A stretch of 64,000 nucleotides of DNA from Shewanella gelidimarina. Lineage in GTDB: Bacteria; Pseudomonadota; Gammaproteobacteria; Enterobacterales; Shewanellaceae. The notes beneath the pieces were generated by a model. It worked only from the letters and a program-made list of their open reading frames with translations, searched no databases and was not told the DNA's origin. A program made the position numbers and the translations under genes. Of this stretch, positions 1 through 64,000 are shown piece after piece. Numbering within the stretch: position 1 is the first letter of the stretch; each line of letters begins with the position of its first letter. The stretch is taken from contig NZ_JAKIKW010000005.1 in NCBI RefSeq assembly GCF_023283945.1, positions 62,001-126,000 on the forward strand, written 5' to 3'.

Positions 1-1299
1 GATAGTATTATCGTAAGTATTAATTAACGTCGCTGTACTGCAGTTTTGGATATCACTGCGTGGGCAATCATCTTTAAATATTCGTTGATTATCAGGATAA
101 CGCTTATAATAAGTAGGACCATGAGACCCCATCATATGTAATACAATCAAAGTGGTACTTGCCGTTAGGTTTTGCAGTTTATTCTCTAGTGGAGCCAGTA
201 ATGTTTCATCGAAACAGTAATCACCATCACACAGTGGCGAGTCTGATTTAACGTCGATGGTCACTGTTGGTACTCGCTCACATACCCCTTTACAGCCATT
301 ATTATCCACCCACAACACATCAACTCCAGCCAGTAAGACTAAGTCGAGTAAATTTTGCTGTGAGTTCGCTTTATTGTGATCGTATTCCTCTCGGCTTAAT
401 GCAGAAAACATACAGGGAATCGACACCGCAGTTGCAGTACCACAGGAATACATGTTTTTGAATGAGGTCACAGGTTGCACTTGAGTGTACGGGTTAGTTT
501 GTTTTGAATAACCATTATGTGAAAAGTGATCTGCCCTCGCCGTTTCGACCACTAGCATCACGAGAACCCGCTTAGCTCCAGCATGTTGATTACGCAGTTT
601 TGGTTCACTATCTAGTAACTTAAATTCAAGTGGGGTCGAAAAATAATGGTCGCGTGCATATTTACCTGTTGCGACTAGATATTGAAAGGGGATAGAGGAC
701 TTCTGTAGAAACTTATTATTGCGCCCAACAGAGGCGTAATTGGGATAATACAAGTAAGCAATCATCACTATAGTAACGAGACTGATGAGGCTCAGCTTTA
801 CACTATGGGCCACATTTCTACCCATCGACAAATAATGGACGTCACTACGAGCAATCAAAATGGCTGGTAATAACCCACTCACTAAAAAGAAAAACACTGA
901 ATACTGATTGAGGTACATCATGGCTTCAGAGCTATGGCTCTGTAATGAGTTTTGTACCATACCGTAATCAAACACCACACCATAAGTTAGCTTGCTATAA
1001 AACGCTAATGAAGATAGCAGCAGCAACGTAATAAGCACTGGCTTTAACAAGTATCGATGACCGCCCAAACTCAGCAGATTGATAACCTGTATGCATAGAC
1101 AAAAAACCAGTAGAGGTATGCTATATAAGAAACCGAGATTATATTCAGGCAGCGCTGTTACAACAGCCCAAACTTCTTTTAAAAATGGAAAGTTAAATAC
1201 TAAGGTAAAATATAATGCAGTAATACAAACCAGCTGATTAACGCTAATATTACTCTGTAAATAATACAAAGGATTAATATGTTCTTCTCGACTCTTCAT
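1..1299 (-). CDS. eptA: Phosphoethanolamine transferase, EptA family (partial, 3' end outside window)
   Basis: Inner-membrane sulfatase-fold enzyme that transfers phosphoethanolamine from phosphatidylethanolamine to lipid A. Reading the minus strand gives about 433 codons without a stop, running off the left edge. Hydrophobic helices occupy about residues 24-180 (the first contains TALYFTLVFNFPFL, typical of the EptA/EptB N-terminal domain). The soluble catalytic domain begins with VVETARADHFSHNGY; the Thr at about residue 253 is the expected nucleophile. The Gly usual before ET in this family is Val here. Cys residues in YSCGTA, IPCMF, NGCKGVC and SPLCDGDYC fit the disulfides of the periplasmic domain. 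ATG at 1299 was chosen because it leaves a short cytoplasmic tail before helix 1, but no clear Shine-Dalgarno precedes it and the frame stays open upstream to about 1460. EptA is preferred over EptB or OpgE/CptA on general resemblance only. Confidence 0.88.
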   Translation of the reverse strand, partial: MKSREEHINPLYYLQSNISVNQLVCITALYFTLVFNFPFLKEVWAVVTALPEYNLGFLYSIPLLVFCLCIQVINLLSLGGHRYLLKPVLITLLLLSSLAFYSKLTYGVVFDYGMVQNSLQSHSSEAMMYLNQYSVFFFLVSGLLPAILIARSDVHYLSMGRNVAHSVKLSLISLVTIVMIAYLYYPNYASVGRNNKFLQKSSIPFQYLVATGKYARDHYFSTPLEFKLLDSEPKLRNQHAGAKRVLVMLVVETARADHFSHNGYSKQTNPYTQVQPVTSFKNMYSCGTATAVSIPCMFSALSREEYDHNKANSQQNLLDLVLLAGVDVLWVDNNGCKGVCERVPTVTIDVKSDSPLCDGDYCFDETLLAPLENKLQNLTASTTLIVLHMMGSHGPTYYKRYPDNQRIFKDDCPRSDIQNCSTATLINTYDNTI

Positions 1300-1972
1300 A
1301 CAGAAATAAAGCACCGTAATGGCTAAAGAGGCTAGGCTATCACTGAGCTCAATTCTGTAGTGTAACCAAGTGTAACCCGCAAGTAAGCAGATGTAAGCGC
1401 TGAATGGTAATCGCTCAGGTAAAATACGATGGTCCAAAGAGTATGATGAGTGGAGCGGATTTCAGTCCAGTATCCAGCTAGACTAAAGACATTAACCAGC
1501 AGCTGTTTTTATCTATCTCAATAAATATCTGGCCAATTTAGATCTTGTGATTTAAGCGACATGGTTGAATAAATGCAGCAGCACTTATAAGTCAATATCA
1601 CCAAATTTGCCTACTCACTCCCCCTTTATAATTTAGCCAACAAATAATCTACATTGCTCATTAACTTTTAACCCATACTCAATCATGCTGCCACCCCTAT
1701 ATTAAAAACCCCCAACCAGAAAGTGATATCGATTTAAATCATGAAAGCCGAAAAATAAAGGTATTGTTTAACTTGTCCAGACTAAACACTAAAAGCAGAA
1801 ATAGCAGTAAGTTTGATAGCAAACTTTATAGAACCAGTACAAATTCGGTTTAAAATACTCTGACGATGACTTTGTTTTATTATTAAATGAACATTCCATT
1901 ATTCTTGTGAAAAAAAAGCCAAGTCATTGCTGATCTCGGCCTTTAAAAATAGATAAACAGTAATGCTATCGC
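1300..1972. other. AT-rich non-coding stretch between the transferase and DUF805 genes
   Basis: No convincing gene was found. On the minus strand the eptA frame remains open for about 50 codons upstream of its ATG (TTG at 1437 possible), giving a hydrophobic stretch with RIELSDSLASL that I cannot assign. Further upstream all frames carry frequent stops. A terminator for the DUF805 gene lies at its right end. Confidence 0.5.
1910..1943 (-). terminator. Terminator of the DUF805 gene
   Basis: On the minus strand GCCGAG and CTTGGC form a six-pair stem (one G-U pair) around an 11-nt loop, followed by TTTTTTTT. It lies about 30 bases past the DUF805 stop codon. Confidence 0.65.
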
Positions 1973-2323
1973 TTAGCTTGCAGCAACACCTTTAGGGTTA
2001 TCACCGTAGCTGTTTTCATCGTGACTGTCTTGTACATAGAAGACTATCAATACAATAAGACCAATCAGAGGAATAATCCCAATCAACTGCCACCAGCCAC
2101 TTCTGCCAGTATCATGAAGTCGTCTCGCACTAATACTTAGCGAAGGGATGATCATTCCAAGCGAGAAAATAAATGTTAGCACGCCAAGACCCAATATACC
2201 GTCAATAATACCCAGTACGAAACAAAAAATCATATAGAATAACATGAACATCCAGAATTCAGTTCGTCTTGCCCGCCCTGAAAAATCTGCGTACTTCTTT
2301 AAAGCTCCAATAAAATAATCCAT
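1973..2323 (-). CDS. DUF805 family inner-membrane protein
   Basis: A 116-residue membrane protein of the DUF805 (YhaH/YhaI-like) family, function unknown. The N-terminal FSGRARRTEFWMF and the later ISARRLHDTGRSGWWQL are the family's two signature segments. Hydrophobic helices lie at about residues 25-65 and 80-98, and the short C-terminal tail (DSHDENSYGDNPKG) matches the family's usual hydrophilic end. The start is supported by AAGGAAAG about ten bases upstream of the ATG. It is a single-gene unit with its own terminator. The family call is firm; no role can be assigned. Confidence 0.9.
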   Translation of the reverse strand: MDYFIGALKKYADFSGRARRTEFWMFMLFYMIFCFVLGIIDGILGLGVLTFIFSLGMIIPSLSISARRLHDTGRSGWWQLIGIIPLIGLIVLIVFYVQDSHDENSYGDNPKGVAAS

Positions 2324-2905
2324 TATTGTGGACTTTCCTTGTTGTTATAAATTCCTACACTCAATATTGAGTCAATACGTATATCACAATATCTCATAAA
2401 ACGACCAAAGCCATCCAAACGGGTCACGATAAGACGCTTTGCAGCCCAAATAACCGTTTAAAAACACTTGAATTGCCGCGCAATGCCGTCAATGGTGATA
2501 AGCAAAAAATAAACTGCCTATCTTTCACTTTGATCAGCAACAACACTGACGCCACAAATGTTCACCTTAGAGACTACAAACACGTTAAATTAAGTCACGT
2601 TAGTTAACAAGCTCTTAAACTAAAGAATCAAACCTGGCTTCCACTATTTTCAATATAATCGAATACCACTACCGTTGGAGATGATATTCACGCTAACACT
2701 TCAGCAAAATCCGACTCATCACAGCAAATGTGATACCTGTTATAAACCTTTAATATTAGGCCTTATATCGGTTGAAATACTTTCGCTTATCGACTGCATT
2801 ATCAGTGAAAGCCAACAATTTTAACGAATGTCGAAATGGGTAGGTGACATCACTTCAACAAGTGATAAAATGGCGCCCATTCAACTCAATTTTGGACACT
2901 CGGTA
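2324..2905. other. Divergent intergenic region between DUF805 and proS
   Basis: About 580 bases between two divergent genes. I see no further gene, RNA or strong repeat. The proS reading frame stays open leftward to an ATG at 2828, but that extension (26 codons) is not part of the conserved protein. Promoters for both genes presumably lie here; no convincing pair of -35/-10 boxes could be fixed. Confidence 0.5.
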
Positions 2906-4618
2906 ATGCGCGTAAGCAAGTACCTGCTATCAACTCAAAAAGAAACACCGGCTAATGCAGAAGTAGTTAGTCACCAGTTAATGTTACGTGCGGGCATGGT
3001 CCGTCGTAATGCATCAGGCTTATACAGCTGGTTGCCGACAGGTTTACGTGTACTGCGTAAAATTGAAGCTATCGTTCGCGAAGAGATGAACAAGGCAGGT
3101 TCGGTTGAGATCCTTATGCCGATGGTTCAACCTGCGGATCTTTGGGTTGAATCTGGTCGCTTAGAAAAGTTTGGCCCCGAGCTACTGCGCTTCCAAGACC
3201 GACATAACCGTGACTTCGTTTTGGGCCCAACTCACGAAGAAGTGATCACTGATATCGTGCGTAAAGAGGTAAACTCTTACAAGCAACTGCCCCTGAACTT
3301 GTTCCAAATTCAGACTAAATTCCGTGACGAAGTGCGTCCACGCTTTGGTGTGATGCGGTCACGCGAATTCTTGATGAAAGACGCTTATTCTTTCCATTTA
3401 GATCAAGAAACCATGGACGAGACTTATGAGTCTATGTTCCAAGCATATAGCAACATTTTGACCCGCTTAGGCTTAGCTTTCCGCCCTGTAATGGCAGACA
3501 CTGGCGCCATCGGTGGCAGCACATCACATGAGTTCCATGTTTTGGCTAATAGTGGTGAAGACTTAATCGCATACTCAACTGAGAGCGATTACGCAGCCAA
3601 CGTTGAAAAATGTGAAACACCAATGCCAACAGACACTCGTCAAGCAGCCACCAATGAGATGGCGCTTGTTGACACTCCGAATGCTAAAACCATTGCCGAG
3701 CTCGTTGAACAACACGGCATTGCGATTGAGAAAACAGTTAAAACACTTATCGTTAAAGGCGCAACAGAAGAAGCGCCGTTAGTGGCGGTTGTTGTTCGTG
3801 GCGATCATGATCTAAACGAAGTCAAAGCTGAAAAGATTGATGCGGTACTGGCTCCATTTGAATTTGCCGATGAAGCTGATATCCGTAAAGCGATTGGCGC
3901 AGGTCCTGGCTCTATTGGTCCTGTCGGTCTTAATATTCCAGTCTTTATTGACCATAGCGTCGCGGTAATGAGTGACTTTGGTGCCGGTGCTAACCAAGAT
4001 AACAAGCATTACTTTGGTATCAACTGGGAGCGTGATCTACCAGAAGCGCCAGCATTTGATCTGCGTAATATCATCGAAGGTGAACCTAGCCCATGTGGTA
4101 AAGGCACTATTGCCCTGCTTCGTGGTATCGAAGTCGGCCATATCTTCCAGTTGGGCAACAATTACTCTGAAGCGATGCACGCTAACGTACTCGACCACAA
4201 TGGTAAGTCTAAGACCTTACTAATGGGTTGTTACGGTGTTGGCGTGAGCCGCATGGTTGCAGCCGCTATTGAGCAAAACCACGATGATCGCGGTATTATT
4301 TGGCCAGAAGCCATTGCACCGTTCTCTGTCGGTATTTTACCAATGAACATGCACAAATCTCACCGTGTTAAAGATAGCGCTGAAAAGCTTTATCAAGACT
4401 TAACCGACGCGGGTATGGAAGTCTTGTTTGATGACCGTAAAGAGCGTGCCGGTGTGATGTTTGCTGATATGGAACTTATTGGCTTGCCACACGTGGTGGT
4501 TATTGGCGACCGTAACATTGATAACGGTGTATTCGAGTATAAGAATCGTCGTACGGGTGAGAAACAAGAAGTGCCATTCGAGCAAATTGTTGAGTTCTTA
4601 AAAGCGCAACAAGCTTAG
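2906..4618 (+). CDS. proS: Prolyl-tRNA synthetase
   Basis: Class II aminoacyl-tRNA synthetase that charges tRNA(Pro) in the cytoplasm; 570 residues from the chosen start, close to the 572 of the E. coli enzyme. Motif 2 ([20 protein letters not shown]) is near residue 140. The INS editing domain with [16 protein letters not shown] and the KTVKTL segment occupies the middle, motif 3 ([18 protein letters not shown]) is near 440, and the anticodon-binding domain ([18 protein letters not shown]) is C-terminal. The ATG at 2906 was preferred over an in-frame ATG at 2828 because [16 protein letters not shown] is the conserved beginning of the family. Neither start has a strong ribosome binding site. 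This long bacterial-type ProRS with an INS domain is expected to deacylate Ala-tRNA(Pro). Confidence 0.97.
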
Positions 4619-4700
4619 GCTTTCTCTGCTTAAGTTAGGTTAATTGAGCTTATGTCCATTTAGCTAGCGCAATTTGAGATAGCTAAACCAGCGACAATAA

Positions 4701-4733
4701 AACGCCGATGATGATTCATCGGCGTTTTTGTTT
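4701..4733. terminator. Bidirectional terminator between proS and the ABC/ligase operon
   Basis: ACGCCGATGA and TCATCGGCGT form a perfect 10-pair stem with a TGAT loop. TTTTT follows on the plus strand and the mirrored A-run precedes it, so it can end proS and the convergent operon. Confidence 0.88.
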
Positions 4734-4752
4734 CTGCAGTGCCTTCAAACCA

Positions 4753-5979
4753 TTAACGCTGATCTTCAATCACAATACCGTCGTCGGGCATACTGCCTAT
4801 AGCGACTAAGCTCACTTCGCTAGAGAGTTGCGTCACCGCGCGAATCGATTGTTGAATCGCCACAATGTCGATGTTAAGCCCTGCATTATCATCCACTTCG
4901 CACAGCAAGCACATCTTGTCATTGTCATTTTCGCTACTGACCACCAGTCTCACTCGCTTGATGGCACTATGATAAAGCCGGGCTCGTTCAACCTGCTCAG
5001 GGTGTATAAACAGACCTTTTACTTTAGTGGTTTGATCGGCCCGCCCAAGCCAGCCCTTGATCCGCATATTAGTGCGGCCACAGTCACTTGGGCTGTCTAA
5101 CTGCGCACTTAGATCGCCAGTCGCAAAACGAATTAATGGATAGTTTGGGTTAAAACTGGTGATCACGACCTCTCCCACTTCACCTCGTTTGACCGGCGCT
5201 AAACTGCCCGGCCTAACAATTTCCAAAATAATATCTTCAGCCACGACTAAACCCGCATCAGCAACACTCTCAAAGGCAATTAAGCCAATGTCTGCGGTGG
5301 CATACGCCTGTTTAACCTCAATATCAGCCTCGTCAAAAACGGCTTTAAGCGCGGGCGTCAGCGCCTCCCCAGTCACTAACGCTTTACTAAAAGGCAATTG
5401 TCCTTGCTGCTGAAGCTTAGCTTTATCTAGCAATATGTTAAGAAATGAAGGCGTACCGCAGTAACTGTTAGGTTGTAAATTATGAATGATATCGAGCTGC
5501 ATTTCCGTCTGTCCAGGGCCTGCTGGGATCACGCTACAACCGCATGCTTTAGCACCAGAGTCCATAATAAACCCACCGGGTGTAAGATGATAAGACAAAC
5601 AGTTTTGTACCAAATCGCCCGCCCTAAACCCTGCGGCAAAAAATGCTTGCCCCATGCGCCACCAATCGTGGCCATCGGCTTCCGGCTCATAGATTGGCCC
5701 TGGCGACTGAAAGATCCTCCCCACGCCACTCATATTCGGGACCATACCCGCAAACGGCATATTTGCCGCTTGAAGCTTAATCAGATCTGACTTGCGAGTG
5801 ATCGGCAGCGCAGCCAGTGCTGAGCGAGAGTTGATTTGGCTTAGGTCGATATTCGCTAACACACGGTGGTAATAATCAGATGACTGCTGAGCAAAACATA
5901 AAAAATCGCTCAAACGAGACATTAATGACGCTTCTCTTAGCGTCGCAGCTTGTTGTTCTTGTGCACTAAAAAATGACAT
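4753..5979 (-). CDS. PaaK-like AMP-binding ligase with degenerate P-loop
   Basis: A 408-residue protein resembling the phenylacetate-CoA ligase (PaaK, COG1541) branch of the adenylate-forming superfamily. Visible landmarks are TGEALTPAL near 220, the AYATADIGLIAFE segment, RFATGDLS near 300, GWLGRADQTTKVKGLFIHPEQ in the hinge region, and a ferredoxin-like C-terminal domain. The usual Ser/Thr/Gly-rich phosphate loop (SSGTTGKPT type) is not present; the corresponding place reads FQSPGPIYEPE. It is the last gene of an operon with ABC transporter genes and a second ligase. The start has AAGGAG nine bases upstream. CoA activation of an imported carboxylic acid is plausible, but activity and substrate are unproven given the altered loop. 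Confidence 0.82.
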   Translation of the reverse strand: MSFFSAQEQQAATLREASLMSRLSDFLCFAQQSSDYYHRVLANIDLSQINSRSALAALPITRKSDLIKLQAANMPFAGMVPNMSGVGRIFQSPGPIYEPEADGHDWWRMGQAFFAAGFRAGDLVQNCLSYHLTPGGFIMDSGAKACGCSVIPAGPGQTEMQLDIIHNLQPNSYCGTPSFLNILLDKAKLQQQGQLPFSKALVTGEALTPALKAVFDEADIEVKQAYATADIGLIAFESVADAGLVVAEDIILEIVRPGSLAPVKRGEVGEVVITSFNPNYPLIRFATGDLSAQLDSPSDCGRTNMRIKGWLGRADQTTKVKGLFIHPEQVERARLYHSAIKRVRLVVSSENDNDKMCLLCEVDDNAGLNIDIVAIQQSIRAVTQLSSEVSLVAIGSMPDDGIVIEDQR

Positions 5980-5994
5980 GGGTATCGCTCCTTA

Positions 5995-6813
5995 TTACAA
6001 CCAGCGTTTACGGCGCTTATAAGATTTCAAGTTTTTAAAGCTCTTACGCTTTTCTTTGCCACCACCAAGATAAAACTCTTTCACATCTTCATTATTTAAT
6101 AGCTGCTCATTAGATCCATCTAGCACAATTTTTCCTGACTCCATGATGTAGCCATAATTTGCCGCCTTTAGCGCATAATTAGCATTTTGCTCCACCAGCA
6201 ACATGGTGATCCCTTGGTCACGGTTAATCTTCTCAATAATGCCAAATACCTCTTTAACCAGTAGCGGTGACAACCCCATAGACGGTTCGTCTAAACAGAT
6301 CATCTTAGGCCGTGCCATTAATGCGCGCCCAATCGCTAACATTTGCTGTTCACCGCCAGACAAATATCCCGCTAACCCAGTGCGCTCTTTAAGACGAGGG
6401 AAATAGTTATACACCATGTCTATATCTTGATTCACCTGACCATCGTTTCGGGTATATGCGCCAAGTTTTAGATTCTCAATAACGCTCATGTCCTCGATGA
6501 TCCGGCGCCCTTCCATCACCTGAAAAAGCCCAGAACGTACAACATCCTCAGCATTTTTGACATCAATACGCTCACCCATAAAATGGATATCACCGCGTGA
6601 TACTTCACCATTTTCGCTCTTAAGTAGGCCAGAAATCGCTTTCAAGGTTGTCGATTTTCCCGCACCATTAGGCCCTAATAAGGTCACAATTTCGCCTTGA
6701 GGAACATCGATGCTAACGCCACGTAGTACTTGAATAACATCGTCATAAACCACTTCAATGTTATTAATCGATAAAAGAGGACTTTCAGGCTTTAACTGCA
6801 CAGCTTGTGTCAT
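5995..6813 (-). CDS. ABC transporter ATP-binding protein, LivF type
   Basis: Cytoplasmic ATPase of a branched-chain-amino-acid (HAAT) type importer; 272 residues. Walker A (GPNGAGKST) is near residue 50, the signature LSGGEQQML near 150, and Walker B (ICLDEPSMG) follows. The ATG at 6813 has GGAG five bases upstream and is preferred over a TTG six codons earlier. The protein carries an unusual Lys/Arg-rich tail of about 20 residues after the ordinary LivF end. It lies 86 bases downstream of the binding-protein gene and 15 bases upstream of the PaaK-like ligase. Together with the LivG-type protein it would form the ATPase pair; the substrate is probably not an amino acid given the ligase neighbours (inference). 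Confidence 0.92.
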   Translation of the reverse strand: MTQAVQLKPESPLLSINNIEVVYDDVIQVLRGVSIDVPQGEIVTLLGPNGAGKSTTLKAISGLLKSENGEVSRGDIHFMGERIDVKNAEDVVRSGLFQVMEGRRIIEDMSVIENLKLGAYTRNDGQVNQDIDMVYNYFPRLKERTGLAGYLSGGEQQMLAIGRALMARPKMICLDEPSMGLSPLLVKEVFGIIEKINRDQGITMLLVEQNANYALKAANYGYIMESGKIVLDGSNEQLLNNEDVKEFYLGGGKEKRKSFKNLKSYKRRKRWL

Positions 6814-6899
6814 AACAACTCCAACTTTCAATGTTATTGCCTAGCAAGAAAATACTGACTTACTAGGCAGATAAACGGACTTCAACGAGCAAGTAAGGC

Positions 6900-8186
6900 T
6901 TAGTAACCTAACCAGTCAACGCGACGCTCTAGCGTTATCTGATCCACTTTATCAACTCGTACATCACCACCATTAAAGTTACCTTTGTAGATGTTAACTT
7001 GGTTAACACCGCGGTGATCCTCCGGCGTCCATGTTGCCGCTAAGCACACACCTTCGAGCCCTTTCGGTACCCAATTATTACGCACATACATGCCCTTTTT
7101 AACATTCTCACCAGTGACACCACCGTTGGCTTTAGCCCACTCCATAGACTCTTTCATAAAATAAACTGAACACACTCCGCGGATATAGTGATGCAGTCGC
7201 TCTTTATTCCCTTCACTGTCGGACATCTTTGAGATCTCACGTACCAGTTTCATCCCCGGGACATCATCAGTCCAAAATGGTGTCATGGTGGGGAATATAT
7301 AGTTTTTAACGCCCTCACCAGCCGCCTTAAAGACCAATTTGTCGCCACCCCAGATATTCGACATAAACTGAATATCGGTGCCAACGGTGTTACACGACTT
7401 AATCAGTGATTGCACTGAACCGCCTAAGTTACCGATATAACCGTAGTTTGTTTTCGAGCTTTTAAGGCTTAAACACTGAGCCTTAAAGTCACCCGGTTTC
7501 ATTGAAATAACCACCGAAGGCAGAACATCAAAACCTAGCTCTGCTGCATATTCAGCGCAGGCCGCTTTGGGGGCGTTAGGAAATGGATGGTTAGCCCCAA
7601 TATGGGTGAACTTAGGTTTACCTTCGCCACCTTTTGTTTTCCAGTCATCCGCAGCCCACTGTACTAGTCCACGACAAGAATCTGAGTAAGATGCACCATA
7701 GAAAAAGTTATAAGGTGCCGGCTTTTTAGTGTTGGGGTTCTTGCCTTGAGGATCAGTTAAGTGACCAGAATAGGATGCTGAAAAAATAGGGGTTTTATCT
7801 TTCGCTGCAAAAGAGATCAGCGCCTCGGTATCTGCGGTGCCCCAGCCTTGCATAGCCACCATATTTTTACGTGATTGCCACTTTTTATAAGAGGCTATCG
7901 CTTGAGGCACTTTGTAGCCGTAATCAATGGTTTCATACTCAAGCTTGGTGCCATCAATACCGCCATGGGCATTAATATAAGCAAGTGAATCTCGCACACC
8001 ATCGGCATAGGGCTTACCCACAAACGCGGTAGGACCTGACATATCAGCTAAGTGGCCAACAAAAATAGTCTCTTCTGCGTGAGCTAAACCACTGGCTGTT
8101 GTGGCTAAACACGCGATGCTTGAACCCAGCGCCCACTTTAAGTATTTCACTTTATTCAAACCGTTATTATTAGTATTATTATGCAT
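6900..8186 (-). CDS. Periplasmic substrate-binding protein of HAAT-type ABC transporter
   Basis: A 428-residue solute-binding protein of the Peripla_BP_6 (leucine/urea/amide) family. An unusually polar, Asn-rich N-terminus (MHNNTNNNGLNK) precedes a hydrophobic stretch and a likely signal peptidase site at AHA-EE near residue 37. The mature protein starts with IFVGHLADMSGPTAFVGKPYADG, the typical first strand and helix of the family, and NAHGGIDG follows. Cysteines are present (DSCRGL, KAACAEY, AQCLSL, GVCSVY). GAAGGATC lies upstream of the ATG. Position between LivM and LivF genes shows it supplies this transporter. The ligand cannot be read from sequence; two acyl-CoA-ligase-type genes in the operon suggest an organic acid. 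Confidence 0.92.
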   Translation of the reverse strand: MHNNTNNNGLNKVKYLKWALGSSIACLATTASGLAHAEETIFVGHLADMSGPTAFVGKPYADGVRDSLAYINAHGGIDGTKLEYETIDYGYKVPQAIASYKKWQSRKNMVAMQGWGTADTEALISFAAKDKTPIFSASYSGHLTDPQGKNPNTKKPAPYNFFYGASYSDSCRGLVQWAADDWKTKGGEGKPKFTHIGANHPFPNAPKAACAEYAAELGFDVLPSVVISMKPGDFKAQCLSLKSSKTNYGYIGNLGGSVQSLIKSCNTVGTDIQFMSNIWGGDKLVFKAAGEGVKNYIFPTMTPFWTDDVPGMKLVREISKMSDSEGNKERLHHYIRGVCSVYFMKESMEWAKANGGVTGENVKKGMYVRNNWVPKGLEGVCLAATWTPEDHRGVNQVNIYKGNFNGGDVRVDKVDQITLERRVDWLGY

Positions 8187-8256
8187 AGTTATGATCCTTC
8201 AAATGTTCAGTCAAAGTTGAAAGCTGTATACCGCTGCTGTTACAGCTCGAAAAAAA

Positions 8257-9330
8257 TCAGTAAGCAAACGGGTAAAATTTCCAATAGTTCTTAATCTGCG
8301 CCCATCGATGAGCGAGTCCCTCTGGTTCGAAAATCAAAAACAGAATGATGACCAATCCAATCGCCATCTCTTTGATATACGCTAAGCCGTCGGTCACCAT
8401 GGGAATATTTCCCCAATCGGTGTACTTCATCAGACTGACCATGGTTTCAAGCACTTCAGGCAGTAACACCATAAACACCACGCCCATTAAGGTGCCCTTT
8501 ATCGAGCCCAGCCCACCAATAATCACCATGGCTAGAAACTGAATCGACATTAAGATAGTAAAGCCCTCTGCGGAAACATAGCCCAAGTAGTGCCCGTATA
8601 ATGCGCCGCCAATACCGGCATAAAACGAGGAGATCCCAAAAGATAACAAGCGATACTTGTTGAGCTTAACCCCCATTATTTCGGCTGAAAGGTAGTGATC
8701 ACGTACCGCAACAAAAGCACGTCCGTCGCGGCTACGCATCAGATTGCAGCCCCAGGTGTACATAAACACCAAGGCAAATAGTGCGATGTAGAAAAAGCTC
8801 TGATCGGTATCAAACTCAAACCCAAACAGATTGACCGGTGCCGCCATCGAGCCTGAAGAACCGCCAGAGAACCAATCTGCTCGAGCAAAAAAGTCCTCAA
8901 TGATAAACTGAGCCGCTAAGGTGGCTATCGCCAAATACAGCCCCTTAATCCGCGCTGCTGGCATACCAAACATCATGCCAACGGCCATGGTCAGAAAGCC
9001 CGCTAAAGGGATACAAAGCACTACTGGGATTTGAAAACTGGTATTTAACCAGGCAGAGGCAAATGCACCGAAACCAAAAAATGCGCCATGGCCCAGTGAG
9101 ATCTGCCCGGTAAAACCGACCAGTATATTGAGTCCTAATGCCGCAATACCAAGATAAGATATTTGGATAAACAGGGTCAAAAAGTAACCATCCAGCACCA
9201 AGGGTGCACCACAGGCAATGGCGATGACCGCAATCATCATCAACCGAACGGTCTTAGTTTCAAATATTGTATTGTCGGCCTTATAGCTTGTGCGGAAATC
9301 ACCACACGGTCGCATCGCTAAGCTAGACAT
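8257..9330 (-). CDS. ABC transporter permease, LivM type
   Basis: Inner-membrane permease of the HAAT-type importer, 357 residues, many hydrophobic helices. Typical LivM motifs are LGLNILVGFTGQISLGHGAFFGFGAF (about residues 61-90), GMPAARIKGLYLAIATLAAQF, and VIIGGLGSIKGTLMGVVFM near 270. The N-terminal extension of about 30 polar residues before helix 1 is longer than in simple LivM proteins. AAGGAG immediately upstream supports the start. It follows the LivH gene after 45 bases and precedes the binding-protein gene, so it is co-transcribed with both. Confidence 0.93.
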   Translation of the reverse strand: MSSLAMRPCGDFRTSYKADNTIFETKTVRLMMIAVIAIACGAPLVLDGYFLTLFIQISYLGIAALGLNILVGFTGQISLGHGAFFGFGAFASAWLNTSFQIPVVLCIPLAGFLTMAVGMMFGMPAARIKGLYLAIATLAAQFIIEDFFARADWFSGGSSGSMAAPVNLFGFEFDTDQSFFYIALFALVFMYTWGCNLMRSRDGRAFVAVRDHYLSAEIMGVKLNKYRLLSFGISSFYAGIGGALYGHYLGYVSAEGFTILMSIQFLAMVIIGGLGSIKGTLMGVVFMVLLPEVLETMVSLMKYTDWGNIPMVTDGLAYIKEMAIGLVIILFLIFEPEGLAHRWAQIKNYWKFYPFAY

Positions 9331-9375
9331 AAAAACTCCTTAAAAAAATCTGATAAACATAACTTAGTGAATAAT

Positions 9376-10269
9376 CTAAATGCGCTCGATATTACGGGTA
9401 CCAAACAGGCCGTAGGGTTTAAACCAGAGAATAATCAACAGCACATAAAATGGAGCGATGTCATACATATTGCCGATATGCAGATACTGACTATCGAAAA
9501 ACTCGGCCACGTTCTCAAGCACACCAATCATGATGCCCCCCACAATGGCCCCGACAATCGAATCAAGACCACCCAAAATGACGGCAGGAAAAACTTTGAT
9601 ACCAATAGAGGAGAGTGAATCTGAGACACCATTAACCATGCCGATCACAACCCCTGCGGTAGCAGACACCGTGGCTGCAATTCCCCAACTCATGGCAAAG
9701 ACTTGTTTAACGGATATTCCGAGGCTCTGGGCCACTTGCTGGTCAAACGCCGTAGCCCGCATGGCTAAACCGTGCTTAGAATATTTAAAAAACAAGAAAA
9801 AACTGACCATGATAATGAGTGCAATCACGGTACTCATTAGGTAAGCCAGCTCGACATTAAGCCCAAATATAGCGATAGATTGGGTATCGAAAACTTTTGG
9901 ATAACTCTGTGGTGACACACCAAAGATCCACTTAGTCAGCGATTGGAAAAAAATGGATAAACCTATGGTCACCATGATCACCGAGATAATAGGTTCACCA
10001 ATCATCGGGCGCAGGACAATCATCTGCAAAAACACACCAAACACCCCCATAAAGCAGAGCGTGAGGAAAAAACCTAAAAAGAAAGGCAGTTCCAAATAGA
10101 CTAATAAGGCCCAACATACCCACGCCCCGATCAGCAAGAACTCACCTTGAGCGAAGTTAACTATCTGCGTCGATTTATACACCAGGACAAAACACATCCC
10201 CACCACACCGTATAACAGACCGACAATCAGTCCATTGATGATGAGCTGCAGTAACAATTCAAAATTCAT
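9376..10269 (-). CDS. ABC transporter permease, LivH type
   Basis: Second permease of the HAAT-type importer, 297 residues and strongly hydrophobic. Family motifs visible are LINGLIVGLLYGVVGMCFVLVY at the N-terminus, IVNFAQGEFLLIGAW near residue 36, and FPAVILGGLDSIVGAIVGGIMIG near 228. AAGGAG stands upstream, inside the end of the preceding ligase gene. The start codon overlaps that gene's stop (ATGA), indicating translational coupling. Pairs with the LivM-type permease to form the membrane channel. Confidence 0.93.
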   Translation of the reverse strand: MNFELLLQLIINGLIVGLLYGVVGMCFVLVYKSTQIVNFAQGEFLLIGAWVCWALLVYLELPFFLGFFLTLCFMGVFGVFLQMIVLRPMIGEPIISVIMVTIGLSIFFQSLTKWIFGVSPQSYPKVFDTQSIAIFGLNVELAYLMSTVIALIIMVSFFLFFKYSKHGLAMRATAFDQQVAQSLGISVKQVFAMSWGIAATVSATAGVVIGMVNGVSDSLSSIGIKVFPAVILGGLDSIVGAIVGGIMIGVLENVAEFFDSQYLHIGNMYDIAPFYVLLIILWFKPYGLFGTRNIERI

Positions 10270-12230
10270 GAGGCTCTCCTTTGAGAAAGGTCAGTGTCCA
10301 ATGCCGCGTTAGCTTCAATAACAGTGGCCACCTTTAACTGCGTTTGAATACGAGATTTGCTGCCATCTTGGAAGGTAATCACGGTATCAATATCGACATG
10401 GGACTTATCGCTATAGATGGACTCGATAATGTCAGCGTATTTTTCAGCAATAACGCCACGACGAACTTTACGGGTACGGGTAAGTTCACCATCATCGGCA
10501 TCAAGTTCTTTATACAGTAGTATGAATTTATTGATTTTTTGTGCATCAGGCAGCGACTGGTTAACAATTTCAATCTCTTTAGTGAGCTGCTCATACACCT
10601 CAGGTAAACTCGATAAATTGGTATAGTTGGTAAACGCCAGCCCTTGCTGTTCAGCCCATTTTGAGACGATGCTAAATCGGATACACAAGATGGCTGAAAG
10701 GAAGGGTTTGTTTTTACCAAGAATGACCGCTTCACCGATAAATGAAGAGAATTTTAATTTGTTTTCAATATATTGCGGTGAGTACTGGATCCCTTGACTG
10801 GTTTTGGCTAAATCTTTGATCCGGTCAATCACCACCAAATGCCCAGAAGGTTTGAAATAACCAGCGTCTCCGGTGTGCATCCAACCCTCTTTAACATCTT
10901 CGTCATAGGCGGCTTGGTCGCCCAAATAGCCATTGAACATACCCACCGTCTTGGCGATAACTTCACCCACACCTTCGCTATCGGTGTTGATCACCTGCAA
11001 TTGCGCGGTATCGAACGCTACACCTACACTGTCATAATCGACATCATCCTGATGATGAATGGTGTATGCACCGCACATCTCCGTTTGGCCATATAGCTGG
11101 CGCAGTGGCACGCCAATACTCTGGAAGAATTTAAAGGTATCGGGCCCCATTGCTGCGCCACCTGTTGCCGCAGACTTTAGAAATGAAAAGCCTAATCTAT
11201 CGCGCAATGCTTTCATTAAAATAAGATCAGCGAAGGTCGAACGCTTCCCCTTAGCAAGTGCCGCTTCGGCGCGTTTTAGCGCAAATTCAAATAGCTTCTT
11301 TTTCAGCGGAGTGGAATCCATCATTCGCGCTTGAACATCGGCTAAGATCCCTTCCCAAACTCGCGGTGCTAGCAGTACAAAGCTTGGACCTATCTCGCGT
11401 AAGTCTGCCATCATGGTTTCCTGCTCTTCGACAAAATTAACGATTTGTCGTGCGATTAACGCCTGCCCAACCGCATAAACCTGCTCCATGATCCAAGGCA
11501 GTGGCAGTACCGATACATAGTTATCACCTGGTTTTCTAGGATCGGCGCGTAAATATGAGCAGCAATGCTCAATAAACTTACTGCCCTGCAGCAATACTAT
11601 TTTTGGCTTGGAAGTGGTACCTGAAGTGGTGCAATAGATAGCGATGTTCTCAGGCTTCCCTGCATCGACTAGCTTGTCGTAACCTAGTGGGTTTTGCTTA
11701 TCTAGCTTGCGCCCTGTCTTGTATATGTCTTCGATGCTGATTAATCGAGGGTCGTTATATTTGCGCATGCCTCTTGGGTCGCAATAAATGATATATTTTA
11801 CCGTCGGAATTTGATCGCCAAGCTCGAGTAATTTGTCGCATTGCTCTTCGTCTTCAGCGATCACCACCTGTGCATTGCTGCGATTAAGTAGGTATGCCAC
11901 CTCTTCATGCATTGAGTCTTGATAGATCCCCAGCGAATAACAACTCAGTGCATGGGCCGCAACTTCTCCCCATACCCATTCAGGTCTATTATCACCCAGT
12001 AACGCAATCGTCGCTTCAGCTTCTATGCCTAAATGACGAATGGTCAGTGACAGCCACTTCACGCGGTTGTGATAATCGAGCCAACTAAATTCGCTCCAAA
12101 TACCAAACTCTTTCTCGCGCATGGCAATATCATCCCCCCACAAAGTGGCGTTGTGGCGTAATATCTTTGGAAAGGTATCCATGTCACCCATATCAAAGCG
12201 ATTTGCCGATGATTTAATGTCCGTTTTCAT
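10266..12230 (-). CDS. Long-chain acyl-CoA synthetase-like AMP-dependent ligase (FAA1/COG1022 type)
   Basis: A 654-residue adenylate-forming enzyme expected to convert a carboxylic acid, ATP and CoA to an acyl-CoA at the inner face of the membrane. The phosphate loop TTSGTTSKPK is near residue 205, the A5 motif LRQLYGQTEMCG near 385, the A7 motif GWMHTGDAGYF near 450, DRIKDLAKTSQGIQYSP follows, and the catalytic-Lys region LTRTRKVRRG is near 590. It sits between the LivG and LivH genes, overlapping both (TAATG and ATGA), so it is made together with the transporter subunits. This arrangement suggests that the imported acid is trapped as a CoA ester (inference). Chain-length preference is not readable. 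Confidence 0.92.
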   Translation of the reverse strand: MKTDIKSSANRFDMGDMDTFPKILRHNATLWGDDIAMREKEFGIWSEFSWLDYHNRVKWLSLTIRHLGIEAEATIALLGDNRPEWVWGEVAAHALSCYSLGIYQDSMHEEVAYLLNRSNAQVVIAEDEEQCDKLLELGDQIPTVKYIIYCDPRGMRKYNDPRLISIEDIYKTGRKLDKQNPLGYDKLVDAGKPENIAIYCTTSGTTSKPKIVLLQGSKFIEHCCSYLRADPRKPGDNYVSVLPLPWIMEQVYAVGQALIARQIVNFVEEQETMMADLREIGPSFVLLAPRVWEGILADVQARMMDSTPLKKKLFEFALKRAEAALAKGKRSTFADLILMKALRDRLGFSFLKSAATGGAAMGPDTFKFFQSIGVPLRQLYGQTEMCGAYTIHHQDDVDYDSVGVAFDTAQLQVINTDSEGVGEVIAKTVGMFNGYLGDQAAYDEDVKEGWMHTGDAGYFKPSGHLVVIDRIKDLAKTSQGIQYSPQYIENKLKFSSFIGEAVILGKNKPFLSAILCIRFSIVSKWAEQQGLAFTNYTNLSSLPEVYEQLTKEIEIVNQSLPDAQKINKFILLYKELDADDGELTRTRKVRRGVIAEKYADIIESIYSDKSHVDIDTVITFQDGSKSRIQTQLKVATVIEANAALDTDLSQRRAS

Positions 12231-13027
12231 TAGCCCACCTCTTGTAATTGCTCGTTGTCATCTAAGCCTAAATAAGCCTGTCTAACATGCTCATTGGCCA
12301 TCACTTCATCGGGTAAACCACTCACGAGTTTCTTACCAAAGTCGAGTACCATTACTTGATGTGAAATATCCATAACCACCCCCATGTCATGCTCAATCAT
12401 GACAACGGTAATGCCGAACTCCTCGTTGAGATCCAAGATATAGCGTGCCATATCCTCTTTCTCTTCTAGGTTCATGCCTGCCATGGGCTCGTCTAATAAA
12501 ATAAGCTTGGGATTAAGCGCTATTGCACGGGCTAATTCGACGCGCTTGCGCAGGCCATAAGACAGGGTTCCGGCAACTGATTTACGGACGTGGGAGATAT
12601 CAAGAAAATCAATGATTTCTTCCACTTGACGGCGATGTTTGAGCTCCTCTTTTTGAGCCGGTGAAGCCCAATAAAGTGGCCCGGTTAACCAGTTGTTTTT
12701 CATCTGGTGATGTCGACCAACCATAATGTTATCGAGTACCGACATATGGCCAAATAGCGCAAGATTTTGAAAGGTACGGCCTATTCCCAAATCGGCACGA
12801 TCATTTGGGCGTAAATGGGTCACTTCTTGGTTATCAAATTGAATGCTGCCCTGATAGGGACGGTATCGACCTGAGATGCAGTTGAGCATTGAGGTCTTGC
12901 CAGCGCCATTAGGACCAATAATCGAGAACACAGCCCCTTTCTCAACTTCGAAGCTAACGTCGGTTAATGCTTTAACACCACCAAACGCCAGAGAGATTTG
13001 ATCAACTTTTAATATTTTATCTGTCAC
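12230..13027 (-). CDS. ABC transporter ATP-binding protein, LivG type
   Basis: First gene of the operon; 265 residues. Walker A (GPNGAGKTS), the LivG-type GRTFQNLALF segment, the altered signature LSYGLRKRVELARA and Walker B (LILLDEPMAGMN) are all present, plus the long insertion between Q-loop and signature characteristic of LivG. GTG at 13027 is preferred: AAAGGAG ends seven bases before it, whereas the in-frame ATG at 13033 would leave one base. The stop overlaps the ligase start. A terminator and about 110 bases separate it from the porin gene, so the operon promoter is expected just upstream. Confidence 0.92.
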   Translation of the reverse strand: MTDKILKVDQISLAFGGVKALTDVSFEVEKGAVFSIIGPNGAGKTSMLNCISGRYRPYQGSIQFDNQEVTHLRPNDRADLGIGRTFQNLALFGHMSVLDNIMVGRHHQMKNNWLTGPLYWASPAQKEELKHRRQVEEIIDFLDISHVRKSVAGTLSYGLRKRVELARAIALNPKLILLDEPMAGMNLEEKEDMARYILDLNEEFGITVVMIEHDMGVVMDISHQVMVLDFGKKLVSGLPDEVMANEHVRQAYLGLDDNEQLQEVG

Positions 13028-13146
13028 ACCCATACTCCTTTAAACTGCACATATCGTTTTGTTCGTGATGCTCAAACCAGGTTGAGCATTAGCGTTAAAC
13101 GACTGTCATGGGTAACCAATCACGGGATTTACCAGCGATGCTATGC

Positions 13147-13185
13147 AAAAAAAACGACGGCAGAAGCGTTATCTCAACTGCCATC
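13147..13185 (-). terminator. Terminator of the DcaP-like porin gene
   Basis: GATGGCAG and CTGCCGTC form an eight-pair stem (one G-U) with a 14-nt loop, followed by GTTTTTTTT on the minus strand. It ends just past the porin stop and separates the porin from the ABC operon. Confidence 0.75.
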
Positions 13186-13191
13186 AAAAGG

Positions 13192-14232
13192 TTAAAGTGC
13201 GTAGCGGAATGAAAGCTGAGCGTAGTCAGAGTCGACATCTTGGTCGCCAATTTCAAAATTACCGACTTCAAAACCAATGGCTAAATGAGGTGTCAGGTTT
13301 TGGAATAAATTGACGCTCCACTGACTGCGCTCCGCATTGCCAATATCAGTTTCAACACGACCATATAGCGCAGTACTTCTTAAGGTATCGGTCCAGTAAT
13401 GGCGATATGCCGCCAAATAAGAGGTGGTATTTTCAACCTCTTCTCCGACTAAATCTCTGGCAACACCGATACCGACATAGCGACCAACTTCGCCTTGATG
13501 GAATTGAAAACGCAGATCGTCTTTACCAAATGTTTTTATCCGCCCAGCGATAGAACCACCGAGGGCTGTTTCACTATTTCCTAAGTCGGTATTGAGACTA
13601 CGGCCGAGTGCCGATATCGAGATGTTCCCCCAATCACCTTTAACGTTATAACGCGCAACGACATCGGGTAGATCATCATTAGTGGTATCGCCACCAACGC
13701 TTTCTGGGTTTTCTATAGAAACTTGGAAATCACCAATGTCGTAACGGATCTGCCCTTGACGAATAAAGGCTAGACCCACAGTTGCACCAGCAAAATCGGC
13801 AGACTCAGGAATGGCACTGGTGTTCATAAAGGTGGTCCAAGTCTGGCCCGCTGTTATCCCTTCATATTTAATAAATGCGTGACGTATTCTTGGGTTTGCG
13901 GAGTTAGATACCACCTGATTACCACCGCCACCTAGAAAGTCCATTTCAATAAAGCCCATCACGTCGCCATGAACATATTTGGTGTTAAAACGTGTTTCGT
14001 TGGCAAAAATGCGAAATTGAGATGCACTCTCTTGTAGTGGCGCACCGGTACCAATCCAAAAGTCACGATAAGCAACATCGCCGCTGACATAACGAGCATC
14101 AACTTTGATGTAGCCACCGAAGGTTAATTTGCCATCGTCACCGACGTCAAATTCATAACTTGCAGCGGCAGAACCCGCCAATAAACACAGTGAAGCAGCT
14201 AACGTGATTTTTTTTATTTTTGAAATAAGCAT
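13192..14232 (-). CDS. DcaP-like outer-membrane porin
   Basis: A 346-residue beta-barrel protein with a Sec signal peptide (cleavage after SAAA/AS near residue 24). The mature part begins DGKLTFGGYIKVDARY, the usual first strand of DcaP-type trimeric porins. RFNTKY, GQTWTTFMNTSAIPESADF and GQIRYDIGDF segments follow, and the protein ends on an aromatic-alternating strand (SFRYAL). The mature protein has no cysteines. DcaP porins were described for dicarboxylate and related acid uptake, which suits its place next to a carboxylate-type ABC/ligase operon and a CrbS-like sensor; co-function is inferred. It is transcribed divergently from the sensor kinase gene. Confidence 0.85.
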   Translation of the reverse strand: MLISKIKKITLAASLCLLAGSAAASYEFDVGDDGKLTFGGYIKVDARYVSGDVAYRDFWIGTGAPLQESASQFRIFANETRFNTKYVHGDVMGFIEMDFLGGGGNQVVSNSANPRIRHAFIKYEGITAGQTWTTFMNTSAIPESADFAGATVGLAFIRQGQIRYDIGDFQVSIENPESVGGDTTNDDLPDVVARYNVKGDWGNISISALGRSLNTDLGNSETALGGSIAGRIKTFGKDDLRFQFHQGEVGRYVGIGVARDLVGEEVENTTSYLAAYRHYWTDTLRSTALYGRVETDIGNAERSQWSVNLFQNLTPHLAIGFEVGNFEIGDQDVDSDYAQLSFRYAL

Positions 14233-14350
14233 CTTTTATCCCCTTTAATGTCTGCACTTAAGATGAAGAAATAAAAGGGTTTGCTCAATTGTGAAATGGT
14301 ATTAGTGCAGGAGTCTTAATACGTTAGCTGTAATACGAGCGGATTAGCCC

Positions 14351-14436
14351 ATGGGAATTAATACCGATAGATTAAGACTTAAGTCGATAGTCTTTGCCGA
14401 CCTAATAGAGTCAAAATATGATATGTTAATTCCCAT
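14351..14436. repeat. 11-bp inverted repeat in the porin/sensor-kinase divergent promoter region
   Basis: ATGGGAATTAA at the left is the exact reverse complement of TTAATTCCCAT at the right, with 64 bases between them. A separate 10-bp palindrome GACTTAAGTC lies between the arms (14376-14385). The position between divergent start sites is what would be expected of operators for a shared regulator such as the nearby response regulator; that link is inference. Confidence 0.5.
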
Positions 14437-14499
14437 AACAATTAAGGGATTAAATAGCTATAAAGCTAACATTTCCCAATAAGAAGGTGTGGCTACAGC

Positions 14500-17400
14500 A
14501 TGTTTCCTAATTGGCTATTGGTTACGATTAGTATTAGCTATATTGGTTTGCTTTTTTTGATGGCATTTCTAGGTGATAGGTACCGAGAAAAGCTTTTTAA
14601 GCAGCAACATACCATCATTTATTCACTCTCTCTTGGTGTCTATTGTACCTCCTGGGGCTTTCTTGGCACCGCGGGTCAAGCCGCGAGTAATTCGTTCTCA
14701 TACCTGCCAGTTTATATCGCTCCCATTTTACTGTTTATGTTCGCTTGGCCTTTCATTCAGCGCATTATCAGAGTGTGTCTCAAATTAAATATTACCTCTA
14801 TCGCGGATCTATTAGCGGCACGATTTGGTAAGTCGCAACTGTTAGCGATAGTTGTCACCTTTGTCGCCCTATTTGGCACCTTGCCCTATATCGCCTTACA
14901 GCTAAAAGCGATTGTGAACTCCTATGAAATTTTAAGACAAGATCACCTATTATCATCTTGGCAACTCGGCCTTGTTGTTAGCTTAATTTTGGCGGGATTT
15001 ACCATTATATTTGGCGTTAGGGCCATTGATGTCACCGAGCGTCACCCAGGAATGATGCTGGCTATCGCCTTTGAATCTTTCGTCAAGTTAATCGCCTATC
15101 TCACCATTGGTATTTTCGTGTCTTTCTTTCTGTTTGATTCACCGATGGACATTTGGCGTCAAGCCAATGAGGCTTCGCCGGTATCGGCTGAGTTTACCTA
15201 CCCCAACATGGTGTCGATGTTTGGGTTACTCTTTATCGTTATGTCAGCTTTTCTGTGTCTTCCGCGACAATTCCAAGTATTGATTGTTGAACTCAAAGAG
15301 CAAAAACATGCCATTTGGAGCCGCTGGACATTTCCACTCTATATCTTAGTGTTTGCTTTCTTTGCCACTCCGTTAGGCCAAGCGGGCAATATCCTCTATG
15401 GAGACTCGCTGCAAAGTGATGCTTATGTATTGTTTCTCCCCGCCTTTAGTGGCCAAGCATGGCTCGGATTGTTTAGTTTTCTAGGGGCAATATCAGCAGC
15501 AAGTTCTATGGTTATCATCTCAACCATTGCGTTGAGCACCATGCTCAGTAATGAGGTGGTTTTTCCGACACTTTTTAAAGTAAGTAATATACAGAGTACC
15601 GATTTCAATAAATTTAGGTCCCACTTGCTTAATATTCGCAAAGGATTAATTTTATTAGTAATATTTTTAAGTTATGGCATGTTTCTGCTAGCGCCACCCG
15701 ATACGCTAGCATCATTGGGGGAGGTTGCATTTGGTGCTATCGCACAGATTGGCCCCGCCCTCTTCGCTGCCTTTTTATGGCGCAGAGTGACCCTTATTGG
15801 TGTACTTGCAGGGATCATCAGTGGTTTTTCACTCTGGTTAACACTCAATCTATTGCCACAACTGGGCCTCTACAACCATCCTTTTGCGGCGAGTGAATAC
15901 TCCATGACCACAATGGCCACGTTGGTAGGGCTATTTGTCAATATCATTATGATATGGATAGTCTCTTCGTTTACTCGACAAAGTGTGCATGAGCAGATGC
16001 AAATAGCCCACTTTATTGAACGACCAGATCTGGGTAAGCAGCAATCCGCAGTCCCTAAGTATATCAACCCAACGGAGTTAGAGTTATTAGTCGCCCGCTT
16101 TGTCGGTAAAGATAAGGCCGCACATGGTTTTCAAGCTTTTTACTCAAGCCTAGAGCAGCCTGTAATTGATAAAGCGGCTCACAACCAAACACTGATCTTC
16201 TATACCGAGAATATGCTCGCCAGTGTCATGGGATCGGCCTCTGCGCGCTTGGTGATCTCTTGTGCTCTCAATGGTCGCGGGATCGCGATTGAAGATGTGG
16301 CACAATTAGTTGAAGAAGCCTCTAGTCACCGCACAGAATTTAGTCGCTCAGTGCTGCACAGCGCAATAGAGAATGCCAGTGAGGGGATCTCTGTGATAGA
16401 CAGAGAGCTCAACTTAGTCGCTTGGAATCAGCACTATTTAAAGCTCTTTAATTATCCAGACAATCTCGTTTATATCGGCTGTCCAGTCAAACAGCTTATT
16501 GAATATAACCTGAGTCATGGCCAGCATTTTAAGCATGATTTAGCGCAGCAAGTTGAACGTCGTTTGGCTTATCTACGTCAAGGTAGCCGCCACAGTACAG
16601 AGCGACTACAACCCGATGGTAAAACCATCAGGATTGAGGGTAATCCGATACCTGACGGCGGCTTTGTGATGATATTTTCTGATATCACCATGTATCGAGA
16701 AGCGGAGAAATTACTAAAAGAAAAGAACCTGGATCTTGAAGCCAGGGTCTATGAGCGCACTAAAAAACTGGAGCAAGCAAATCTTAGTCTTGAGCATTCT
16801 AATCAAGAGTTAGCAGTCGCATTGCAAAAGGTTGAACAAGCACACCAAAAGAAGAGCCAATACCTCAAAGCCTGTAGTCACGATCTACTGCAACCATTGT
16901 CAGCCGCAAGATTATTTTCCTCTGCGTTTGTTCAGAATGGTCAACTGTCGAATAAACAAAAACAACAAATGGGTTATATCGACAACTCATTACAGGTTGC
17001 CAATGAGCTGCTACTAGACTTAAACGAAATTTCCCGTATAGAAAGTGGCATCATAATCCCCGAAATTACCGAGTTTGCCTTGCAAGAGGTGATCGATTCA
17101 CTCGTCGATGAGTTTGGTGCTATTGCCGCAACGGAAGATGTAAAATTCAAACATATTAACACCCAGGTTTGGGTTCGCAGTGACAAGGTGCTGCTTAGGC
17201 GTATTTTGCAGAACCTCATCAGCAATGCATTTCGGTATGCGGGTAAAGGTAAAATTTTGCTTGGATATCGACGCATCGGAGACTGTATATCGATTCAAGT
17301 CGTTGATGATGGGCCGGGGATCCCAGCAGAAAAACAAGCGATGATTTTTGAACAATTTACTCGATTGCAGCACTCAGGACATGAAGGTGTGAATGGTCTC

Positions 17401-17994
17401 GGCTTAGGTCTAAATATTGCGCAGGGTTTAGCCTCTTTGCTATCGCATCAATTAGCACTGTCTTCGAAAGTTAATCGCGGTAGCATATTCAGTCTTCAGT
17501 TAAAAACCGTTTTAGCAAAAGCAGAGTCCATCGTTAAAGCCCCTGCCGATATCCTTACTCTTAATGGCGTCCATGTACTGTGTGTCGATAATGACCCTAA
17601 TGTATTAGCGGGGATGGTGGAGTTACTCCAAGGTTGGAAATGCCACGTTTATCAAGCGGCATCTGCGCTACAAGCAAAAGCACAGTTTTCAAAACACGCT
17701 CATAAAATTGACATTGTATTGATGGACTATCAGCTTGAAGATAATCAAAATGGGTTAGATTTAATGGTCGAGTTGCAACGTCAATCAGACTTACCTATTG
17801 CCGCTATTTTGATCACCGCGACGATTGATGAAGCTGTCGTCAATAGAGCCAAGGAGCAAGGCTATGGTTATCTACGCAAGATAATTAAACCTATCGCTCT
17901 GCGTGCAGTGATGAGTGCCACGTTAGCAACAAGCTTACGGACAAACTATGCAGCATCCGCAACCACTCATTACTGCAGCGAAGAAGACAATTAA
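14500..17994 (+). CDS. Transporter-fused hybrid sensor histidine kinase, CrbS/MxtR-like
   Basis: An 1164-residue membrane kinase. Residues about 1-490 form a 12-13 helix domain resembling sodium:solute symporters (SSS/SLC5), including HPGMMLAIAFESFVKL and the AASSMVIISTIALSTMLSNE helix. A linker and a PAS-like domain (SEGISVIDRELNLVAWN near 630) follow, then a coiled coil, a dimerization domain with phospho-acceptor His794 in KACSHDLLQPL, a HATPase with NLISNAFRYAG and GLGLGLNIAQGL, and a receiver with Asp1076 in VLMDYQL. This architecture is that of CrbS (Vibrio) and MxtR (Pseudomonas), which control acetate/acyl-CoA-synthetase genes. The convergent LuxR-type regulator would be its partner. 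The transporter-like part may sense or import the ligand. Confidence 0.88.
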   Translation: MFPNWLLVTISISYIGLLFLMAFLGDRYREKLFKQQHTIIYSLSLGVYCTSWGFLGTAGQAASNSFSYLPVYIAPILLFMFAWPFIQRIIRVCLKLNITSIADLLAARFGKSQLLAIVVTFVALFGTLPYIALQLKAIVNSYEILRQDHLLSSWQLGLVVSLILAGFTIIFGVRAIDVTERHPGMMLAIAFESFVKLIAYLTIGIFVSFFLFDSPMDIWRQANEASPVSAEFTYPNMVSMFGLLFIVMSAFLCLPRQFQVLIVELKEQKHAIWSRWTFPLYILVFAFFATPLGQAGNILYGDSLQSDAYVLFLPAFSGQAWLGLFSFLGAISAASSMVIISTIALSTMLSNEVVFPTLFKVSNIQSTDFNKFRSHLLNIRKGLILLVIFLSYGMFLLAPPDTLASLGEVAFGAIAQIGPALFAAFLWRRVTLIGVLAGIISGFSLWLTLNLLPQLGLYNHPFAASEYSMTTMATLVGLFVNIIMIWIVSSFTRQSVHEQMQIAHFIERPDLGKQQSAVPKYINPTELELLVARFVGKDKAAHGFQAFYSSLEQPVIDKAAHNQTLIFYTENMLASVMGSASARLVISCALNGRGIAIEDVAQLVEEASSHRTEFSRSVLHSAIENASEGISVIDRELNLVAWNQHYLKLFNYPDNLVYIGCPVKQLIEYNLSHGQHFKHDLAQQVERRLAYLRQGSRHSTERLQPDGKTIRIEGNPIPDGGFVMIFSDITMYREAEKLLKEKNLDLEARVYERTKKLEQANLSLEHSNQELAVALQKVEQAHQKKSQYLKACSHDLLQPLSAARLFSSAFVQNGQLSNKQKQQMGYIDNSLQVANELLLDLNEISRIESGIIIPEITEFALQEVIDSLVDEFGAIAATEDVKFKHINTQVWVRSDKVLLRRILQNLISNAFRYAGKGKILLGYRRIGDCISIQVVDDGPGIPAEKQAMIFEQFTRLQHSGHEGVNGLGLGLNIAQGLASLLSHQLALSSKVNRGSIFSLQLKTVLAKAESIVKAPADILTLNGVHVLCVDNDPNVLAGMVELLQGWKCHVYQAASALQAKAQFSKHAHKIDIVLMDYQLEDNQNGLDLMVELQRQSDLPIAAILITATIDEAVVNRAKEQGYGYLRKIIKPIALRAVMSATLATSLRTNYAASATTHYCSEEDN

Positions 17995-18019
17995 GCCGAC
18001 ATAGGTATGTCCGCTTAAT
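17992..18019. repeat. Near-perfect palindrome between convergent kinase and regulator genes
   Basis: TTAAGC-C-GACAT and ATGTC-C-GCTTAA flank an AGGT loop, starting at the kinase stop codon. It can fold as a hairpin in either direction and may act as a weak terminator, but no clear T-run follows. Confidence 0.4.
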
Positions 18020-18050
18020 GTGTAATAGAAGATCTTTCCAGTTTAATCTA

Positions 18051-18701
18051 TTAAGCAGTTAGTGAGGTTTTATCGAGCTGCAGTTGACTCATGGCAATCA
18101 CAGCTTGAGTGCGTGTATGCACCCCTAATTTTAAAAATATTGCACTGGCGTGGGCTTTGATGGTGGCTTCAGAAAGCCCCAATTCATAAGCTATTTGTTT
18201 ATTGAGTAGACCATCAGCAAACATCATTAATATACGATGCTGTCTCGGTGATAAGCTGATGATTTTACTTGTCATACTATCAGCTTCTATTGCTTCAACA
18301 TTACTGCAGCCCGCAGGCATCCATTGCTGTCCTGCGAGTACTGCTTTAATGGCTTTGACCATCCTCTCAACTGAAGTGGATTTAGGAATAAACCCTGCCG
18401 CTCCAAATGACATGCTCTTACCTACCGTGACTTTATCTTCTTGCCCGGAAATCACAACGACCCCCATTTGGGAGTGACAATTACGGATATTGACTAAGGT
18501 ATTAAAGCCATGAGCTTTTGGAATATTAAGATCGAGTAACAGTAGATCTGCATCTTGTTGCTTTAATAATTCATCGAGCTCTACAATCGTCTCAGCTTCA
18601 AATAATCTTACATTATCAAAGTGTGTGGTTAATATGTTGACCAGTGCTTGTCTAAATAATGGATGGTCATCAGCTATTATTATTTTTAGTGGCTGTAACA
18701 T
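18051..18701 (-). CDS. LuxR/NarL-family response regulator, CrbR/ErdR-like
   Basis: A 216-residue regulator: receiver domain (acidic pair in IIADDHP, phospho-acceptor Asp57 in LLLLDLNIP, conserved Lys in FIPKST) and a C-terminal GerE-type helix-turn-helix (LSPRQHRILMMFADGLLNKQIAYELG and SEATIKAHASAIFLKLG, read in two parts). GAGGGA lies upstream of the ATG. It is convergent with the transporter-fused kinase, the arrangement expected for a CrbS/CrbR-type pair. In Vibrio and Pseudomonas the homologous regulators activate acetyl-CoA synthetase genes. Here the adjacent porin and ABC/ligase operon are candidate targets (inference). Confidence 0.9.
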   Translation of the reverse strand: MLQPLKIIIADDHPLFRQALVNILTTHFDNVRLFEAETIVELDELLKQQDADLLLLDLNIPKAHGFNTLVNIRNCHSQMGVVVISGQEDKVTVGKSMSFGAAGFIPKSTSVERMVKAIKAVLAGQQWMPAGCSNVEAIEADSMTSKIISLSPRQHRILMMFADGLLNKQIAYELGLSEATIKAHASAIFLKLGVHTRTQAVIAMSQLQLDKTSLTA

Positions 18702-19236
18702 GTTTGATCCCTCATATGTTCATTTTTTCAGTCTACTCCATTACCTTTTATTATCAACTTGTCACTATTCCTTTACCCTGCCAACAATTATTGATTTAAC
18801 ACTTTAATTACAATTAGATAGTCTGATAAACATATTTAAATCTCATCATTACTCCGCAACAACATAGACTTATTAACTAGGTTAACGGTTAAATATTTAT
18901 GCTAGATAGCCTTTAAAAGCTGACCAATACCCTCGTTGAAGAAGCTAAATGCATTCTTAATCACATGACAACAATGCTGTAGTTCACCGTTGATAAGTCA
19001 ACTGCGGTGCTTTCACCTCTAGATAATGCTAAACAACACCCATCAAACTTACGGTCAAAAAAGAAGGTAAAAAGTCACCGTAACACCTAGCTAAGAGGGA
19101 GCGACACATCACGACTAAAAGAAATTGGCAGACTAATTTACGGGTAAAGCTTGTACATAAAGCGACTCTCACATATTCTAAATTGAGGGACCATTGTTGA
19201 ATAAGTTTTGTTTTTCAATTGATAAGGATCGCCAAT
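18702..19236. other. Divergent intergenic region upstream of response regulator and patatin genes
   Basis: About 535 AT-rich bases. I found no additional gene, RNA-like hairpin array or repeat; short reading frames here lack ribosome binding sites. Promoters of the two flanking divergent genes should lie here. Confidence 0.45.
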
Positions 19237-20361
19237 TTGTCAGATAAAATTGCATTAGTATTAGGTGGTGGTGGCGCGAGAGCTGCGTATCAAATTGGTG
19301 TCCTCAAAGCTATCGTACAATTTTACCCTCGTAATCACGGGGTCCCCTTTAAAATTATCTGCGGTACATCGGCGGGCGCTATAAACGCCACCTCCATGGC
19401 CACTCATGCATCCTGTTTTCATTTAGGCGTTCGCAAACTCGAATGGGTTTGGCGTCATGTTCATGCAGAAAAAGTCTATCAAGCTTCTATTGGCAGTGTA
19501 TTAAGTCATTTGGGTAAAATGGCACTTAAAGGCGTACAAAGTGATGGCGCCTCTCGTAGCGCTGGCAGCCTGTTTAACAGTGAACCGCTACGTGGTTTGC
19601 TTAGCGACTTGATTAGTTTTGAGCGTATTGGTCGCAACATTAGTAGCGGAGCACTCGATGCCGTTAGCTTAGATACCTCCTGCTACAACACCTCTCGTTC
19701 GGTCACGTTTTTTCAAGGCAATCCTCTTATTGAGGATTGGCAGCGGGCACGCCGCTGTGGTCAACGCACCCGTCTAAATACGGATCATCTATTGGCAAGT
19801 TCCGCTATTCCCTTGGTATTTCCATCCGTAAGACTCAACCAAGAATATTATGGCGATGGCTCAGTCCACCAGCTAGCCCCCTTGAGCAGTCCGATTCATT
19901 TAGGGGCTGACAAAATTATGGTGATCAACTTAGAAAGCCCGCACAAAGTGCAACCAAGAGAGCTTGAACACCACCCTAAAACAGCCACCATTGCCGGCCA
20001 CCTGCTTGATACTATATTTTCAGATACATTGAACAGCGATTTGGAGCGGCTAGAACGGATCAATAGTACTTTGTCACTCATTCCAGAGGAAAGCCGTAAA
20101 GGTTTGCCCTTAAAACAGATCGAAACGCTAGTGATTAAACCGAGTGAGGACTTAAGCGCGATTGCCTCTCGTTATTTTCACGATATGCCCTTTGCTATCA
20201 AGATGATGATGAAGGCGTTAGGGATCAATGAACACTCAGATTCAAGTATTGGATCTTATCTGTTATTTGAGCAGAGTTATTGTAGCGCGCTAATTGAACT
20301 GGGCTATGAAGATGCAATGTGCCAAATTGACGATATCAAAACGTTTTTTGATATTAAATAG
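19237..20361 (+). CDS. Patatin-like phospholipase
   Basis: A 374-residue serine acyl hydrolase of the patatin/RssA family. The oxyanion motif GGGGARAAYQIG is at residues 10-21, the nucleophile Ser45 is in GTSAGA, and the catalytic Asp207 is in YYGDGS. The C-terminal part after about 290 (RYFHDMPFAIKMMMKALG and SYLLFEQSYC) resembles the DUF3734 tail found in some members. TTG at 19237 is chosen because ATAAGGA ends eight bases before it and MSDKIALVLGGG fits the family; a TTG six codons earlier would place that ribosome binding site inside the gene. Expected to hydrolyse phospholipid or lysophospholipid acyl esters; physiological substrate unknown. Single gene, convergent with the esterase gene. 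Confidence 0.9.
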   Translation: MSDKIALVLGGGGARAAYQIGVLKAIVQFYPRNHGVPFKIICGTSAGAINATSMATHASCFHLGVRKLEWVWRHVHAEKVYQASIGSVLSHLGKMALKGVQSDGASRSAGSLFNSEPLRGLLSDLISFERIGRNISSGALDAVSLDTSCYNTSRSVTFFQGNPLIEDWQRARRCGQRTRLNTDHLLASSAIPLVFPSVRLNQEYYGDGSVHQLAPLSSPIHLGADKIMVINLESPHKVQPRELEHHPKTATIAGHLLDTIFSDTLNSDLERLERINSTLSLIPEESRKGLPLKQIETLVIKPSEDLSAIASRYFHDMPFAIKMMMKALGINEHSDSSIGSYLLFEQSYCSALIELGYEDAMCQIDDIKTFFDIK

Positions 20362-20428
20362 CCCTAGCACTGTCATCCGACTTAGCGACCGACCTTACCC
20401 TATACTTCACAAAACAGTCCTAGGGGCT
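20360..20428. repeat. Imperfect inverted repeat between convergent lipase and esterase genes
   Basis: AGCCCTAGCACTGT at the left and ACAGTCCTAGGGGCT at the right match as reverse complements apart from one mismatch and one extra base, with a loop of about 40 bases. It overlaps the patatin stop region. It could end transcription from both sides, but lacks a typical T-run. Confidence 0.4.
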
Positions 20429-20443
20429 ATATTAACTTTGAGA

Positions 20444-21160
20444 CTAAACTGACATTTGATGCTTAAGCAAGATAGTGTCTACGACACTTTTGCCCCAATG
20501 TTGGTAAATTTGAACCCCGGGATGAAACCCGTCGACGGCCATCAACTCGGGTTGAAGTTCAGCGCCAAAATCGAGCAATATTAACGGCGCTGTCGTTGCC
20601 AACTGAGTTAATTGTTGATTGAACTCATCACAACGTTTACCTAAAAACCAACGTAAAGGTTGCGGCAATGCAGGAAAACCGCCCATAGGCGGAACCTGCG
20701 TGAGTATTAATTGACGACACTTCACTACCACGGTCAGGAACTCAACCAGTTCTACTTGTTTCTGCCGCCACTGCCGAGCAGAAATAGGACTAAGTACATC
20801 ATTCACCCCGAGTGAGACCACCACAATGTCAAAATCCAAAGCGTGTTCATTATGCTTCTTTTTAAGCATTTTTAGCGTCTGTTCAGTGTTAGCCCCCGAC
20901 TTTGCCAAGAGCTGCCAAGACACCTTAAAGTGAGCTGCTAATCCAGAGGTCACAGTGCCACTGAGCGCTTGCTGCTGCTTGCTAACACCAACGCCTGCTG
21001 CGGCAGAATCACCCAAGAGCAATAACGAAACCTCAGGTCCTGAGCCGAGTTCGCCAACGCGCGCCCCTGCAGCCTCCGGCAGCTTAGGGGTGTTTTTTTT
21101 AACTAGCCGACCTTGAATAAACATAAGCGGCAATAATAGAATAAATATAATCTTGTGCAA
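20444..21160 (-). CDS. SGNH/GDSL-type esterase
   Basis: A 238-residue hydrolase of the SGNH superfamily with a hydrophobic N-terminus (MHKIIFILLLPLMF) that is a membrane anchor or signal sequence. Block I is LLLLGDSAAAGVG with nucleophile Ser52; block III is SLGVNDVLSP (Asn for the oxyanion hole); block V is DGFHPG with Asp210 and His213. Block II Gly is probably in LLAKSGANT. Likely cleaves acyl or acetyl esters of lipid or saccharide at the cell envelope; the substrate is not evident. It follows the antiporter gene on the same strand after 29 bases and may be co-transcribed with it. Confidence 0.88.
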   Translation of the reverse strand: MHKIIFILLLPLMFIQGRLVKKNTPKLPEAAGARVGELGSGPEVSLLLLGDSAAAGVGVSKQQQALSGTVTSGLAAHFKVSWQLLAKSGANTEQTLKMLKKKHNEHALDFDIVVVSLGVNDVLSPISARQWRQKQVELVEFLTVVVKCRQLILTQVPPMGGFPALPQPLRWFLGKRCDEFNQQLTQLATTAPLILLDFGAELQPELMAVDGFHPGVQIYQHWGKSVVDTILLKHQMSV

Positions 21161-21189
21161 AAGTCATCTCCCAGACCGGTGCCTTAGAA

Positions 21190-23139
21190 TCAGCCCTGCA
21201 GTAAATAGGCTTCGGCTTTCTCTATTCGTCTGGGTTTACCCAGTAAAATAAGAATATCACCGGACTTTATCTGCCAATCTAATTCAGGGTTTTCGACTTC
21301 TGCACCCGCTCGCCTAACGGCGCGTACCTCGACTCGTAGCTTCTCCCAGGGGATATTAGCCAATGTCTGCCCGACGGCATTCGCGCCTTTGGGTAATGCC
21401 ACAGCGTGCAACAACTCCAGTGTAAAGTCTGTTTCTGCTCCCGAGAAAAAGCCATGCAGATATTGATAATGGTTACGACGTTCAGATTCCAAGCGTTTTA
21501 AAATTCTGGCTAACGGCACGCCACATTGATACAGCACCTGTGAGACTAGCATTAAGCTCCCCTCCAAGGTTTCAGGAATAACTTGGCTAGCACCTGCTTT
21601 TTCAAGCTCTTCCATGCCAGAATCATCACGAGTACGTACTAGTATTTTGGCCTCTGGCGCCAACTGGCGACACAGCGGTAATACCTCTTCTAAAATACGC
21701 CCACTACTAAAGGTAATAACAATGAGTTTTGCGTGCCGTACATGTGCTTGTTTAAGGATACTGCGCTTACAGACATCACCAAAATAGACGGGTTCGCCTG
21801 CGGTTCTGGCCTCCGAGACTCGTTTGGGATCTAAATCCAGTACGATATAAGGGATAGCTTCGGTTTTCATAAATCTGGCAATCGTTTGTCCAACGCGTCC
21901 ATAACCTAGGATCAAAACAAGATCGTCAGCTGTATCAACATTAACCACAATAGGTTCACTTTTTTCAGGCTTAGGTTTAAGCCCTTGCAGTACTCTGGCG
22001 ATATCGACGCTGTGACGAACCAACCAAGGCGCAAGCGCCATTGATAACACGGCTACCATCACTAAAGTGGTACTCGTTTTAACGTCAAGCAACTGATAAT
22101 TAACCGCTAATGCCAATACAACAAAACTAAACTCACCCACTTGCGCTAGACTCAGCGCGGTCGATACTGAGACTCGAAATGACTCTTTAGCGAGCTTTAA
22201 CAAGGCAAAGACGACTAAGGCTTTGCCTAAAATCACAGTAATAAGCAATAAAATGATCTGCCACCAAAACTGCGCCACAAGCTGGAAGTCGAGCAACATA
22301 CCGATTGAGATAAAAAATAGCCCCATCAGCAGATCTCTAAAAGGGCGAATATCGGCTTCTAGCTGGCGACGGTACTGGCTTTCACCCAACAACATACCGG
22401 CCATAAAGGCGCCTAGTGCCATCGATAAACCTAACCACTGGGTAATAGCGCCAGTAACTAATGCCACTACAAGAGTAGATAACACAAACAACTCGTTTGA
22501 ACGAGAGCGCGCCACTTCATCAAATAGTCTTGGCAAAGCCCATTTGCCAAAGGCCATTAAAGCAATAAAGGCTAAAATACCTTTTAACAACGCATAGGCG
22601 ACATCACTCAACAGTAATGGCGCACCATCGCTGGCTAAGAGCGGCAATAAAATCAACAAAGGTACTACGGCAATGTCTTGAAACAACAGCACACTGACAG
22701 AAAGCTCACCATGACGGCGCCGTAGCCACCCTTGCTCATTGAGCAGTTTCAATACTATCGCGGTTGAAGATAACGCAATAGCAGAGCCTACCACTATAGA
22801 TTCGGTCACACTCAAATTACACAGTAAAGCAATGACCATACTCAATGCTGCTGTCACTATCACTTGAGCGCTACCCAAGCCAAATACGGTTCTACGCATC
22901 GCCCACAGTCGAGGGACTGAAAACTCCAGACCTAAGCTAAACATCAATAACACCACACCGAGTTCTGCCACTGATTGCATTTGATGTTGTGAAAACCAAT
23001 GAAACCCGCTTGGACCACTAATAATCCCCGTCACCAAATAGGCCAAAATGGCAGGCAACCCAGCACGCCTAAGGATGGCGATAGAGACAATTGCTACAAC
23101 CAGCATAAGCAATATTTGGATCAAAAAGCTGTGTTCCAT
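21190..23139 (-). CDS. CPA2-family monovalent cation:proton antiporter with RCK domain (KefB/KefC/YbaL type)
   Basis: A 649-residue inner-membrane protein. About 12-13 helices span residues 1-380, with the CPA2 motifs ILRRAGLPAILAYLVTGI, MFSLGLEFSVPRL and LSSTAIVLKLLNE. A TrkA-N/RCK domain follows with the nucleotide-binding LILGYGRVGQTIARF near 415 and VYFGDVCKRSIL. The C-terminal TrkA-C-like domain holds LRVEVRAVRRAGAEV and GDILILLGKPRRIEKAE. Members export K+ or Na+ in exchange for H+ and are gated by nucleotide or thiol ligands; which ion applies here is unknown. AGGAG lies about 12 bases upstream of the ATG. A dispersed 80-bp repeat begins immediately upstream. Confidence 0.92.
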   Translation of the reverse strand: MEHSFLIQILLMLVVAIVSIAILRRAGLPAILAYLVTGIISGPSGFHWFSQHQMQSVAELGVVLLMFSLGLEFSVPRLWAMRRTVFGLGSAQVIVTAALSMVIALLCNLSVTESIVVGSAIALSSTAIVLKLLNEQGWLRRRHGELSVSVLLFQDIAVVPLLILLPLLASDGAPLLLSDVAYALLKGILAFIALMAFGKWALPRLFDEVARSRSNELFVLSTLVVALVTGAITQWLGLSMALGAFMAGMLLGESQYRRQLEADIRPFRDLLMGLFFISIGMLLDFQLVAQFWWQIILLLITVILGKALVVFALLKLAKESFRVSVSTALSLAQVGEFSFVVLALAVNYQLLDVKTSTTLVMVAVLSMALAPWLVRHSVDIARVLQGLKPKPEKSEPIVVNVDTADDLVLILGYGRVGQTIARFMKTEAIPYIVLDLDPKRVSEARTAGEPVYFGDVCKRSILKQAHVRHAKLIVITFSSGRILEEVLPLCRQLAPEAKILVRTRDDSGMEELEKAGASQVIPETLEGSLMLVSQVLYQCGVPLARILKRLESERRNHYQYLHGFFSGAETDFTLELLHAVALPKGANAVGQTLANIPWEKLRVEVRAVRRAGAEVENPELDWQIKSGDILILLGKPRRIEKAEAYLLQG

Positions 23140-23566
23140 ACGTGTAATTCGCTCCTAGGGGGCTGTGATACTTTCGAGCTTTGTTTTTGTTCGGTTATTT
23201 ATCATAAAGAATAATAGTTGTAGTACAAGGTAAAGCGTTAATAACAGTTCACTGGTGTCAAAGAAGAGAAGCATTAAAGCAACCCGAGGGCCGAGCTTGT
23301 TGGCTATTTTATGATGTCATGGCGAACAGTATTGAATAGTTAAACCCCCTTACTCAAATAGCCTATAAACGGCACAAAAAAACAACCATGAAGGATGAGT
23401 AACCTCTTGTCAAAATACTGTCACGGCAAAAAAGCTCTGCTAACAAAGAGAGTAACTTAATGACAACTAAAGATAAATAAAGACAAATATTATTAACGAA
23501 TGTTTCGGCACAATTATTGCTTTATCTAAAATAGCTGATGCTGTTAATTAATTTGGAGTCGAGAAC
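23140..23566. other. Divergent intergenic region with dispersed repeat copy A
   Basis: About 430 bases between the antiporter and cyclase genes. The first 100 contain one copy of an 80-bp repeat also found upstream of glnD. The remainder holds no gene I can support; GGAGTCGAG just before 23567 is the ribosome binding site of the cyclase. Confidence 0.5.
23158..23237. repeat. Dispersed ~80-bp repeat, copy A
   Basis: Shares with the stretch at 45713-45792 the ordered segments GGGGCTGT-GAT-CTTTCGAGCTT, GTTTTTGTTC, TAAAGAATAAT, AGTACAAGG and AGCG, with small indels; most positions agree by eye. It lies directly upstream of the antiporter's ribosome binding site. No coding capacity. It resembles a decayed end of a mobile element or a MITE, which I could not identify. 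Confidence 0.6.
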
Positions 23567-24457
23567 ATGGAATTTGGCCTAGCGACCGAGTTTTTTCCTA
23601 ACGAATATCGTGTACAAGCTGATGTTGAATCAGCCTACGCGTTAGATCTTGATCTCGTCAATATTATCCAGCAACTACACCAACACTTAGATCCGCGGAC
23701 AGTCTTTGCCTGCTTCGGCAAAATCATGGGGCAATACTTGCCGCTTCACGGCGTGCAGCTCACTTATAAGCAATACCATTTTCAATGGGGTTGTCAGGAT
23801 GGCTATGCCATTGAGCAGCATCTCACCCTCTCTGGCACGCGTGTTAACGTTAACTATAACCTAAAAGCGCCTTTGGTGCCGTCGCAAACTCAGCGTTTAA
23901 ACCAGCTACAAGGCTTGGTGTTACAACCGTTATTTAATGCCATTCAGTTCGAAGAAATATCTAAACAAGCCATGTTTGATGCACTCACCAATTTAGGTAA
24001 TCGTCACTACTATCTTGAGCAAATAAAGAAAGAGATTGCTCGTGCTCAGCGAACCCAGAGCACTTTTTCTTTAGTGACCTTAGATCTTGATAACTTCAAA
24101 CAGCTCAATGACCGCTACGGCCATCAACTTGGCGATGAAGCGCTCGTTGCATTTGCCAACATGCTAACGGGTGTCATTAGAAATACCGATCAAGCTTTTC
24201 GGATTGGTGGTGATGAATTTACGATCTTGGTTCAAGGGGATGCACAAGCAGCGGCAATTCTTTGTCAGCGAATTTTAATTGCACTAGAAGAGCATTCCGA
24301 CTTAGCCGGCTATCAAGTCAAAACGAGCTTAGGCATTGCACCTTGGCTACAAAATGATACAGCGCTAAGCTTGTATCAAAAATCGGATAGCGCTTTGTAC
24401 CAAGCAAAAGCGGCGGGAAGGCAGTGCTATAGTATTTTTCAGCCCAACGATGCATAA
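23567..24457 (+). CDS. Diguanylate cyclase (GGDEF domain)
   Basis: Cytoplasmic enzyme making cyclic di-GMP from two GTP; 296 residues. The N-terminal ~130 residues match no domain I recognise and contain no membrane segment. The GGDEF domain starts with DALTNLGNRHYY near 140 and includes LDLDNFKQLNDRYGHQLGDE, the active-site GGDEF at 214-218, and an allosteric I-site RNTD at 205-208 exactly five residues before it, so product inhibition is likely. A C-terminal ALYQAKAAGRQCY segment completes the fold. GGAGTCGAG upstream supports the ATG. Single gene, convergent with tilS. The input signal is unknown. Confidence 0.93.
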   Translation: MEFGLATEFFPNEYRVQADVESAYALDLDLVNIIQQLHQHLDPRTVFACFGKIMGQYLPLHGVQLTYKQYHFQWGCQDGYAIEQHLTLSGTRVNVNYNLKAPLVPSQTQRLNQLQGLVLQPLFNAIQFEEISKQAMFDALTNLGNRHYYLEQIKKEIARAQRTQSTFSLVTLDLDNFKQLNDRYGHQLGDEALVAFANMLTGVIRNTDQAFRIGGDEFTILVQGDAQAAAILCQRILIALEEHSDLAGYQVKTSLGIAPWLQNDTALSLYQKSDSALYQAKAAGRQCYSIFQPNDA

Positions 24458-24506
24458 ATAGCATACAACAACTGAAAGTTAACTTATCCCTGGGAGCATT
24501 TTCCAA

Positions 24507-25862
24507 CTAACACTTAAAGTTGAGGCCTGTTTCATTTTCAACACAAAGAAAAGCTTTCTCATTCCAATAGCCTATCGCACAGACCAGTTTTCCGTTATAA
24601 CACAATAATGGGACATTAGTTCTTGTCCACGGTGGCACTTCAAATTCTTGCCAAAGTTTCTTTAGCTCTCTGCCTTTACTGCGATATTGTGGTTGGCAAC
24701 GTGTGCTGCCCGGCAAGGAAAACTCAATAGTCACCTCTTCGTCAGGACGGGGAAAACGCACTCCGGCATTAATGGCTAAGGTTGCTTGAATAAGCTTATT
24801 ATGACCATAGTTCACCCCCGCTTCTAACAGCTCATCGATTGAAGATACTGCGATATTCGCCGAATGTGCTGACGCTGCCATCGGCAAAAAGTATCCAGCG
24901 CCTTTAAAGCGTTTTATCAGTACATCGGTTAATTTTATCTCAATATTGGCATCGACTTTGGCATCAAGTAACTGTGCAATAATTTGCTCGGCTTGTACTT
25001 TTGACGGCGGAGCAAACCCCAAAAAATCCATGTGACCACGCAGCAGTAATGCTTGCCACGCTTTGGAGTATTGCGCTAAATCGGCAAGGTTTATAACACA
25101 TTCACCGCCCAGCTCTATTTGAATTCGCGGTAATCGCGCAGCCAGCTCTTCATCAATAACACTTTGTTGCATTGCGCACAGTTCGGCACTGCGGCTCGCC
25201 GTGGCAGCAATGGCGCTCCAGCGCTGCTTTAACGCTGGGATGATTGATTGGCGTAAAAAGTTTCGGTCATATTTTTCATCAAAATTACTCTCATCTTGAA
25301 TATGACGAATGTCCCGTGTTTTAGCATACGCTTCAACATCACTTTTACTTAAATCGAGTAACGGCCGAATAAGCCACTTATCGTTGTCGAGGGATTGTAC
25401 TTTCCCCATCGCCGACAAACCTTTAGGGCCGAGTCCTCGCTTTAATGCTAATAAAATAGTTTCGAGTTGGTCATCTTGGTGGTGCGCTGTCATCAAGATA
25501 TCTGCTGTACACATCTGAGCCAATAAGGCCTCATAACGCACTGAGCGAGCTTCGGCCTCGACACTGGTTCTTGGCGCAAGCTTGACCTTTACGCGCGCTA
25601 TAGTACAAGGAAGTTGATATATCTCAGCTTGTGCTTGGCAGTGTAAAACCCATTCATCAGCGTTAACACTCAATCCATGATGCACATGCACCAACTGACA
25701 ATCGAACTGAGCATACAGCTTGGCAAACTCAGCTAATCCGTGCGCTAAAATTTCTGAATCCACGCCACCACTATAAGCAAGTACCAGTTTGCGCGGCGCC
25801 GCTGTCGGCGCGATAACAGGCAAGTCATTTACGCACTGGCCGATGAGCTGAGCAATATTCAT
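24507..25862 (-). CDS. tilS: tRNA(Ile)-lysidine synthase
   Basis: Converts C34 of the CAU anticodon of tRNA(Ile2) to lysidine, using ATP and lysine, which switches decoding to AUA. The protein has 451 residues, near the usual size of the long proteobacterial form. The PP-loop SGGVDS is at about residues 31-36, VHVHHGLS follows, then TAHHQDDQLETILLALKRG, the NFLRQSIIPALKQRW segment, and C-terminal TilS domains with RFPRPDEEV and KKLWQEFEVPPWTR. It starts two bases after dnaE and must be co-transcribed with it. In E. coli accA and other genes separate the two. Confidence 0.95.
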   Translation of the reverse strand: MNIAQLIGQCVNDLPVIAPTAAPRKLVLAYSGGVDSEILAHGLAEFAKLYAQFDCQLVHVHHGLSVNADEWVLHCQAQAEIYQLPCTIARVKVKLAPRTSVEAEARSVRYEALLAQMCTADILMTAHHQDDQLETILLALKRGLGPKGLSAMGKVQSLDNDKWLIRPLLDLSKSDVEAYAKTRDIRHIQDESNFDEKYDRNFLRQSIIPALKQRWSAIAATASRSAELCAMQQSVIDEELAARLPRIQIELGGECVINLADLAQYSKAWQALLLRGHMDFLGFAPPSKVQAEQIIAQLLDAKVDANIEIKLTDVLIKRFKGAGYFLPMAASAHSANIAVSSIDELLEAGVNYGHNKLIQATLAINAGVRFPRPDEEVTIEFSLPGSTRCQPQYRSKGRELKKLWQEFEVPPWTRTNVPLLCYNGKLVCAIGYWNEKAFLCVENETGLNFKC

Positions 25863-25864
25863 GA

Positions 25865-28800
25865 CTAAAAAACAATCCTGACTTTGTCTGAGCCTGTTAA
25901 TGATTCTAGCGCTAGCATCAAATCATCCGTTGGATTCACCCGCCACTCATCACCCAGCGTAAACTGCGCTTTAGTTTCTGGCTGAGCATAATTAATCAGC
26001 ACGGGCACCGCGCCGTTTTTCCAAGGCGTGACGGCTAATTGGAAACGGTTCAACCATTCAGCATTAATATCCTCTGACTGCAGGTCAACTTCTACCGCAT
26101 TGGCAAAATGACTACGCGCTTCACCTATATCAATAATGTTGCGCGCCGTCATACGGTTACCACCGGCAAAGTCATCAAAGCTAACTTCACCTTCAATGAT
26201 CAGAATCCGGTCTTTCTCAAGCAGATGATTATACTTTTCAAACGCCTCAGTAAACAACATGACCTCTAGACGGGCACTCTTATCATCGAGGGTCACTAAG
26301 CCCATTTTCGAGCCACGCTTGGTCATCATCACTCGCGTTGCAACGACCAGACCTGCGGCCTTCATTGTTTTACCACGCTCCGTTGGATGTACGTCTTTCA
26401 AACGCCCAGAAGTGTAATGCTTAAGTTCTTTAAGGTATTGATTAATCGGGTGCCCGGTTAAATATAAGCCCAAGGTGTCGCGCTCACCCTCTAACCACAC
26501 TTTTTCAGGCCACGGGGTGCATGCAACAAATTGCTGCTTGTCATCTTCAGGCTCACTATTGAGCAATCCAAACATATCATGCTGGCCTAAAGCTTCAGCT
26601 TTTGCATGTTGGTCAGCTGCCCGTATAGCCTCTGGCAGCGTTGCGACTAACGAGGCTCTGTGCGCCCCTAGATTATCGAGCGCACCTGCACAAATCAGCT
26701 TTTCGATGACGCGGCGATTGAGTTTTTTGAGATCTATTCGCGCACAAAAATCAAATAGATCGGTAAATGGGCCGTCTTTTCGCGCGGCTAAAATAGAATC
26801 GACAGGACCTTCACCAACCCCCTTAACCGCGCCAATACCGTAAACGATATTCAGTTCGTCATCGACGGTAAATTTAAATAAGCCTTTATTCACATCAGGT
26901 GGAATAAGCGGTATGCCCATACGTTCACATTCATCAACCAGAATCACGATTTTATCGGTGTTATCCATATCCGCTGACATGACCGCTGCCAGAAACTGCG
27001 CTGGGTAATGGGTCTTTAGCCACAGCGTTTGATAGGATACCAATGCATAAGCAGCAGAGTGTGATTTGTTGAAGCCGTAACCAGCGAACTTTTCTACCAA
27101 GTCAAAAATTTTCATCGATAGCGGACCATCGACACCATTATTAATAGAGCCCTCTTCGAAGGTTCCGCGCTGCTTGGCCATCTCTTCAGGCTTTTTCTTA
27201 CCCATCGCACGACGCAACATATCCGCGCCGCCCAAGGTGTAGCCGGCTAGCACCTGTGCAATCTGCATCACCTGCTCTTGATACAAAATAATGCCGTAAG
27301 TTGGCGCTAACAGCTCTTTTAACGACTCATGTTGATACTCAGCATCCGGATAGGAAACCTCTTCTCGGCCATGCTTACGCTCAATAAAGTTATCTACCAT
27401 GCCTGATTGCAAAGGTCCGGGTCTAAACAGCGCTACCAGTGCAATCATGTCTTCAAAACAATCCGGTTGAAGACGTTTGATCAAATCTTTCATACCACGA
27501 GATTCCAACTGGAAAACCGCAGTGGTTTCATACTTTTGCAGTAACTTAAAACATTTAGGGTCGGTGAGCGGTATTGACTCGATGCGAATGTGTTCTTCAC
27601 CGGTTTTATCTTTAACGCTGTTCACCATCTTTAACGCCCAATCAATAATGGTGAGCGTTCGTAGACCCAAGAAATCGAATTTAACCAGACCGGCGGTTTC
27701 AACGTCGTTTTTATCAAATTGGGTAACCGGGTTAAGGCCTTCTGAATCACAATAGATAGGAGAGAAGTCGGTGATTTTGGTGGGTGCGATAACCACACCA
27801 CCGGCATGCTTACCGGCGTTACGTGTCACGCCCTCTAGAATACGGCACATATCGATGAGATCTTTGACCTCTTCACTGCCGTCATACGACTCTTGCAACG
27901 CAGGTTCAACTTCAAACGCTTTAGCCAGTGTCATACCCGGTTCAGCAGGCACCATTTTAGAAATACGATCGACAAATCCGTAGGGATGACCCAATACACG
28001 ACCCACATCTCGAATAACCGCTTTTGCCGCCATAGTACCGAACGTAATAATCTGCGACACAGCATCACGACCATAAAGTTCGGCCACATGGTCTATCACT
28101 TCATCACGTCTATCCATACAGAAATCGACGTCAAAATCTGGCATTGAGACACGTTCAGGGTTAAGGAATCGCTCGAACAGCAAATCGTACTCCAGCGGAT
28201 CCAAATCGGTGATATTAAGTGCATAAGCCACCAATGAACCCGCACCCGAACCACGACCTGGGCCAATAGGTATATCCTGATCTTTCCCCCACTGGATAAA
28301 CTCCATTACGATAAGGAAGTAACCAGGGAAGCCCATTTCGTTAATAACTTTAAGTTCGATCTCTAAGCGTTCATCATATTCGGGGCGTTTCTCAGCCCTA
28401 ACTTCAGCATCGGGAAATAAAAACGCTAAACGGGCTTCCAAACCCTCTTCCGATACATTAACCAAAAAGTCTTCAATCGACAGTTCACCGGTGGGGAAGT
28501 TAGGCAAAAAATACTCATTCAAACGTACCGTTACACTACAACGCTTGGCTATCTCAACCGTATTTTGTATCGCCTCGGGGATATCTTCAAACAGCTCACA
28601 CATCTCCTCACTACTTTTAAAATACTGTTGGTCACTGTATTTTTTGGGTCTGCGAGGATCGGCTAATGTAAAGCCATCTGAAATGGCCACGCGGATCTCA
28701 TGAGCTTCAAATTGTTCAGGTTTATTAAAGACGACTTGATTGGTGGCAACCACCGGCAGGTCTTTTGCTTGCGCGAGCTCAACAGCCATATGCAAGTAAC

Positions 28801-29335
28801 GCTCTTCATCTGGGCGTCCAGTACGCAATAACTCAAGGTAATAGCGGTCAGGAAAATGTGTTTGATAAAACTCAACTGATGACGCTACCAGGCCAGGATT
28901 CTCTTTTAAAAGAGCACGACCCACATCCCCCTGACGTCCACCAGACAGTAAAATAAGACCATCATTATATTTAGCTAACCATTCTTGGTCGATAACGGCT
29001 TTATCTTTAATATGGCCACGAAGGTAAGCATCGCTGATCAGCAATGTTAAGCTGGAGTAGCCTTCATTATTCATCGCTATCGCGGTAATAGAACAGAGTT
29101 CATCAAAACCGGGGACTTGTACCCAAAAATCAGTACCGATAATCGGTTTGATACCCGCACCATGACAACCGCCATAGAACTTAACCAACCCACACATGTT
29201 GGTCTGATCGGTTAACGCGACCGCGGGCATTCCCAACTCGCTTGCTTTAGCAAGAATAGGCTTAACCTTAGACAGCCCATCAGACATTGAATAGTCACTG
29301 TGGACGCGCAAATGCACAAAACGAGGATCAGACAT
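25865..29335 (-). CDS. dnaE: DNA polymerase III alpha subunit
   Basis: Replicative polymerase catalytic subunit, 1156 residues (E. coli 1160). The N-terminal PHP domain begins [15 protein letters not shown]. The palm catalytic acidic residues lie in [17 protein letters not shown] near 400. The fingers include [20 protein letters not shown] near 760, and the helix-hairpin-helix and OB-fold regions follow ([34 protein letters not shown]). A C-terminal tau-binding region is present. It is preceded by rnhB after 124 bases and followed by tilS after two. No truncation or missing active-site residue is apparent. Confidence 0.97.
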
Positions 29336-29459
29336 AGTGGGAGTATCTTTCTTTTAGGTAGATGACGACAAATAATGAATCTAACAGAGTAAAACAAGGG
29401 CTAGCAGCAAACAAGTTAAACTACCAACCCAGCAAGCAGATGGACGACTTTTTAGCTAT

Positions 29460-30071
29460 TTATGACATTGCTTCACGAACAGGTCGGAAACTCTTACGGT
29501 GTTCAGCTAACACGCCATGTTTGGCTAAAGCCTCAAAATGCACCTTCGTTGGATAACCTTTGTGCTTTTCAAAGCCATATTCTGGATGTTGAGCAGCGAG
29601 CACTTCCATCTCTCGATCGCGCACAACTTTTGCAATAATCGATGCTGCACTGATTGCATCAATGAGGCCATCACCTTTGATGATGGCGTGGCTCTGCACG
29701 CCAAAATCTGGCGTACGATTCCCATCGACTAATACTGAAGAGGGTTTAATCGTTAGCCCAGCTACTGCACGCTGCATTGCCAACATGGTTGCGTGTAAGA
29801 TATTAAGCTCATCTATCTCAACAGGTGATGCAGAACCGATAGAGATACTTAACGCTTTTTGCTGGATCTCAACGAACAATAACTCACGCTTTTTCTCTGA
29901 TAGCTTTTTAGAATCGTTAAGCCCTGTGATTGGGTTATTAGGATCGAGTATGACTGCGGCAGTCACAACATTACCCACTAATGGACCACGACCCACTTCA
30001 TCGACTCCGGCGTACTGTCCAATACAGAGTTGGGTGATTTGCTCAGGGGTAATCTCTTTTATAACAGCCAT
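29460..30071 (-). CDS. rnhB: Ribonuclease HII
   Basis: Cleaves RNA in RNA-DNA hybrids and starts removal of single ribonucleotides misincorporated into DNA; 203 residues. The active-site Asp24-Glu25 lie in [24 protein letters not shown] follows, and further acidic residues lie in [11 protein letters not shown] and [12 protein letters not shown]. The ATG overlaps the lpxB stop (TAATG), so translation is coupled. The order lpxB-rnhB-dnaE is the conserved gammaproteobacterial one. Confidence 0.97.
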
Positions 30072-31240
30072 TATGTTGGCTCCTCAACTAATTCAACAGT
30101 CTCAACTAATTTAATCACCGCATCTGCTGCGCGAGCGCTAGCATCGCGTCTTATCGACTTATGCATCGCCATAAATCGGTCATGTAATGGAGTGAAATCG
30201 CTATCAAGTTGCACAGAGACGGCATCTGCAATTTTTTCGGGAGTACAATCAGCTTGAATAAGCTCTTCAACTACATCATCATCAGCGAGTAAATTAGGCA
30301 GCGAATAACGCTTTGTTAGCATCATTCCTTTGGCGATTTTATAGGTAATAGGGCTAACACGATAAGCGACCACCATAGGTCTTTTAACTAACATCGCTTC
30401 GAGTGTTGCTGTGCCTGAAGCCAGTAGAATACAATCTGCTGCTGCCATGACCTCTCGAGAATGACCTTCAATTAAATCGATCTCTAGATCCGGCGCATGA
30501 ATGCTCAGCGCTAATTCAAACTGCTCTCGTCGCTTCTGGTTGACAAGAGGCGTGACAAATTTAAGATCAGGATAACGCTGCTTAATTAAATTTGCAGCTT
30601 TAACAAATGGTTCGGCTAACTGTTTTAGCTCCCCGCCGCGGCTACCGGGTAAGACGGCCAAATACTCAGCATCTTGATCGAGTCCAAGTAACGTTCTCGC
30701 ATCCGCTTTGTTACTTTCTAGCGCAATATCATCAGCAAGCGTATGACCCACAAACGTACAAGGAACGTCATGTTTATCATAGAAGGCTTTTTCAAAAGGC
30801 AGCAAAGACAACACCATATCGGTGGCCTTGGCGATTTTAAAAATCCGCTTTGGTCGCCAAGCCCATACTGACGGACTGACATAATGAACGGTTTTAAGAC
30901 CACGTTGTTTAAGCTTTAACTCAAGGCCGATATTAAAATCTGGGGCATCGATACCAATAAAACAGTCAGGTTGGATCTGCATCAACTCATCAATTAGCGT
31001 CGCCCGTACTTTAAGAAGCCGGGGTAGACGTGACAGCACTTCAACGATCCCCATGACCGCTAACTCTTCATAAGAAAAAAGAGACTCAAAGCCTAATGCA
31101 CCCATACGCGGACCACCGATCCCGACAAATCGAGCATCTGGATAGCTTTTTTGAAGCGCCTTAATCAAGCCAGCACCAAGGATATCACCCGAGATTTCTC
31201 CGGCGACCATGGCAAATATACGAGGAGTGTTTATGCTCAT
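30071..31240 (-). CDS. lpxB: Lipid-A-disaccharide synthase
   Basis: Peripheral inner-membrane GT-B glycosyltransferase that joins UDP-2,3-diacylglucosamine and lipid X to form the lipid A disaccharide; 389 residues. Typical segments: [18 protein letters not shown] at the N-terminus, [64 protein letters not shown], and [24 protein letters not shown] near 280. A terminator-like hairpin separates it from lpxA, so it may need read-through or its own promoter. Translationally coupled to rnhB. Confidence 0.97.
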
Positions 31241-31271
31241 AGAGAAGAGTCTATTTTGATGATTAATGACA

Positions 31272-31303
31272 AAGAAAAAACCCGTTGAATGATAACGGGT
31301 TCT
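31272..31303 (-). terminator. Terminator-like hairpin between lpxA and lpxB
   Basis: Minus strand: GAACCCGTT and AACGGGTT pair around ATCATTC and are followed by TTTTTTCTTTG. The structure has every hallmark of an intrinsic terminator but lies inside the conserved lpx cluster. Confidence 0.75.
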
Positions 31304-31312
31304 TATTTAGTG

Positions 31313-32083
31313 CTATCGAACAATGCCTCGGGTCGAGGACGCAATAAAGTCAACCAACAGTTTAACTTGTTCATCGTCAACCGCGGCCTCCTTTAGTTGT
31401 TCTACCGCTTCTTCAACGGTTAAACCATTGCGATACAGCGTTTTATATGCACGGCGAACAGCAAGCTGAGATTCTTTAGCGAACCCACGGCGTTTAAGCC
31501 CTTCACTATTCAACCCTCTTGGTACAGCGGGTTGACCTGAAGCCATCACAAAAGGCGGCACATCATTAAGAACCAATGAGTAACCCGCCGTAAATGCATG
31601 ATCACCAATATGCACAAACTGATGCACACCCGTCATGCCACCAAGAATAACCCAGTCACCGACATGTACATGGCCAGCAATTGAAGCATTATTAGCCATA
31701 ATCACATTATTACCTACCACACAGTCATGCGCGATATGCACATAAGCCATGAACAGGTTATCTGAACCAATACGTGTTTCCCAATTATCTTGAGTCGTAC
31801 CACGATGTATCGTTACTGATTCACGGATCACATTGTTGTCACCAATGATAAGACGGGTTGCTTCACCCGCAAACTTCTTATCTTGGCAATCTTCACCCAC
31901 TGAGGCAAATTGATAAAACTTGTTACCTTTGCCGATAACAGTTGGGCCTTTCACCACAACGTGGGAACTAAACCAACAGTCGTCACCGACTTCAACGTCT
32001 GCGCCAATATAAGTCCAAGGACCGATGGTGACATTGTTGCCAATCTTGGCATCTGGATGGATATAAGCTAATTTATCGATCAC
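31313..32083 (-). CDS. lpxA: UDP-N-acetylglucosamine O-acyltransferase
   Basis: First lipid A enzyme: transfers a 3-hydroxyacyl chain from ACP to the 3-OH of UDP-GlcNAc. 256 residues. Left-handed parallel beta-helix hexapeptides run from about residue 8 to 185 ([20 protein letters not shown] and onward), with the catalytic His119 in [11 protein letters not shown] and the conserved IHRGT. The C-terminal helices include [12 protein letters not shown] and STRGIVR, as in E. coli LpxA. The start is GTG within a four-base overlap with fabZ (GTGA), indicating coupling. Confidence 0.97.
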
Positions 32084-32541
32084 TTCGAAATCTCTCTACG
32101 AGCACACATAATTTCGGCGGTACAAACAACTACGCCATCCACTTTGGCTTCACCGGTAAAAACGCCGATCCCACGACGCTCTTTAATCATTTTCACTTCA
32201 AAATGCAGCTGATCGCCTGGTTCAACAACACGCTTGAAACGTGCTTTGTCGATACCGGCGAAATAGTATAGTGCATCAGTAGAAGGTTCATCGCTGAACG
32301 TCTTGAATGCTAAAAGACCTGTAGCTTGCGCCATTGCTTCTAAAATCAATACGCCTGGCATCACTGGCTGAACCGGGAAATGTCCCTGAAAAAATGGCTC
32401 ATTAATAGTGACGTTTTTGATAGCATGTAAGGTTTCACCCGGAGTAAAATCCAACACTCTATCAATCAATAAAAACGGATACCTGTGCGGTAAAAACTTT
32501 AGGATCTCTTTGATATCCATTGTATTCAATTGATTTGACAC
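32080..32541 (-). CDS. fabZ: 3-hydroxyacyl-[acyl-carrier-protein] dehydratase
   Basis: Hot-dog-fold dehydratase of type II fatty acid synthesis, making trans-2-enoyl-ACP; 153 residues. Active-site His54 and Glu68 sit in [20 protein letters not shown], preceded by [17 protein letters not shown] at 32541 with AAGGA about nine bases upstream is the chosen start; an in-frame ATG at 32520 is the alternative. It lies between lpxD and lpxA, the standard arrangement linking fatty acid and lipid A synthesis. Confidence 0.96.
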
Positions 32542-32580
32542 GAAACTTATTCCTTAACCTGCCCAAGGCAGCTAATCATT

Positions 32581-33597
32581 TTACTTTACGTTTTTCTCTA
32601 GCGTCTTAACGCGCTGAAAAAGCCCATCAAGCTGTCTAAAGCGAACTGTGTTTTTACGCCACACCTTGTTATCCATGGCAACGGTCGCTGAAGAATAGAC
32701 TCCACGCTCACGGATAATACTGGTAATATTCGTGCTGCCAGTAATATGGACACCATCACAAATACTCAAATGACCTGAAATTGCACAATTACCACCAATA
32801 ATACAATGTTTACCAATGGTGACACTACCTGCAACAACGGTACATCCCGCAATCGCGGTATTTGCACCAATAATATCATTGTGTGCAATTTGGACTTGGT
32901 TATCTAAAATAACCCCATCATGAATTTCTGTATGCTCTATTGCACCACGGTCAACGGTCGTATTAGCACCGATCTCAACTCGATCACCAATGCGTACACC
33001 GCCCGTTTGTGGAATTTTAATCCACTGGCCGCGCTCATTAGCATAACCAAATCCATCAGAGCCTAATATAGCCCCCGAATGAATGATGCAGTCTTGGCCT
33101 AAGTGCACATTATGGTAAACAGTTACGTTAGCCCATAATAAGGTGTTAGAGCCAATAATACTGTCTTGACCAATCACGCTTCCGGCGCCGACTTGCACAT
33201 TATTCCCAAGAACAACATTGTCACCAATAACCGCATTAGCACCAATCGCAACGTCATCCCCTAGCATAGCAGAAGCTGCAATTTGTGCTGAAGGGTGGAT
33301 ATTTTCAGCCGCCTTGGGAGTGGTATCGAGAAGTTGTGCAATGCGCGCAAAACCAACATAAGGGTCTTTAAGTAAGATGGCATTGCCGTTAAAACCTTCG
33401 GCATCTGTAGGCGTCATCAAGATCGCCGACGCAGCCGTTGTTTCCAGCTGCGAGCGATATTTTGCATTCGCCAAAAAAGAGATTTGACCTAAACCTGCAC
33501 CGTCCAAAGTGCCGACAGTTGAAATTTCAACTGAATCGTCACCTTGAACATCTGCATTTAAATGGTCAGCCAGTACTCTTAAAGTATAGCTTTTCAT
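32581..33597 (-). CDS. lpxD: UDP-3-O-(3-hydroxyacyl)glucosamine N-acyltransferase
   Basis: Third lipid A enzyme: adds the N-linked 3-hydroxyacyl chain to UDP-3-O-acylglucosamine. 338 residues (E. coli 341). The N-terminal uridine-binding domain includes ISFLANAKYRSQL. A long left-handed beta-helix of hexapeptides (about 100-290) has the catalytic-His region QIAHNDIIG and the VDRGAIEHTEI turn. A C-terminal helix (FRQLDGLFQRVKTLEKN) follows. It starts four bases after skp and is followed by fabZ after about 40. Confidence 0.96.
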   Translation of the reverse strand: MKSYTLRVLADHLNADVQGDDSVEISTVGTLDGAGLGQISFLANAKYRSQLETTAASAILMTPTDAEGFNGNAILLKDPYVGFARIAQLLDTTPKAAENIHPSAQIAASAMLGDDVAIGANAVIGDNVVLGNNVQVGAGSVIGQDSIIGSNTLLWANVTVYHNVHLGQDCIIHSGAILGSDGFGYANERGQWIKIPQTGGVRIGDRVEIGANTTVDRGAIEHTEIHDGVILDNQVQIAHNDIIGANTAIAGCTVVAGSVTIGKHCIIGGNCAISGHLSICDGVHITGSTNITSIIRERGVYSSATVAMDNKVWRKNTVRFRQLDGLFQRVKTLEKNVK

Positions 33598-33601
33598 CTA
33601 T

Positions 33602-34108
33602 TTACTTGCCTTTACCGAGTGCTTCAACAACCTTGTTGCTGATATCAGCAGATGGCTTAACGTAGATAACTGCGCCACGTTGTAACACCATGTCATACTG
33701 TTCTTTTTCAGCAATGGTGTTGATTGTCTTTTGAACTTCAAGTAACAGCTTATTTTGCTCTTCACCGTTACGACGACGCATATCTTCGTCCAACGCTTTA
33801 CCTTTAAGTTGTAACTCAGCCTTCATTGATTCCATCTTACGAACCATATCAGTCTTCTGAGAGTCACTCATTAATGCTGCATCACGTTGTTGTTTTTCAA
33901 GCAAACCACGTAACTCTTCTTGCATTTTTTGTACTGCGGCAACACGGTCACCAAATTCAGCTTTCAAGGTTTCGTTAACCTGTTCGCGCTGAGGTAGTTG
34001 CTCAAATACAGCCTGCATATCAACTACTGCGATTTTTTCAGCGTGCGCTGCTAGTGGTGCACCTAAAAGAACCAATACCATCATTGCGCGATTTAACATC
34101 TTATTCAA
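33602..34108 (-). CDS. skp: Periplasmic chaperone Skp/OmpH
   Basis: Trimeric periplasmic chaperone that carries unfolded outer-membrane proteins toward BAM; 168 residues. A signal peptide (MMVLVLLGAPLAAHA) is followed by KIAVVDMQAVFEQLPQREQV and a long charged coiled-coil arm (about 45-125), ending in a beta strand region (YDMVLQRGAVIYVKPSADIS). The start is TTG at 34108: AAAGGAG ends six bases before it. The first in-frame ATG (34099) would be 15 bases away. Located between bamA and lpxD as in other gammaproteobacteria. Confidence 0.95.
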   Translation of the reverse strand: MNKMLNRAMMVLVLLGAPLAAHAEKIAVVDMQAVFEQLPQREQVNETLKAEFGDRVAAVQKMQEELRGLLEKQQRDAALMSDSQKTDMVRKMESMKAELQLKGKALDEDMRRRNGEEQNKLLLEVQKTINTIAEKEQYDMVLQRGAVIYVKPSADISNKVVEALGKGK

Positions 34109-34158
34109 AACATACTCCTTTATCTCAGCAAAACTTGCCGATTACATTTAAATTATTT

Positions 34159-36642
34159 TTAGAAAGTTTTACCAATATTGAATGAGAAGATCTCTGTTTC
34201 ATCATCCTCATACTCCTTGATTGGCCATGCAAGACTAAACACCATAGGTCCCATCGGTGATAACCATTGCACGCTCATACCCCAAGAGGCACGAATACGA
34301 TTCGGATCGCTATAATCTTCAAGTTTATCAAACTCTTCAACAGGAAGATAACGATACGACTCATAGTCAAACTCAGTATCCCATACGTTACCCGCATCCA
34401 CAAAGAAGCTTGTGCGTACCGAGTTGGTATACGCTTCATCTAAGAATGGCGTAGGGACAATTAATTCTAAACTGGCTGTCGCAATCGCATTACCACCGAT
34501 TGAGCGACCCGAGCTAACTTGAATTTGATTTGGATCACCGGGTAATGAACAACCACTACCTGATGGATCTGGCGAACAAGGCTCACTGCCACGGTAAAGG
34601 TAGAAAGAACGAGGACCTACCGAATTCGATTTAAAGCCACGTAATGAACTACTTCCGCCTGAGTAATAGTTTTCCCAGAACGGCAGGATTTGGTCGTTAT
34701 TATTAAACTCACCATAACCGTTACCATAACCTAAACGACCACGTGCCAACACGACGAAACTCTGGCTTCGATTAATTGGAAAGTAGAAGTTAGTATCAAA
34801 ATCGGCTTTAAAATATTGTAGATCAGAACCAGGAACCGTCATTTTACCATTTAGGCGTTGCGATGAACCGTCTGATGGAAAAGTACCACGGTTCAAGTTA
34901 CTACGTGACCAACCTAGGTTCATCTCAAAGTTATCGAAACTCAATCCAGCATTTGGATCTTCCGAGTCACGGTAAATATCATAGAAACGAATGGCTTGCT
35001 CGTATGCAGAAATCTCTGAAATTTCGTTATGACGATAACCAATACCACCGTTTATGCGGTTATATTCATTAATAGGGAAGCCTGAGTTTAATGAAATACC
35101 ATAGGAGCTGTTTTTATAGGCTTCAAGGTTAGCTTCATCGGCATCAAACTCACTCCAATAAATACTTCCACCGAGGCTGACGCCATCTTTAGTAAAGTAA
35201 GGGTCGGTAAATGACAGGTTAACGTTCTTAGAATACTTGTTGGTATTCAAGTTAATACCCGCTTGATTACCTGTTCCTAAGAAGTTGCTTTGCTGCACAC
35301 CAAACTGCAAGCTAAGACCCGATTCAGTACCGTAACCAACACCAGCGTTAAACGAGCCTGATGGCTGCTCTTTAACGTTAAATGCGACATCGACTAAATC
35401 GTCAGTACCTGGAACTTGTACCGTTTCTGTATCTACGGTCTCAAAGTAACCCAAACGGTTAAGGTTAGACTTTGATAACTCAACCTGAGCTGAGTTTAAC
35501 CAAGCACCTTCCATTTGACGCAATTGACGACGCATCACTTCATCTTTAGTAACTGTGTTACCAGTGAAGTTAATATTACGCACGTAAACACGTTTACCCG
35601 GTTTAACATTGATGTTTAACGTCACTTCTTTTGTTTCGTCATCAATCTCAGGGTAAGTCTTCACTTCTGGGTAAGCGTAACCATAACGGCCAAGATATTT
35701 ACCGTACATCTCTTCGGTAAATGTCACATCGCCACCGTTATACATATCGCCTTCTTTGATAGGTAAAATGGTTTGAAGTAACTCTTCGCGCCCCATCAAA
35801 TCGCCAGTTAAGTTAACTTCTTTAACTTTATACTGTTCGCCTTCATCAACATTAATAGTGATATAAAGACCTTTACGGTCTGGCGTCATGGCTACCTGAG
35901 TTGAAGTCACATCAAATCGAATATAACCACGGTTCTGATAATAGGTTTTAATGGTTTCTAAATCGGCTTGTAGCTTCTGCTTCTGATAACGACGTTCGCC
36001 AAACAGATCCCACCACGCAACGTAATCTTTAAGCTCAAGCATACCAATAAGCTCTTCATCGCTAAATTCGCTATTACCAACGACGTTGATTTGACGAATT
36101 TCGGCGGCAAGCCCTTCGGTAAACGTAAACTTAAGTTCGACGCGATTACGCGGTAGATTTACAATTTCCGCTTTGACTTTAGCGCCGTACTTACCAACGC
36201 CATAATAAAAGTCTTGTAGACCTTTTTCGATGCCAGATAGCATGGTGCGGTCGAGCGACTCACCAATCTTAACACCGGAACCGTCAAGGCTTTCTTGCAA
36301 CTGTTCATCTTTAATATCTTTGTTACCTTCAAAGGTAACAGAGCTAATTGTCGGTCTTTCGGTGACTTTCACCACCAAAACATTACCGTCGCGTAACACT
36401 TCAATTTTTTCGAAGTTAGTTGACGCGTACAAGCTCTTAATCGCTTGCTGCAATTTTAATTGATCAACAGTGTCACCTACCTTAACAGGTAGATTTAGCA
36501 AAGCTGCACCAAGTGCGACTCGCTGTAAACCTTCAACTTGGATATCAGTTACTTCAAAAGGTTGGAATGTATCTGCCCAACCGTTCCCTGAAAAAGACGC
36601 TCCGACTAATAACATCGAGGCAAAAATTTTATTCAATCTCAT
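34159..36642 (-). CDS. bamA: Outer membrane protein assembly factor BamA
   Basis: Central Omp85 component of the BAM complex that inserts beta-barrel proteins; 827 residues. Signal peptide to about residue 23 (ending GNGWA), five POTRA domains to about 430 (first one FEVTDIQVEGLQRVALGAAL), then a 16-strand C-terminal barrel with the lid motif SSSLRGFKSNS near 675 and terminal Phe (SFNIGKTF). An extracellular segment near 690-715 (SEPCSPDPSGSGCSLPG) contains a cysteine pair, as in loop 6 of other BamA proteins. Preceded by rseP and followed by skp. Confidence 0.97.
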   Translation of the reverse strand: MRLNKIFASMLLVGASFSGNGWADTFQPFEVTDIQVEGLQRVALGAALLNLPVKVGDTVDQLKLQQAIKSLYASTNFEKIEVLRDGNVLVVKVTERPTISSVTFEGNKDIKDEQLQESLDGSGVKIGESLDRTMLSGIEKGLQDFYYGVGKYGAKVKAEIVNLPRNRVELKFTFTEGLAAEIRQINVVGNSEFSDEELIGMLELKDYVAWWDLFGERRYQKQKLQADLETIKTYYQNRGYIRFDVTSTQVAMTPDRKGLYITINVDEGEQYKVKEVNLTGDLMGREELLQTILPIKEGDMYNGGDVTFTEEMYGKYLGRYGYAYPEVKTYPEIDDETKEVTLNINVKPGKRVYVRNINFTGNTVTKDEVMRRQLRQMEGAWLNSAQVELSKSNLNRLGYFETVDTETVQVPGTDDLVDVAFNVKEQPSGSFNAGVGYGTESGLSLQFGVQQSNFLGTGNQAGINLNTNKYSKNVNLSFTDPYFTKDGVSLGGSIYWSEFDADEANLEAYKNSSYGISLNSGFPINEYNRINGGIGYRHNEISEISAYEQAIRFYDIYRDSEDPNAGLSFDNFEMNLGWSRSNLNRGTFPSDGSSQRLNGKMTVPGSDLQYFKADFDTNFYFPINRSQSFVVLARGRLGYGNGYGEFNNNDQILPFWENYYSGGSSSLRGFKSNSVGPRSFYLYRGSEPCSPDPSGSGCSLPGDPNQIQVSSGRSIGGNAIATASLELIVPTPFLDEAYTNSVRTSFFVDAGNVWDTEFDYESYRYLPVEEFDKLEDYSDPNRIRASWGMSVQWLSPMGPMVFSLAWPIKEYEDDETEIFSFNIGKTF

Positions 36643-36673
36643 AGAGCACTTCTAATTATTTGTCTGTCCTTGA

Positions 36674-38044
36674 TCAGAGTCGGGAAAAGTCATTGAAGAG
36701 CGCTACACTCATCAACATCAACAGCAAAGCTGCCCCAATTCTGAATCCAATTTCCTGAACCTTTTCAGGTACAGGCCTGCCTGTAATCACTTCAACGAAG
36801 TAATACAAAAGGTGTCCTCCATCTAGCACTGGCAAAGGCAAAAGATTAATAATGCCTAAGTTCACGCTAATCAAAGCAAGAAAACCTAAAAAGTAAACCA
36901 ATCCGACATTAGCACTATTTCCCGCACCTTGTGCAATAGAAATAGGCCCACTCAGATTTTTAACCGAAATATCACCAGTTAATAACTTGCCGATCATCTT
37001 AATGCTGACGGAGACAAGTTGCCATGTTTTATCCACTGCAATTGGAAAAGAGTCTATAAACCCATATTCCAGTTGTAACTTCATGTTTTCTGGCCAAGGT
37101 TCAGATGTGGGAGCAACCCCAATCACACCTTCAATTTGACCAGCAGCGTTTTCACGTGACTTAGGTGTCACCTTTAGTGTTAGCTGCTCGCCATCTCTTC
37201 TCACCGTGAGATCGATACTTTTATTTGCTGATTGCTGAATTAGGTTAACAAATTGTGGCCACTCGGTATACCGCTCACCATCAACAGCAACTAATATATC
37301 GCCCACTTCAATGCCGGCAAGCCCTGCGGCTCCATCTTCACTAACTAACGCCAGTGTTGGTAAAATTTGTGGACGGTACATCCCCAAACCAATAGCCGTT
37401 ATCGGTAATTCTTTTTCTGGATCGAATGTCCACTCACTCGTGTCTAAAGTGTATTCTTGCTCCCCTGAACGACTGCCTTCTAGGCGACTTAGCGGTGCAA
37501 CAGAAATGTTGACTTGCTTATCGCCTATGTGACCAGCAAGTGCGAGATTAACTTCTTCCCAGTCCTTAACTTTTTGTCCGCCGACAGACAGCACTTGTAA
37601 CGGCTCTTTTACAATGATTTGTGCGGCTGGAGAGCCTACTATCGTAGAGTCAATGATCGGTTTAATTGCCGGTACGCCAATAAGATACATGGCATAGAGT
37701 GCGATAATGGCGAATATGAAGTTTGCTATTGGGCCTGCACTGACAATAGCAATGCGTTGCCAAACATTTTTGCGGTTAAAGGCTTGATCTTTTAACGCTT
37801 CAGGCACGTCATCGACACGCTCATCAAGCATTTTTACGTAGCCACCAAGAGGGATCATTGCTAACACATATTCAGTGCCATCTTTACCCGTTCGGCGAAA
37901 AATCGCTTTACCAAAGCCAATTGAAAAGCGCTCTACTTTAACGCCACATTTTCTAGCCACCCAAAAATGACCATACTCATGTGCGGCGATTAAAATACCA
38001 AGTGCAACAATAAAAGAACCTAGGTTCCAAAAAAAATCTATCAT
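36674..38044 (-). CDS. rseP: Regulator of sigma-E protease RseP (site-2 metalloprotease)
   Basis: Inner-membrane zinc protease that cuts the anti-sigma factor RseA in its membrane segment, releasing sigma-E during envelope stress; 456 residues. Zinc motif HEYGH at residues 22-26, third ligand in LPVLDGGHLLYY near 400, and two periplasmic PDZ domains between them (second with AGLAGIEVGDILVAVDGERY). Typical helices flank them. Placement directly upstream of bamA, its functional partner in envelope homeostasis, is conserved. Confidence 0.96.
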   Translation of the reverse strand: MIDFFWNLGSFIVALGILIAAHEYGHFWVARKCGVKVERFSIGFGKAIFRRTGKDGTEYVLAMIPLGGYVKMLDERVDDVPEALKDQAFNRKNVWQRIAIVSAGPIANFIFAIIALYAMYLIGVPAIKPIIDSTIVGSPAAQIIVKEPLQVLSVGGQKVKDWEEVNLALAGHIGDKQVNISVAPLSRLEGSRSGEQEYTLDTSEWTFDPEKELPITAIGLGMYRPQILPTLALVSEDGAAGLAGIEVGDILVAVDGERYTEWPQFVNLIQQSANKSIDLTVRRDGEQLTLKVTPKSRENAAGQIEGVIGVAPTSEPWPENMKLQLEYGFIDSFPIAVDKTWQLVSVSIKMIGKLLTGDISVKNLSGPISIAQGAGNSANVGLVYFLGFLALISVNLGIINLLPLPVLDGGHLLYYFVEVITGRPVPEKVQEIGFRIGAALLLMLMSVALFNDFSRL

Positions 38045-38058
38045 TCCCTTCCTTTGAA

Positions 38059-39249
38059 CTAAATGAGCTTGCTAACCGCTTCGAATGCATATCGACGAGA
38101 CTGACTATCGAGCGCCATAATATCGTCAATATTGGTTAATGAATCAGCTGTTACTTGCTTTAAGCTCTGTTCATTGATGATTGCTATATCAGTAAAACGT
38201 ATCTTGCCATCTAAAAATGCTTGCACTGCAATTTCATTGGCAGCATTTATCACTGTTGTCGCTTCTTGTCCTTGATGACAAGCCTCTATCGCTAACGCCA
38301 AACAAGGGAAACGATTAAAATCAGGTTCTAAGAAGCTTAACTGTCCGACTTTGAAAAAGTCTAAAGGTTCAACTCCTGAGTTAATTCTCTGTGGAAAAGA
38401 CATACAATGAGCAATCGGTGTCCGCATATCTGGGTTACCCAATTGCGCGATAACTGAGCCATCACGGTACTGCACCATAGAGTGAATAAGACTTTGTGGA
38501 TGAATAACCACTTTTATCTGATCGGCACGAGCATTAAACAGCCAACGTGCTTCTATATATTCCAAGCCTTTATTCATCATGCTCGCTGAGTCGACAGAAA
38601 TCTTCCGCCCCATCGACCAATTAGGATGTTTACAAGCTTGCGCCGGCGTCATCGATGAGAGTGTTGAAAGTTCAGATGTCAAAAAAGGTCCACCGGACCC
38701 TGTTAGCAAAATGTGTGACACACCTGCATCATTTAAATCACATCGACCAATCTCAAGCTGAGTGCGTTCAGATAAACATTGGAAAATGGCATTGTGTTCA
38801 CTATCGACGGGTAAGACTTGTGCGCCAGATGTTTGCATCGCGTTAATAAAGAGTTCACCAGACATCACCAGTGACTCTTTATTCGCCAGTAAAACTCGCT
38901 TACCGGCTTTAACCGCAGCGAGGGTTGACGGCAATCCTGCCGCGCCGACAATTGCCGCCATGACAGTATCAACTTCAGCGCTGCTCACAAGTGAAAAAAG
39001 CTCATTTTCGCCTGTTGTCACTTCAACGGCTAAATGGCTGGGTAGCTGCTGTTTAAGCTGACTAGCGGCTTTGGCATCGACCATATGGGCAACCTTAGGG
39101 CGATGCTTAATACAAATCTCAAGCATTTTTTCTACATTGGTATTCGCTACTAATGCAAATACACAATATTGCTCTGGATTCGCCTCTACAACGCTTAACG
39201 TGCTAGCACCAATAGATCCTGTCGCGCCTAAAATCACCATATTTTGCAT
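38059..39249 (-). CDS. dxr: 1-deoxy-D-xylulose 5-phosphate reductoisomerase
   Basis: Second enzyme of the MEP isoprenoid pathway: DXP to MEP with NADPH and a divalent metal. 396 residues. The NADPH-binding [14 protein letters not shown] is at the N-terminus, [15 protein letters not shown] near 117, the metal-binding region [13 protein letters not shown] near 147, the flexible-loop [20 protein letters not shown] near 205, and the catalytic domain [13 protein letters not shown] next. Five bases downstream of cdsA and 14 upstream of rseP, clearly one operon. Confidence 0.97.
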
Positions 39250-39253
39250 ATAG

Positions 39254-40111
39254 TTACATCCAAAAAGCTATATAAATTAAGGTAAATACTGGTAACGCGG
39301 CAGTTAAGCTATCGATGCGATCTAATATGCCACCATGACCCGGTAAAATCGTACCAGAGTCCTTGATGTTAGCGACTCGCTTAAACATGCTTTCAGATAG
39401 GTCACCAACGGCCGAGGCAATCGCTGTAAATAAAGTCACTGCGATCAATAGGCCTAGCTCTTGTTCAGGCGAGAAATACATTACGCCTGCCACAATCACC
39501 ATGGTTGTTGCGAGTCCACCTAATAAACCTTCAATGGTTTTAGCGGGACTAACATTGGGCATTAGCTTTCGCTTACCGAAGGCCTTACCTGCAAAATAAG
39601 CACCAGAATCAGTAGCCCAAACAACTAACATCACCAGAAACACTAGCGTGCCGCCGTAGTATGGCGATGCTTCAGTGCTTAACGCCTTAAGAGACAGTAA
39701 AGAAACAAAACATGGAATTAAGGTAAGCTGACCGAACATTGATTTAAGCATGTGGCTCTTTTTCCAGAACCCAGCACCTCGTGGATAGGTAATCACCATC
39801 ATAAATGAGATAAACCACCACAGACCGCCCATCGCTATCACCCCTAAAAATATCGGGTGCATCATGCCTCTAACCCATATTTCGTCAGCGGGCACCATAA
39901 TATTAAGCGCGATAAGCAACACACCAATGGTGATGGTAAAGCTCCATTGAGTCATTTCACACTGACTATCAATGATGCGGCCCCATTCCTTACCGGCAAT
40001 GAGAAAAACGCCCAATAGTGCCCACGAAAAGTACTCAGTTGGCAAACCAAATATGGCGCCAAAAACCAAGGGGATTAACCATATTGCTGTTATTATTCGT
40101 TGTTTTAGCAA
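39254..40111 (-). CDS. cdsA: Phosphatidate cytidylyltransferase
   Basis: Integral membrane enzyme forming CDP-diacylglycerol from phosphatidic acid and CTP, the precursor of all phospholipids; 285 residues. About eight hydrophobic helices. The CTP_transf_1 signature region is visible as [21 protein letters not shown] and [12 protein letters not shown] near 165-195, and [21 protein letters not shown] followed by [12 protein letters not shown] near the C-terminus. Sits between uppS and dxr, the normal order. Confidence 0.96.
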
Positions 40112-40132
40112 AAAACTTCCCTCATTTTATTA

Positions 40133-40933
40133 TTACAAAGCGCGAATAGTATCAATTTGATTTCCAGTCAAACCAAAACGGCGCTGTCGGCTAGCAAACT
40201 TAACGACGGCATCTTTGAAAGCATCCTCGTCAAAATCTGGCCATAGCGTGTCAGTAAAGACTAACTCTGCATATGCTGCCTGCCAAAGGACAAAATTACT
40301 GATTCGATAATCGCCACCAGTGCGGATCATTAAATCAACTTCGGATTGGTTATGCATGCATAGCTGCTCATTTAACGCTTCTTCGGTGAACTGCTCACTG
40401 CTCATTTCACCCGTTTCAACTTTCATCGCTAGCTTTTGTGCTGCTTGCATAATATCCCAGCGACCACCATAATTGGCCGCCACATTTAACACTAAATCAC
40501 TATTTCCAGAGGTTCTTTCTTGGGCTGTTGCGATTTGCTTTTGTAGCCGCGCTGAAAAGCGACTTATGTCACCGATAATATTGAGTCGCACGCCATTGTT
40601 ATCAAGTAACTTCAGCTCTCGTTGCAATACCGTAAAAAACAGCTCCATTAACAAGCTGACCTCTTTATCCGGTCGACGCCAGTTCTCACTGGAGAAGGCA
40701 AACAAAGTGAGTGACTCAACCCCTAAGGCTCGCGCTGTACTCACCGCACGTCTAACCGCCTTAACACCCGCCTTATGACCAAAGACTCTTGGTTTCCCTT
40801 TCGCCTGTGCCCAACGCCCATTGCCATCCATTATGATAGCAACATGCTTAGGTATAGACTGTTTTACCAAAGCAGAAAGCGCTTCTGGTAATGCCTCTGA
40901 CATATCAGTGTCAGATTGGGAATCGAATGACAT
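40133..40933 (-). CDS. uppS: Undecaprenyl diphosphate synthase
   Basis: Cytoplasmic cis-prenyltransferase that elongates farnesyl diphosphate to the C55 carrier lipid of peptidoglycan and O-antigen; 266 residues, with an N-terminal extension of about 25 residues relative to E. coli. Catalytic Asp36 lies in [23 protein letters not shown] follows, [16 protein letters not shown] carries the substrate-loop, and [19 protein letters not shown] with [15 protein letters not shown] forms the C-terminal signature. Two terminator-like hairpins separate it from frr. Confidence 0.96.
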
Positions 40934-40949
40934 CTATTACAACCCTTAA

Positions 40950-40987
40950 AATAGACAAACGCCGTGTAGTATAACTCTACACGGCGT
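40950..40987 (-). terminator. Second hairpin downstream of frr
   Basis: Minus strand: ACGCCGTGTAG and CTACACGGCGT pair perfectly (11 bp) around AGTTATA and are followed by TTGTCTATTTT. It lies just upstream of uppS. Confidence 0.65.
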
Positions 40988-41077
40988 CTGAACTCTATAG
41001 CCTGTTTCTCTTTCACGCTCAATATTCACTCAACCATTAAGCTTTTAGCCTAAGGCGTGAGCGATAACGTACTACAC

Positions 41078-41111
41078 GTTTTAAGAAAGCGCTATAAACT
41101 CTGATAGCGCT
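41078..41111 (-). terminator. Terminator directly downstream of frr
   Basis: Minus strand: AGCGCTAT and ATAGCGCT form an eight-pair stem followed by TTCTTAAAA, six bases past the frr stop. Confidence 0.6.
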
Positions 41112-41116
41112 CAAAA

Positions 41117-41674
41117 TTAGAACTCCATCAATTCCTTTTCTTTTCCCGCTAGAATTTCATCTATTTTCTTGATGTGTGCATCAGTAAACTTCTGCACTTC
41201 ATCTTCTGAACGACGAACTTCATCTTCTGTACATTCTTTATCTTTCTCTAGTGCTTTAACATCAGAGTTTGCATCACGGCGTACATTTCGAACCGCGATA
41301 CGGCTATTCTCAGCTTCAGCGCGAACAACTTTAATGAGGTCTTTACGACGCTCTTCAGTCAATGCAGGCAGAGGAATACGGATAGTGGCACCGGCAGACA
41401 TTGGATTCAAACCAAGACCTGAGCTCATGATCGCTTTTTCTACAGCAGCAATCATAGTACGGTCAAATACCGATACGTTGAGTGTGCGAGCATCACCAAT
41501 AGAAACGCTTGCAACCTGCTTTAGCGGCGTAAGAGAGCCATAATAAGGTACTTTAATAGTATCGAGTAAGCTTGGGTGGGCACGGCCTGTGCGCACTTTA
41601 GCCATTTGAGTTATTGTAGACTCGATACATTTGTCCATGCGTGTTTTTGCATCAGTTTTAATTTCATTTATCAC
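41117..41674 (-). CDS. frr: Ribosome recycling factor
   Basis: Works with EF-G to split post-termination ribosomes; 185 residues, the universal length. [45 protein letters not shown], and the C-terminal [21 protein letters not shown] are characteristic of the triple-helix and hinge domain. Followed by two hairpins and preceded by a 270-base spacer with a large inverted repeat, so it may be transcriptionally semi-independent of pyrH and uppS. Confidence 0.97.
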
Positions 41675-41825
41675 GTTATATGTCCTTTTTAGTCACTAGG
41701 AGCTAATTGCCTTTTGAGGCCTATTAGACTCGTTTCTTTGCGCCAGACGAGTAAAAATCTGTAAAGCATATAATCAAAACACATCAAGTGTATGATTAAA
41801 GTACTACACATGCCTTGTCGCGTGT

Positions 41826-41889
41826 GACAATGTTACCTAGGCTAGCATCTGCTAATGCAGAGTAGCACTCAACCTAGAGTCACATTGTC
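41826..41889. repeat. Large imperfect hairpin between pyrH and frr
   Basis: GACAATGTTACCTAGG and CCTAGAGTCACATTGTC pair with one mismatch and one bulge. A nested CTGC-TAAT-GCAG hairpin sits in the centre. The whole lies in the 270-base pyrH-frr spacer, without a T-run on either strand; possible RNA-processing or regulatory structure. Confidence 0.5.
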
Positions 41890-41945
41890 GAAACCTGTTT
41901 ACTTACAGCTTGAATACCCACGATGGGCTATAATCACTGCGTTAA

Positions 41946-42674
41946 TTAACCAGCGTTAATGAGTGTGCCTTCTTGCTCGCCCATGATCACGCGACGCAAT
42001 GCGCCAGGTTTATTCATGTTGAAAACAAGTATTGGCATATTGTGATCTCTGGCCAATGTAAATGCGGCCAAATCCATCACTTTTAATTCTTTGTCGAGTA
42101 CTTCGTTGTAGACCATTTGATCATATTTAACGGCTTCAGGATTCTTCACTGGGTCATCGGAATAAACGCCATCAACCTTGGTTCCTTTAATCACAATCTC
42201 TGCTTCAATTTCAATGCCGCGTAAACACGCTGCAGAATCTGTAGTACAGAATGGATTACCGGTACCCGCAGCAAAAATAACGACTCGACCTGACTTTAGC
42301 AAGCTAATAGCCTCTGCCCAGTTGTAATCATCACAAACACCTTTCAATGGAATTGCTGACATCAAACGTGCATTTACATAAGCACGATGCAATGAATCAC
42401 GCATCGCCAAACCATTCATAACCGTAGCCAGCATACCCATATGGTCGCCGACAACACGATTCATACCCGCTTTTGCTAAACCTTCGCCACGAAACAGGTT
42501 ACCACCCCCTATGACAACACCGACTTGAATACCTAATTCGACAAGTTCTTTAATCTCCTGTCCCATGCGATCAAGCACTTTAGGGTCGATGCCGAAGCCT
42601 TCTTCACCCATTAGCGCTTCACCACTTAGTTTTAAAAGAACACGGCGATAAGCAGGTTTAGGATTGGTACTCAT
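41946..42674 (-). CDS. pyrH: UMP kinase
   Basis: Amino-acid-kinase-fold enzyme phosphorylating UMP to UDP; hexameric and typically activated by GTP and inhibited by UTP. 242 residues. [20 protein letters not shown] at the N-terminus, [20 protein letters not shown] near 60, [20 protein letters not shown] near 137, and [17 protein letters not shown] near 165 are signature segments. A terminator-like hairpin lies between it and tsf. Confidence 0.97.
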
Positions 42675-42767
42675 ATTTATTAGTCCTGATAATGGCTTTA
42701 GGGAATTGTATACTCAAATAGCCTCACAATGCAGTATTCATCTCTTACATCATAAAGTTATTTCAGT

Positions 42768-42804
42768 AAATACAATAAGACCGCAGCAGTTGCTACGGTC
42801 TTAT
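42768..42804 (-). terminator. Terminator-like hairpin between tsf and pyrH
   Basis: Minus strand: ATAAGACCGTAGC and GCTGCGGTCTTAT pair (one mismatch-type position) around AACT, followed by a weak TGTATTT run. It ends tsf transcripts or attenuates read-through to pyrH. Confidence 0.55.
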
Positions 42805-42822
42805 GTTGACTACAAAAGGAGA

Positions 42823-43671
42823 TTAACCTTTTGTAGAAGCAAGAGTTGCAGCTACTTCAGCAGCAAAATCTTCTACTTTCTTCGCGATACCTTCGCCAAC
42901 TTCTAAACGAACGAAGTTTGAAACAGAAGCGCCTTTCTCTTTAAGAATAGTGCCAACTGTTTTCTTAGGTTCCATGATGTAAGCTTGGCCAGTAAGAGAT
43001 ATCTCACCAGTAAACTTCTTCATACGACCTAGAACCATTTTCTTAGCAATCTCTTCAGGCTTGCCTTCGTTCATAGCGATTTCGATCTGAAGTGCTTCTT
43101 CTTTTGCAACAAGAGCAGCAGGAACATCTTCAGGGTTAACGAATTCAGGCTTTGAAGCAGCAACGTGCATTGCAATGTGCTTTAGAGTCTCTTCGTCAGC
43201 TTCACCAGCAACAACAACACCGATGCGCTCACCGTGACGGTAAGTAGCAAGGTTTGCACCATCAATGTACTCGATACGACGTACATTGATGTTTTCACCG
43301 ATCTTAGTCACAAGTGCAACACGCGTTTCTTCAAACTGTGCTTTCAATTCTTCGATAGTCACTTTAGATGCAGCAGCAACTTCTAGAACAGAGTTAGCAA
43401 ATGCTAGGAAGCTTGCGTCTTTTGCAACGAAGTCAGTTTGACAGTTAACTTCTAAAAGTGCAGCGAAACCTTCGCCATTCTTAATAAGAATTGTACCTTC
43501 AGCAGCGATGTTACCCGCTTTTTTAGCAGCCTTTGCAGCACCGCTCTTACGCATTGCATCAATCGCAAGCTCGATGTCACCATCAGTTTCAGTCAATGCT
43601 TTCTTACAGTCCATCATGCCAGCGCCAGTGCGGTCACGAAGTTCTTTAACTTGGGCAGCAGTAATTGCCAT
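42823..43671 (-). CDS. tsf: Elongation factor Ts
   Basis: Guanine-nucleotide exchange factor for EF-Tu; 282 residues. The N-terminal UBA-like domain [19 protein letters not shown], the core [16 protein letters not shown] near 80 (the TDFV EF-Tu contact), and a C-terminal coiled-coil/dimerization part are visible. Follows rpsB by about 120 bases with a hairpin between, the standard operon. Confidence 0.97.
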
Positions 43672-43713
43672 TGTTAAATCCTCTACAGATAATTCGTCAA
43701 ATTCAATAGATAT

Positions 43714-43740
43714 AAAACAGGGGCCAGAGGCCCCTGTTTA
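43714..43740 (-). terminator. Hairpin between rpsB and tsf
   Basis: Minus strand: AAACAGGGGCC-TCT-GGCCCCTGTTT, an 11-pair stem with a three-base loop, followed by TATATC. The short T-run suggests partial termination or mRNA processing rather than a full stop between two genes known to be co-transcribed in E. coli. Confidence 0.6.
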
Positions 43741-43789
43741 CCAATCAAGTATCTTGGTTAATAAGGGGAGATGAAAATCATCAACCTTA

Positions 43790-44518
43790 TTATTCAGCTT
43801 CTACGAAACCGTCTTGCTCAGCTTGAACAGCTAGGTCTTGGTTACGGCCAGCTTTAGCAGCGGTAGCAACAGACTCAGTGTATAAACGGATCGAACGCAT
43901 AGCATCATCATTACCAGGAATGATGTAGTTGATACCGTCTGGAGAAGAGTTTGTATCAACAACAGCAACAACTGGAATACCTAAGTTGTTAGCTTCTTTA
44001 ATCGCAATATGCTCATGGTCAGCACCGATTACGAAGATCACGTCTGGAAGACCAGCCATGTTCTTAATACCACCAAGAGATTTTTCTAGTTTCTCAAGTT
44101 CACGAGTACGCATAAGCGCTTCTTTCTTAGTAAGCTTGTCGAAAGTACCATCAATAGCTTGGCTTTCAAGATCTTTAAGACGCTTAATTGATTGACGAAC
44201 TGTTTTCCAGTTAGTCAACATACCACCTAACCAACGGTGATCGACGTAGAACTGGTCACAAGAAACAGCAGATTCTTTGATAGCTTCGCTCGCAGCACGC
44301 TTAGTACCAACGAAAAGAACCTTACCTTTTTTAGAAGCGATGTTGCTAATGAACGCTAGTGCTTCATTGAACATAGGCACTGTGTGCTCTAAGTTAATGA
44401 TATGAACGCCGTTACGTGCGCCAAAGATGAAAGGCTTCATCTTTGGGTTCCAGTAACGAGTTTGGTGACCGAAGTGAACACCGGCTTGAAGCATGTCGCG
44501 CATTGAAACTGTAGTCAT
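43790..44518 (-). CDS. rpsB: 30S ribosomal protein S2
   Basis: Small-subunit ribosomal protein; 242 residues. [25 protein letters not shown], the [12 protein letters not shown] segment, [19 protein letters not shown], and [25 protein letters not shown] near 195 are family signatures. A putative S2 leader RNA precedes it, through which S2 would repress its own synthesis. First gene of the long minus-strand block. Confidence 0.97.
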
Positions 44519-44625
44519 TTTATTTACCTTTAAATAATTTGGGGGTTAGACCTCCACATATCCCATATCTTCGACCCGGTTAAGGGCACCCCGAAGAACG
44601 TGTCGATATGTGTGTGATTTAGTAT
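44519..44625 (-). ncRNA. rpsB mRNA leader (S2/t44-type autoregulatory element)
   Basis: The minus-strand leader contains TTCGGGGTGCCCTT, ACCGGGTCGAAGAT, and TGGAGGTCTAACCCCCA just before the rpsB ribosome binding region (AAAGGTAA). This order resembles the S2 leader (t44 RNA) of gammaproteobacteria as I recall it; the GGAGGT...ACCCCC part can form a stem near the start site. In that system S2 binds its leader and lowers translation. No covariance model was run; the 5' boundary is approximate. Confidence 0.62.
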
Positions 44626-44763
44626 TTAGCATTAGCCATGTATAATGGCGGCCAGATTAACGCTTTGCTTCCCACATGAAGTGGAACGTCAAGAGTCAAC
44701 CATAACGGCGCGCTTTATACCATATTTAGAAAAAAAGCACAAATATTTGCGGAGTTTTTGCGG

Positions 44764-44769
44764 TATAAT
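44764..44769 (+). promoter_or_regulatory. Probable -10 box of map
   Basis: TATAAT in GCGGTATAATCC, 46 bases before the map start codon. No good -35 at 17 bp was found (TTGCGG lies at an 11-bp spacing). Confidence 0.45.
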
Positions 44770-44815
44770 CCCCCCAAAGCAAGACGACCAATCAAAAGAC
44801 ATAAGAGACATAAGA

Positions 44816-45616
44816 ATGAGCATAGTAATCAAGACAGCTGAAGAAATTGACAAAATGCGCGTCGCAGGGAAACTTGCAGCCCAAGTACTCGAAATGATTG
44901 CGCCGCATATTAAAGCCGGTGTGACAACCAACGAACTAAATGAAATTTGCGCAACATTTACTGAAGATAACGGCGCTATTTCGGCACCACTTGATTACCA
45001 TGGTTTTCCGAAATCTATATGTACATCAGTGAATAGTGTTATTTGCCACGGTATTCCCAATGACACCGCCCTCGCTGACGGTGACATCCTCAATATCGAC
45101 ATCACTGTGATAGTTGATGGTTACCATGGTGATACTTCAAAGATGTTTTTAATCGGTGATGTTAGCCCTAAAAATGCTCGTCTTTGCCGTATCGCTCAAG
45201 AAAGCCTTTATGCCAGTATTAAAAAAGTCCGCCCAGGCATGAAGTTAGGTGAAATTGGCACTTTAATAGAAAAGTTCATTAAATCTAAAAAAACGGGGCT
45301 AGAAAAATACAGCATAGTGACCGATTATTGTGGTCACGGTATCGGTGCTGTCTTCCATGAAGAACCACAAGTCATGCATTATAAGAATAATGACAAAACG
45401 GTGCTTCGCCCAGGTATGTGCTTTACCATCGAACCAATGATCAATGCCGGACGTCACACCAGTATCCTCGATAAGAGTGACAACTGGACAGTAACCACAT
45501 CAGATGGCAAAAACTCTGCACAGTGGGAGCACACATTGCTTGTCACTAAAACCGGTGTAGAAGTGCTGACTTTACGCGAAGAAGAAAAAGATTTACCTCG
45601 CATAATTAATCACTAA
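44816..45616 (+). CDS. map: Methionine aminopeptidase, type I
   Basis: Removes the initiator methionine from nascent proteins; 266 residues. Metal ligands are visible in DGYHGDTSKMF (Asp, Asp), GHGIGAVFHEEP (His), CFTIEPMI (Glu) and AQWEHTLLV (Glu); FPKSICTSVNSVICHGIP is the substrate-side segment. The frame is open upstream to 44645, but MSIVIKTAEEIDKMR is the conserved start and a probable promoter -10 lies inside the upstream extension. Divergent from rpsB, a conserved pairing, and followed by a strong terminator. Confidence 0.96.
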   Translation: MSIVIKTAEEIDKMRVAGKLAAQVLEMIAPHIKAGVTTNELNEICATFTEDNGAISAPLDYHGFPKSICTSVNSVICHGIPNDTALADGDILNIDITVIVDGYHGDTSKMFLIGDVSPKNARLCRIAQESLYASIKKVRPGMKLGEIGTLIEKFIKSKKTGLEKYSIVTDYCGHGIGAVFHEEPQVMHYKNNDKTVLRPGMCFTIEPMINAGRHTSILDKSDNWTVTTSDGKNSAQWEHTLLVTKTGVEVLTLREEEKDLPRIINH

Positions 45617-45638
45617 ATAATTAAATACAATAAATTTA

Positions 45639-45668
45639 ATAGGCGTGATTTATCACGCCTATTTTTGT
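45639..45668 (+). terminator. map terminator
   Basis: ATAGGCGTGA and TCACGCCTAT form a ten-pair stem with TTTA loop, followed by TTTTTG. Confidence 0.85.
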
Positions 45669-45712
45669 ATTAATAAACACCGTCGCCAACCTTTCTACTA
45701 AGCTCTCTGCTA

Positions 45713-45792
45713 GGGGCTGTTGATCTTTCGAGCTTAGTTTTTGTTCCACTCTTTCCCGTAAAGAATAATGATTTAAGTACAAGGCTTGAGCG
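45713..45792. repeat. Dispersed ~80-bp repeat, copy B
   Basis: Second copy of the sequence upstream of the antiporter gene, sharing GGGGCTGT, CTTTCGAGCTT, GTTTTTGTTC, TAAAGAATAAT and AGTACAAGG in the same order and spacing. After the shared part this copy continues into TTAGCTGGCTAAGC, a small palindrome not seen in copy A. No reading frame. Confidence 0.6.
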
Positions 45793-45996
45793 ACGATGCT
45801 TAGCTGGCTAAGCGAAAAGCTCGTAACGCATTCTATTCATAAAAGACTAAAAGTATTGAAACGAACCCTAAGTAAGTTGTCCTTAAGATCTCATTCTTCA
45901 CTATCCCGATATGATTTATAGTCATAAAGCTCTTCAAATTTAGTTTTATTGCATAGATAATCACACTAATACAGTCACGCATTAAAGAAAATAATA

Positions 45997-48552
45997 ATGA
46001 ATAGTGCCCAAACAGCAAAAAGCGTTCTTATCGATTTAAACTGCACATTATTAGATTCGTTTAATGATAAATCAGATATTCGTGCGATAGTGAGTGAGCG
46101 CAGCCAGCATGTTGATGCCCTATTACAGAAAGAGTGGCTTACACATGGTTTACAAGCATTTCCTATTTCACTCATTGCAGTTGGTGGCTATGGGCGCGGC
46201 GAATTACACCCTCAATCCGATGTCGATTTGCTGTTTCTTACCGACGGTGAATTAACCGTCAATGCTGAACAAGCCTTGAGTGCCTTTATCGCCTTCCTTT
46301 GGGATGCGGGTCTAGAAGTCGGTCACAGTGTACGTTCCATAGACGAAACCCTTTCGCAAGGTCGCTCTGACATTACTATCGCAACCAATCTACTTGAATC
46401 TCGTCTGCTATGCGGTCCGCAAACACTATTTAACACTCTTTATTATAATATTCGCCAAGATGATTTTTGGCCCAGTAGCGACTTTTATGTCGCTAAACGT
46501 GACGAACAGATAGCCCGTCACACCAAAGCCAACGCATTTGATTTGGAGCCCAATTTAAAGAGTTGCCCTGGGGGCTTACGCGATATTCAAACCGTAGCCT
46601 GGGTAGCGATGCGGCATTTTAATGCTGACAAGCTAGAAGATCTTGTCGTATATGACTTTTTAGAGCCTCATGAGTTAGCTGAGTTACTCGAATGCCAAGA
46701 TTTCTTGTGGCAACTGCGCTGCTGCTTACACTTAATATCAGGCAGAGATGAAAACCGACTGTTGTTTGACTTGCAGCGACAAGTTGCAGATTTAATGGGA
46801 TATGAGGACCAAACCCAACTCGCGGTAGAGCAGATGATGAAGCGCTATTACCGCACTGTCAGGCGGGTAATGGAACTTAATCAAATGCTTTTGCAGCTGT
46901 TTAAACGCGCAACGCTAGGCCATATTAAAGCGTTAGAAGTCATACCAATTGATAAACAATTCCAGCGACGAGGAGCATTCATAGAAAGTCTTCGTCCGGA
47001 CTTGTTCGATACGCCAGAAAACATTCTTCGATTGTTCCTATGCGTTGCCAAAAATTCAAACGTGAAATCTATTTACGCGGTGACTTTACGCAGCCTAAGA
47101 CTGGCCAGAAGAACGCTAACACAACCGCTAATGTGCGATGAGCGATGCCGTAAACTCTTTATGGAAATATTGCGCCATCCACGCGGTATTGTATCGCTAT
47201 CGCTCATGCATAATCATGGTATTTTGTCTGCTTACCTACCCGCTTGGAAACGTATCGAAGGACAGATGCAGTTCGATCTTTTTCATGCGTATACCGTAGA
47301 TGAACACACCCATCGACTGCTACTTAATATCGACCGATTTTCTCAACAAGAGCAGAGAGAAGAGTTTCCGCTTGGTTCGGTACTCATCAACCAACTGCCT
47401 AAAAAAGGTTTACTGGTATTAGCGGCTATTTTTCATGATATTGGTAAAGGTCGTGGTGGCGACCATAGTAAGTTAGGCGCCGTTGATGCTCTGGAGTTTT
47501 GCAAACAGCATGGGCTCAACGACCATGATGGACGACTGGTCAGCTGGCTAGTAGAGAACCATCTTGTTATGTCATTCATTGCACAAAGACGAGATATATC
47601 AGACCCTGATGTCATCGGTGATTTTGCCGAAAAAGTCCGTGACACCGTTCACCTCAGTTACCTTTACTGCCTGACGGTGGCGGATATATGTGCCACTAAC
47701 GAAAAAACTTGGAATAGCTGGAAAGGTTCACTATTACGTGACCTCTATTTTTCAACACAACGGGTATTAGCAAGAGGCAAAGAAAAACCCGTTGATATCA
47801 GAGCGCGTGTACGTGAACACCAAGCTAAAGCTAAAAAGGACCTTATACGCCGTGGTATTAAAGAGAAAGATTTAGATACGTTATGGCAACGCTTTAAAGC
47901 TGATTACTTCTTGCGTCACCAACCGAACCAAATAGCATGGCACGCCGAATCGATAATTAAGCACAAAAATGACGAAACCTTGGTATTGATCTCTAAACAT
48001 ACTACCCGAGGCGGCACTGAACTGTTTGTTTATGGTAAGGATAAACCCAAACTATTCGCCACTGTCATGGCAATTTTGGACAATAAAAATATTAATGTGC
48101 ATGACGCTACAGTCATGATCTCGAAAGATAAGTATGCACTAGACTCTTTTGTTATTTTAGAACAAGATGGCAAGCCAGTGTCGCAGCTATCGCGGATCCA
48201 AGGTATTAAGAAAACGTTAATTAAAGCCTTAAGCAGTGATACACCAAAGTTGCCAAAATTCAGAAATCTGTCAAGAAAGATGAAACCTTTTAAAGTTGCG
48301 ACTCAGGTCAGTTTCCCTCCTACCCGTCGTCATGGTACAAGTATGATGGAACTCATTGCATTAGATTCACCAGGCTTACTGGCAAGAGTTGGCGAAGTCT
48401 TGTATCGCTGTGAAACTCGATTATTAGCCGCAAAAATATCTACCATAGGTGAGAGAGCAGAAGATTTTTTTCTATTGCAAACTGTCGAAGGCGAGCAGTT
48501 AAATGAAGCGCAGCAGATAAAATTACGAGAAGCACTCACCAGTGCACTTTAG
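45997..48552 (+). CDS. glnD: Bifunctional uridylyltransferase/uridylyl-removing enzyme GlnD
   Basis: Nitrogen sensor that uridylylates PII under nitrogen limitation and de-uridylylates it when glutamine is high; 851 residues. Nucleotidyltransferase motif [17 protein letters not shown] near 63-79, the central PII-uridylyl domain with [16 protein letters not shown], an HD domain [13 protein letters not shown] near 480, and two C-terminal ACT domains ([36 protein letters not shown]) that sense glutamine. All catalytic motifs appear intact. The ribosome binding site is weak. Followed by dapD after 34 bases. Confidence 0.97.
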
Positions 48553-48586
48553 ACATATTAATAAACAATAATACCGGGAGAAGTAA

Positions 48587-49411
48587 ATGGAGGCTTTACG
48601 CCAACGTATAGAGGCGGCTTTTGAAGCTCGCGCTGAAATAACCCCAACATCAGTAGAACCAAGTGTTCGCGCAGATGTTGAGAAAGTCATTGCAATGCTA
48701 GATAAAGGCGAAGCAAGAGTCGCAGAAAAAATTGATGGCGAATGGCATGTTCACCAATGGCTAAAGAAAGCCGTGTTACTTTCATTCCGTATCTTTGATA
48801 ACGCTGTTATCGATGGCGGCGAAACCAAGTACTACGATAAAGTTCCAATGAAATTTGCCGACTATGATGAAGCTCGCTTCAGAGCAGAAGCTATTCGAGT
48901 AGTGCCACCTGCAGCAGTTCGTAAAGGCTCGTTTATTGGTCGTAACACTGTATTGATGCCTTCTTATGTAAACCTAGGCGCCTATGTTGATGAAGGTTCT
49001 ATGGTAGATACATGGGCGACTGTAGGTTCTTGTGCCCAAATTGGTAAGAATGTACATCTATCAGGTGGTGTCGGAATTGGCGGCGTTTTGGAGCCACTAC
49101 AAGCCGGTCCTACCATTATTGAAGACAACTGTTTCATTGGCGCACGTTCAGAAATTGTAGAAGGCGTGGTTGTTGAAGAAGGCAGCGTTATCTCAATGGG
49201 TGTTTACATCGGCCAGAGCACGCGTATTTTTGATCGTGAAACGGGTGAAGTTCATTATGGTCGAGTGCCTGCTGGCTCTGTCGTCGTTTCTGGTAACCTC
49301 CCCTCTAAATGTGGCACATACAGCTTGTATGCCGCTATCATTGTAAAAAAAGTTGATGCTAAGACGCGCAGTAAAGTTGGTATTAACGAGCTACTACGCA
49401 TCGTTGATTAA
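48587..49411 (+). CDS. dapD: 2,3,4,5-tetrahydropyridine-2,6-dicarboxylate N-succinyltransferase
   Basis: Succinyl-CoA-dependent step of the lysine/meso-diaminopimelate pathway; 274 residues, the usual length. N-terminal helical domain (about 1-100), then left-handed beta-helix hexapeptides with [55 protein letters not shown] and [12 protein letters not shown], and a C-terminal strand region [27 protein letters not shown] precedes the ATG. Ends the map-glnD-dapD block. Confidence 0.97.
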
Positions 49412-49430
49412 CGTGTTCGATTACACCATG

Positions 49431-49457
49431 AAAAAACCCACTTTTTAGTGGGTTTTT
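49431..49457 (+). terminator. dapD terminator
   Basis: AAAAACCCACT and AGTGGGTTTTT form an 11-pair stem, TTTT loop, T-run at the end. Confidence 0.88.
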
Positions 49458-49624
49458 TTATGCATTGCTAAAATCCCTGCTCAAATGAAACATTTTGTTA
49501 CCCAGAGTCATACAATGATCCAGACTCCACACCTTGATACAGTTAGCTACACAATGGTAACAATTTTCTGCACACGATGAGCTTTACTCAATGGTGAACC
49601 CCAATGGAAGAGTAGGAGCAGGAC

Positions 49625-49966
49625 ATGATCAAGATTTTAGCGATAGCAGGCGCCGCGCTAGCAATGACTTTTAGCGCAAATGCCGCGATGACATCTCAAA
49701 TGGAAACCGCACTCGTATCTGTCTGTAAAGCAGGAGCCAGTAACCGCATTTATCAATTCAACTACACTATGAAGAGTTACCACATAAATAAAAGCCGAAT
49801 ATTCCCAAAATTGGTTTGTAATGGTGAATCATTTTACAACTTTGCGCTTAATGCTGGTGCTGATAAAACAGCAGCAAAAATTGCGCCCTATGCTAGAGGT
49901 ACCGTAACAATTAAGGATATTGCACAAACGGAGCAAGATAACGATCTTTACGTTGTTAATTTTTAA
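49625..49966 (+). CDS. DUF3718 family exported small protein
   Basis: A 113-residue protein with a clear Sec signal peptide (cleavage after ANA near residue 20). The mature part contains two cysteines (SVCKAGAS, LVCNGESFYNF), likely a disulfide in the periplasm, and a hydrophilic C-terminus. It fits the DUF3718 family common in Shewanella; no function is known. GGAGCAGG stands just upstream of the ATG. Single-gene unit ending in a bidirectional terminator shared with purU. Confidence 0.85.
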   Translation: MIKILAIAGAALAMTFSANAAMTSQMETALVSVCKAGASNRIYQFNYTMKSYHINKSRIFPKLVCNGESFYNFALNAGADKTAAKIAPYARGTVTIKDIAQTEQDNDLYVVNF

Positions 49967-49982
49967 ACTGTTTATCTGGCAT

Positions 49983-50009
49983 AAAAAAGAGACAAAGGTC
50001 TCTTTTTTA
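49983..50009. terminator. Bidirectional terminator between DUF3718 gene and purU
   Basis: AAAAAAGAGAC-AAAG-GTCTCTTTTTT: symmetrical stem with A- and T-runs serving both convergent genes. Confidence 0.88.
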
Positions 50010-50022
50010 TTGTCCACGAACG

Positions 50023-50856
50023 CTAAAAAACCACCGTTTTATTCCCGTATACCACCACATCCTCATTAATGACCAGTTGCAATGCCTTACTCAGTACACT
50101 TTTTTCGACATCGCGGCCACATTTCGACAGTGCCTCCACGCTATAACTGTGATCAACTGGGATAACGTCTTGCTTAATAATGGGACCTTCATCCAATGAG
50201 TTCGTCACAAAGTGAGCAGTAGCACCGATAATTTTAACGCCTCGCTCCCACGCCTGTCTATACGGTGACGCACCAATAAAAGCGGGTAGAAATGAGTGGT
50301 GAATATTAATAATCTTATCGGGATATTGGCCCACAAATTCCGGCGTCAATACCCGCATGAATTTGGCGAGTACGACGTAATCGGGTTGATAGCCATTGAT
50401 AACGTCCAACATCGCTTGCTCATGCTCGTTACGATTCATATCTTGATGGCTAATATAATGAAATGGCACATCAAATTTCTCCGTCAAAGGGGCCAGCAGA
50501 TCGTAGTTACCTACAACAGCAACAATCTCAGCATCTAGCGCACCGGAATACGATTTAATCAGCAAGTCACCAATGCAATGTGCCTCTTTAGTCACCATCA
50601 CCACAATACGTTTTTTACCGACATCAACCAACTTAGTATGATTTTTTGTTGGTAACACGCTCTGTAATTGAGCTAACAAACTAACGGGTTCAAACAGCCC
50701 TTCTAGTTCGGTTCGCATAAAAAAACGCCCCTGAGCGTTATCTACAAATTCACTGTTCTTAACAATATTGAGGCCATGAGCAAAGCACACCCCCGTGATC
50801 TTAGTGATAAGTCCTGGCGCATCGGCACAGTCAATAATCAGTACCTTACGTTCCAT
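50023..50856 (-). CDS. purU: Formyltetrahydrofolate deformylase
   Basis: Hydrolyses 10-formyl-THF to THF and formate, balancing one-carbon pools and supplying formate to PurT; 277 residues from the chosen start. N-terminal ACT domain (DAPGLITKITGVCFAHGLNIV), then a formyltransferase domain with TKEAHCIGDLL, NEHEQAMLDVI, PDYVVLAKFMRVLTPEF and the catalytic NIHHSFLPAFIGASPYRQA. ATG at 50856 (MERKVL) is preferred over one nine codons upstream, by agreement with the family and a GGCGAGA sequence before it. Confidence 0.95.
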   Translation of the reverse strand: MERKVLIIDCADAPGLITKITGVCFAHGLNIVKNSEFVDNAQGRFFMRTELEGLFEPVSLLAQLQSVLPTKNHTKLVDVGKKRIVVMVTKEAHCIGDLLIKSYSGALDAEIVAVVGNYDLLAPLTEKFDVPFHYISHQDMNRNEHEQAMLDVINGYQPDYVVLAKFMRVLTPEFVGQYPDKIINIHHSFLPAFIGASPYRQAWERGVKIIGATAHFVTNSLDEGPIIKQDVIPVDHSYSVEALSKCGRDVEKSVLSKALQLVINEDVVVYGNKTVVF

Positions 50857-51336
50857 AGGTTTTCTCGCCGTCAGATTGCGCATATCTTAAGTGACATGAG
50901 CCAAGTTCAACTTAAATGGCTTGATTGATGAAAACAACCTTGCCTAAATAATAAACCGACAAATAGCGAATCGATTATTAAAGCACTCGTTATTTGGCTG
51001 CTTTAATGAATAACCATCAATGTATAGCGCGAATGGAATAACAACGTCAGTGATTACTAAGCCACTTAATCACTCAATCTCTGCACGTAAAACGTAAAAA
51101 CCTCGACAGAAATAAGGTCAGAAAGCTGTTATAGAAAGTGTTGAACAATAGAAAAGGAGGTGCAATTAGCTGAATAATCGATTGAGTGAAAGTGAATTTT
51201 TTTACATCTAGAATGTCATGCAACTGACCGTTGATGACCTCAGCATTTGATGTTCTGTGATCACCGAAGCGTGATCAAGCATTAATTTAGTGACCCGTCG
51301 CCAAAGGGTAGCCCTATTTGGCGACGGGTAACAAAG
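50857..51336. other. Intergenic region between purU and yqcA
   Basis: About 480 bases. It holds the strong yqcA terminator, a second hairpin TGATCAC-CGAAGC-GTGATCA (51258-51277), and an isolated AGGAGG sequence near 51156-51162 that is not followed by a usable reading frame. No gene was found. Confidence 0.5.
51293..51329 (-). terminator. yqcA terminator
   Basis: ACCCGTCGCCAAA and TTTGGCGACGGGT form a perfect 13-pair stem around an 11-base loop, just past the yqcA stop. The T-run is weak (CACTAAATT). Confidence 0.7.
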
Positions 51337-51801
51337 TTAAGCCGCTAGGTCTTTATCAATGAGCTCATTCCAGCTAGGCAACCATGCTAACGCCTCGACT
51401 TCTGGCTCCATGGTTTCTCCGGCGTCAATCTTTAAGAAATCACCTAATCGTGTTGCGCCAAGCTCTTCGAATAGCGCTGCTAGTTGTTCAGCTGCACCGC
51501 AAAAGGTTTCATAACTTGAATCCCCTAACCCTATTACGCCAAACTTTAGCTCGGGCAGATATGGGGCTTTAGACTGCATATCGTAAAACCATGACTGGAT
51601 CTCATCAGGAAGATCGCCTTGGCCTGTTGTCGAGCATATCAGCAATAGCAATTCATCTTGAGGCGGAACAAAACCTACAAGTTCGTCGCTTTGATACAAA
51701 ACAGCTTCACGCCCCAAGTCTGTTAATGCCTGTTGTAGAGTTTCTGCGACATATTGCGCACCACCGTAAACTGTTCCAAAAACTAGATTCACTTTTTTCA
51801 T
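51337..51801 (-). CDS. yqcA: Flavodoxin-like protein YqcA
   Basis: Short FMN-binding flavodoxin, 154 residues. The phosphate-binding loop is FGTVYGGAQYVAE at residues 8-20; further FMN-loop segments are CSTTGQGDLPD and GLGDSSYETFCGAAEQ, both closer to E. coli YqcA than to MioC. Follows truC on the same strand, as in E. coli (yqcC-truC-yqcA), but here with a 278-base gap. Redox partner unknown. Confidence 0.9.
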   Translation of the reverse strand: MKKVNLVFGTVYGGAQYVAETLQQALTDLGREAVLYQSDELVGFVPPQDELLLLICSTTGQGDLPDEIQSWFYDMQSKAPYLPELKFGVIGLGDSSYETFCGAAEQLAALFEELGATRLGDFLKIDAGETMEPEVEALAWLPSWNELIDKDLAA

Positions 51802-52079
51802 GTTTTACTTCGCCTAAAAGCCATTTAGTTATATCCTTAACATACTGTATCGATGAACATTGCTGCAAGCCTCGCAGCAATTAAAAGTGAATGTGTACGA
51901 GGACCAGCCGTAATGAGACACTCTTGCAGACAAAAACACCGTAAACACCTCAATCGTTCAGCACATATTAGAAGAATGTGCTATTTCCATACCGTAAAAC
52001 AACTAGAATATTTGAAAGCCTCGTATAGTAATGAACAAACTTCAACTATTGAGTTAAAAGACAGCATTAAGCCTACTGC

Positions 52080-52943
52080 TTAATTATCTGCAATTTGTAT
52101 GGCATTGTTAGCATTAGACAATGCCTCTTCTTGCCATCCGAGCCCTTCAAACAAGTCTAGCCATTCCTGCTCAAGTTCGGTTTCAATATGAACTCGCTCG
52201 CCCGTTCTTGGATGGTTAAAGCTGAGTTTTTTAGCAATGAGCCACAATCGATTCACTCCAAAGTGATCTCTAAAAAATTTATTCTGCTTACCATCACCAT
52301 GCGTTGTATCCCCAAGTATAGGGTGGCGTAGATGTGCCATATGACGGCGCAATTGATGTTTACGTCCAGTGTGTGGAGAAAGATGGACCAGTGCGTATCG
52401 ACTCGTTGCGTAACGACCTGAGGCAAAAGGGATCTCGCTATTGAGTATAGGGCGATATGAAGTCACCGCATTTTGCGCGGCTTTATTGGGGTCTACATCT
52501 TTATCACCTAACTCGTCCAACTCCACTTTTAGGGCATAGTCTAAGGTTGCAGCGTCATACATATTACCGCGAACAATGGCTAAATATTCTTTATCAATAG
52601 TGTGAGAGGCAAACTGTTCACACAATGCCTTAGCCATTTCACTGCTTTTAGCAAATAACAAGATACCCGATGTGGGCCTGTCTAAGCGATGCACAGGGAA
52701 AACATGACACCCCACTTTATCCCGCGTTAACTGCATAGCAAAAAACCGTTCTCGCCTCGCTAAATAACTGCGGTGAACCAATAAGGCAGCAGGCTTATGA
52801 ATAGCGACAACATCATCATCTTCAAATAAGATCTCGATATAAGGAGCAGGCTCATCTTCTAGGCCTAACTCTTCAAGCTCAGTAAGCTCTTGCGCCTCAT
52901 CTATCTCATCAGTTTGGGTTAATTCAGCTTTAGTTTGTTTCAC
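52080..52943 (-). CDS. truC: tRNA pseudouridine(65) synthase
   Basis: RluA-family pseudouridine synthase that isomerises U65 in tRNA acceptor-stem/T-arm region; 287 residues. Catalytic Asp in HRLDRPTSGILLFAKS near 110; further family motifs IHKPAALLVHRS, TGRKHQLRRHMAHLRHPILGD and LSFNHPRTGE. Compared with E. coli TruC it has about 34 extra N-terminal residues, very rich in Glu/Asp. Its start overlaps yqcC by 14 bases. Confidence 0.93.
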   Translation of the reverse strand: MKQTKAELTQTDEIDEAQELTELEELGLEDEPAPYIEILFEDDDVVAIHKPAALLVHRSYLARRERFFAMQLTRDKVGCHVFPVHRLDRPTSGILLFAKSSEMAKALCEQFASHTIDKEYLAIVRGNMYDAATLDYALKVELDELGDKDVDPNKAAQNAVTSYRPILNSEIPFASGRYATSRYALVHLSPHTGRKHQLRRHMAHLRHPILGDTTHGDGKQNKFFRDHFGVNRLWLIAKKLSFNHPRTGERVHIETELEQEWLDLFEGLGWQEEALSNANNAIQIADN

Positions 52944-53259
52944 TTAGTAGCTCATCTAATTCTGTAATGGTTTTAATTATGCGACAAAATTCAGGTTTGC
53001 CTGCCCATACATGTTCCGCCATGGGGGCAACCGCTATCGCTTTTGGTAGCGGCATCGCACTATCGAGTAGATAATGCATTTTAGGGATTAAAATAAATTG
53101 TAGCCACTGTTCAAATGCCATGGTATCACAGGCAAACGGCGCGCTACTTTGCATCGCACTTTCTGACGGTAGAGTAGCACTCCATAATGCAGCACTGACA
53201 AGCTCATCTTGCAATTTAATAAGCTGGTGTCGGGTCAAATGGGTTAACAAGGCTAACAC
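52930..53259 (-). CDS. yqcC: YqcC family protein (DUF446)
   Basis: A 109-residue helical protein of the YqcC family, function unknown. Recognisable are LIKLQDELVSAALW, PFACDTMAFEQWLQFILIPKMHYLL and LPKAIAVAPMAEHVW, all in the order of E. coli YqcC. It is the first gene of the yqcC-truC-yqcA operon, overlapping truC, and is divergent from the DUF3549 gene. Confidence 0.9.
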   Translation of the reverse strand: MLALLTHLTRHQLIKLQDELVSAALWSATLPSESAMQSSAPFACDTMAFEQWLQFILIPKMHYLLDSAMPLPKAIAVAPMAEHVWAGKPEFCRIIKTITELDELLSETN

Positions 53260-53571
53260 TCCTGTTGCATGAATAGGTCTGCAAAATGACCGATATCATT
53301 TAGCTTTTTCATTTAGAACATTTTCTGCGGGTTAACTTAGGCTTATCATAAGTACAGATTCACTGGGGGAATTGAGAATAAATAGTGCTATGAGAAAGAG
53401 TATTTATTAGACCGTACTAGCGTAATCTCGTCTCTAGCACCTTCACTTCCAGTGCAATAAACTACCGCCAACTAGAATTTAAACGACTAAATGAAATTTA
53501 GCATCAGATCATACCATCTAGCCGCAGTTATCCCTATAATGTGGATTAATTAATACTGACTCGATAGCGAT
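53260..53571. other. Divergent promoter region of yqcC and DUF3549 genes
   Basis: Just over 310 bases without a gene. TATAAT at 53535-53540 is a candidate -10 for the plus-strand gene, 32 bases before its ATG. No regulator site was recognised. Confidence 0.4.
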
Positions 53572-54585
53572 ATGACTGAAATAACGACCCTTAGCCAATT
53601 TCTTAAAACGGCAAAAACCCAATTCCAAGTTTATGATATGGGCCGTAGAGTTCAACATATCGATATGGTGGCGTTTCAGCAAATTGAAGCGTTACTCACG
53701 CCTTATCCCTCTCCAATTCAGGGACATGCTCAGTTTGCGATTGTCTTTTGGGATGCAAGCCAACAACACTACATTTGGTTTATAAAATTAGCGCTCGATG
53801 AACGTGGCTTGCTTTCACCAGCGCCGCGAACTCAATTCATCAAGATGATAATTGAAGCCTTAGGCAGAGACCCCACCCAACCTTTAACCGACCACCAGCA
53901 AGAGCAACTCGCTAACCACCCTTTTAACTTTAAGCCTTCTCAAGAAAAGTTAGCCGTATTTAACGCGTTAGTGCGACAGCAACTCGGTGAAAAAGCCTCT
54001 AGCCAATATGAATTTGCCCATCAATATTTATCTGGACAACATCCAGCTGAAAACTGGCAAAGCATTGGAATGCAGGGCATTGCAGATGTTTGTGTTAGAG
54101 CGGCTGAACTTGATCATCAACAGCATATTAATGCCAGTTTCGATCGCGCAGCTGTAGAAGTACAAATTGCTATGTGCCAGTGCCTAGAGCACTTAACTAT
54201 CGATGATGCACTCGCAACACAACTTTTCGAAAAGTTTGCTGCAGCTTCCACAGAAAGCCAAGCTTACCTTTTAAGGGCATTAGCATCTCACCCTGAGCAG
54301 AGCCAGCAGGCAATCGCGTATTTGGCCAGCTGCAATGGTTTATCTGCAGATATGTTGATTACCATTGCTGCTCGTAATTGGTCAGCGTTAAAAGATGAGC
54401 CAACTCTCAGTATCTACTTAGAAGCACTTGCCAAACAAGAACAACACTTCTTTAACCAGATTTTTGCTGATATTGTGGCTATTCCATTAATTCGCACACA
54501 ACTGTTAACTCAATTGCGAAACCCTAACCGAAGTGCAGCACTTTCTGCAGCTATTGGCGGCTTATTTAAGGTAATTAAAGCATGA
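53572..54585 (+). CDS. DUF3549 family protein
   Basis: A 337-residue cytoplasmic protein of a family of unknown function found in Shewanella, Vibrio and relatives. The N-terminal ~110 residues have mixed strand/helix character (QVYDMGRRVQHIDMVAFQQIEALL). From about 150 the sequence is helical and repeat-like (hydrophobic 30-40-residue units including YEFAHQYLSGQ, IAMCQCLEHL, YLLRALASHPEQ), suggesting a HEAT-like solenoid (inference). No catalytic motif was recognised. Its stop overlaps the start of the DUF3301 gene (ATGATG region), so the two are translated together. Confidence 0.82.
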   Translation: MTEITTLSQFLKTAKTQFQVYDMGRRVQHIDMVAFQQIEALLTPYPSPIQGHAQFAIVFWDASQQHYIWFIKLALDERGLLSPAPRTQFIKMIIEALGRDPTQPLTDHQQEQLANHPFNFKPSQEKLAVFNALVRQQLGEKASSQYEFAHQYLSGQHPAENWQSIGMQGIADVCVRAAELDHQQHINASFDRAAVEVQIAMCQCLEHLTIDDALATQLFEKFAAASTESQAYLLRALASHPEQSQQAIAYLASCNGLSADMLITIAARNWSALKDEPTLSIYLEALAKQEQHFFNQIFADIVAIPLIRTQLLTQLRNPNRSAALSAAIGGLFKVIKA

Positions 54586-54980
54586 TGACAGATTTCTTAT
54601 TAATCGTAGCGGTAGTTGTTATCGCGGCCTTTTTTTGGCAGTTAAGGCAAATGGCAGAAATGAGCCGTACTTTTGCGACCAAAGAGTGCCAAAAACAAAA
54701 GGTACAACTGCTTGCCATCGCTCAGGAAACAGCAAAACCAAGCTTCGGGGGCAGTACTGGTTTCACTTGGAAAGTAAAATATCTATTTGAATTTAGTACC
54801 GATGGCATTAATCAATATAGCGGAAGCTTGTGGATGCACGGTAAAAAAATCCACAAAGTACAGTGGCCTATTTTTCCAGAACCTGAATGGCATGATGCAC
54901 CAGAATCTCGTGGGTCTGTCGGCGGAAGCTGTGGTGGTGGTCGCTCTAAAAGCAATTGTAGTTCTGGTGGGTGTAAGTAA
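54582..54980 (+). CDS. DUF3301 family membrane-anchored protein with Gly/Cys-rich tail
   Basis: A 132-residue protein with one N-terminal helix (FLLIVAVVVIAAFFW), then a basic cytoplasmic or periplasmic domain (TFATKECQKQKVQLLAIAQ; FTWKVKYLFEF) typical of DUF3301. It ends with a low-complexity tail rich in Gly, Ser and Cys (GGSCGGGRSKSNCSSGGCK). Overlaps the DUF3549 gene by four bases. In related genomes these two genes accompany yqcC-truC; function unknown. The three cysteines in the tail could bind metal or be lipidated, but this is speculation. Confidence 0.82.
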   Translation: MMTDFLLIVAVVVIAAFFWQLRQMAEMSRTFATKECQKQKVQLLAIAQETAKPSFGGSTGFTWKVKYLFEFSTDGINQYSGSLWMHGKKIHKVQWPIFPEPEWHDAPESRGSVGGSCGGGRSKSNCSSGGCK

Positions 54981-55058
54981 CCAGACGGAGAGCATTCCCG
55001 GTCTAGGTTAAACAGTACCCATTGCCTTCATCTTTGCGCTAAAGCACAAATTGCGGAC

Positions 55059-55092
55059 AAAGAAAAAGCGCGGCTCCATAGGAGACGCGCTT
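55059..55092 (-). terminator. Terminator of the first Csr RNA
   Basis: AAGCGCG-T-CTCC and GGAG-C-CGCGCTT form an 11-pair stem with a single internal mismatch and TAT loop, followed by TTTCTTT on the minus strand. Confidence 0.88.
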
Positions 55093-55482
55093 TCGCTATT
55101 TCTTTTGTAAGCTCATCCTGCTATTTTAATGCTCCTTGCACCATCCATGCGTAACTGTGCTCCCTGCGTCGTCCATGTGTCCTTTTCTTTCCTTGTATCT
55201 TTCGATACTCATCCCTGCTACTCAGTAATCCTTTTACTAAGCTTGCTCATCCTAAGCGTGTCCAATATCATCCTTGAGAATCCATTCATTCACTATCCGT
55301 AGCATCCTACCTTCCTAGGTAGTAAAACTTTCCATCCTGGAATGTTTAACCACTCCTTGGTCGCTCTGGCAATCATTCCTTGAAAGCCTCGTCCTTGATA
55401 GTTATCCATATTAAGTGCGGATCCTTCCGTCACTCTCAGATCATCCTAATCTGTAAATCCTTTCTGTCATGCTTCCTTGCAC
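55059..55482 (-). ncRNA. csrC: CsrB/CsrC-family CsrA-sequestering small RNA (promoter-proximal to DUF3301)
   Basis: About 425 nt, minus strand. I counted roughly 28 GGA motifs, many as AAGGAT, CAGGATG or TTAGGATGAG and several inside short hairpin loops (for example TTCCAGGATGGAA, CTACCTAGGAAGGTAG). It ends in a strong intrinsic terminator. A TATTAT -10 box lies at 55489-55494 and a GacA-type palindrome about 169 bases further upstream. This is the known architecture of RNAs that titrate the translational regulator CsrA/RsmA. Shares GCAGGGAGCACA with the second RNA. The csrB/csrC naming is arbitrary here; the 5' end is estimated. Confidence 0.85.
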
Positions 55483-55651
55483 AATCAAATAATAAACTAA
55501 AACCCGATAAAAATTGGCTCAAGAAGCAACATTTAACATGCAGTCACATTTTAGTCATACAACAATAATTACGTAAACTGCTGTTTAAAAAGTGATTTAA
55601 CTAAATACTCATTCGTTACCGGCAAGTAATCAGCCTTATTTCGCACGAAGC

Positions 55652-55669
55652 TGTAAGAGATCTCTCACA
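55652..55669. promoter_or_regulatory. GacA/UvrY binding site upstream of the first Csr RNA
   Basis: TGTAAGAGATCTCTCACA, an 18-bp near-perfect palindrome matching the GacA upstream activating sequence (TGTAAG-N6-CTTACA). Its centre is about 169 bases before the -10 box, the distance expected for CsrB-type promoters. Confidence 0.85.
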
Positions 55670-55694
55670 TCAATCCGAGCAATTTATCAAAGAT

Positions 55695-55724
55695 AAAAGA
55701 AAGGGCGTACCTTTCGGTACGCCC
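55695..55724 (-). terminator. Terminator of the second Csr RNA
   Basis: GGGCGTACC-GAAA-GGTACGCCC: nine-pair stem with GNRA tetraloop, followed by TTTCTTTT on the minus strand. Confidence 0.92.
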
Positions 55725-56115
55725 TGATCTAGCTTCTTTTTAGCTTTCCCGCTATATATGTGCTCCCTGCATCATCCTTGCTTAACGTGCATCCTGCATC
55801 TTCCTTGTAAGTCCTTTTATATCCTTGTACTCAACGTACTAAATCCATTTATTAGCTTATCCTAAGCCAAAATCCTCATCCTGAGGTTGTCCTAGTTGCA
55901 TCCTGCAAATACCTAACTGTTTAATAAGGTTAGCCTTAACTATCAAGCATGATTTTAGATATGGCTAAAATATCTATATACAATCGCTGCTAACTTATCC
56001 TTAAACTAGCAGCTGGCCTATCCACTCACTAAATATTTAAACTTGAGAATCGAAACGGTAATGATGATGTATAGCGAAATCTATCACTCACAAGGCTTAC
56101 CAATTGATTACTTGA
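55695..56115 (-). ncRNA. csrB: CsrB/CsrC-family CsrA-sequestering small RNA (distal copy)
   Basis: About 420 nt, minus strand, separate promoter and terminator. About 15 GGA motifs, concentrated in the 3' two thirds: TTGCAGGATGCAA, CCTCAGGATGAGG, GCTTAGGATAAGC and TGCAGGATGCA each place AGGAT in the loop of a short hairpin, exactly as in CsrB. The candidate -10 TATAAA is at 56122-56127; a GacA-type palindrome lies about 167 bases upstream. Expected to be induced by BarA/UvrY (GacS/GacA) and to sequester CsrA. The 5' ~70 nt lack GGA motifs, so the start could be slightly downstream. Confidence 0.85.
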
Positions 56116-56282
56116 ATTAACTTTATACGCTTATCAGTCCAGTGCGACTGTCTTTTAGCAAACACCCAAGCTTGTAACATTTATGCAACTTAAGGGGTTT
56201 TTTATAACGTACTGATTATAATGAACTAAGACTGTCAATAGTGACTATATTAATAATATTGCCATTTGATGTCCCACATAAA

Positions 56283-56300
56283 AGTAAGAGATCTCTTACG
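56283..56300. promoter_or_regulatory. GacA/UvrY binding site upstream of the second Csr RNA
   Basis: GTAAGAGATCTCTTAC is a perfect 16-bp palindrome (in AGTAAGAGATCTCTTACG) with the GacA-box core, just beyond the stop codon of the Mpo1-like gene. Spacing to its -10 box equals that of the first site within two bases. Confidence 0.85.
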
Positions 56301-56325
56301 CCAAGGACATCCGAATCCGATATTT

Positions 56326-56628
56326 TTATCTCTTCTTGCCTGAAAAGGCTTCAAATAACATCACCCAATCAGCCATTAAACTATAAATGGGATATTTAAA
56401 TGTCGCCGGTTTGTTCTTTTCAAATACAAAGTGTCCAATCCAAGCAAAACTATAACCAATGACGGGTAACAAACATAACAGTAACCATTGCCCTGAATAG
56501 AGCGCGAAAATAGTCACTAAGATAACCAGAGAGCTACCGATATAGTGCAGCGCTCTGCACGTTATATTTTGATGTTGCGACAGGTAAAAGGGATAGAATT
56601 CAGCGAAATTACTAAAACGTTTAGTCAT
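56326..56628 (-). CDS. Mpo1-like (DUF962/YGL010w) membrane protein
   Basis: A 100-residue integral membrane protein. The N-terminal FAEFYPFYLSQHQNITCRALHYIGSS and the later FAWIGHFVFEKNKPATFKYPIYSLMADWVML contain the conserved histidines (HQN, LHYIG, GHF) of the DUF962 family. The yeast member Mpo1 is an Fe(II)-dependent 2-hydroxy fatty acid dioxygenase. Whether the short bacterial proteins share that activity is not established for this organism. It overlaps the acetyltransferase gene by eight bases. Confidence 0.82.
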   Translation of the reverse strand: MTKRFSNFAEFYPFYLSQHQNITCRALHYIGSSLVILVTIFALYSGQWLLLCLLPVIGYSFAWIGHFVFEKNKPATFKYPIYSLMADWVMLFEAFSGKKR

Positions 56629-57259
56629 TCGTCTGGCCTCTATAAAACATCAATTCCCCCGTCACCTTGCCTATTTCTAGATCTTCTAATTTGTCGAAAC
56701 CATGATTTGAAAATAATGCGATATGTGCTGGGTCGCTAACAAACACACCAACGCCATCAAGCTGCAACTGTTCATCACACCAACTCAATACAGTTTTAAC
56801 TAATTGACTACCGTAACCTTTGCCTTGCTCATTTGTTGCTATAGCAATGAACTGTAAAATACCGCAACGACTATTGGGCAGGTTTTCAATTATTTGGTGT
56901 TCTTTTTTGATCCAAGCTTGGGTCGATTGCCAGCCTGCACTTATCAACATTTTCAAACGCCAATGCCAGTAACGGGCTTCACCAAGCGGGACTTGTTGAG
57001 TGGCAATGCAGGCAACCCCAATGAGTCGTTCTCCAGAAAACATGCCGATTAATCCTTGTTCCTGTTGCCACAACTCATTTAACTCTTCACGAATAGCGCC
57101 ACGCAGTTTTTGCTCATATTGCACCTTGTCATCATGATAGAGTGCATCCATAAAAAATGGATCATCGTGATAAGCATTGTAAAGAATTGAGGCGGCAATA
57201 CGTAAATCTTCAGCCGTTAGATAGACCGCTCGGCACTCTTCCATGATTTGATTTTCCAT
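56621..57259 (-). CDS. GNAT family N-acetyltransferase
   Basis: A 212-residue GNAT protein. Motif A, the acetyl-CoA pyrophosphate loop, reads IATNEQGKGYGSQLVKTVL near 138-156, preceded by the LQFIAIA strand; motif B is GVGVFVSDPAHIALFSNHGF. The N-terminal AAEDLRIAASILYNAYHDDPF-like region is a usual acceptor side helix. Acceptor substrate unknown. Likely co-translated with the overlapping Mpo1-like gene. Confidence 0.88.
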   Translation of the reverse strand: MENQIMEECRAVYLTAEDLRIAASILYNAYHDDPFFMDALYHDDKVQYEQKLRGAIREELNELWQQEQGLIGMFSGERLIGVACIATQQVPLGEARYWHWRLKMLISAGWQSTQAWIKKEHQIIENLPNSRCGILQFIAIATNEQGKGYGSQLVKTVLSWCDEQLQLDGVGVFVSDPAHIALFSNHGFDKLEDLEIGKVTGELMFYRGQTND

Positions 57260-57477
57260 TGTTATTTTCCTTGACCTAGATCACATAAACACCAATGTAA
57301 CAAGCCCGTAGAAAAGTGCAAATAATAATCAATATTCACTTTGCCAGAAATTTAATCTTGTTATAAGACGAGGGTCGGATGAGTCATTGGGTGTCGAAAA
57401 GTATCGATACTAAACTTGGAGGATTAAGTCGTTTTCTACCATACTGGAAGCAACACGATAGCAACGGAGCGTTAATC

Positions 57478-57708
57478 ATGGACACCACCCCTCTAGATCT
57501 AGAACATCTATTTCAACAGCTCGGTTTACCAAGTGATGCTAAAGCAGTTGAACTGTTTATACGAAAACATACGATTACTGAAGGGCTGCTTATTCATCAA
57601 GCGGGATTTTGGACAATATCACAGCAACACTTTCTAGCAGAGGCATTAGCGGAAGATGCCCAATGGTCTGATTTAATTGACCATTTAGACACCCTGTTAA
57701 GAAAGTAA
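57478..57708 (+). CDS. DUF2789 family protein
   Basis: A 76-residue protein. MDTTPLDLEHLFQQLGLPSD at the start and IDHLDTLLRK near the end match the size and pattern of DUF2789, a small family of unknown function. The frame is open 33 codons upstream, but GGAG eight to nine bases before this ATG and the family's length favour the shorter start. Predicted mostly helical, acidic, cytoplasmic. Confidence 0.82.
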   Translation: MDTTPLDLEHLFQQLGLPSDAKAVELFIRKHTITEGLLIHQAGFWTISQQHFLAEALAEDAQWSDLIDHLDTLLRK

Positions 57709-57740
57709 CTTCACGATATTAAAGAAATATAGAGAGCTAA

Positions 57741-58112
57741 TTATATTTTGGTGTAGGCCTTTTCGCCCCATCCAACAACGGCATTATTGCTAATAACCAC
57801 GGGAGTACACTCATCTTTGGTTGTCTTGCCGTCCCCCTTAACGCGTTGTGTGCGATAAAACAGCACATGCACTTCTTTATCTTGTTGGATATAGGCTTCA
57901 TTAAAATCAGCAGTCCCCATTAGCGTTGTCACCTGCTCTTTTGACATTCCCAGTGAGATCCTCGACAGGCCGTCACGGTTACTTTCTTGGATTTTCTCCC
58001 AAGCTCCATTGTTATCCCAATCAGATTCACCATCACCTACATTGATCACGCAACCAGTTAACCCTATGCTTGCTATCCCAAAAAACGCTAAACTTAGTAT
58101 ATTATTCTTCAC
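57741..58112 (-). CDS. DUF3192 family lipoprotein
   Basis: A 123-residue predicted lipoprotein: hydrophobic N-terminus with lipobox LTGC, Cys at residue 21. The mature domain (ISLGMSKEQVTTLMGTADFNEAY and VLFYRTQRVKGDGKTTKDECTPVV) belongs to DUF3192, related in pattern to the SmpA/OmlA (BamE-like) fold with its G-M-S-K-E-Q-V-x-x-L-M-G motif. Asp-rich residues follow the lipidated Cys. Function unknown. Convergent with the DUF2789 gene. Confidence 0.85.
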   Translation of the reverse strand: MKNNILSLAFFGIASIGLTGCVINVGDGESDWDNNGAWEKIQESNRDGLSRISLGMSKEQVTTLMGTADFNEAYIQQDKEVHVLFYRTQRVKGDGKTTKDECTPVVISNNAVVGWGEKAYTKI

Positions 58113-58260
58113 ATTAACTTCCTGTATTTATATTGATTTTATAAACATCATCAAAGCAAACTACATGCCATAATTTAATGCGTTGTTTTATAACGGTTTA
58201 ATTGACGTTTATTACAGTCAATTAACTAAATATACTAATGAGTAAGGAATTTAACCAACG

Positions 58261-58620
58261 ATGAGCCCTCTAGACCAAGTACTCTGCGCCGCAAAACAGC
58301 TCAGCGATGAAGGTAGAACTCCTACTCTTGCATTAATTAAAACCAAGTTAGCAGTCAGTGTTGCCATGTTGACTCTGATCCAAGGCTTACAACAGTACAA
58401 ATCGATGAATGCGGCAGACAAAGCCGCAATCCCGACTAGAGCGCAGTTAACTGCATTAGCGCAAAAACCTCAGCAACTTCCAACCAACACTGAACAACAA
58501 CAAAGAATTGCGCAACTTGAACAGGAACTGTTAACCCTTAAAACCAACTATCAAGCCGTGATCAACAGATTAACAGCGCTTGAGTCAGCATCGCTTAATG
58601 CCAGTGGAGCCGAGAAATAA
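58261..58620 (+). CDS. Small protein with helical N-terminus and C-terminal coiled coil
   Basis: A 119-residue protein I do not recognise by name. Residues 1-45 look like a compact helical, possibly helix-turn-helix, domain (DEGRTPTLALIKTKLA). A Pro/Gln-rich linker (TALAQKPQQLPTNTEQQ) and a heptad-patterned coiled coil (RIAQLEQELLTLKTNYQAVI) follow. The layout recalls KfrA-type DNA-binding proteins (inference only). Its stop overlaps the next gene's start (TAATG), showing coupling to the Zn-ribbon protein. Confidence 0.7.
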   Translation: MSPLDQVLCAAKQLSDEGRTPTLALIKTKLAVSVAMLTLIQGLQQYKSMNAADKAAIPTRAQLTALAQKPQQLPTNTEQQQRIAQLEQELLTLKTNYQAVINRLTALESASLNASGAEK

Positions 58621-59393
58621 TGCATGTTATTGAATTAAGGTTTGAATGCTTCGATAACACGACTATCACTGCCGCCGAAAAAGCCATTAATGGCTTGTTA
58701 GAAGCTTATCGCGCCAATGGCCAAATACTCGGTCGAGAATTTGCGGTCGCTTTCAATGATGGTGAGTTTAGAGCTCGTTTGTTAATGCCTGAAAAAAGTA
58801 GCCTTGCCAAGCGATTCAATAGCCCTTGGGTCGAGAAAACCTTAATTGAGTTAACAGACGCTAAGCTACTTGCTCCCCGCGAGAAGTATATTGGCCAAGA
58901 TATCAATTCAGAAGTGTCTAGCCAAGAGACACCAAGTTGGCAGCTGCTTTATACCAGTTATGTGCATATCTGCTCGCCACTAAGAAATGGTGATACGCTG
59001 CAGCCAATTCCACTTTACCAAGTACCAGCGACAGCCAATGGCGATCATAAACGGTTGATCCGCTGGCAAACCGAATGGCAAGCTTGTGATGAAATACAAA
59101 TGGCCGCGGGGACTAAAGCCGAGTTTGCAGCACTTGAGCAGCTAACCAGCCACAAAAGTGACCTGTTTAGACGCGGCTGGGACTTGCGTGGCCGAGTTGA
59201 ATTCCTGACAAAGATCCCAACCTATTACTATCTCTATCGCGTTGGCGGAGAAAGCCTAGCCAATGAGAAAAAACGTTGCTGTCCACAATGTGGTAGTGAT
59301 AGTTGGCTACTAGATGAGCCGTTATTAGATATGTTTCATTTTCGCTGCAAACCTTGCCGTATCGTCTCTAATATCTCTTGGGATCATCTCTAA
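58620..59393 (+). CDS. DUF2310 family Zn-ribbon-containing protein
   Basis: A 257-residue protein whose C-terminus carries a four-cysteine zinc ribbon: CCPQCGSDSW, then HFRCKPCR about 25 residues later. The N-terminal ~200 residues (FECFDNTTITAAEKAINGLLEAY; FLTKIPTYYYLYRVGGESL) resemble the DUF2310 family of Vibrio, Haemophilus and Shewanella. No enzymatic motif was found. Translationally coupled to the preceding coiled-coil protein and ended by a terminator shared with syd. Role unknown; nucleic-acid binding is possible. Confidence 0.82.
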   Translation: MHVIELRFECFDNTTITAAEKAINGLLEAYRANGQILGREFAVAFNDGEFRARLLMPEKSSLAKRFNSPWVEKTLIELTDAKLLAPREKYIGQDINSEVSSQETPSWQLLYTSYVHICSPLRNGDTLQPIPLYQVPATANGDHKRLIRWQTEWQACDEIQMAAGTKAEFAALEQLTSHKSDLFRRGWDLRGRVEFLTKIPTYYYLYRVGGESLANEKKRCCPQCGSDSWLLDEPLLDMFHFRCKPCRIVSNISWDHL

Positions 59394-59405
59394 CGTAACG
59401 AAACT

Positions 59406-59442
59406 AAAAAGGTCGAAGTAGCATGACTATTCCGACCTTTTT
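59406..59442. terminator. Bidirectional terminator between Zn-ribbon gene and syd
   Basis: AAAAAGGTCG and CGACCTTTTT pair as outer stem with further complementarity inside (TAG...CTA); A- and T-runs on both sides suit the two convergent genes. Confidence 0.82.
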
Positions 59443-59486
59443 AACCAATTTGTTATATTTAAGCTCTTATATCCAAGCTTTAGCCG

Positions 59487-60134
59487 CTATTTCCCACGTA
59501 AGTTCTGCCACATTATTTTCATACGTTGCCAAATACCAGGGTGATCGAGTACTGGCATATCTTCTTCCACCAGCTTAACCGGTGGCGTCACTCGCGCCGT
59601 CAGCTCAGCGATAAAACCATTTAACGAATCTGCTAACTTTTCACTCTGATTTTCCCCAGGGATTTCAATCCAAACGCTGCCATCGGCATTGTTAATAGTG
59701 ATCATTTTATCTTCATCATCAAACACACCAATAAACCAGGTAGGATCTTGTTTGAGCTTCTTTTTCATCATGAGATGACCAATAATATTTTGCTGCAGAT
59801 ACTCGAAATCAGTCTGACTCCACGCCTGCAATAACTCCCCCGTTCCCCAAGGTGAGTCAAACATCAATGGCGCTGCAAAATGTGCCCCATAAAATGCACT
59901 GAGATCGGCATGTAAAGATAGCTCTAGTGCATGTTCGACATTATCAAAAACACCAGGCACTTCACGCGAGACTGATTTCCATTGCAATGCTTCTTCAGAA
60001 CCAACGTCAACATCGCCCAAAATACACTCTGATGCTTGTTGCTGCGCATAATATCGAGGGTACTCTCCCAACGCGTCTAAGTAGGCTTGTTGGTAGTCGT
60101 TAAAAAAAATATCCAGAGCAGGTAAAGAAGACAC
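59487..60134 (-). CDS. syd: SecY-interacting protein Syd
   Basis: A 215-residue cytoplasmic protein that binds SecY and destabilises abnormal SecYEG complexes in E. coli. Matching segments are the central [36 protein letters not shown] (read in pieces) and the N-terminal ALGEYPRYY-like region. It has a longer C-terminus than E. coli Syd (181 residues), ending in [10 protein letters not shown]. Divergent from queF, the same pairing as in E. coli. Confidence 0.93.
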
Positions 60135-60193
60135 TTAAGCCGATCCCAAAATCAGTTATAATAAGAGTCTATTTTGCCATGGAAACCGTATTG

Positions 60194-61051
60194 ATGACAC
60201 AACATCATGATCCCTATAGTGACGCACCCGAACTTTCAGAGCTTACATTAGGAAAGTCCACAGGCTACCAAGAACATTATGATGCGTCTTTACTACAGGG
60301 CGTGCCACGCAAGTTGAACCGTGACGCTATCGGCCTGACTACCGAACTGCCGTTTCACGGCTGTGATATTTGGACCGGATATGAGCTTTCATGGCTAAAT
60401 GCCAAAGGTAAGCCAATGGTCGCCATCGCGGAGTTTAGCCTAGATTTTCAAAGTACCAACCTAATTGAGTCTAAGTCGTTTAAGTTATATTTAAACAGCT
60501 TTAACCAAACTCAATTTGATGATGTACAAGCAGTACAATCTACCTTGACCAAAGATCTATGCCAATGCGCGCAAGGTGATGTGAGTGTAAAAGTGATTGA
60601 ACCAAAAAACTTTAGCCATCAGCGTATTGTAGAGCTACCAGGCACCTGTATCGATGACTTGGATATTGAAGTCAATGACTATAGCTTTAACCCCGACTAC
60701 CTTGTCGACAGTGTTGATGACAAAGCTATGGTTGCCGAGACCTTAACCTCTAATCTATTAAAATCAAACTGCTTAATTACCTCTCAACCTGATTGGGGTA
60801 CGGTAATGGTTCGCTATCAAGGGCCCAAAATCGATCGTGAAAAGCTGCTTAGATACTTAATCTCATTTAGACAGCACAATGAGTTTCATGAGCAGTGTGT
60901 CGAACGTATCTTTGTTGATCTAAAGCGTTTTTGCCAATGTACTAAGTTAACGGTTTATGCGCGTTACACCCGACGTGGCGGATTAGATATCAACCCTTAC
61001 CGTAGCGATTTTGAAAACCCAGCTGAGAACCAACGCTTAGCAAGACAATAA
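60194..61051 (+). CDS. queF: NADPH-dependent 7-cyano-7-deazaguanine reductase
   Basis: Reduces preQ0 to preQ1 in queuosine synthesis; bimodular (YqcD-type) form of 285 residues. The N-terminal module has [14 protein letters not shown]; the C-terminal half has the catalytic-Cys region [20 protein letters not shown] and the E-x-x-x-H-E-x-C-V segment [13 protein letters not shown] with the T-fold substrate Glu. ATG at 60194 ([11 protein letters not shown]) is preferred over 60179: GGAAA stands ten bases before it and the family starts this way. A terminator follows. Confidence 0.95.
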
Positions 61052-61061
61052 GAAATAACGA

Positions 61062-61090
61062 AACCGAGCCTTAGTGCTCGGTTTTATTTT
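61062..61090. terminator. queF terminator
   Basis: AACCGAGC and GCTCGGTT pair around CTTAGT, followed by TTATTTTTT. It abuts the stop codon of the convergent LysR gene. Confidence 0.85.
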
Positions 61091-62014
61091 TTAAGTCTCT
61101 AGCGCCCGCATTTGTAAAGCTATCATCTCTCTTAGCCAAGCATTGGCTCTATTGCTCTGCAACTTTTTACTCCAAATCATATGGTACTCAATTGGCCTTG
61201 TATCAAAAGGCAATGGGTATTGCGTCAGATTAAACAGCTCTGCATACTCTTTAAGATAATGAGTGGAAGCGATGGCAATAGCATCGCTTTTTGATGCTGT
61301 GGCTAACATGGTCAGTACCGACGATTGCTCACTATAGGTTTTACGTTGCGGCATGACGGCTTCGCTATAAAGCTCCGCGATTGCTAGATTTGAACGCCGC
61401 ATTTTGAAGATGACATGCTTTTCAGCAAAATAGGCATTAATGTTAAGTGTATCTTGGATCCTTGGATGATCTTTTCTCGCCACACAGACCAACTTATCGC
61501 GCATCAACAGGACTGCATTTAACGCCACTGGAATTTGGCTCATTATGTCAACGGCCAGATCTATACGCTCAAACTGCAAGTCAGACTGTAACTGCTCTTC
61601 ATTGGATGGCGGCTCCTTAAAGATAATATCAACCGCTAAGTCAGCAGTCAGCTTATCTATTGGCGCTTGTAATAGTTGCATTATCACTTCGTTGGCATAC
61701 ACGTAGAATTCACGCTGATGTATTTTAGGGTCAAACTTCTCCAAACCCGCAACAACACCATCAATAGCATTGAAATGCTGATCCAGCTGTTGATATAAAT
61801 CATGTCCGGCAGCTGTAGGTTCCACCCCTCGTCCAACACGATTAAACAACTCTTCATCAACCTGTTTTTTAAGACGGTTAATGGCATTACTCACCGAAGA
61901 CTGGGTTAAATTTAGCTGTTCTGCGGCTCGGCTAAATGAGCGGCAACGATATACGGCAAGAAATACCGGAAATAGATTAAGGTCAAACTGTTTTGTTTGC
62001 GGCATATTTCTCAA
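61091..62014 (-). CDS. LysR family transcriptional regulator
   Basis: A 307-residue LysR-type regulator. The N-terminal winged helix-turn-helix (LFPVFLAVYRCRSFSRAAEQLNLTQSSVSNAI, in two parts) and VGRGVEPTAAGHDLY are typical, followed by an effector-binding domain from about 95 (EFYVYANEVIMQLL). Divergent from the alkyl sulfatase gene across a 150-base gap, the usual arrangement for a LysR regulator and its target. An effector cannot be named; alkyl sulfate or its alcohol product is a reasonable guess. MPQTKQ three codons in is an alternative start. Confidence 0.9.
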   Translation of the reverse strand: MRNMPQTKQFDLNLFPVFLAVYRCRSFSRAAEQLNLTQSSVSNAINRLKKQVDEELFNRVGRGVEPTAAGHDLYQQLDQHFNAIDGVVAGLEKFDPKIHQREFYVYANEVIMQLLQAPIDKLTADLAVDIIFKEPPSNEEQLQSDLQFERIDLAVDIMSQIPVALNAVLLMRDKLVCVARKDHPRIQDTLNINAYFAEKHVIFKMRRSNLAIAELYSEAVMPQRKTYSEQSSVLTMLATASKSDAIAIASTHYLKEYAELFNLTQYPLPFDTRPIEYHMIWSKKLQSNRANAWLREMIALQMRALET

Positions 62015-62035
62015 TACTATTTACAGTGTGAATAT

Positions 62036-62059
62036 TAATTAGCAATCTAGCGATAATTA
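62036..62059. promoter_or_regulatory. Candidate LysR operator
   Basis: Two TAATTA palindromes separated by 12 bases, in the divergent LysR/alkyl sulfatase region. Placement fits a regulator site but the sequence is simple and AT-rich, so this may be chance. Confidence 0.3.
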
Positions 62060-62166
62060 CTAAATAACACAAGCACTCTACACTAGCCTCAATTCAATTT
62101 GTATTGACGAGGTTCTGGCCAAAATTGAGCGATGAACCAGCTACGAGTCACCTTTGAGGAATCACA

Positions 62167-64000
62167 ATGAAAATATCTCCGCTTACAATCGCGATCATCA
62201 GCAGCGTAACACTGGGTCTGTCTTCAACTGCAAATGCTGCACAGCATGAACACGACCATATAACCGTGCATTATGAGGGCAAGGCCGCGACTGCAGATAC
62301 GATTAAGCATAACCAAGCCGTTGCCCAGACGCTCAACTTCGCAGATACCACCGCATTTGAGCAATCATCTAAGAATCTCATCGCAAAATTTGATAAAGCG
62401 ACTGCAGACATTCTGCGAGCTGAATTTGCTTTTATTGGTAAGCAAACACCCGATTCGGTCAACCCATCACTTTATCGTCAAGCTCAACTGAATATGGTGC
62501 CTAATGGTTTATATAAAGTGAGCGACGGGATCTATCAAGTACGCGGGACAGACTTATCAAACCTAACTCTCATTAAGGGCGATTCTGGTTGGATTGCTTA
62601 CGATGTATTACTGACTAAAGAAGCGGCTAAAGCATCACTGACCTTCGCACTAAAACATTTGCCAGAAGGCAGTGATCTTCCTGTGGTAGCCATGATCTAT
62701 TCTCATAGTCATGCTGACCACTTTGGTGGCGCTCGCGGCGTTCAAGAGATGTTTCCTGACGTAAAAGTCTATGGGTCACACAACATCACCAAAGAGATTG
62801 TTGATGAAAACGTACTGGCTGGAAACGCGATGAGTCGCCGCGCTGCTTATCAATATGGGGCCACTTTAGGTAAGCATAACCACGGTATTGTCGATGCCGC
62901 GTTGGGCAAAGGTTTATCAAAAGGTGAAATCACCTATGTCGCACCAGACTACACCTTAAATGGTAAAGGCAAATGGGAAACGCTTAAGATAGATGGACTT
63001 GAAATGGTGTTTATGGATGCATCAGGTACTGAAGCAGAATCTGAGATGATAACTTTTATTCCCTCAAAGAATGCACTTTGGAGCGGCGAACTGACCTACC
63101 AAGGTATGCATAACATCTACACCTTACGCGGGGCAAAAGTGCGGGACGCACTAAAATGGTCAAAAGATATCAACGAAATGATCACTGCCTTTGGTAGCAA
63201 AGTTGAGGTGCTATTTTCTGCACATTCGGCGCCAGTTTGGGGCAATGAAGAGGTCAATCAATTCTTGCGCCTACAACGTGATAATTATGGTCTGGTACAT
63301 AACCAAACTTTAAGGCTAGCCAATAATGGCGTAGGCATTCAAGATATTGGCGATGCAATACAAGCAACTATTCCTGAGACTGTCTATAAAACCTGGCACA
63401 CCAACGGTTATCACGGCACCTATAGCCATAATGCCAAAGCGGTTTACAATAAGTACTTAGGTTACTTTGATATGAACCCTGCCAACTTAAATCCATTAAC
63501 AACAAAGTTAGAATCTGCCAAGTTTGTTGAGTACATGGGGGGCGCAGAAGCAACGGTTAAACGAGCCCAAAGTGACTACATCCAAGGGGAGTATCGCTTT
63601 GTTGCTACAGCATTAAACAAAGTCATTATGGCCGATCCTAGTAATGATACCGCAAGACAACTTTTAGCCGATACCTATGAGCAATTGGGTTATCAATCAG
63701 AAGGTGCAGGCTGGAGAAACATCTACTTAACCGGCGCCCAAGAGCTGCGGGTAGGCATTCAAAAAGGGGCTCCTAAAACAGCATCAGCAGATGTGATTAG
63801 TGAGATGGATATGCCAACCTTATTCGATTTTTTAGCCGTGAAAATCGATAGCCAAAAAGCAGCGAAACACGGTCTAGTGAAGATGAACATCATCACGCCA
63901 GATACCAAGAATATTCTCTACATTGAGCTTAGCAACGGTAACTTGAGTAACAATGTGGTGGATGATGAACAAACAGCAGATGCTAACTTAATCGTCAATA
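62167..64000 (+). CDS. Alkyl/aryl sulfatase, metallo-beta-lactamase type (partial, 3' end outside window)
   Basis: SdsA1-like class III alkyl sulfatase: zinc-dependent cleavage of primary alkyl sulfates such as dodecyl sulfate to alcohol and sulfate. 611 codons are present. Sec signal peptide (cleavage at ANA/AQ near residue 24) indicates periplasmic export. The zinc motif SHSHADHFGG is near 180, ASGTEAESEM and a second His-containing segment SAHSAPVWG supply further ligands, the alkyl-sulfatase dimerization domain follows (YQHGTYSHNAKAVYNKYLG-like), and the C-terminal SCP-2-like domain starts near 560. GAGGA lies eight bases before the ATG. It is probably controlled by the divergent LysR gene. 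Confidence 0.92.
   Translation, partial: MKISPLTIAIISSVTLGLSSTANAAQHEHDHITVHYEGKAATADTIKHNQAVAQTLNFADTTAFEQSSKNLIAKFDKATADILRAEFAFIGKQTPDSVNPSLYRQAQLNMVPNGLYKVSDGIYQVRGTDLSNLTLIKGDSGWIAYDVLLTKEAAKASLTFALKHLPEGSDLPVVAMIYSHSHADHFGGARGVQEMFPDVKVYGSHNITKEIVDENVLAGNAMSRRAAYQYGATLGKHNHGIVDAALGKGLSKGEITYVAPDYTLNGKGKWETLKIDGLEMVFMDASGTEAESEMITFIPSKNALWSGELTYQGMHNIYTLRGAKVRDALKWSKDINEMITAFGSKVEVLFSAHSAPVWGNEEVNQFLRLQRDNYGLVHNQTLRLANNGVGIQDIGDAIQATIPETVYKTWHTNGYHGTYSHNAKAVYNKYLGYFDMNPANLNPLTTKLESAKFVEYMGGAEATVKRAQSDYIQGEYRFVATALNKVIMADPSNDTARQLLADTYEQLGYQSEGAGWRNIYLTGAQELRVGIQKGAPKTASADVISEMDMPTLFDFLAVKIDSQKAAKHGLVKMNIITPDTKNILYIELSNGNLSNNVVDDEQTADANLIVN

Follow-up and report, generated by a model that had tools for sequence, protein, structure and literature searches.

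A tandem pair of csrB-type RNA genes between the DUF3301 and Mpo1-like genes of a Shewanella genome

The 1.3-kb gap between the DUF3301 and Mpo1-like genes holds two csrB-type RNA genes, both on the minus strand. We consider it very probable (roughly 96%) that this is the Shewanella csrB1/csrB2 locus: two paralogous tandem RNA genes, activated by UvrY and ending in their own terminators, whose products titrate CsrA. In the window (the whole 64-kb stretch of DNA analyzed) we found two motif-rich, conserved RNA genes with boxes, a characteristic promoter spacing and terminators, and the genome encodes CsrA, UvrY and BarA. Transcription, UvrY binding and CsrA titration in this genome are predictions from sequence. 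The initial annotation offered the locus as new, but the pair was already known: the available text of PMC3171408 credits its prediction in Shewanella to Kulkarni in 2006, and that paper itself demonstrated it in S. oneidensis MR-1 in 2011 through Northern blots and dependence on UvrY. What is added here is comparative detail. In the part of PMC5471319 available to us, CsrB is mentioned only in the introduction and in one reference title.

Two motif-rich RNA genes on one strand

The features of the region are as follows.

54582-54980: DUF3301 gene (Pfam)
55060-55093, minus strand: intrinsic terminator of the downstream RNA, a stem with two-sided changes in relatives
55060-55482, minus strand: downstream csrB-type sRNA gene, about 423 nt, 28 GGA and 17 AGGA, both ends predicted (RF00018 match, motif excess, conserved GGA)
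55489-55494, minus strand: predicted -10 element TATTAT of the downstream RNA, from its spacing to the box
55652-55669, minus strand: putative UvrY/GacA box of the downstream RNA, one mismatch to TGTAAGN6CTTACA, from position and conservation
55698-56115, minus strand: upstream csrB-type sRNA gene, about 418 nt, 15 GGA and 11 AGGA, both ends predicted (RF00018 match, motif excess, conserved GGA)
55702-55725, minus strand: intrinsic terminator of the upstream RNA, a 10-pair stem with 7 G-C pairs followed by TTCTTTTATC
56122-56127, minus strand: predicted -10 element TATAAA of the upstream RNA, from its spacing to the box
56283-56300, minus strand: putative UvrY/GacA box of the upstream RNA, core palindrome GTAAGAGATCTCTTAC, two mismatches to the 18-mer
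56326-56628, minus strand: Mpo1-like gene (Pfam)

The interval originally proposed, 55059-56115, lies close to the RNA ends that we predict, and its description as non-coding holds: it contains just three open reading frames of at least 40 aa (46, 57 and 62 aa), none gene-like in our judgement, which was made independently of homology searches. About 215 nt separate the two RNA genes. Their 3′ parts are paralogous, with a local alignment score of 76 (the largest of 300 shuffles reached 29). As predicted, the upstream RNA begins with 92 nt that lack GGA and are poorly conserved, so the RNA could start at a point further inside.

About 28 and 15 AGGA/GGAT motifs had been counted in the two blocks. 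These numbers stand as minus-strand counts of GGA, 28 in the lower block (the downstream RNA) and 15 in the upper one; counted as AGGA or GGAT the motifs number 22 and 13, and as strict AGGA 17 and 11. In 1000 dinucleotide shuffles, AGGA averaged 5.6 with a maximum of 13 for the lower block and 3.5 with a maximum of 9 for the upper. Scanned in 10-nt steps on either strand, the two blocks are the AGGA-richest 420-nt stretches of the window, and the third-ranking stretch has 4. The claim that many motifs sit in hairpin loops is borne out by minimum-free-energy folds: hairpin loops hold 10 of the 28 GGA in the lower block and 5 of the 15 in the upper, above every one of 100 shuffles each (mean 1.6, maximum 6, and mean 0.6, maximum 3, respectively). 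Fully unpaired GGA number 17 and 10. Both RNAs carry many GGA or AGGA motifs, a good share of them looped or single-stranded.

The Rfam CsrB model (RF00018) matches both blocks on the correct strand, the upper at 55693-55974 (67.5 bits, E 1.6e-17) and the lower at 55057-55362 (46.9 bits, E 2.7e-11). Each match spans the whole model (1-356) and covers approximately the 3′ two thirds of the predicted RNA. The covariance scan suggested in the initial annotation therefore finds CsrB in both blocks, but neither score reaches the gathering score of 71 bits. Despite these scores, the motifs are retained in close relatives. At Rfam gathering thresholds, the whole window yields only t44 RNA (RF00127, 75.9 bits) at 44545-44634; it lies on the minus strand, and a tsf-like frame follows about 0.9 kb downstream.

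Low scores are the norm in the genus. All 60 genus genomes searched, the window's included, match RF00018 at E 0.01, and only one exceeds the gathering score. In a family-level set, 35 of 40 genomes match and 6 exceed it; the five lacking a match belong to other genera. Shewanella accounts for 17 of these 40 genomes (10 also belong to the 60-genome set), and one of the 17 exceeds the gathering score. Among 14 control genomes, matches appeared in one in the 60-genome search (E 0.01), in two in the family search and in eight in the window-genome search (E 10). The gathering score reflects a curator's choice, not a biological trait, and most of the genus falls short of it. Reading the motifs alone found a real global-regulator locus that this cut-off misses in 59 of the 60 genus genomes, and annotation based on the cut-off would leave csrB unannotated in those genomes.

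Conservation and gene neighbourhood

Each RNA was aligned across nine chosen loci, a subset of those in the same part of the genus as the window. Invariant GGA sites number 15 of 28 in the downstream RNA and 12 of 15 in the upstream RNA. Among trinucleotides with at least eight occurrences, GGA has the highest invariant share in each RNA. Its lead is narrow in the downstream RNA (0.54, next to 0.50 for TAC) and clear in the upstream RNA (0.80, next to 0.50 for GCA). The GGA sites are kept while the spacers between them drift and take indels. Two-sided changes are few, at 10 of 84 predicted pairs in the downstream RNA and 3 of 48 in the upstream, terminator stems included.

The gene neighbourhood is conserved as well. 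Both flanking genes lie within reach at 22 of 35 loci (two of the 22 from the same genome), and all 22 gaps contain at least 38 GGA. The csrB region is flanked by DUF3301 and Mpo1-like genes in four Shewanella records (L041, L043 S. pneumatophori, L056 S. fidelis and L075 S. xiamenensis); in S. subflava (L082) we found Mpo1, and neither DUF3301 nor a qualifying box. The locus in the window shares this conserved neighbourhood with csrB regions of its genus, in keeping with csrB1/csrB2; for MR-1, the available text of PMC3171408 refers to SO_1615 and SO_1617 by gene number, and these may be the same two flanking genes.

By Rfam matches alone, leaving aside 3 of 103 rows that were under 150 nt, 32 of the 60 genus genomes have two genes within 1.5 kb on one strand and one has three in tandem. 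In six genomes the two genes are more distant or sit on different contigs or strands, and 21 have a single match. The window's own genome, with its two genes, is counted among these 21, so Rfam alone undercounts the pairs.

Several loci depart from the common arrangement. One (L149, G042:C1:1275800-1279600) has three tandem csrB-type genes between its Mpo1-like and DUF3301 genes, and a UvrY box goes with each; by eye, frames read across the second and third copies are almost the same, as if recently duplicated. At two others (L150, 2027-3292, and L151, 1935-4104) the csrB genes are separated by other genes, an Nramp-type transporter in one case and a pair of genes for GGDEF diguanylate cyclases in the other. 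In a close relative (L162, 2390-6215), about 3.8 kb separates DUF3301 from the downstream csrB, and by eye this insert holds a CxxCH-rich, multihaem-cytochrome-like frame and a MarR-like frame; DUF3301 is shifted by a similar distance in another relative (L163). The Mpo1-like stretch of L008 (2148-2447), as cut, has an in-frame stop.

Promoters, terminators and regulators

Both genes have a predicted UvrY/GacA box upstream of the promoter. A match to the box is not evidence on its own, and we rejected it as such: the window has 4 sites with at most two mismatches to TGTAAGN6CTTACA where 3.1 are expected, and the core occurs 25 times genome-wide against 15 for its reverse. Because match numbers are so near chance, the evidence for the boxes is their position and conservation. 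A further box-like site at 42992-43007 lies inside the tsf-like reading frame and was set aside. The distance from box center to predicted start is 178.5 nt for the downstream RNA and 176.5 nt for the upstream RNA, the same to within 2 nt. When the two upstream regions are aligned locally, the box core also gives the top match, by a slight margin (score 27, against 26 for the largest of 300 shuffles). Genome-wide, two of the 25 box sites lead into GGA-rich sequence, with 15 and 28 GGA, and both are at the csrB pair; the remaining sites have at most 11 GGA downstream (with 3 AGGA).

The same layout recurs in relatives. Boxes followed by a GGA-rich stretch were present at 29 of 34 loci, giving 49 boxes, which come from related loci and hence are not independent. 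Behind them, -10-like hexamers peak at box+172, with 56 hits per 7-nt bin (median bin 10); a second, smaller peak lies at box+78 (37 hits). GGA density climbs from offset 175-200. As the boxes were chosen for downstream GGA, this rise is partly built in, which does not apply to the -10 peak. We saw no good -35 element at either RNA gene, which may be expected of an activated promoter.

Each block had been said to end in a strong terminator, and this stands. The upper one was picked up by a pattern scan as 10 pairs followed by TTCTTTTATC, and one of its pairs varies two-sidedly across the nine loci (UA in five, CG in four). The lower one (55060-55093) is absent from the scan list; it nonetheless forms an evident stem followed by a T-rich tail, and its pairs co-vary in relatives, GC in five and AU in four at one pair, and CG in five, UG in three and UA in one at another. 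Both RNAs have a Rho-independent terminator at the 3′ end.

The cognate regulators are encoded in the genome. There is one CsrA (102.8 bits, cut-off 70.1), one protein above the cut-off of PRK09483, which we take to be the UvrY model (417.6 bits, cut-off 280), and one above that of PRK11107, presumably the BarA model (1351.3 bits, cut-off 890). For each of the latter two models, E. coli was the only one of 14 control genomes above the cut-off. A third csrB-like gene was looked for and not found: a whole-genome Rfam search added a single match, and a weak one (13.8 bits, E 0.26), and no further box site precedes a GGA-rich stretch. This absence is weak evidence, since a divergent RNA lacking a box would escape, the assembly has 77 contigs, and the Rfam search also omitted the downstream RNA found by the local scan.

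Taken together, the Rfam matches, the boxes with their -10 spacing, the conserved GGA and the CsrA, UvrY and BarA genes make a CsrA-titration module of two CsrB-type RNAs, as initially proposed, the best reading. The BarA kinase would lead to phosphorylated UvrY, which would bind about 177 nt upstream of each start and switch the gene on. Each RNA would end at its own terminator, and its GGA motifs, in loops and single-stranded stretches, would bind CsrA dimers and pull CsrA off its target mRNAs. In S. oneidensis MR-1 the csrB RNAs drop over 100-fold when uvrY or barA is mutated, according to the available text of PMC3171408, and the antagonism of CsrA by csrB RNAs has been shown genetically in that species (PMC3171408, PMC11045786, each in part).

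Two other readings compete with this one. The AGGA motifs could simply reflect purine-rich sequence, or a small coding gene, and have no CsrA function. The strand is indeed purine-biased and carries the three small frames of 46-62 aa, but the motif counts exceed all 1000 dinucleotide shuffles, GGA sites are kept while their spacers drift and take indels, and the Rfam model matches both blocks; we give this reading next to no chance. Alternatively, the upstream promoter could read through its terminator to make one RNA of about 1 kb with more than 40 GGA, the downstream box being secondary. The genes do share a strand across a gap of about 215 nt, and longer forms exist in S. oneidensis, where csrB2 gives Northern bands of about 450, 600 and 700 nt (PMC3171408, available text). 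Against this, the upstream RNA has a strong terminator kept with a two-sided change, the downstream RNA has its own box and -10 element at the same spacing, and the S. oneidensis pair, with a transposase gene between its members, is transcribed separately according to the same text. A single long transcript therefore seems very improbable, and two separately controlled csrB genes remain our preferred reading.

Motif imbalance and comparison with known systems

Across the nine aligned loci the upstream RNA has 14-18 GGA and the downstream RNA 22-28 (15 and 28 in the window). We asked how general this is in 35 loci: exactly two qualifying boxes are present at 20 (including the window's own locus), three at L149, and one or none at 14. 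By GGA, the downstream RNA is richer at 15 of the 20 two-box loci, the upstream RNA at 4, and one is equal; by AGGA, the downstream RNA is ahead at 7, the upstream RNA at 9, and 4 are equal. The GGA difference reaches at least 9 at five of the 20 (L001, which is the window, L003, L004, L016 and L025). Marked imbalance is confined to the window's lineage (and L025), and the tally led us to reject it as a genus-wide rule.

The initial annotation took the differing motif numbers to suggest unequal strength or timing. This fits the S. oneidensis copies, where the available text of PMC3171408 puts the MR-1 csrB2 level at 3-10 fold that of csrB1 and reports that, in complex medium, only csrB1 varies with growth phase. 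Any role of motif number in this would be hypothetical, and the imbalance in number is not shared across the genus. The motif-rich downstream RNA might do nearly all of the titration while the upstream RNA mainly answers another signal, which would refine the preferred reading rather than rival it. In favor are the unequal counts here and in the aligned loci, the differing level and growth-phase response in S. oneidensis, and the larger increase of PubA by CsrB2 than by CsrB1 (PMC11045786, in part). On the other side, the 20 two-box loci show no such rule by GGA or AGGA, and either RNA in trans restores siderophore synthesis to the S. oneidensis double mutant (PMC11045786, in part). We hold this division of labor to be possible but on balance doubtful. 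It is less likely still that in this lineage one copy has become a weaker CsrA sponge (about 15 sites) and the other a stronger one (about 28), the geometry of the UvrY boxes being the same for both and titration proceeding in two steps, while other lineages kept near-equal copies and one has three in tandem. The imbalance in one lineage, the triple copy and the genes beside or between the copies form a natural series for studying sponge dosage.

Compared with the RF00018 CsrB/RsmB family (E. coli CsrB type), the RNAs described here have the same 3′ region and terminator layout and align to the whole model; they differ in scoring under the gathering cut-off and in occurring as two side-by-side copies. 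The available text of PMC3171408 names another pair, RsmY and RsmZ of Pseudomonas. These two sRNAs are likewise driven by GacA and titrate a homologue of CsrA, as proposed here, but they are shorter, have fewer motifs and lie at separate loci. The Vibrio csrB siblings, for example csrB1-4 of V. tasmaniensis, are also several duplicated, differently regulated paralogues, and csrB3 of A. salmonicida adjoins csrB2 much as in the tandem pair here, although most siblings lie in separate synteny groups (PMC6262261, in part). The closest counterpart is in S. oneidensis MR-1, where the available text of PMC3171408 describes csrB1 of 420 bp and csrB2 of 421 bp, with many AGGA/ARGGA motifs, UvrY boxes upstream and RNAs of about 450 nt on Northern blots. 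The window likewise has two csrB genes of about 420 nt with many motifs and a UvrY box upstream of each, in a genome with BarA, UvrY and CsrA. Unlike MR-1, which we compared through its published description and where a transposase gene intervenes, the pair here is adjacent, as are csrB1 and csrB2 in S. putrefaciens CN-32 (PMC3171408, available text).
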